This document shows positions 1 through 22,094 of a stretch of DNA of 22,094 bases, in pieces. Source of the DNA: Candidatus Levyibacteriota bacterium. Lineage in GTDB: Bacteria; Patescibacteria; Microgenomatia; Levybacterales; UBA12049. How positions within the stretch are numbered: position 1 is the first letter of the stretch; each line of letters begins with the position of its first letter. The position numbers and the translations under genes are program-made. The notes beneath the pieces were generated by a model, which worked only from the letters and a program-made list of their open reading frames with translations, did no database searches and was not told where the DNA came from. The stretch spans positions 1 through 22,094 of the forward strand of contig PPGL01000102.1 of NCBI GenBank assembly GCA_003173915.1, in the 5' to 3' direction.

Positions 1-227
1 AATATGATCCTGCCAATTTTAAAAATATGACTCCTCAGGAGAGGCAACAACAATTCCAACAAGAACAAAATGAATTAAAAACATGGGCACAGTCTCAAGG
101 AATTGATGTTTCTTTAATCACTCCACCAATGGGTGGGATGAGAATGAGAGGATACTTCCAACATGTAAAGGGAGGTCCATGGGGACAAACACAAAACCCG
201 ATACCCACACCAACAACATCGGGTTAA
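1..227 (+). CDS. 3' end of a small, probably secreted protein (partial)
   Basis: The reading frame is open from the window edge (first full codon at position 3) and ends with TAA at 225-227, so the gene starts upstream. The visible 74 residues begin with a charged, Gln-rich helical stretch (MTPQERQQQFQQEQNELKTW), followed by a Gly/Met-rich segment and a C-terminal Pro/Thr tail ending PTPTTSG. The ATG at 27 is internal, because coding potential continues upstream of it. The tail resembles the linkers of other surface proteins in this window. Function is unknown. An intrinsic terminator follows directly. Confidence 0.6.
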   Translation, partial: YDPANFKNMTPQERQQQFQQEQNELKTWAQSQGIDVSLITPPMGGMRMRGYFQHVKGGPWGQTQNPIPTPTTSG

Positions 228-240
228 TACAAACAAAATG

Positions 241-284
241 AAAAGAAAGACTCTCAGCGGCACCTGGGAGTTCTTTCTTTTTTC
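241..284 (+). terminator. Rho-independent terminator
   Basis: A long stem forms between AAAGAAAGACTCTCAG and CTGGGAGTTCTTTCTTT around a CGGCAC loop, with one mismatch and one bulge, and it runs into a T-rich tract. It lies just after the stop of the first gene and just before a promoter, so it separates the two units. Confidence 0.75.
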
Positions 285-314
285 TTGACATTATCTTGGT
301 TTTCGCTCTTTAAT
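285..314 (+). promoter_or_regulatory. Promoter of the PsbP-like gene, leaderless layout
   Basis: TTGACA at 285-290, an 18-nt spacer, then TTTAAT at 309-314. Only 6 nt separate the -10 box from the ATG at 321, so transcription should start at or next to the start codon. Confidence 0.6.
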
Positions 315-320
315 TAAAGT

Positions 321-1103
321 ATGGGAAAAGAAAAGAGCAAAAGAAAAAAATTACATACGCCACTTAAGCATCAAATAAGAGTAACGCCAACACAAAAAAG
401 AAAAGCAAAAAGAGTGGCATTGAGTTCGGTAGTTACTGCTGTTTTAGTTACTTTTTTCTTTTTACTCCAACTTGCAACAATAAAAATTTCAAATTCTGAC
501 TTTCCAACAGGAAATATTATTCCACAACAAGATGTAGGGACAAAAGGATGGACAACGTATGCAGACAATCGTTTTGGATTTTCTTTTGAATATCCATCAG
601 ATACATTTTCTGTGGTTGATGATAGCGAAAATAATTATGTTATTTTGCCAACTGGTTATCCAGAAGTGATTGAAGATGCCCAGAATGACTTTTTTACTTC
701 AAAAGGATATGTAAGTCCACGATCACTTTATGCAATTAAAGTACAAAATCAAGATAGTACGCTTACTGCACCAACGTTTAGTCTATGGATATTTGATAAT
801 GCAAATATGCTTTCTGCAGGTGCGTGGTATGAAAAATACGATTACTATCCTTTTGCTTTTGCTCCATATATTCCTGCCCCAGTAAATGCAGAGCAACCAA
901 TTCAAAATGTGCTTATTAGTGATACATTGGGAAAATATCATTTGCGATTTAATCAGTCAAATGGGGAAGTGGCATATGTATATATTGCAAAGGGACAAAC
1001 AATGTTTCTTATTGCTTTGGATGTAACTGCAGATGATAATGTTGGAAATAAAATTCTTTCAACACTCAGATTGTTTAGTAATACTAATACCCCAGTAAAA
1101 TAG
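321..1103 (+). CDS. Membrane-anchored PsbP-like extracellular protein
   Basis: 260 residues. A very basic N-terminal tail (about residues 1-31) precedes one hydrophobic segment (about 32-54), which fits an N-in anchor with an extracellular domain. The domain opens with GWTTYADNRFGFSFEYP (about 76-92). This 'W..Y....gFsf.YP' signature is typical of PsbP-like/DUF1795-type folds in secreted proteins of candidate phyla. A second protein here (16346-17047) has the same signature, so the two are probably distant paralogs. The start sits 6 nt after a -10 box, with no Shine-Dalgarno. The stop is 2 nt from the end of the convergent minus-strand gene. The anchor and fold family are fairly clear; the ligand or role is unknown. 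Confidence 0.7.
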   Translation: MGKEKSKRKKLHTPLKHQIRVTPTQKRKAKRVALSSVVTAVLVTFFFLLQLATIKISNSDFPTGNIIPQQDVGTKGWTTYADNRFGFSFEYPSDTFSVVDDSENNYVILPTGYPEVIEDAQNDFFTSKGYVSPRSLYAIKVQNQDSTLTAPTFSLWIFDNANMLSAGAWYEKYDYYPFAFAPYIPAPVNAEQPIQNVLISDTLGKYHLRFNQSNGEVAYVYIAKGQTMFLIALDVTADDNVGNKILSTLRLFSNTNTPVK

Positions 1104-1105
1104 GA

Positions 1106-1735
1106 TTATACTGGTTGAGGTATTCCTACCTCGGGAGTAATAGGAGTTCTTAAGATTTCTCTTCCTGAACTATTATTTTTATACACAACAGCGCGTCTTG
1201 CACGTCTTATCAGTGGTGGATTCAGGTCAAATAGATCACTTGGATTAGCTCTATCTTCGCCTATAATTACAGGAGAAGGAGTCTCACTAGAAATTGCAAT
1301 TTTTTCAATAATTCTATATCGTGGATTGTATTTGCTGTTTGGATTATCTTGATTCTTTATTCCTCGTAGTCTATCAATTTGTATTCCGATTCGTTCAAAT
1401 ATGCTTCTTTTCTCAAGTACAACCACTTCTCCTCCATCACTACTTTCTAGCTTTTCAACCATAAATCGTCTTTTTCCGCGACGAGGTGGAGTAACATCTG
1501 TTGTCCCAGCTTGAATTCTCCAAATCCATTCATCACGAATTCCTTCTTCACGTTTTTTCTCTACTAGTGCCATTATTACTTTTAAGACTTTTGGATCTGG
1601 GGGAAGAGGAACCTCAAGTTGTCCCAATGAAAGATTATTAAGTACTGAAGGAGTAACTTCTTGTAGCACTGTTGGAGGAAGTCCTTTAAGTGCTTCAGAA
1701 GGAAGGTTTTCAAGCTCTACTAGATATAACGCCAT
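1106..1735 (-). CDS. Hypothetical protein with no recognised family
   Basis: A longer frame begins at 1762, but I place the start at the ATG at 1735 (MALYLVELENLPSEALKGLP). A TATACT box ends 8 nt upstream of it with a TTGCTT -35 at 17-nt spacing, matching the leaderless layout of the neighbours. That gives 209 residues. The N-terminal 60 residues are Leu/Pro-rich short helices (PTVLQEVTPSVLNNLSLG). The middle is basic and charged, and the C-terminal half looks poorly ordered. No signal peptide or membrane segment is seen, so the protein is probably cytoplasmic. No catalytic motif was recognised. Confidence 0.6.
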   Translation of the reverse strand: MALYLVELENLPSEALKGLPPTVLQEVTPSVLNNLSLGQLEVPLPPDPKVLKVIMALVEKKREEGIRDEWIWRIQAGTTDVTPPRRGKRRFMVEKLESSDGGEVVVLEKRSIFERIGIQIDRLRGIKNQDNPNSKYNPRYRIIEKIAISSETPSPVIIGEDRANPSDLFDLNPPLIRRARRAVVYKNNSSGREILRTPITPEVGIPQPV

Positions 1736-1743
1736 AGCCTGTA

Positions 1744-1772
1744 AGTATAGCGAAGTTATCATAGGAAAGCAA
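1744..1772 (-). promoter_or_regulatory. Promoter of the 1106-1735 gene
   Basis: On the minus strand: TTGCTT (1767-1772), a 17-nt spacer, TATACT (1744-1749), then 8 nt to the ATG at 1735. It decides between two candidate start codons. Confidence 0.5.
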
Positions 1773-1809
1773 CTCTGAGGGGTGTTCCGGATAGAGAAAG
1801 GAAATGTAT

Positions 1810-2784
1810 TTACTTTTTCGTACGCTTTGTTGATTTCTTTTTTCGAGAGGAATGTGTTGTCGCTGATTTATTTTCTTGAGGCATCAGATATTGATCTGGC
1901 CAGTGACTTATCGTATCAAAAGGAGCGAAGCGATATATTAAATAAAGAGCAACTGCAATAAGAAGATAAATAATACTTGCGATTCTAGACAGAGAAAAAT
2001 AATACATAACCATACTATTTATTAAATCGTCTTTTAGCATACCTGCAACAGGGTCAGGGTTTGTATACATACTACTAATAATTGCTGGGACAGCATATGA
2101 TGCAAGAAGTCCAACAAAACCTGACACAGCAAAAATCCACACAAATCCTCTTGTCATGTGTTTTAGGAAGTTTTTATTTACGATGACAAGAATTGCTATT
2201 GAAAGAAGAAGGATAATCCATGCAATTGTCAGAATTTTTTGTAAATTTTCAAAAAAAACTTTTGCTTTTGTTGTTAGAAACAAAATGCTATTCGGATTTT
2301 CTTTTGTGTTTATAATTGTTATTTGTGGAGGAATAGATGCAATAAGATTTTTTCCTGTGTCGGTAAGTGGGGAAGGAAGTTGTAAAGATGTTAAACTATC
2401 TGAGAATTTTTGCGTATACTCTTTGGTGTTTATGACGACATTATTTTCTGCAAGAGATAAGGGAAATTGGTTTACCCTCGATGCAATTTTTAACGAAGGA
2501 AAAGAAATTCGCTCAACAAGACTCGGTGTAATAATTTCATTTAAAACTGTATCGGCAATAGTGAGTTCGATAACATTATTTCGAAGTTGTGTTGGGTATT
2601 TATCGCGAATATCAGCTTTAATAATTTCTGCGATGTAATGATACGCATTACTCTTTTGAAAAAAATTTGCAATTGCTTCTGGTGATTTAAAATTTGATAC
2701 AAGAATTGTTGCGTAGGTAACGAAAAGAAGTGAAAGAATACCAAAAATAACTGCTATGTTATGCCATGTACGATTTGGCTGCAT
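1810..2784 (-). CDS. Four-helix integral membrane protein of unknown function
   Basis: 324 residues. One N-terminal membrane segment (about residues 9-30) is followed by a roughly 155-residue, mostly helical extracytoplasmic region. Three more membrane segments follow (about 184-202, 213-237 and 258-286), then a Lys/Arg/Ser-rich cytoplasmic tail ending KKKSTKRTKK. One helix, a large outside domain and a C-terminal helix cluster are common among uncharacterised envelope proteins. I recognise no family motif. Upstream sequence shows no Shine-Dalgarno; TGTTATTCA, a possible extended -10, ends 10 nt before the ATG. The gene diverges from the Rpf-like gene. Confidence 0.7.
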   Translation of the reverse strand: MQPNRTWHNIAVIFGILSLLFVTYATILVSNFKSPEAIANFFQKSNAYHYIAEIIKADIRDKYPTQLRNNVIELTIADTVLNEIITPSLVERISFPSLKIASRVNQFPLSLAENNVVINTKEYTQKFSDSLTSLQLPSPLTDTGKNLIASIPPQITIINTKENPNSILFLTTKAKVFFENLQKILTIAWIILLLSIAILVIVNKNFLKHMTRGFVWIFAVSGFVGLLASYAVPAIISSMYTNPDPVAGMLKDDLINSMVMYYFSLSRIASIIYLLIAVALYLIYRFAPFDTISHWPDQYLMPQENKSATTHSSRKKKSTKRTKK

Positions 2785-2893
2785 TGTTGTATCGTGAATA
2801 ACAAATGTAAGAAAGCATTAAAAGCGTAGTAAGAAACAAGAAATAGTACTTGGCTACTTATCTCACAGAAATACTAATTTTCTATTACTCATT

Positions 2894-2902
2894 TGATATA
2901 AT
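2894..2902 (+). promoter_or_regulatory. Extended -10 promoter of the Rpf-like gene
   Basis: TGATATAAT at 2894-2902 is a consensus -10 with the TGN extension. It ends 9 nt before the ATG at 2912, so the expected leader is 2-3 nt. No convincing -35 is seen. Confidence 0.6.
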
Positions 2903-2911
2903 GACCAGCAC

Positions 2912-3466
2912 ATGGGAACGATACAAAAAAGTATCAAAACATTACTTTTCCATCCTGGTATTATTTTGCTCAGTTTTGCATGTTTTCTTATTATCTTGGG
3001 TCTTGTTGGTGTAAAACAATCTCTTGCAATGCTATTTAATTCACAACAGGTAGTTGCTGAAGCGTTTAAACCAAGCGAAACGTTGCCAACTGTTACGCCT
3101 GTTTCGTCCATTCTTTCACCAATTCCAACTCCAACACCAACGGTTATGTCAGAATTTATCCCTACTCCAATTGTTACTCAAATACCTACAGTAATTCCTA
3201 CACAAGCACCAGTTGCGGATGCAACAGACAATACTGTTTGGGAAAGTCTTGCACAGTGTGAGTCCAATGGACATTGGTCAGACAATACTGGCAATGGATA
3301 TTTTGGAGGGCTACAATTTACTCAAGGTGCATGGGAGTCTGTTGGGGGAGTGGGAAGTCCTGCTGATGCGTCAAAAGACGAACAAATTATGCGTGGCAAA
3401 CTTCTTGAGGCTCGGCGTGGATGGTCGCCATGGAGTGCATGCAGCAGAAAATTGGGATTAAATTAA
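2912..3466 (+). CDS. Membrane-anchored Rpf-like transglycosylase (resuscitation-promoting factor domain)
   Basis: 184 residues. An N-terminal membrane anchor (about residues 14-34) is followed by a Pro/Thr linker (about 57-100, with PIPTPTPTV) that should cross the wall. The C-terminal domain (about 108-182) matches the Rpf/transglycosylase-like family: WESLAQCESNGHW, NGYFGGLQFTQGAW and RGWSPWSAC. In this family the Glu after the first Cys (E117) is the catalytic acid for cleaving peptidoglycan, and the two Cys (C116 and C177) form a disulfide; both are present. The domain is complete and short, as is usual. It probably acts outside the cell on its own or a host's wall. The gene has its own promoter. 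Confidence 0.9.
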   Translation: MGTIQKSIKTLLFHPGIILLSFACFLIILGLVGVKQSLAMLFNSQQVVAEAFKPSETLPTVTPVSSILSPIPTPTPTVMSEFIPTPIVTQIPTVIPTQAPVADATDNTVWESLAQCESNGHWSDNTGNGYFGGLQFTQGAWESVGGVGSPADASKDEQIMRGKLLEARRGWSPWSACSRKLGLN

Positions 3467-3553
3467 TTTCAAAAGTGCTGATTTTAGTTTGGAAGTACAG
3501 GAAGTTATTGAGCGAACAAACACTAAGTTACAAAATACCGAATAAAATAAATT

Positions 3554-3562
3554 TGCTATACT
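3554..3562 (+). promoter_or_regulatory. Extended -10 promoter of the YdeI-like gene
   Basis: TGCTATACT at 3554-3562 is an extended -10, and exactly 6 nt separate it from the ATG at 3569. No -35 or Shine-Dalgarno is evident. Confidence 0.55.
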
Positions 3563-3568
3563 TTCCTC

Positions 3569-4066
3569 ATGAAGTCTTTTCCATTTTCCGCAGAAATTTT
3601 TATTATTGGGGTTAATCCATATGTGTTGCTTCCTGAGCATGTTCTTGCAGCAATTTTCAAACAAGCAGGAAAAGACAAAGGGGCAATTCCAGTAAAGGGG
3701 AAAATTAATGGAAAAGAGTTTGTCCAAACACTTGTAAAATATCAAGGGGAGTGGAGATTATATATAAATGGTATCATGCGAAAAATAGCAGGAGTAAATG
3801 TCGGAAATAGAGTCCACGTTGAAATTGTGTTTGATTCGGGTTCTCGGGAAATTCCAATGCATCCACAGTTTAAAAAAGCACTCGAAAGCAATAAAAAAGC
3901 AAAAGAAGCATTTGAGAAGTATTCACCATCACGTCAAAAAGAAATTAATAGATATCTTAGTTTTATAAAAACAGAAGAGACGCGTATCAAAAATATTGAT
4001 AGAATTGTCAGACATTTAGCAGGGGAGGATGTTGGGTATTTTGTTTTACTGCGAAATAAGAAGTAA
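3569..4066 (+). CDS. DUF1905 / YdeI-type (OmdA-like) protein
   Basis: 165 residues, cytoplasmic. The N-terminal half (about residues 1-95) fits DUF1905, a small beta-barrel domain: GAIPVKGKINGKEFVQTL, then GEWRLYINGIMRKIAGVNVG, then RVHVEIVFD. The C-terminal half (about 100-155) fits the YdeI/OmpD-associated helical domain: a run of KAL..N..AKEAFEKYSPSRQKE followed by FIKTEETRIKNIDRIVRHL. The two-domain arrangement is common in bacteria and is sometimes linked to bacteriocin tolerance, but the molecular function is unknown. The next gene starts 52 nt downstream. Confidence 0.8.
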   Translation: MKSFPFSAEIFIIGVNPYVLLPEHVLAAIFKQAGKDKGAIPVKGKINGKEFVQTLVKYQGEWRLYINGIMRKIAGVNVGNRVHVEIVFDSGSREIPMHPQFKKALESNKKAKEAFEKYSPSRQKEINRYLSFIKTEETRIKNIDRIVRHLAGEDVGYFVLLRNKK

Positions 4067-4103
4067 TAATTACTTATTGACAACGCAACATGAAATATGT
4101 CTT

Positions 4104-4109
4104 TATAGT
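4104..4109 (+). promoter_or_regulatory. Possible -10 of the 4119 gene
   Basis: TATAGT at 4104-4109 ends 9 nt before the chosen ATG at 4119. A TTGACA at 4077-4082 lies 21 nt upstream, which is longer than ideal spacing. Confidence 0.35.
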
Positions 4110-4118
4110 ACTATAGTC

Positions 4119-4670
4119 ATGAAAAAATCTCTCAAAAAGCACAAAAAACCCAGTAAAAAGATTTCTTGGAAATTAAGTAGATTTACCATTATTACAAGTG
4201 CAATTGGAATTATTGCAATTGTTGCCATTTGGTTTATTAATCTTTTGCAGGGTGGAATTCCAAATAATGCTTCAGCCTACATTCCCGCACCATCTATAAG
4301 AATAATTAGTTCTAATGAATCGTGCATACCTATTACAGCTACTACAAGAGCTCCATATTTAATTATTGTTTGGAGCAAAAATAACTATCCATCCATCAGT
4401 CACAAGATTGGTCTACAAGGATTTTTTGATTCTTATAATTCTAGTACACATAGATACACTTATTACGATATTACACCTACTGTGTATGTGACAAATACGT
4501 CGACAAATGGTACGTATACGACTGTGCTGCCAATTGAAACTAGTTGGTACCCATATAAAACACTATCTTCTTCTGGTGTACATTATATGCATGTAAATAT
4601 AAGAGACTATTATTATGTAAGTCCAGTTATTTCTGTAAATTCCCAACAAATTCAATTTGTTAAGTGTTGA
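4119..4670 (+). CDS. Anchored extracellular protein, unknown family
   Basis: The frame is open from 4029, but its first 30 codons overlap the end of the YdeI-like gene. The ATG at 4119 gives a typical anchor: a Lys-rich tail (MKKSLKKHKKPSKKISWK) and one membrane segment (about residues 23-45). The remaining 135 residues are Ser/Thr/Tyr-rich with alternating hydrophobics, suggesting a beta-sandwich. One Cys lies near the start of the domain (NESCIP) and one is the last residue; they could pair across the fold. I recognise no family. It sits among other anchored proteins, which supports a surface role only in general terms. Confidence 0.65.
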   Translation: MKKSLKKHKKPSKKISWKLSRFTIITSAIGIIAIVAIWFINLLQGGIPNNASAYIPAPSIRIISSNESCIPITATTRAPYLIIVWSKNNYPSISHKIGLQGFFDSYNSSTHRYTYYDITPTVYVTNTSTNGTYTTVLPIETSWYPYKTLSSSGVHYMHVNIRDYYYVSPVISVNSQQIQFVKC

Positions 4671-4767
4671 GAGTTTTTACTTCACTGTTTAACTTTTATA
4701 TAGCATTTTAAGTATTTTTCTTTACTATTCATTGTTAGAAATTCCCCTAAAAATTGACCGCTTGGTG

Positions 4768-4773
4768 TACAAT
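4768..4773 (+). promoter_or_regulatory. -10 box of the DUF4232-like gene
   Basis: TACAAT at 4768-4773 is followed by 6 nt and the ATG at 4780. No good -35 lies at standard distance. The box favours this start over the upstream in-frame codon at 4732. Confidence 0.4.
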
Positions 4774-4779
4774 TGTTAT

Positions 4780-5388
4780 ATGAGAAAGTGGATATTGATA
4801 CTTTTCGGAATTATTATTCTTCTTGCACTAGCAGGATTTTTCTATTCACAAAAATCATCTCCATCAAATCTAAAAATAGCACCTACACCAATACACAGTA
4901 TTACAGTAGTTCCAATTCTCACTCCAACACCAACAAGCGGAGTAATTTTTTGCTTGGCTTCCGATCTTTTACCAACGATAACTCTTGGGGTGGGAGCAGG
5001 GAATATATATGGTGCGCTAACGCTGAAAAATACTTCTGCCCAAACATGTCAAATACTTGGTGGACAATTTGTATCTGCCAATTACGACACTGCTACAGTA
5101 AAAAATATTACCATAACACATACAGGGCAAACCCAACCGCAACCGTTTGTTCTCAGTCCCGGAGAAACAATTTACTCACAGGTCCATTTCCCAAATGGCC
5201 CGCAGTGCCAAAGTATTGGACTTAATCAGACAGAGGTTACATTTATGTATAAAATTTCTTCTTCAGATGAAGTCACTTTTAGAAATCAAAATGGTAATAC
5301 AAATCAAATTGTACAAACCTGCAAGTCTTCAACAGATATGACAGAAATACAAATCTGGAATATGTCTACAACTCCAATAACTCCATAA
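4780..5388 (+). CDS. Anchored DUF4232-like extracellular protein
   Basis: The start is taken at 4780 (MRKWILILFGIIILLALAGF), which gives an immediate signal anchor and follows a -10 box by 6 nt; this makes 202 residues. After a Pro/Thr linker (VVPILTPTPTSG, about residues 40-51) the domain begins CLASDLLPTITLG and continues GALTLKNTSAQTCQILGG. This pattern of a first Cys, a beta strand with N-x-S and a second Cys before a Gly-Gly turn is that of DUF4232, usually found on lipoproteins or anchored proteins of Gram-positive-type envelopes. Two further Cys (GPQCQS and QTCKS) may form a second disulfide. Function is unknown. Confidence 0.7.
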   Translation: MRKWILILFGIIILLALAGFFYSQKSSPSNLKIAPTPIHSITVVPILTPTPTSGVIFCLASDLLPTITLGVGAGNIYGALTLKNTSAQTCQILGGQFVSANYDTATVKNITITHTGQTQPQPFVLSPGETIYSQVHFPNGPQCQSIGLNQTEVTFMYKISSSDEVTFRNQNGNTNQIVQTCKSSTDMTEIQIWNMSTTPITP

Positions 5389-5421
5389 AATGTTTTTCTA
5401 CGCGGAATATTGATTTATAAA

Positions 5422-5829
5422 TTAGTCGAAGATAATGCCGATGAGTTTGGCAAGACCAAAGAAGACAAGCGCGTATACAACGAGTGCAACAAGTGTTTCA
5501 AATTCTATTCGTGAATGACCTGCTTGTACTGTTACGCCAAACATATTTGCAAATGGAGAAATAAAAGGTTGAGACAGCTGATAGACAAAAGTCACAAATG
5601 GTGAATTTAGAGCGAGTCCAAGGAGTGAAAAAATAAATCGTGCTGCAAGTACAACAGACATCGCCGTATAGACAAGAATAAATAGCTGTTGTGCTTTTTG
5701 AGAGATGACACTTCGACTATATGAGCCTGCAGGTTTGGAAGCGTGTGGCTGTTGCGCTGGAGGTATAGGATGTTGTTGTTGCATCATTGGATCGTGTTGC
5801 ATAGGAGCTGGATTATTTGGATAAGTCAT
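5422..5829 (-). CDS. YggT/YlmG-like membrane protein
   Basis: 135 residues. A disordered N-terminal region rich in Pro, Gln, Met and His (about residues 1-36) precedes two hydrophobic segments (about 49-70 and 111-133). Between them is the short family signature FVYQLSQPFISPFANMFGV, matching the YggT pattern of a helix, then 'pF..P.r', then a helix. YggT/YlmG proteins are linked to membrane and division processes in other bacteria, but the role here is unknown. The Q/P/H-rich extension is not part of the core family. The gene has its own promoter and converges with the DUF4232-like gene. Confidence 0.7.
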   Translation of the reverse strand: MTYPNNPAPMQHDPMMQQQHPIPPAQQPHASKPAGSYSRSVISQKAQQLFILVYTAMSVVLAARFIFSLLGLALNSPFVTFVYQLSQPFISPFANMFGVTVQAGHSRIEFETLVALVVYALVFFGLAKLIGIIFD

Positions 5830-5839
5830 AGCTAAATTG

Positions 5840-5868
5840 ATTGTATGGAATGTTTTTTAAAAATGCAA
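5840..5868 (-). promoter_or_regulatory. Promoter of the YggT-like gene
   Basis: On the minus strand: TTGCAT (5863-5868), a 17-nt spacer, TACAAT (5840-5845), then 10 nt to the ATG at 5829. The expected leader is about 3 nt. Confidence 0.5.
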
Positions 5869-5929
5869 GCGCTTGTTTGTTCTTGATATTTTTTTGATTC
5901 TTGAGTTAGATTTGTTTGTGTATATTTGA

Positions 5930-6931
5930 TTAGTACGTTGTTGCATTATCCCAATCTTTTTCAAATGTGTTTTCGAGTGTTTCAATGTCGTCTGGTACTG
6001 TTAGAATAATTCCAAGTTCGCGATTTTGATCCATACTTTGTGTTGAAAAATTGATTGATCCAATGTATGCCTTCGTATTATCTGACACAAGCATTTTTGC
6101 ATGCATATACGGCGAAGAAATTGTTTTTACTTCTACTCCACATGAGGAAAGTTTGGTTAGCGAATTTTTATTGGAAGAAAGTTGGGAAAGAGTAGGGGTG
6201 AGTAGTCTGACTGTAATTATTTTTGCTCTGTCACAAAATGCAGAAATAAGTTGGTCGTCATCAATATCTTCGGTTTCTGCATCAAGAGATTTTGTTGCGC
6301 CTGTAACTAACGCCACGAGTACAGTTCGAGAAGTATCTGGACTTTCTATTATGCTGGTATTTTGAGGAGGAGAAAAAGGTTTTTTTTCCCAATCATCATA
6401 AAAAATGGTCCTCACTTCCGTAACATCCTGAGGATTTGTGTCCAAAACATCGTGTTCTCGATTTTTGGTAAATGCTGAAGCAGTCAGATTTTGACTAAGA
6501 ATAAATGTTTCACTGCCATCGATTGTAATTGATTTTTCGTGTGTTAGTGTAAAGGTTGGATTGCTCCACTCGGTTGAAATTCCGGAAGCGTCAAGTTGCT
6601 CTTTGCTTTTTTCATTAAGACTACCGCTTCCGAAAGGATGTTGTTCCATCATTACTTTTACATCAACGCCGCGTGATGTTGCATCAACAAGTGCTTGAAT
6701 GATTTGTTTGTCAGAAAGTAAATAGACTTCGACTAAAATTTCTTTTTGTGCAGCATGTATTGCATCAAGAATTGGTTGGTGTCCTGCATCGGGTTCTTCG
6801 TACAACGTAAGATTGGTATTTGCACCCAGGACATGCACATTTGTTTGCTGAGGATGTGTGTGAGCCAAGAAATACCATCCAAAAACAAAAAAGAGAAGCG
6901 TGAGATACGAAAGGATTTTTTTCGGAGACAT
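5930..6931 (-). CDS. Membrane-anchored phospholipase D-like protein with two HKD motifs
   Basis: The open frame extends to 6997. I choose the ATG at 6931 (MSPKKILSYLTLLFFVFGWY) because it opens a signal anchor (about residues 5-22) and lies 6 nt after a consensus TATAAT. This gives 333 residues. Both catalytic motifs of the PLD superfamily are complete: HEKSITID (H131, K133, D138) followed by GSETFILSQN, and HAKMLVSD (H277, K279, D284) followed by TKAYIGSINFS. With paired HKD motifs the domain should be an active phosphodiesterase. The substrate could be phospholipid, or nucleic acid as in Nuc-like members; the sequence does not decide. The anchor puts the active site outside the membrane. 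Confidence 0.88.
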   Translation of the reverse strand: MSPKKILSYLTLLFFVFGWYFLAHTHPQQTNVHVLGANTNLTLYEEPDAGHQPILDAIHAAQKEILVEVYLLSDKQIIQALVDATSRGVDVKVMMEQHPFGSGSLNEKSKEQLDASGISTEWSNPTFTLTHEKSITIDGSETFILSQNLTASAFTKNREHDVLDTNPQDVTEVRTIFYDDWEKKPFSPPQNTSIIESPDTSRTVLVALVTGATKSLDAETEDIDDDQLISAFCDRAKIITVRLLTPTLSQLSSNKNSLTKLSSCGVEVKTISSPYMHAKMLVSDNTKAYIGSINFSTQSMDQNRELGIILTVPDDIETLENTFEKDWDNATTY

Positions 6932-6937
6932 AGATCC

Positions 6938-6943
6938 ATTATA
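6938..6943 (-). promoter_or_regulatory. -10 box of the PLD-like gene
   Basis: TATAAT on the minus strand at 6938-6943, followed by GGATCT (6 nt) and the ATG at 6931. The -35 region is weak. This fixes the start choice. Confidence 0.6.
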
Positions 6944-6990
6944 AAAGAGCAGAGAGCATTTATAAAGCTGGAAAACCTTTTCAGCATATC

Positions 6991-7020
6991 TTGACAAATA
7001 TGATTCTTTGACTCTAGAAT
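6991..7020 (+). promoter_or_regulatory. Promoter of the 7027 gene
   Basis: TTGACA at 6991-6996, an 18-nt spacer, TAGAAT at 7015-7020, then 6 nt to the ATG at 7027. This is one of the clearest leaderless promoters in the window. Confidence 0.7.
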
Positions 7021-7026
7021 ATTCGT

Positions 7027-7710
7027 ATGGAAGAGAGTAGAGAACTTCTAATACAAGAAGACCGACAAGTACAACAATCGGATGAGTCTGCTGCTTTACC
7101 TTCTGCTCCTGAGCTTACATCTTCACAAAGCAATTTATTCCGGGTAATGATGCAAAGATTAACCGCTGATGGCGTTCATGCAGAATTTGCAGTACATAAT
7201 GAAACAATAGACAAAACAGGTGATGTAAGAGTTGTAGTTATTGACTATGAAGATGAGCAAACACATAAACTAACGCACATGGCAGTTTCAGGTCAAGCAC
7301 CAGTTTGGCATAAACCTGCGGAAAACATAACTCTTAAAACTGTTTGGTGGAAGGTAGGAGATCAAGATGAGGCTCAAGATCAAGCCGGGTTTGCTCAATT
7401 TAAAATCAGGCCAGACAGTATGAGATATGGCGGTGGGATTGGCGATAATCCGTTAACTCAAGAATGGTGGGATAAAACAGGAGGAGTAGATTATGCCCCA
7501 TTAGGTGGTAAGATACGTATTACAGATGCAGATCTTGATGTTATAGCGCATAGGCTTCAGTCTGGAAAAGTAAATCAAACGTTGACAGATAAAGCAATGG
7601 AACATCTTAGATCATATGGGATAAAACAAGTGGTTGATTCAAGCGCTGCAAAAACAACATCGCAATCTGCTCCTTTATCACTTCCTCCAGTAGGGCCAGT
7701 AGTGAAATAG
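7027..7710 (+). CDS. Hypothetical soluble protein
   Basis: 227 residues with no signal peptide or membrane segment. The N-terminus is acidic and Gln/Ser-rich (about residues 1-36). A mixed alpha/beta region follows (LFRVMMQRLTADGVHAEFAV, then VRVVVIDYEDEQTHKLTHMA). The middle is Trp-rich (APVWHKP, TVWWKVGD, EWWDKTGG), and the C-terminus ends in a Ser/Pro tail. I recognise no family. It converges on the kinase-fold gene with a 36-nt gap. The promoter is strong and directly adjacent, so expression is probably independent. Confidence 0.65.
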   Translation: MEESRELLIQEDRQVQQSDESAALPSAPELTSSQSNLFRVMMQRLTADGVHAEFAVHNETIDKTGDVRVVVIDYEDEQTHKLTHMAVSGQAPVWHKPAENITLKTVWWKVGDQDEAQDQAGFAQFKIRPDSMRYGGGIGDNPLTQEWWDKTGGVDYAPLGGKIRITDADLDVIAHRLQSGKVNQTLTDKAMEHLRSYGIKQVVDSSAAKTTSQSAPLSLPPVGPVVK

Positions 7711-7746
7711 TTAAAATCCTTCAGTGGTTTGTATTATTTATATGTA

Positions 7747-8511
7747 TTAAGCAGCATAGCTTAAGACAAATGCTTCTGCTGCTGTTTCATATCTTCCCAG
7801 TTCGGTTAATAAACCATGATATTCTGCCTCTTTATTTCCATTAAGTTGTGATCCTAATTGAGCACGAGAGTCGACTTTACCTAAATCAATACGCATTACA
7901 GCATCTGCATCACCTTGTACAACAAACTGGCCAAGATGGGTATCTCCTGCAATAAGATCTGCTTGGTGAAGTGTTTTAAGAGCTTCTCCTAACCTTTGCC
8001 CAATTTTTCTTTGAGTTTCTGAGCTTTTTCCTGCCCCTAAATAGTCGTATAGATTAGGTCCTACCCACTCGGAGACAAAAATGAGAGTATTTATTTGAAC
8101 CATTGTGTTGTAAAAGGATCCTTCATTCATTCCCAGCGCCTGAGCCGCTGAAGAATAATCTAATTCGGAAGCGAGTTCTCTAATTTTCAGTAAACCATTT
8201 GTTTCCGCTTGGCGAAGTTCTGAAACAGCTATTGGACTCAATTCCGAGTCATTCTTTGGTCTAGTGTATCCAATAATTGTTGTGTCAAATCTTTTTTGTG
8301 GGATAATTACTTCTCTTAAAGGAGCAATAACTGGTAAACCTGCTGAGGTTTTTAATGATAATCCCTTGCAGTAGTTTGCAATTGATCCGGGATCATGAGC
8401 AATTCCTTTTACAAATACATGCGCACCATTGTATTTTGCTACATCAAACCCTCTGCTTAACACTGCAGGATTAAATTGATTTCCTCCTTGTATTCTTTCT
8501 GACGAGCCCAC
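7747..8511 (-). CDS. Protein-kinase-fold (aminoglycoside/Kdo-kinase-like) protein
   Basis: 254 residues with a GTG start (8509-8511), placed by an extended -10 box 9 nt upstream. The C-terminal lobe carries a catalytic loop, IAGDTHLGQFVV (D190, Q195), and a metal-binding DLG (D209) about 19 residues after D190. This order is shared by aminoglycoside phosphotransferases, lipopolysaccharide kinases and RIO-like kinases. K35 in HVFVKGIAHD is a candidate ATP-binding lysine, although no Gly-rich loop is obvious. The helix before the loop (LGEALKTLHQADLI) fits the same fold. A region at about residues 100-140 contains an HTH-like helix pair. The substrate is unknown, and it could be a degenerate member. 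Confidence 0.65.
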   Translation of the reverse strand: MGSSERIQGGNQFNPAVLSRGFDVAKYNGAHVFVKGIAHDPGSIANYCKGLSLKTSAGLPVIAPLREVIIPQKRFDTTIIGYTRPKNDSELSPIAVSELRQAETNGLLKIRELASELDYSSAAQALGMNEGSFYNTMVQINTLIFVSEWVGPNLYDYLGAGKSSETQRKIGQRLGEALKTLHQADLIAGDTHLGQFVVQGDADAVMRIDLGKVDSRAQLGSQLNGNKEAEYHGLLTELGRYETAAEAFVLSYAA

Positions 8512-8520
8512 AATAGAGAA

Positions 8521-8529
8521 ATTATAACA
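8521..8529 (-). promoter_or_regulatory. Extended -10 promoter of the kinase-fold gene
   Basis: TGTTATAAT on the minus strand (8521-8529), 9 nt before the GTG start. The two 12-bp AT-rich repeats just upstream could act as an UP element or a regulator site. Confidence 0.55.
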
Positions 8530-8542
8530 GTCATTAATTAAA

Positions 8543-8566
8543 AATCAAATTAATAATCAAATTAAT
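8543..8566. repeat. Tandem duplication of a 12-bp AT-rich unit
   Basis: AATCAAATTAAT occurs twice back to back (8543-8554 and 8555-8566) in the divergent region between the kinase-fold gene and the 8660 gene. It is 14-20 bp upstream of the minus-strand -10, where a -35 or UP element would sit. Confidence 0.7.
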
Positions 8567-8644
8567 AATTTTGTTTTAGGAGAGCAGTTGACTTAAGTCT
8601 TTTTTTATTCTTATCTTTTCACTGTTTAATTCTTATCTCCACAG

Positions 8645-8652
8645 TGTATAGT
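8645..8652 (+). promoter_or_regulatory. -10 box of the 8660 gene
   Basis: TATAGT at 8647-8652, preceded directly by TG, lies 7 nt before the ATG at 8660. The -35 is weak. Confidence 0.5.
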
Positions 8653-8659
8653 ATCTTTT

Positions 8660-9328
8660 ATGTCACGGCGTTTTCTTAGCATACTCATTACTGCAGGGAT
8701 TGTCACAATTGTTTTATCTGCCACGCCTTCATTTGCAAGTCCTCATGTAGTGTTTATTCAGTCAACAAATACACAAGTAAATAGTGCGTTTAATTCAAAA
8801 GCAGCAAATCTTCGATTGACACTCAATAATTTATTAAAAGAGCACACGGTTATGGGAGCCATAATGCTTGGCAAGCTGTATGAAGGAAAGAATACAACGC
8901 AACTTGAATCGCTTATGATTTCCAATGGTGACCAAATAACAGCAATTATTACAAAAACGTATGGCACAAATGTTGGAAATCAGTTTTCAAAGCTGTGGAC
9001 AGAGCATATGCAAGAATATAAAAATTACACAATCGCAGAAAAAAATGGCAATACCACAGGAATGAATACTGCTCGGGCCAATTTATACACCATTGCAAGT
9101 CAAATGGGAAATCTTTTAGGAAAAGCAAGTAAAAACGTATCTTCACAAACAATAACCAATCTAATGACTTCCCATATCGATGGAACCCTTGCTTTTGTGG
9201 ATGCGATAGCAAGTGGAAATGAGACAACAGCAGCAAATCTTATGAAACAAGGATACGACCAAGCAGGACAATTTGCAGACGGATTAACTCACGCAATACT
9301 TCTTGATAAACCTCAGGAATACCAATAG
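8660..9328 (+). CDS. Secreted helical protein of unknown function
   Basis: 222 residues. A signal peptide (MSRRFLSILITAGIVTIVLS, then ATPSFASPHV) has a likely cleavage site after about residue 26. The mature protein is nearly all helical and appears to hold repeated units: LRLTLNNLLKEHTVMGAIML, an NQFSKLWTEHMQEYKNYT segment, and a later NLMTSHIDGTLAFVDAIASG segment. The alternation of 'L..L...H' helices resembles secreted proteins sometimes annotated copper amine oxidase-like in Firmicutes; that label is weak and I do not adopt it. Conserved His residues could bind metal, but this is inference. Confidence 0.65.
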   Translation: MSRRFLSILITAGIVTIVLSATPSFASPHVVFIQSTNTQVNSAFNSKAANLRLTLNNLLKEHTVMGAIMLGKLYEGKNTTQLESLMISNGDQITAIITKTYGTNVGNQFSKLWTEHMQEYKNYTIAEKNGNTTGMNTARANLYTIASQMGNLLGKASKNVSSQTITNLMTSHIDGTLAFVDAIASGNETTAANLMKQGYDQAGQFADGLTHAILLDKPQEYQ

Positions 9329-9374
9329 TCTTCATACAGATTTAGCTGTTTGCCAAAATATATCCTATAGCATA

Positions 9375-9403
9375 TTGACGCAGATATGTGTTTATGGTAT
9401 GAT
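9375..9403 (+). promoter_or_regulatory. Strong promoter of the attenuator leader
   Basis: TTGACG at 9375-9380, a 17-nt spacer, and TATGAT at 9398-9403 preceded by TGG, an extended -10. The next ATG (9410) is exactly 6 nt downstream, so the first leader peptide should itself be read from a leaderless transcript. Confidence 0.7.
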
Positions 9404-9409
9404 TGTTTT

Positions 9410-9454
9410 ATGAATAGCAATTTTATAGTAATGATTATGCTTCCAAACCGTTAA
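9410..9454 (+). CDS. Leader peptide 1 (14 aa) of a tandem attenuator
   Basis: The frame encodes MNSNFIVMIMLPNR and stops with TAA at 9452-9454. The ATG lies 6 nt after an extended -10. A second in-frame ATG at 9431 would give MIMLPNR. The last eight codons, from an ATG and ending AAC CGT TAA, match the second leader peptide in length and in most codons. The 8-nt antiterminator arm begins at the very next base. Ribosome position at the end of this frame is therefore likely to decide how the RNA folds. Confidence 0.6.
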   Translation: MNSNFIVMIMLPNR

Positions 9455-9504
9455 TCGGCGGGAGCATTTTTTGCGCATTTCACCCCGCTGAGCGGGGTTT
9501 TTTT
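9455..9504 (+). promoter_or_regulatory. Attenuator 1: antiterminator arm and intrinsic terminator
   Basis: The terminator hairpin is CCCCGC (9483-9488), a TGA loop and GCGGGG (9492-9497), followed by seven T (9498-9504). The arm TCGGCGGG (9455-9462) can instead pair with CCCGCTGA (9484-9491): eight pairs, one of them G-U. That pairing destroys the terminator. The two folds are mutually exclusive. Confidence 0.7.
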
Positions 9505-9561
9505 ATGGAAAAATCACAAAGATACATTATCTATACAATGATTATTCTCATGAACCGTTAA
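9505..9561 (+). CDS. Leader peptide 2 (18 aa) of a tandem attenuator
   Basis: The frame starts with the ATG directly after the T-run of terminator 1 and encodes MEKSQRYIIYTMIILMNR, stopping with TAA at 9559-9561. An in-frame ATG at 9538 would give MIILMNR. The end aligns with leader peptide 1: M-I-[M/I]-L-[P/M]-N-R-stop, with identical AAC CGT TAA codons. GGGG at 9494-9497 is a possible weak ribosome site 7 nt upstream. It can only be transcribed after readthrough of terminator 1 or from an internal promoter. Confidence 0.55.
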   Translation: MEKSQRYIIYTMIILMNR

Positions 9562-9562
9562 A

Positions 9563-9625
9563 TCGGCGGGGAGATGTATTGTAGAAATAGTATTCTATAA
9601 CCACCCGCCGAAAGGCGGTTTTTTT
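9563..9625 (+). promoter_or_regulatory. Attenuator 2: antiterminator arm and intrinsic terminator
   Basis: The terminator is CCGCC (9605-9609), a GAAA loop and GGCGG (9614-9618), then seven T (9619-9625). Outer AACCAC/GTGGTT can extend the stem across the T-run. The arm TCGGCGGG (9563-9570) is the exact complement of CCCGCCGA (9604-9611), giving an 8-bp antiterminator without mismatch. The stop codon of leader peptide 2 ends 1 nt before the arm. Confidence 0.7.
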
Positions 9626-9642
9626 GTGGTTTTGCGGAGAAG

Positions 9643-9650
9643 GGAGGTGA
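9643..9650 (+). promoter_or_regulatory. Canonical Shine-Dalgarno of the amidotransferase gene
   Basis: GGAGGTGA at 9643-9650 is followed by 5 nt and the ATG at 9656. It sets the start here rather than at the in-frame GTG at 9626. Most other genes in the window lack such a site. Confidence 0.85.
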
Positions 9651-9655
9651 TATAT

Positions 9656-10579
9656 ATGGTATTTACTGGAGAATTAGCGACATTTGGAAGACACTCTTTT
9701 GGTAGTTCTTTTGCTTCACAAGCAAGGGAGGCATTGGCGCGGAGTAAAAAGAACGAAATTCTACAACAGCGACCAACAGTACTTGTTGTTCAGTCAAGAA
9801 ATAACGCTGAACGGCTAAAAGGAGAGCAGGAAAGAGTACGAGCACTTGCTGCAAAAGCTGGTGTTGACGTTTGGTTTGTTAATCCACTTACCCAACACGA
9901 TAGACAATGGGAAGACACATCAAAGCTCTTACAAGGAGTAGATGGAGTACTTTTTACTGGCTCATCAGATGTAGACCTCAGTGTTCGTACGGCGGAAAGA
10001 GACTTGTATCTTTTTCGAACAAGCGCTCTTGCTAAAGAGGCTGTCAGACGTGGTAGTGCACTGATGAATCCTTTACCCGTACTTGGAATTTGTTTGGGAC
10101 ACCAAATGATTCATTTGGTGTCTGGAGGAAAAGTCGAAAGAGATCCTGCTCAGGCAGAAACAGGAACAGGAAGAGTTGTTCTTAAAGGAGACGCGGCAAG
10201 AGACCGATTCCTTGTGAATGTTCCGTTAACCCATGATGCTCAGAGACAATTCGGTTTTTTGGAAATTTTTGGACACAAAGATAGCGTTACAAAACTTGGG
10301 AAAGGATTTAGAAGACTTGGTTCTACAGAAAGAAACAAAAATTCTTTGGCACGTAGACGAGGCGTTTTTACAACCCAAGGACATCCTGAAATAACAGACG
10401 CAAGCGCGCTTCGCCGCGCAATGGAACTCGCTAAAGGTCACGATAGCAGAATGGGAGATTATGTGGAAAATTATCCTATTCTTGATACTCCTGGGACCGA
10501 TGAAATAGTCACCAACTTTTTTAGAAGTGTTTTTCAAAGAGTTGAAAGGAGAAAGGACAAAGTGGCTAGGAGAAGATAA
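9656..10579 (+). CDS. Class I glutamine amidotransferase-like hydrolase
   Basis: 307 residues from the start fixed by the Shine-Dalgarno. The fold motifs are in order: VDGVLFTGSSDVDLS (about residues 95-109), the nucleophile elbow LGICLGHQ with C146, and TTQGHPEITD with H243 and E245. These supply the Cys-His-Glu triad of class I amidotransferases and gamma-glutamyl hydrolases. About 40 extra N-terminal residues precede the core, and the C-terminus is strongly basic (RRKDKVARRR). No synthetase domain or partner gene lies beside it, so the substrate is unknown; a PuuD-like gamma-glutamyl hydrolase role is possible but unproven. It is controlled by the two attenuators upstream. Confidence 0.8.
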   Translation: MVFTGELATFGRHSFGSSFASQAREALARSKKNEILQQRPTVLVVQSRNNAERLKGEQERVRALAAKAGVDVWFVNPLTQHDRQWEDTSKLLQGVDGVLFTGSSDVDLSVRTAERDLYLFRTSALAKEAVRRGSALMNPLPVLGICLGHQMIHLVSGGKVERDPAQAETGTGRVVLKGDAARDRFLVNVPLTHDAQRQFGFLEIFGHKDSVTKLGKGFRRLGSTERNKNSLARRRGVFTTQGHPEITDASALRRAMELAKGHDSRMGDYVENYPILDTPGTDEIVTNFFRSVFQRVERRKDKVARRR

Positions 10580-10582
10580 AAT

Positions 10583-10611
10583 TATCCCCTGGTGCAAAGC
10601 GTCAGGGGATA
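10583..10611. terminator. Hairpin between convergent genes, probable bidirectional terminator
   Basis: TATCCCCTG (10583-10591) and CAGGGGATA (10603-10611) form a perfect 9-bp stem with an 11-nt loop. It sits between the stop of the amidotransferase gene and the end of the methyltransferase gene. T-rich sequence follows only loosely on the plus strand and A/T-rich sequence on the other. Confidence 0.65.
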
Positions 10612-10617
10612 TACTCC

Positions 10618-11121
10618 TTATTTTTCGTAGAGAAAAATATTATCTTTTCTTGCTTTTTCTTTCCAATGTGTAAAAGGAAAATAGTTCAGTAAAACTCTTG
10701 CCCCAGGCTTTAGTTCAGTCATTAATTTTTTTTCCAGTCTTCCCATAATCGTTGGCATTGGATAGCAGCAAATTATAGAAAATTGCGAGAAATCTTCCAT
10801 CCAAAAATCTTTTTTAAGAATAGTGGGTTTAATAATCGTCATGCTGGCTTGTCCAGCATCTCTTGGAGATTCTGGAGTCGTCGCTTCGCTTCTCCCCAGA
10901 ATGACGGTATCAATATTCTCCTGAGCTATTTTTATCATCTTTTCATCGAGCTCGTAAGCACTTACAATTGCTCCAGCTTTTGCAAGAGCAATGGCTATTC
11001 TTCCATCACCAGTACCTAAATCCGCAGCTTTTTCCAGGGGTTTAATTTTTGCTAGTTCTACCATTGTCGCAACTCTGTAGCGACTTGTTTGAAAGTAGGG
11101 AATATATGGAATTGCTTTCAT
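10618..11121 (-). CDS. Class I SAM-dependent methyltransferase with an in-frame repeat insertion
   Basis: 167 residues. Motif I is ADLGTGDGRIAIALAKAGA (about residues 33-51), and the acidic residue binding the SAM ribose is in AYELDEKM (E57 or D59). Later strands include FSIICCYPMP, where motif IV would lie, and LKPGARVLLNYFPF. This is a small core Rossmann methyltransferase with no added recognition domain, so the substrate cannot be inferred. Residues about 72-95 (TVILGRSEATTPESP and what follows) are encoded by a palindromic repeat and interrupt the core between the second and third strands. The start follows an extended -10 (TGATACAAT) by 6 nt. A short protein of this type may still fold, because the insert replaces a loop. 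Confidence 0.75.
   Translation of the reverse strand: MKAIPYIPYFQTSRYRVATMVELAKIKPLEKAADLGTGDGRIAIALAKAGAIVSAYELDEKMIKIAQENIDTVILGRSEATTPESPRDAGQASMTIIKPTILKKDFWMEDFSQFSIICCYPMPTIMGRLEKKLMTELKPGARVLLNYFPFTHWKEKARKDNIFLYEK
10837..10906. repeat. Palindromic repeat inserted in frame in the methyltransferase gene
   Basis: The ends CGTCATGCTGG (10837-10847) and CCAGAATGACG (10896-10906) are inverted with one mismatch. The 70-bp unit resembles the 'GTCAT-CTGG ... CCAG-ATGAC' palindromes dispersed in many bacterial genomes. It reads through without a stop. Confidence 0.75.
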
Positions 11122-11127
11122 GTGCTA

Positions 11128-11136
11128 ATTGTATCA
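11128..11136 (-). promoter_or_regulatory. Extended -10 of the methyltransferase gene
   Basis: TGATACAAT on the minus strand (-10 at 11128-11133), 6 nt before the ATG at 11121. Confidence 0.55.
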
Positions 11137-11144
11137 TTACTCGT

Positions 11145-11276
11145 TCTGTCACTCTGGTTGTCCAGAATCGCTTGTCATTCCGAGCGGAGTTGAGGAATCT
11201 CACGCATCAGTGTTCAGACAACAAGTTTGTGTGAGATCTCTCCACTCCCGAGCCTAGCTCGGTCGGTCGAGAGGAC
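11145..11276. repeat. Mosaic of palindromic repeats in intergenic DNA
   Basis: This 209-bp gap holds at least two elements. At about 11145-11168 a degenerate TCACTCTGG/CCAGAAT unit is seen. At about 11173-11276 a larger element starts TGTCATTCCGAGCGGAG and ends GGTCGAGAGGACA. It has inverted arms at 11186-11206 and 11228-11248 that match at about 17 of 21 positions. The layout is that of widespread 'TGTCATTCCGAG...GAATCTC' repeats. No gene is seen in it. Confidence 0.65.
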
Positions 11277-11309
11277 ATTGGTATTGATCTCTCTATTGAT
11301 TCTTTTTTG

Positions 11310-11321
11310 TATGATGATTAT
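11310..11321 (+). promoter_or_regulatory. Probable -10 region of the DoxX-like gene
   Basis: GATTAT at 11316-11321 (TATGAT at 11310-11315 overlaps the same region) ends 9 nt before the ATG at 11331. No clear -35 is present. Confidence 0.35.
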
Positions 11322-11330
11322 CCTTAAAGT

Positions 11331-12362
11331 ATGGTACGAAAAGTGATCAGCCTGTTTATAGTCGCCATCCTGTTCATGTCTCTTATTCCTCAAACAGCTT
11401 TTGCACACGAAGTGTATGTTTTGACACCTTCTCAAATAAGTAAGGACTTGGTTGTGCCAATGAATGTTTTTTCATCTCTTCTTTCTACAACTAATTTGAT
11501 GTGGTTTGGATTTTTTGGATTATGTGCAATTATTTCATTAAGTATTTCTTTTTTTGTGAGTTATTCAAAATGGGGAGTTGGGGTAACAAAATTAATAGAG
11601 AAATATAGCAAATTTGCTCTTCCTGTTATTCGGGTGGTTCTTGGGATTTCTCTTCTTTACTCTGCATATTTTCACGTACTTTTCGGTCCTGAATTACCAC
11701 TGTCTCATATTTTGGGAGGCACGTTGTGGAGTACCATTTTATATATTGCAGGAGTAGGGATTATTTTTGGACTCTTTACAAGAGGTATTGCTGTGGTTCT
11801 ACTCACTCTTTTTCTTTTGGCGATAGGAAGTTTTCACGAATATATGCTGACATACAGTAATTATTTTGGAGAATTAATTATTTTGCTTTTGTGGGGAGGG
11901 GGATTATATAGTTTTGATAGAATGTTTTTCAAGAAATCATCAAAAATTTATAATCGGAAAGAGGACATGCTTGCCATTGCCATCTTGCGTATAACATTTG
12001 CATTGTCTCTTTTATATGCAGCACTCTATGTAAAATTTTTGCATCCTGCACTGTCATATAATGTGGTAACAGAGTATCATTTAACACGTTTTTTCCCATT
12101 TGATCCATTATTTATTGTTTTTGGAGCAGGGTGTATAGAAGCTGTTATTGCATTCCTTTTCCTTTTTGGACTTAACATGCGATGGAATATTATTTTCTTT
12201 GCATTCTGGGCAACGTTATCACTAATTTATTTTGGAGAATCTGTTTGGCCGCACTATATTCTTTTTGGAATCTGTATCGGTCTCTTTCTTTATGGGTATG
12301 ACAGGTATACTTTAGACAAATGGGCTGTGGGAATTTCTAAAAAAATCTTGCACCAAGAATAA
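11331..12362 (+). CDS. Multi-pass membrane protein with DoxX-like halves
   Basis: 343 residues. The N-terminus is a signal-like helix (MVRKVISLFIVAILFMSLIP) followed by TAFAHEVYVLTPSQI, so a short extracytoplasmic segment precedes the second membrane helix (about residues 55-80). About eight further hydrophobic segments follow. Two blocks look alike: RVVLGISLLYSAYFHVLF with IAGVGIIFGLFTRGIAVVL, and RITFALSLLYAALYVKFLHP with AVIAFLFLFGLNMRWNIIF. The pattern of a helix with 'G.sLLy.a..h.l..p' and then a helix pair is DoxX-like, suggesting an internal duplication. DoxX proteins are often linked to redox or thiosulfate/quinone chemistry, but no such role can be assigned here. Confidence 0.7.
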   Translation: MVRKVISLFIVAILFMSLIPQTAFAHEVYVLTPSQISKDLVVPMNVFSSLLSTTNLMWFGFFGLCAIISLSISFFVSYSKWGVGVTKLIEKYSKFALPVIRVVLGISLLYSAYFHVLFGPELPLSHILGGTLWSTILYIAGVGIIFGLFTRGIAVVLLTLFLLAIGSFHEYMLTYSNYFGELIILLLWGGGLYSFDRMFFKKSSKIYNRKEDMLAIAILRITFALSLLYAALYVKFLHPALSYNVVTEYHLTRFFPFDPLFIVFGAGCIEAVIAFLFLFGLNMRWNIIFFAFWATLSLIYFGESVWPHYILFGICIGLFLYGYDRYTLDKWAVGISKKILHQE

Positions 12363-12409
12363 CCATGCCAGAGACAAGTACTGGAGAATTGTTCGCTCAA
12401 AAACTCTAG

Positions 12410-12433
12410 AAATCTCCTTATAAAATTCTCATG
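12410..12433 (+). repeat. 24-bp direct repeat, copy 1 (promoter plus ATG)
   Basis: A 24-nt sequence (AAATCTCC at its 5' end, TTCTCATG at its 3' end) is identical at 12410-12433 and 14665-14688. It contains TATAAA (12419-12424), then 6 nt, then ATG, which is a complete leaderless start. Here it feeds the broken membrane-protein gene. Confidence 0.8.
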
Positions 12434-12806
12434 ATTTTTGGATATAAGTTCCTTCATGGTATGGGCAATTGTTATTACTATTCGTTTGTTAGTACCACTT
12501 ACCATATTTCGTTGGAATTTGTGGGGAAGTATTCTATCAATCATTGCAGATAATTTGGATGTTATAATACTAGATTTTCTTGGAGTAAAAGATTTTACGC
12601 TATATAACCAAATAGACAAGTATTTAGATACATACTTTTATTTAATTCAAGGATACACAATGTTATTTTGGAAAAATAAAGATGACAATATCTCTCAAGA
12701 TACATTTAGGCGACTTGATAGGCAAGGCATTTCTTTTTCTCCTGCTTCATTCCTTCTAGCTTTTATATTATGCTCTTGCATTATAAATAACATAGTTAGA
12801 AAATAA
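12431..12806 (+). pseudogene. Frameshifted and probably truncated membrane-protein gene
   Basis: A long frame runs to TAA at 12804-12806 and encodes MVWAIVITIRLLVPLTIFRW from 12456, then GSILSIIADNLDVIILDFLG and YNQIDKYLDTYFYLIQGYTM. These are two or three membrane segments of a recognisable-looking integral protein. The promoter-linked ATG at 12431 is in another frame; removing one T from the T5 run at 12435-12439 would join them as MILDISSFMVWAIV. The frame used may otherwise start at TTG 12438 or ATG 12456. After about residue 95 the sequence loses its membrane character (DTFRRLDRQG), while a second frame briefly reads GDLIGKAFLFLLL, hinting at another indel. It is decayed or affected by sequence error. 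The family is not named with confidence. Confidence 0.5.
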
Positions 12807-12863
12807 ATATAAGGAGTTAATGAACAAAACTATAATTAGCCAAGATAATTATGTTTTGAGCAT

Positions 12864-14549
12864 ATGGAAAATTTGGCAAATAAAATTGTGTTACAAAACA
12901 TAAATGATAAATATAGAGTAGAATTCTTTATTATCTTTTCAATTCTTGCTATAGGGGCACCTCTTATTACTGGAATAATAAATCTTTTTTCTGGCAATGT
13001 CTATTTATTTTGTCTAACACTGATATTTGCAATAATAATGTTAGTAAATCTCATTAGTGTTTTTTGGCATAAAAAATACAAAATAGCAATTAATTTTTTT
13101 ATTCTAGCGATTGTTTTTTTGATATCATTTATGACAACAAGGATGACAGTGCTAAGTAATACGATGGGATGGTTTGTAACAGTCGAACTAATTGTTGTTT
13201 ATCTTGCTGGGAGAAAAAATAGTATATTTATTACTGTTTTATTTATCGCTTTTTTACTTCTGTTCCACTACTCAACACCTGCTATTACTGGAGGTCAGTC
13301 TGGTATTCCACTTCTCGTTCTTAACTTAACGATTATTTGTATTATCTTTTCGTGGGCTGTTTTATACTTTTATCTCACAATCTATGATAAGAAAGATTCA
13401 GAGGTTGAAGAAAAAAATATAAAACTAAAAAAAGCCGTAGAACAAGCAGAACAGGGAAAAGCACGAGATGAGGTTATTTTAGAAAGTACTGGAGAAGGAA
13501 TGATTGCCGTAGATCAGACTGGGAAAGTTCTTATTGTAAACCCTGTTGCTTTGAAAATTTTTGACATCACGCAAGAACAAGCAAATACAAAGAGAATTTT
13601 CGATCTATATCAATTGTATGATGAAAAAGGGGAGTTACTTCCAACAGAAAAAAGACCTATCGCAGTTACATTAGCAACAGGACAAAGAGTAATCCAAATA
13701 TGCCAAGTTGCAAATTCTAATAAGAAAATAGTTGTACAATTGACCTCCGCACCAATTAAACAAAATAATGCGCTTATTGGTGCAATTGAGGTTGTAAGAG
13801 ATGTTACTAAAGATAAAGAAGTAGATAGAATGAAAACAGAGTTTATCTCCCTTGCTTCTCATCAGCTTCGTACTCCTTTATCCGCTATTAAATGGTTTAG
13901 TGACATGCTTGTTAAGGGAGATGCTGGAGAATTAACTGCTGAGCAGAAAGAATTGTCGCAAAATATCAGTGTATCTACAGAGCGCATGATAGAGCTTGTT
14001 AATGGACTTCTCAATATCTCGCGCATTGAATCGGGAAGAATTGTTATTGATCCACAGCCAACTAATTTAAAGGAATTAGTTGATGGTATTGTAAAAGAAT
14101 TACAAGTGAAAAGTAAGGAGAGGCAGCAAACGCTTCTCGTTAATGCACATGATGACCTACCAGTGCTAAATGTTGATCCAAAGCTAATTCGTCAGGTATT
14201 TATGAATTTATTGACAAATGCTATTAAATATACGCCAAAGGGGGGGGAGATTTCAGTGTCCATTTCAAGAAAAGACGATCAGATAATCTCGCAGGTAACA
14301 GATAATGGATATGGTATACCAAAGTCTCAACAAGATAAGATATTTCAAAAATTCTTCAGAGCTGACAATATTCTAAAAGTTGAGACTGATGGAACTGGTC
14401 TAGGGTTATATTTGATTAAAGCGATTGTAGACTCTTCACAAGGCAAAATTTGGTTTACCAGCGAAGAAGGAAAAGGTACATCATTTTTTTTTAGCTTGCC
14501 TATATCTGGAATGCTTCCTAAAAAAGGTGAAGTAACGCTTGATGAATAA
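12864..14549 (+). CDS. Membrane sensor histidine kinase with PAS domain (orphan)
   Basis: 561 residues. Five or six membrane helices (about residues 20-172) form an integral sensor. A short coiled coil (about 175-202) leads to a PAS domain (about 203-315, ILESTGEGMIAVDQTGKVLI). The HisKA helix has H333 in SLASHQLRTPLSAIKW as the phosphorylated His. The ATPase domain shows the N box (NLLTNAIKYTPKGG, N452), G1 (TDNGYGIP, D480), an F box (KIFQKFFRAD) and G2 (DGTGLGLYLIK). All key residues are present, so it should be active. No response regulator lies beside it; a partner must be elsewhere. A possible -10 (TATGTT, 12850-12855) lies 8 nt before the ATG. Confidence 0.92.
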   Translation: MENLANKIVLQNINDKYRVEFFIIFSILAIGAPLITGIINLFSGNVYLFCLTLIFAIIMLVNLISVFWHKKYKIAINFFILAIVFLISFMTTRMTVLSNTMGWFVTVELIVVYLAGRKNSIFITVLFIAFLLLFHYSTPAITGGQSGIPLLVLNLTIICIIFSWAVLYFYLTIYDKKDSEVEEKNIKLKKAVEQAEQGKARDEVILESTGEGMIAVDQTGKVLIVNPVALKIFDITQEQANTKRIFDLYQLYDEKGELLPTEKRPIAVTLATGQRVIQICQVANSNKKIVVQLTSAPIKQNNALIGAIEVVRDVTKDKEVDRMKTEFISLASHQLRTPLSAIKWFSDMLVKGDAGELTAEQKELSQNISVSTERMIELVNGLLNISRIESGRIVIDPQPTNLKELVDGIVKELQVKSKERQQTLLVNAHDDLPVLNVDPKLIRQVFMNLLTNAIKYTPKGGEISVSISRKDDQIISQVTDNGYGIPKSQQDKIFQKFFRADNILKVETDGTGLGLYLIKAIVDSSQGKIWFTSEEGKGTSFFFSLPISGMLPKKGEVTLDE

Positions 14550-14611
14550 TTTAAGATATTTCTAAATATGGTGTATAGAGTTGTTGTTTGCTAGAATTTG
14601 CTTCATCAATA

Positions 14612-14642
14612 TTTTGGATTCCCGCTTGCGCGAGAATGAGAA
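14612..14642. repeat. Small palindromic repeat remnant
   Basis: GGATTCCCGC, TTGC and GCGAGAATGA form a near-perfect inverted repeat of the type 'GGATTCCCGC..GCGGGAATGA'. It sits 60-90 bp after the kinase stop and might also help end its transcript, although no T-run follows. Confidence 0.55.
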
Positions 14643-14664
14643 GGAAGAGATTAAAAACATTTCT

Positions 14665-14688
14665 AAATCTCCTTATAAAATTCTCATG
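14665..14688 (+). repeat. 24-bp direct repeat, copy 2 (ATG followed by a stop)
   Basis: Identical to 12410-12433. Here the ATG (14686-14688) is followed at once by TAA, so no protein can be made. With copy 1 it brackets the broken membrane gene and the histidine kinase. Confidence 0.8.
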
Positions 14689-14715
14689 TAAGAAGTCAAA
14701 TAATCACGTTCCACG

Positions 14716-14744
14716 TTGACATGAAATTTTTTTATTGAAATACT
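14716..14744 (+). promoter_or_regulatory. Promoter of the 14751 gene
   Basis: TTGACA at 14716-14721, a 17-nt spacer, AATACT at 14739-14744, then 6 nt to the ATG at 14751. Confidence 0.6.
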
Positions 14745-14750
14745 TATTTT

Positions 14751-16139
14751 ATGGAAGAACAAAATCAAACAATAACTCAACCCTCTCAACCAATTCCTCA
14801 AACTCAGTCAAAAAACCCGCTTAATATAAAGTTAATTATTCTAACGATAGTAATTCTTTATGCAATTTTAGCAGGCTTTTCTTTGGTGTATTATAAAAAT
14901 CATAAAACTTTGCCAAAATCTGCCCTGGTATCTCAACTAAATAAAAATCAATTTTCAGGTCAGATAATTTTTGCAAATAAACAAGGACTTAACAGTCTTG
15001 ATCCAAAAACTGGAAAAATAAATTTTCTTTTTGATGGAGGTGGATTTACTTGGACATATCAAAATAACTATATTTTTGTTTCAAGCTCTAGTGCTATTGT
15101 TCGTTTTTCTTTAAGTACACATGAAAAAGATAGTTTATCAATCACGAATATGGGTAGCTCAGAAATTATCCCTTCACCAAATGGGCAAAAGGTATATGTG
15201 CTAAATCATCCCGGATACCCCGCCGATCCAACGCCTCCAGAAATATTTGTTTATGATTTTTCGACAAAAACAAGACAATATTTACCATCAGGAACAGGTC
15301 TTTATAAATGGTTTCCAGATGGTATTCACGCTATTATTGTCGCCAATTACAAGACACCAACAATAGAATTAGGTGGTCAACCCGAGCCTTCCTTAAAAAT
15401 AGAACTCTATAACCTTACTACTGGTAGCCAAAATTTTATCTATGAAGGATCGATAGGCTCTATGGCAATTTCGCAAAATGGAAATACACTTTTGTGGTAT
15501 GGTAACATAGTAGGAAATAACGCACCAATCACAAGAGAAAGACCACAACCTGTTTTGTATTCAACAACCATAAACCTAGATACTGATAGTATTGCTCCAG
15601 TTGCTTCTATTTCTGGATCCAAATTTCCTATAAATCTTGATACGTATTCTGGGGGAGGGATTATAGATAAAGGATTTAGTGTAAATACAGTCTTTATGAC
15701 TGTAACGGAAAATAAAGATAATGGAATTTATACTATTAATACAGATAATGGGGAGATAAGAAAGATTATTTCAAATCCATCGTTTGATTATTTGATGCAA
15801 ACATACAATCCGTCACTTAATGAAGTTTTGGCATATAAATATCCTGACAAAATGTATCCGTTAAATTTTCCACCTTGGCAAGCGAGAGCATATCAATACA
15901 AACCATACGTTGTTTTACTCAATACAAATGGTACTAACATAGAAAAAATAATAACAAAACTTGATGGCTTAGTGCCGGATATGCCATTTATTTTTTCTCC
16001 AGACAATCAATTTATTCTTGGACCAAAATATTCAGATCAAGACTCTGATAGCGAATTCACAATCTTTTCACTCCAAAATCCAACACAGTCGTATGTACTA
16101 AAAACAGATTTAGGAAGACAGTTTTACTGGATTAAATAA
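14751..16139 (+). CDS. Anchored beta-propeller-like extracellular protein
   Basis: 462 residues. A Gln/Pro/Thr-rich cytoplasmic tail (about residues 1-25) precedes one membrane helix (about 27-47). The large outer region consists of repeated four-strand-like units with 'G.i...' and '..d..g' turns: LNSLDPKTGKINFLF, then SEIIPSPNGQKVYVLNHPG, then MAISQNGNTLLWYG, then IYTINTDNGEIRKI, then FIFSPDNQFILGPKY. The repeated 'SP(N/D)gq...' element is typical of WD40-like/TolB-type propeller blades. About six or seven blades fit the length. No catalytic motif is seen; a binding role is likely but unproven. Confidence 0.7.
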   Translation: MEEQNQTITQPSQPIPQTQSKNPLNIKLIILTIVILYAILAGFSLVYYKNHKTLPKSALVSQLNKNQFSGQIIFANKQGLNSLDPKTGKINFLFDGGGFTWTYQNNYIFVSSSSAIVRFSLSTHEKDSLSITNMGSSEIIPSPNGQKVYVLNHPGYPADPTPPEIFVYDFSTKTRQYLPSGTGLYKWFPDGIHAIIVANYKTPTIELGGQPEPSLKIELYNLTTGSQNFIYEGSIGSMAISQNGNTLLWYGNIVGNNAPITRERPQPVLYSTTINLDTDSIAPVASISGSKFPINLDTYSGGGIIDKGFSVNTVFMTVTENKDNGIYTINTDNGEIRKIISNPSFDYLMQTYNPSLNEVLAYKYPDKMYPLNFPPWQARAYQYKPYVVLLNTNGTNIEKIITKLDGLVPDMPFIFSPDNQFILGPKYSDQDSDSEFTIFSLQNPTQSYVLKTDLGRQFYWIK

Positions 16140-16153
16140 AATTACTCAACTTC

Positions 16154-16249
16154 TGGTATAATCCTTTCATGAGCTTATCTGTAAGGAAAGTAGCCACACT
16201 GTCCCATATTTAGACTTCAAGTTTAGCTTCACTGCTCCCAAGCTTCAGA
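16154..16249 (+). repeat. Dispersed promoter-plus-mini-ORF repeat, copy A
   Basis: TGGTATAAT (16154-16162), 6 nt, then ATG 16169 opening MSLSVRKVATLSHI and a TAG at 16211-16213. The DNA aligns without gaps over about 85 bp to copy B at 18053, with the block GTAGCCACACTGTC identical. In the -1 frame 16207-16314 reads YLDFKFSFTAPKLQKERI and further, ending VPT and TGA, which looks like the rest of a small gene after a frameshift. The 206-bp gap holds nothing else except the next promoter. Confidence 0.6.
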
Positions 16250-16310
16250 AAGAAAGGATAATTTTACAAAGAGATAAAAAGGGAAAAATCGTTAGTTCTG
16301 CTGTTCCAAC

Positions 16311-16339
16311 TTGACTACTTATATCCTTGCTGAGATAAT
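16311..16339 (+). promoter_or_regulatory. Promoter of the second PsbP-like gene
   Basis: TTGACT at 16311-16316, a 17-nt spacer and GATAAT at 16334-16339 with a TGA extension, then 6 nt to the ATG at 16346. All elements fit the leaderless pattern. Confidence 0.7.
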
Positions 16340-16345
16340 CTTTGT

Positions 16346-17047
16346 ATGGATTCGCAGCAACCAGTCCAACAAGCAAATTCTCAACCTGTTCAACAATCTT
16401 TTCAGCCAAAATCTCACTCTGCCTTTTCTAAAAGTTTATTTATGATATTTGGTGTGATGATAGTGTTAGGTTTAACAAGTGGCGCTTACTATTTAGGAAC
16501 AAAACAACAAAATTCTTCTCTGAAATTAAATGAAAAAACAAAAAGTGCAGGAGAAACTGTAACAATTATTACTACTCCGACATTAACCCCGACACCAAAT
16601 CCAACTGCAAATTGGCAAACATACAACTTGCACGGATTTAGTTTAAGATACCCACAAGCGTGGATCGTAAAAGAAGAGAGGTATAATCCCTTGCAAATAT
16701 TTTTTTATAATCCATCAACAGCTATACGGGGTGGAAATGGAGGAAATGACATTATTTATCCAGATAGTTTACAAGTAACAGCCGCTCCAGGTGTAGCAGG
16801 TGAAACAATTCAAGAATGGATCGATGGAGTTTCGTCAAAAGCACTAAAAGATCAGTTTCAGAGAAAAACGATAATGTTAAATGGAGAGCAAATAGAAGTA
16901 TATCATGTGGGGGGAGAAGGAATAGAAGGGTGGTATATTCCTTTTACCAAAGGACAGGGTTTTGAAATTTTGGGACCATTGGCGGTCGATCCTGAACAAG
17001 ATAGCCTCGAGCTTGAAATTGTTAAAACCTTCAAATTTACTCAATAA
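16346..17047 (+). CDS. Anchored PsbP-like extracellular protein, second copy
   Basis: 233 residues. A Gln/Pro/Ser-rich tail (about residues 1-28) precedes one membrane helix (about 30-50). A Thr/Pro linker follows (TTPTLTPTPNPT, about 75-86). The domain begins NWQTYNLHGFSLRYPQAW, the same opening as the protein at 321-1103, and continues with a central DSLQVTAAPG strand and a C-terminal VKTFKFTQ strand. This fits a complete PsbP/DUF1795-like fold presented outside the cell. The two PsbP-like proteins differ widely in sequence, so they are not a recent duplication. Function is unknown. Confidence 0.7.
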   Translation: MDSQQPVQQANSQPVQQSFQPKSHSAFSKSLFMIFGVMIVLGLTSGAYYLGTKQQNSSLKLNEKTKSAGETVTIITTPTLTPTPNPTANWQTYNLHGFSLRYPQAWIVKEERYNPLQIFFYNPSTAIRGGNGGNDIIYPDSLQVTAAPGVAGETIQEWIDGVSSKALKDQFQRKTIMLNGEQIEVYHVGGEGIEGWYIPFTKGQGFEILGPLAVDPEQDSLELEIVKTFKFTQ

Positions 17048-17105
17048 CTTTGATATAATCCTTTACGATTCTTTCTATTAGATATGCAATCTACAATACT
17101 ACGTT

Positions 17106-17999
17106 CTAGAATTCAATTTTAACCTTTTGATATATTTTCTTGTAAATTAGTTTATCTATCTGAAGTTCAGAAATAATAATGGCAAGAAAAATTATCCCAC
17201 CTCCAATAAATTGATATGGCGAGGTTGTTTCATGTCCAATTGTCCATGCAAATATTGCTCCAAAAACAAGCTCTGTACTTAAAACAATGCCTGCTGTTAC
17301 AGGAGCAGTGTATTTTTGAGCAATAAGGACTAATCCGAAGCTAATAACAGTTGCAAATACAGCTAAATATATAATTGACCCGATTGCATACGTACTTGTT
17401 ACTGTTGTCGGAAGATGAAAGGAAAAAATTGTTAGTAAACCCAAGACTCCTACAGTAAGAAATTGTTGAAGATTAAGGACAAATGGGTCTGCTTTTCCTT
17501 TTACTATTTTATCAACCATAACAATGTATAATCCGTTGAGCAATGCATTAATGAGAGTAAGACCATCACCATAATTAAAAGACATCAGTCCTCCTGTTAA
17601 AAGCCACAAGCCAATAAGTGCAATTCCAAGCGATAAAAATTGTGTAATTGTTGGTATTCGCTTAAAAAACACAATACCTAGAAGAGGCACAAATGCGACA
17701 AAAAGTCCAGTGATAAATGCGGAATTAGCTGCTGAAGTATATTTTAATCCAAGCGCTTGAAGACTAAGTTGCAAAAAAATGATTACACCCAATATAAAAC
17801 CTTGGAACCAAGATTTTTTTATATTATCTTTTCGGAAAAAAACAATAATACCAAAAATAGCTGTTGCTAGAAGAAATCGATATGTTACTAATGTTATAGC
17901 ATTAATTTCGGAGAGACTATCTTTGACGACGAGAAAAGCAGAACCCCAAATAGCTGTTGCTAGAAGTAGACCTGCAGGGGCTAAAAATTTTCTGAACAT
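17106..17999 (-). CDS. EamA-family (DMT superfamily) transporter
   Basis: 297 residues, about ten membrane helices in two EamA halves. The first half opens LLLATAIWGSAFLVVKDSLS with the typical 'W.s.f' signature and holds AANSAFITGLFVAFVPLLG. The second half has LINALLNGLYIVMVDKIV, and its last helices read TAGIVLSTELVFGAIFAWTI (the E is a family hallmark). The length equals the family norm. DMT proteins export or import small metabolites such as amino acids; the substrate cannot be read from sequence. A TTGACC (17 nt) CATACT promoter lies upstream and leaves 7 nt to the ATG. The 58-bp gap after the preceding gene holds an orphan TATAAT and no gene. Confidence 0.9.
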   Translation of the reverse strand: MFRKFLAPAGLLLATAIWGSAFLVVKDSLSEINAITLVTYRFLLATAIFGIIVFFRKDNIKKSWFQGFILGVIIFLQLSLQALGLKYTSAANSAFITGLFVAFVPLLGIVFFKRIPTITQFLSLGIALIGLWLLTGGLMSFNYGDGLTLINALLNGLYIVMVDKIVKGKADPFVLNLQQFLTVGVLGLLTIFSFHLPTTVTSTYAIGSIIYLAVFATVISFGLVLIAQKYTAPVTAGIVLSTELVFGAIFAWTIGHETTSPYQFIGGGIIFLAIIISELQIDKLIYKKIYQKVKIEF

Positions 18000-18006
18000 T
18001 GAAATA

Positions 18007-18035
18007 AGTATGAATAAAAAAAGTTATCGGGTCAA
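18007..18035 (-). promoter_or_regulatory. Promoter of the EamA transporter gene
   Basis: On the minus strand: TTGACC (18030-18035), a 17-nt spacer, CATACT (18007-18012), then 7 nt to the ATG at 17999. Confidence 0.55.
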
Positions 18036-18052
18036 CGTATAAATTATCTTTT

Positions 18053-18161
18053 TGGTATGATGCTTATCATGAATCTATCTGTCGGGAACGTAGCCACACT
18101 GTCTCATCTTGAGAATTTTACTTCACGTTTGCTGCTCAAAAATGCTTCAACCCTGTTATAA
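18053..18161 (+). repeat. Dispersed promoter-plus-mini-ORF repeat, copy B
   Basis: TGGTATGAT (18053-18061), 7 nt, then ATG 18069 opening MNLSVGNVATLSHLENF and running 30 codons to TAA at 18159-18161. It is homologous to copy A. The stretch from here to 18297 has no other gene I can support. Confidence 0.55.
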
Positions 18162-18297
18162 TTCATCAATGCAGTCGTTTATTACTGAATGCTGTTGTTT
18201 TGCCAAGATTACTAAAATATTTAGCTTTTTTCTTACTAAATCAACTCCTGTATAAATCCGTATCTTCATGTAGGTATCAATAATGTAGTAATAAGTT

Positions 18298-19296
18298 ATG
18301 TTACTTACTATTGCTTGCCTTATTATAATTTTAGTTTTTTTAAAATGGAGTGCAGAATTTACGGCGTCAATCCTTTTTGCTTTTGTTTTAACGGTACTTT
18401 TTTGGCCGATCGTTCAATGGTTTAGAAAAAAAGGAATGTCTCATGGATGGGCTGTCGTTACCATAAATTTTTTAATTCTCATTGGAGTTGGTTGTTTGAT
18501 TTTGGTATTGAATTCGTCAGGAACTCAGCTTGTTAAGAAACTGCCACATTACCAACAACAATTGCAGAAACAATTAGTTCCTTTCCAATCAATCTTAAAA
18601 AGTTCCAAGATCAATGTTACTGGAACAACGTTTCAAAAGTTAGTCAATCCAGGTGAGCTCGCGAGCGCTGGATTTTCTTTTCTCTCATCGCTTCTTAGCA
18701 ATACGACAAGCCTTTTTTTGTTTTTGCTGATATTATTTTTTATGATTATTGCTTCAGACCAGGTAGTAAAAAAGTTTCACAAAAATTTTCAAAATCATAA
18801 TACGTTCGTTTCTAATTTTGTAGTATGGAGTAGCAATATTCAGCAGCAATACCGAGTCCAAACAGGAAACAATTTGATTACTGCTACTCTTGCAGGTCTG
18901 ATTTTTTGGTTTTTTAAGATTGACTTTGCTGGACTGTGGGCTTTTTTTACTTTTATTTTTGCCTATATCCCCAATATTGGTACGACGCTTGCTGGCATAC
19001 CTCCATCACTTCTGGCTTTTATTCTCTACGGTCCAAAGACAGCAATACTTGTCATAGCACTTCTTATCGGAATAAATTTGGTTATGGATAATCTTGTGAC
19101 ACCACGTTTTATGGGAAAGACACTCAATATTCCAACGGCATTTGTTTTCTTTTCTTTCATTTTTTGGACGTGGATTTTCGGAGCATTAGGTACGTTTTTA
19201 TCATTGCCTATTACATTAGGTATTAGAACGTTTTTTGTCTCCAATCGCAGACTTCAATTTCTCGCAGATTTGTTAACAGATGAGAAGGACCAATGA
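18298..19296 (+). CDS. AI-2E family transporter / PerM-like permease
   Basis: 332 residues. The membrane pattern fits the AI-2E family: two or three N-terminal helices (about residues 1-65), an amphipathic extracytoplasmic segment (about 70-125, KKLPHYQQQLQKQLVPFQSI), then helices including FLLILFFMIIASDQVVKKF. A conserved C-terminal block follows: FFTFIFAYIPNIGTTLAGIP and DNLVTPRFMGKTLNIPTAF. The 'YIPNIG...P' and 'D....PR.mG..l...' motifs are family hallmarks. Members act as exporters or Na+/H+ antiporters; some are linked to autoinducer-2. Which one this is cannot be told. TAGTAA ends 6 nt before the ATG as a possible -10. Confidence 0.88.
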   Translation: MLLTIACLIIILVFLKWSAEFTASILFAFVLTVLFWPIVQWFRKKGMSHGWAVVTINFLILIGVGCLILVLNSSGTQLVKKLPHYQQQLQKQLVPFQSILKSSKINVTGTTFQKLVNPGELASAGFSFLSSLLSNTTSLFLFLLILFFMIIASDQVVKKFHKNFQNHNTFVSNFVVWSSNIQQQYRVQTGNNLITATLAGLIFWFFKIDFAGLWAFFTFIFAYIPNIGTTLAGIPPSLLAFILYGPKTAILVIALLIGINLVMDNLVTPRFMGKTLNIPTAFVFFSFIFWTWIFGALGTFLSLPITLGIRTFFVSNRRLQFLADLLTDEKDQ

Positions 19297-19373
19297 TAGA
19301 AATGAAGGCTTGTACGTAGGTTGGTTTACCAAATATTTTGAAGCTTCTAAAGATTGTTTGTTTTATTCAAATT

Positions 19374-19382
19374 TGCTAAAAT
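19374..19382 (+). promoter_or_regulatory. Extended -10 promoter of ychF
   Basis: TGCTAAAAT at 19374-19382, then 7 nt to the ATG at 19390. It supports this start over the in-frame codon at 19354. Confidence 0.55.
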
Positions 19383-19389
19383 TAGCCTC

Positions 19390-20562
19390 ATGAACCTTTC
19401 TGTCGGCATTGTTGGTTTGCCCAATGTTGGGAAATCCACATTGTTCAATGCACTGCTCAAAAAACAACAAGCGCTTGCTGCAAATTATCCATTTGCCACT
19501 ATCGAACCAAATGTTGGGATTGTGCCTGTTCCGGACAAAAGATTAGAGGTTCTGGCAGAAATTACTGCAAAAGAAATTGGGGGACATGGAGGACCTCACC
19601 CTGACCCTCTCCTAAAAGGAGAGGGGAGTCTTCATTTACCGCCAATAAAACCTGCAACTGTGGAATTTGTTGATATTGCAGGACTTGTGAAAGGAGCTGC
19701 AGAAGGGGCAGGACTTGGAAATAAGTTTTTGTCTCATATTCGAGAAGTTGGAATCATTGCTCATGTGGTTCGGGTATTTGAGGATGAAAATATTATTAAA
19801 GAAGGTGCTGTTGATCCAAAATCTGATTACGAAACAATCAACATGGAGCTCATGCTTTCAGATGTTCAAACACTTCAAAAAGCAGCAGAAAATAGAAAAG
19901 CCGAACCAGTAAAAAAAGCAGCAGTTCAAAAGGCTTTGGATGGACTTAATAATAGTATACCTGTTAGAGCACAACAGTTTGCAGATGAAGAACGAGAAGC
20001 ATTAAAGGAGTATTTTCTACTTTCTGCAAAGCCAGAGATAATTGTGTTGAATGTATCAGAGCGACAGTATAATCCCAGTTCAATTAATGAAATAACAGAA
20101 AGGTATCAAAAATTACTTTTTTCTGAGGGGATTGCCACGTCGACTTCGTCTCCTCGCAATGACAATGTTATTGTAATCTCAGCACAAATTGAATCAGAAT
20201 TAGCAGGTCTTTCAGAAGACGAACAGAGAGAATATCTTGAGGGTTTGGGTCTGGAAAGTTCGGGTTTGGAACGATTAATCCAAAAAGCATATGCAACTCT
20301 TGGCTTGATTAGTTTTCTAACCTGTGGAGAAAAAGAAGTCAAATCGTGGACCATTAAAAATGGAATAAATGCACAAATGGCAGCTGGAGAAATTCATACA
20401 GACTTTATTAAAAAATTTATTCGTGCAGAAGTGGTAAGCTATACTGATTTTGTTGAGAATGGAGGATGGAAAGGCTCAAGAGAAAAAGGAAAAGCGCGAC
20501 TTGAAGGAAAAGACTATATTATGAAAGATGGAGACGTGGTGGAATTTAAGATAGGGAGTTAA
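19390..20562 (+). CDS. ychF: YchF/OLA1-family ribosome-associated P-loop ATPase with two in-frame insertions
   Basis: 390 residues from the ATG at 19390 (MNLSVGIVGLPNVGKSTLFN). The P-loop GLPNVGKST is G1, DIAGLVKGA is G3, and NVSE in IIVLNVSERQ replaces the usual NKxD, the mark of ATP preference in YchF. The C-terminal TGS domain (about residues 305-390) is complete: KEVKSWTIKNGINAQMAAG, FIRAEVVSYTDF and RLEGKDYIMKDGDVVEF. YchF binds ribosomes and responds to stress. The usual length is about 360-370 residues. The excess is explained by two segments that match palindromic repeats: about residues 63-83 (GGHGGPHPDPLLKGEG) and about 246-259 (GIATSTSSPRNDNV). Both keep the frame. It converges with the next gene. 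Confidence 0.95.
   Translation: MNLSVGIVGLPNVGKSTLFNALLKKQQALAANYPFATIEPNVGIVPVPDKRLEVLAEITAKEIGGHGGPHPDPLLKGEGSLHLPPIKPATVEFVDIAGLVKGAAEGAGLGNKFLSHIREVGIIAHVVRVFEDENIIKEGAVDPKSDYETINMELMLSDVQTLQKAAENRKAEPVKKAAVQKALDGLNNSIPVRAQQFADEEREALKEYFLLSAKPEIIVLNVSERQYNPSSINEITERYQKLLFSEGIATSTSSPRNDNVIVISAQIESELAGLSEDEQREYLEGLGLESSGLERLIQKAYATLGLISFLTCGEKEVKSWTIKNGINAQMAAGEIHTDFIKKFIRAEVVSYTDFVENGGWKGSREKGKARLEGKDYIMKDGDVVEFKIGS
19588..19632. repeat. Palindromic repeat inserted in frame in ychF, site 1
   Basis: CCCTCTCC (19605-19612), a TAAAA loop and GGAGAGGG (19618-19625) form a perfect 8-bp hairpin, flanked by CCTCACCCTGA. The sequence resembles the 'CCTCACCC...CCCTCTCCT..AGGAGAGGG' elements found dispersed in bacterial genomes. 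Confidence 0.75.
20125..20164. repeat. Palindromic repeat inserted in frame in ychF, site 2
   Basis: GGGATTGCCACGTCGACTTC through TCCTCGCAATGACA matches the widespread 'GATTGCCACGTCG...CTCGCAATGACA' type of element, with ATTGC/GCAAT at its ends. It encodes GIATSTSSPRNDN, which is not part of the YchF core. Confidence 0.75.
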
Positions 20563-20569
20563 TACTGTC

Positions 20570-21151
20570 CTAACGTGAGTTCTGAAATCGCTCTCTATCT
20601 CTATATTCAGCTTCTTTTTGGCCTATTAGTTCTACTGTAGCTTCTTCTGCTGCAAGACGTTGTCTTACTCGCAGAATATCCGTATCAGCATCATTAGCAC
20701 TTGTTGATTGTGGTGTGAGTTTTCCTGCATTTGCTTCTTTTCTTGCTTGTGCTAGTTGTTTTGCTAAAGGTAACTGCTTGGTAATTTCTTGTTGATATTC
20801 ATTCCACAGATTTGGAGTACGCCCAACTGTTTCTTTAGCTTGTCTAGTTTGCTCGAGAGTAAATCCAAGTTCTTCAGCTATCGCTTCTTCTGTCTTTTTC
20901 TGGCCTTTTTCTCCTGATTGTTGAGAGACACGGACTGATGCTTGAAATGTTTGGTGGATAAGCATGGCCAATCGAATATGAAGAGGAACTTGTTGCATGC
21001 GTTTTGTATCAAGAGCAAGAACAGCAGCTATAATTCCAGTTCGTGTTGATTGTGAAATTGCAGAGAGCAAAGGGTTATCTTTTATAGCATCCCGCAACGA
21101 AGCATTTGGCGAAAATGCTGGATTTGTTTCTGCGCCTATTTTCTTTGACAT
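20570..21151 (-). CDS. Hypothetical helical soluble protein
   Basis: 193 residues with no signal peptide or membrane segment. The sequence is almost all helix-forming: LLSAISQSTRTGIIAAVLAL (about residues 28-47), HIRLAMLIHQTFQASVRVSQ, then KKTEEAIAEELGFTLEQTRQ with a turn like a helix-turn-helix, and a long charged C-terminal helix rich in Glu, Arg and Gln. The AIAEELGFTLEQTRQAKE segment resembles the sigma-region-4/HTH 'iA..lg.s...v..a' pattern, so nucleic-acid binding is possible but weakly supported. An extended -10 promoter (TGTTATACT) lies about 25 nt upstream, giving one of the few genes here with a short leader. Confidence 0.6.
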   Translation of the reverse strand: MSKKIGAETNPAFSPNASLRDAIKDNPLLSAISQSTRTGIIAAVLALDTKRMQQVPLHIRLAMLIHQTFQASVRVSQQSGEKGQKKTEEAIAEELGFTLEQTRQAKETVGRTPNLWNEYQQEITKQLPLAKQLAQARKEANAGKLTPQSTSANDADTDILRVRQRLAAEEATVELIGQKEAEYRDRERFQNSR

Positions 21152-21176
21152 ACAAGAAATTTGTGATCTATTGGGA

Positions 21177-21204
21177 AGTATAACACTTTTTATCCTAGAG
21201 TCAA
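21177..21204 (-). promoter_or_regulatory. Promoter of the 20570-21151 gene
   Basis: On the minus strand: TTGACT (21199-21204), a 16-nt spacer and TATACT (21177-21182) with a TGT extension. It ends 25 nt before the ATG, so the leader is about 18 nt, with no Shine-Dalgarno in it. Confidence 0.55.
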
Positions 21205-21294
21205 TAGGCGAAGTGACCAGTTAGACTTGTATTTGTTTGGAGAAAATCATAGCATGAATTGTTTTTTGGGAATAAAATAAATAAAACTTATAGT

Positions 21295-21804
21295 TTAACT
21301 AGCTTGTCTTCGAGTAGTTGTATGTTCTCGTATGTGCTGTCTACGGAGTCGGCGTTGCTCATACACTCTATCAGCGTGCAGGAGTTTTTCCCATGCTTTC
21401 GCTTTTGTAGTTCCTTTCTCAAATCCGACAAGTGCTAATTCCCAGGTTATTGTAGGAACAGAATAATTGCGAGCTAAGTAGGCTATTGGATTTTCAGGTT
21501 CTTTATAAAACATATAGCGAATAAGAAGATCTGCTTGCTCATATGGGGTTAGCTGAAATGTTGGAGTTTGAATTCTTTTAATCAGTTGTACTCCATTATA
21601 GGCATGAACATCTCGGCCTTGTTGATAGCGCTTTTCATACTGACCCAAATTGCCATAGTCAATAAATGTTTGGTCTGCCAGAACCTCGTCCAGGTTGGTT
21701 GGTGGATGAAGGGTTGGTTCTACAAAAGAAGGTCTTTTTCTGTGATATGTCCACCATGTATCGTTGTCGGAAAATGCTTCTTCTGCTGATTTTGCAGTAG
21801 ACAT
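21295..21804 (-). CDS. Hypothetical soluble protein
   Basis: 169 residues. An acidic, Trp/Pro-containing N-terminus (about residues 11-40) is followed by mixed helices (FQLTPYEQADLLIRYMFYKE, about 83-102, then TITWELALVGFEKGTTKAKA). The C-terminal tail is very basic (VYEQRRLRRQHIREHTTTRR), which suggests contact with RNA, DNA or acidic lipid, but no domain is recognised. It lies head to head with rpsF, 126 bp apart, so the two may share control. TATATT (21815-21820) is 10 nt upstream. Confidence 0.6.
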   Translation of the reverse strand: MSTAKSAEEAFSDNDTWWTYHRKRPSFVEPTLHPPTNLDEVLADQTFIDYGNLGQYEKRYQQGRDVHAYNGVQLIKRIQTPTFQLTPYEQADLLIRYMFYKEPENPIAYLARNYSVPTITWELALVGFEKGTTKAKAWEKLLHADRVYEQRRLRRQHIREHTTTRRQAS

Positions 21805-21892
21805 GGGATGTTTGAATATAAAGGCAAAGAAGCATAAAAATTATGAAATTTGTGTAAGAATTGTGTGAGAAATGATCTTGTACATGTCCTAC

Positions 21893-21922
21893 TTGTCAGT
21901 AGATCATTTTTCGTGGTAAAAT
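21893..21922 (+). promoter_or_regulatory. Promoter of rpsF
   Basis: TTGTCA at 21893-21898, an 18-nt spacer, TAAAAT at 21917-21922 with a TGG extension, then 8 nt to the ATG at 21931. No Shine-Dalgarno is seen even for this ribosomal gene. Confidence 0.55.
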
Positions 21923-21930
21923 ACGTCATA

Positions 21931-22094
21931 ATGAGAACATACGAATTGGTTGTTGTTTTGAAGTCAGTTGACGAAAAAGCACGAAAAAAAGCACTTGAAA
22001 CCATCAAATCCTGGCTTGGCGATTTGAAAATTTTGACAGAAAAAGAGTGGGGAAGTAAGGCACTTAAATACGCAATTAAAAAAGAACTCACTGG
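21931..22094 (+). CDS. rpsF: 30S ribosomal protein S6, 5' part (runs off the window)
   Basis: The first 54 codons are present and open to the window edge. MRTYELVVVLKS at the start and WGSKALKYAIKKELTG later match the S6 family: a first beta strand 'm..Ye..~vl', then a helix, then 'wG.k.laY.Ikk...G'. S6 binds the 16S rRNA platform as a pair with S18. In most bacteria ssb and rpsR follow, which would be expected beyond the window. The start is supported by the -10 box 8 nt upstream. Confidence 0.88.
   Translation, partial: MRTYELVVVLKSVDEKARKKALETIKSWLGDLKILTEKEWGSKALKYAIKKELT

Follow-up and report, generated by a model that had tools for sequence, protein, structure and literature searches.

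Two probable ribosome-mediated transcription attenuators in series before an amidotransferase gene of a Microgenomates bacterium

Layout of the two switch units

The window, i.e. the whole stretch of 22,094 nucleotides analysed here from a Candidatus Levyibacteriota genome, carries two switch units in series between an upstream gene, which ends at position 9328, and a gene for a class-I glutamine amidotransferase-like protein (Table 1). A YchF protein encoded in the window has its best matches, at up to 64%, in Candidatus Levyibacteriota or Levybacteria, which led us to place the genome among Microgenomates. Each unit consists of a short ORF, its stop codon, the arm TCGGCGGG and an intrinsic terminator, and in either unit the 5' arm of the terminator can choose between two pairing partners, namely the TCGGCGGG arm and its own 3' arm. 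The units are 71-80% alike across three ungapped blocks and look like tandem duplicates. The placement of the second leader behind the T-tract of the first terminator resembles the layout of the second unit at the related locus L157. The -10 element of the promoter-like site ends 6 nt 5' of the leader ATG at 9410, and if transcription begins where this site suggests, the window transcript would be nearly leaderless. Further in-frame ATGs of leader ORF 1 lie at 9386, 9431 and 9437, the one at 9386 having been taken as its start in the family-wide leader scripts.

Table 1. Features of the two units and of the controlled gene (positions in the window)
Feature	Position	Strand	Basis or remark
Promoter-like site TTGACG-17-TATGAT	9375..9403	+	consensus scan
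Leader peptide 1, MNSNFIVMIMLPNR and stop	9410..9454	+	ORF reading, 14 codons
Unit 1 leader stop TAA	9452-9454	+	sequence
Unit 1, 1:2 hairpin (AUGCUUCC/GGGAGCAU and CCG/CGG), antiterminator competitor	9437..9467	+	fold; family own-versus-swapped 1:2 z -9.9
Unit 1 arm 2, TCGGCGGG	9455..9462	+	0 nt after stop
Unit 1 arm 3, CCCGCTGA	9484..9491	+	pairs with arm 2 (antiterminator) or partly with arm 4 (terminator)
Unit 1 intrinsic terminator, 7-T tract	9482..9504	+	consensus match; stem 9482-9498, T-run 9498-9504
Leader peptide 2, MEKSQRYIIYTMIILMNR and stop	9505..9561	+	ORF reading, 18 codons; start directly 3' of terminator 1 T-tract
Unit 2 leader stop TAA	9559-9561	+	sequence
Unit 2 arm 2, TCGGCGGG	9563..9570	+	1 nt after stop
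Unit 2 arm 3, CCCGCCGA	9604..9611	+	pairs with arm 2, no G-U
Unit 2 intrinsic terminator, 7-T tract	9605..9625	+	consensus match; terminator 9605-9618, T-run 9619-9625
Shine-Dalgarno-like GGGAGG	9642..9647	+	sequence; 8 nt before gene ATG
Controlled gene, class-I glutamine amidotransferase-like, 307 aa	9656..10579	+	Pfam, structure model

An earlier, sequence-only reading of this region had placed TCGGCGGG 0 or 1 nt after the stop codon of both units and had paired it over 8 positions with the 5' arm of the following terminator, with one G-U in unit 1 (CCCGCTGA) and none in unit 2 (CCCGCCGA). Both statements agree with our coordinates, and its remark that the two pairings survive although the terminator arms and loops have changed is true of both units. 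In unit 2 the pairing is longer than was given there, with AACCGUU also pairing in the computed fold with GGCGGUU on the 3' side of the terminator. The window has two copies of the combination AACCGTTAA[A]TCGGCGGG, and no shuffle out of 100 contains it. When the terminator arm was kept fixed and the upstream stretch was dinucleotide-shuffled, with at most one G-U allowed, a run of 8 pairs arose in 16 (unit 1) and 5 (unit 2) of 2000 shuffles, two figures that are not independent since the units are homologous.

A family of related leaders

The letters of the motif drift among relatives (the exact long pattern occurred in 0 of 82 genomes of the relative's order and the exact short pattern in 0 of 7 relatives), hence covariance models were used in place of exact patterns. 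The exact 15-base motif gave 13 stretches in IMG/VR, which were taken for chance matches. A first model of the two window units alone, with 8 pairs, matched 13 of 373 genomes of the class (the class of genome G001, from which the related locus L014 stems) at E <= 0.01 with a best value of 3.8e-6, a threshold at which about 4 chance matches are expected if the rough E-values hold. The second model, built from 15 sequences, i.e. the two units and the 13 matches of the first model, matched 98 of the 373 class genomes and, across the phylum, 22 of 286 genomes, some of them being those same class genomes. None of 37 control genomes from outside the class, mostly of other phyla and searched with laxer filters than the class, gave a match. 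These 37 remain from 40 genomes taken via other loci: the only one with a match, G707, belongs to the same class, because its class search gave class genomes already found, and G180 and G368, which had no match, were counted as class members. The covariance models score leader bases, so the search is not blind to the leader sequence; the downstream gene was not used in finding hits. From the matches listed, 60 stretches were fetched, and 97 loci and the window were scored; the 128 matches of this family set, which omits L115 (a duplicate of L157), L147-L155, L216 and L223-L225, comprise 115 distinct hits, or 111 after removal of near-copies and one antisense match. The leader ORF was readable in 109 hits; the codon test drew on 11 gene clusters, to which 36 of these hits belong.

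Of the 115 distinct hits, 110 have a leader ORF that is 12 or more codons long and ends at the arm, compared to 19.3 with shuffled upstream sequence. The matches of the first model already include the leader MNSKNLLNLLLLTV before LeuA and MKISVLNHHSTTA before HisRS. Over the whole family, DAHP synthases are preceded by FYFYF-like or WFFF leaders, histidyl-tRNA synthetases by HH/HHH leaders (in L122, HisRS follows a racemase, as judged by eye), the HisI-type cyclohydrolase by an HQH leader, LeuA-like enzymes by LLLL, LLL or LNLL leaders, class-IV aminotransferases and acetolactate synthases by VLLI-like leaders and the cysteine synthase by a CC leader. ThrRS is preceded by a TTTT leader at a distance of 340 nt in L191, and follows the hit after 362 nt in L111 and after 125 nt in L210, where no leader was read; an FFF leader was found for one of three PheRS alpha genes. 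Clusters were named after the Pfam hits of a single representative, which was scanned for 40 of the 62, and 16 of these 40 representatives are without a Pfam match.

The correspondence between codons and genes can be put in numbers. In the 36 annotated leaders the cognate residues summed to 20.7 versus 7.7 (sd 1.4) under permutation, a value reached in 0 of 20000 permutations; permutation of the 11 clusters (0 of 20000) and omission of the 15 training sequences (18.9 versus 7.2, n=31, 0 of 20000) gave the same picture, all of these being counts among related family members and not strict probabilities. As a set, the controlled genes fit the sensed amino acid in these leaders. At least two adjacent cognate codons occur in 31 of the 36, the other five being L111 (Leu-rich), L122 (HYH), L174 (HQH) and two PheRS leaders. 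Relative to the GGCGG core, cognate codons stand at -7, -6 and -5 in 39, 40 and 34 of 45 leaders, respectively, in a set that adds clusters 3, 8, 4 and 5, whose His or Tyr type was taken from the leaders themselves, and excludes ThrRS and PheRS. A simple typing rule assigned the 109 leaders to ILV (38), Phe/Tyr (31), His (13), Met (3), Thr (1) and Cys (1), leaving 22 unclear. Furthermore, in 74 of 132 matches (108 leaders, gaps of 0-39, counted without a shuffled control) the -10-like hexamer is separated from the leader ATG by 6-12 nt, and the leader genes of the family are probably nearly leaderless. Judged from their sequences, the relatives are ribosome-mediated amino-acid attenuators.

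Several leaders stand before proteins of less obvious function. YYY/YYYY leaders (e.g. SYYYYQLLYRR) precede two families (clusters 4 and 5; L132, L195, L180, L184 and L203) whose representatives have no Pfam match, and a large protein family with a common block like PPTSDSGEYGDDF lies behind ILV-rich leaders in L117, L127 and L179, the representative from L179 again being without a Pfam match. An HHH leader precedes the protein at L156:674-2080, the first half of which resembles by eye a DapF-type epimerase and the second half of which is a GNAT domain as judged by its cluster mate L196; its product may be a histidine racemase, which is a guess. In three loci (L098:1219-1539, L156:223-594 and L187:286-651) the His-codon leader is the C-terminal tail of a longer ORF, which in L098 encodes a Trp_repressor-family protein (Pfam 4.4e-21) and looks similar by eye in the other two; such an ORF would be a regulator whose own tail serves as attenuator leader.

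The RNA structure of the family was analysed by comparing the own arms of each hit with arms swapped between hits. The own pair was better for 2:3 (z -14.5), 1:2 (z -9.9, Table 1) and 3:4 (z -11.5), compared to z -1.1 and -1.5 in the controls 1:3 and 2:4 and to z -2.5 to -5.2 in the reversed-arm controls, which are weaker yet not null (2:rev(3) z -5.2); 1:4 is unusable as a control, being complementary by construction. Column by column, covariation was anchored in 83 of the 111 hits. Strong covariation is seen in the pair directly adjoining the core on its outer side (0.70 versus 0.47, 0 of 2000; types GC, UA, AU and UG) and weak covariation in three further columns (16, 56 and 57 of 2000), while that in the remaining seven is not significant in these hits. 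The scarcity of strongly covarying columns and the reversed-arm values count against an attenuator. In the close relatives L104 and L106 the 8-bp outer helix of the 1:2 hairpin is kept (CAAUCUCC/GGAGAUUG and CAAAUUCC/GGAAUUUG), while the residues encoded by it change from N-L to K-F, i.e. by comparison of these two sequences the RNA pairing is kept over the peptide sequence.

Attenuation and other explanations

On these grounds we consider it very likely that both units control transcription by ribosome-mediated attenuation, as the trp/his/leu leaders do, and that they act in series before the class-I glutamine amidotransferase gene. Part of the observations would suit other explanations as well. 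The presence of terminator-like sites and their tandem duplication are what one would find if the upstream gene simply had two ordinary duplicated terminators with arms that are complementary by chance or for terminator strength, but this gene is separated from terminator 1 by a promoter-like site and leader ORF 1, and the codon-gene match, the leader ORFs and the 1:2 and 2:3 pairing of the family speak against it as well, which leaves it very improbable. An attenuator that responds to a general slowdown of translation or to a drug-stalled ribosome, and not to one amino acid, would be in line with the mixed codons in the window and with a controlled gene that is not known to encode an enzyme for the synthesis of any one amino acid; however, the relatives carry amino-acid-specific codons matched to their genes, and we regard this explanation as improbable. 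Least of all do we expect a ligand-binding riboswitch or a T-box, although alternative pairing upstream of a gene would fit one: leader ORFs occur across the family, and Rfam 15 gave no match at gathering score in the window and none in 20 family loci except two tRNAs. A permissive Rfam search of positions 9360-9660 returned 22 hits, all below their cut-offs, the leader-type hit among them being Phe_leader with 17.5 bits against a cut-off of 55, and a riboswitch or T-box was rejected on this basis.

The predicted folding of unit 1 is consistent with attenuation. With an assumed ribosome footprint that covers 18 nt upstream and 11 nt downstream of the first A-site base, the RNA made up to arm 3 forms 2:3 with a probability of 0.19 and 1:2 with 0.80 in the absence of a ribosome, whereas a ribosome placed on the codon at 9431, 9434, 9437 or 9440 raises 2:3 to 0.98 and one at the stop codon lowers it to 0.0. 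In this fold model the states match the classical three-state attenuator logic. The sequence-only reading had proposed that a ribosome resting at the stop codon covers the arm and permits termination, which agrees with these values, and that a free arm lets transcription continue, which does not, as the free arm folds into the 1:2 hairpin with predicted termination. After synthesis of arm 4, every state modelled, that with the stalled ribosome included, favours the unit 1 terminator at equilibrium (0.62-0.97), so the outcome must be kinetic and set by the order of synthesis. In unit 2 the 1:2 hairpin is weak and 2:3 is formed in the computed fold unless a ribosome sits at the stop codon; its antiterminator helix is lengthened by 1:4 pairing and reaches the T-tract, an extension that might itself terminate. 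The model thus predicts unequal units, unit 1 being off and unit 2 on without translation. By the pairing scores, mutually exclusive 1:2, 2:3 and 3:4 helices are present in the family, and in the window they are clear for unit 1.

Anatomy, family, codon-gene match and pairing were obtained by computation; for kinetics, transcription start and actual termination we infer the following course. RNA polymerase would start at or just before the leader ATG, followed by the ribosome. If the control codons are read promptly, the ribosome would reach the stop codon and cover arm 2, and the 3:4 terminator would form. When the charged cognate tRNA is short, the ribosome would stall 5-7 codons before the arm and open the 1:2 hairpin, which would set arm 2 free to pair with arm 3, and transcription would continue. 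Without a ribosome, 1:2 and then the terminator would form in unit 1. Transcripts that pass terminator 1 would meet a second, similar switch. Hence the translation-coupled switch of the sequence-only reading stands as a terminator/antiterminator pair, twice in series and with its pairing kept in relatives, but the signal is most likely, by the position of the control codons, a ribosome stalled on them 5-7 codons before the arm and not merely a free or covered stop codon; the alternative pairing had been recognised, while the competing 1:2 hairpin and the codon sensor had been overlooked.

Sensed amino acid, tandem copies and wider meaning

The control stretches of the window read MIMLPNR in unit 1 and MIILMNR in unit 2, a mixture of Met, Ile and Leu without a run of one codon. 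Position by position they resemble ILV-type leaders that end in IN[RPA] and the stop, with Leu at -6 in both; their ILV fractions of 0.29 and 0.43 compare to a mean of 0.35 in the other leaders, and Met is their most unusual residue. From this composition we lean slightly towards a branched-chain amino acid (Leu/Ile) as the one sensed. As a less likely but serious possibility, an attenuator of the same family may sense methionine, with Met at -9/-7 (unit 1) and -9/-5 (unit 2) as control codons. Each leader has two Met in its control window of seven residues versus a mean fraction of 0.01 elsewhere, and at least two Met at -9..-4 occur in only 3 of 109 leaders, i.e. both window units and L212 with MMM at -7..-5; a Met leader before metN is reported for S. 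lividans in the available text of PMC8079986. Nevertheless, each unit has only one Met within -7..-5, the one at -9, inherited by both units from their common origin, could act as a start codon, and Leu at -6 is the sole residue common to both units within -7..-5.

Pfam and Foldseek do not link the controlled gene clearly to any one amino acid. Its protein matches GATase (4.8e-12) and Peptidase_C26 (4.8e-8) in Pfam, and its structure model (pLDDT 84.7) finds gamma-glutamyl peptidase and GMP synthase subunit structures as best Foldseek matches. Six clear and three weak relatives were obtained among 7996 scored candidates from 5.8 billion proteins, and C146, H243 and E245 of the triad-like motifs are invariant in an alignment of seven sequences. 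The search in 82 genomes of the relative's order yielded no relative of this protein, only two hits in frames of 515-516 codons that were taken for GMP synthases. In the class, 3 of 373 genomes have a distant GATase; one of them (L220) lies downstream of a tandem attenuator, and no convincing attenuator match was found near the other two. At L220:2044-5382, tandem ILV-type attenuators are followed by a methyltransferase, a 500-aa protein without Pfam match and the class-I GATase, an operon-like relative of the window arrangement.

Tandem pairs within 320 nt recur, with 13 among the 115 distinct hits including the window pair, and the tighter or graded control by two copies suggested before is plausible because of this recurrence. 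By a coarse score, the two leaders agree in amino-acid type in all 12 pairs that were readable; in this score one leader of L124 ties ILV with Phe/Tyr and the window pair counts as ILV, unlike the typing rule for 109 leaders, which calls both window leaders Met.

The trp, his, leu and ilv leaders of E. coli are ribosome-mediated amino-acid attenuators, and T-boxes and tandem riboswitches sense amino-acid or metabolite supply by RNA-ligand binding and terminator choice, sometimes in series. The switch family described here shares with the former the leader ORF with control codons, the exclusive 1:2, 2:3 and 3:4 helices and the terminator before the gene, and its leader ORF with control codons sets it apart from the latter. 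The sequence-only reading did not recognise it as a described leader family, and Rfam has no match at cut-off, but its kind is the known trp/his/leu type. It differs from known attenuators of this type in that leaders for several amino acids share one GC core (GGCGGG/CCCGCC/GGCGGG), and in its occurrence in Microgenomates, recurrently in tandem and without an Rfam match at cut-off. The available portions of the sources describe complementary triples for actinobacterial trp attenuators (PMC1262725), leaderless transcription of leader genes in Streptomyces (PMC8079986) and a theory of ribosome-mediated attenuation (PMC1183508). In the accessible text on Salmonella mgtCBR (PMC3641672), two leader ORFs with attenuators lie in one leader before one operon, an arrangement like the one seen here; the two respond there to different signals, ATP and proline, whereas here the leaders of a pair are of the same type by the coarse score.

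Our literature search, with subscription journals mostly outside its reach, gave, among the papers listed, no report of leader-peptide attenuators from Patescibacteria, Microgenomates or the candidate phyla radiation, and the sole match for Patescibacteria and leader peptide concerns peptidases of bacteriocin precursors. Candidate-phyla bacteria are known almost only from genomes. They are described, in the part of PMC7143001 at hand, as commonly without complete amino-acid pathways. As far as the available text of a 2010 survey goes (PMC2965389), leader-peptide systems were known only from Proteobacteria, Actinobacteria and, as a new addition, Firmicutes; the range grows with a family as common as this one in a further lineage.

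The leaders show which amino acid the cell watches before each gene and thus give testable roles for many uncharacterised proteins and for residual biosynthetic enzymes, and the tandem arrangement on a single signal lends itself to testing whether serial attenuators sharpen a response. With evenly balanced confidence, we propose that Microgenomates have a lineage-wide amino-acid starvation regulon derived from one cassette, with the GC core named above and a near-leaderless leader gene. This cassette would have received new control codons for about six amino-acid types and would have been copied in series on a single signal; in three loci it seems to be joined to the tail of a TrpR-family protein. 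The role of the regulon would be that of T-boxes in Firmicutes, and the pair in the window would be a Met- or branched-chain-type example controlling an amidotransferase.
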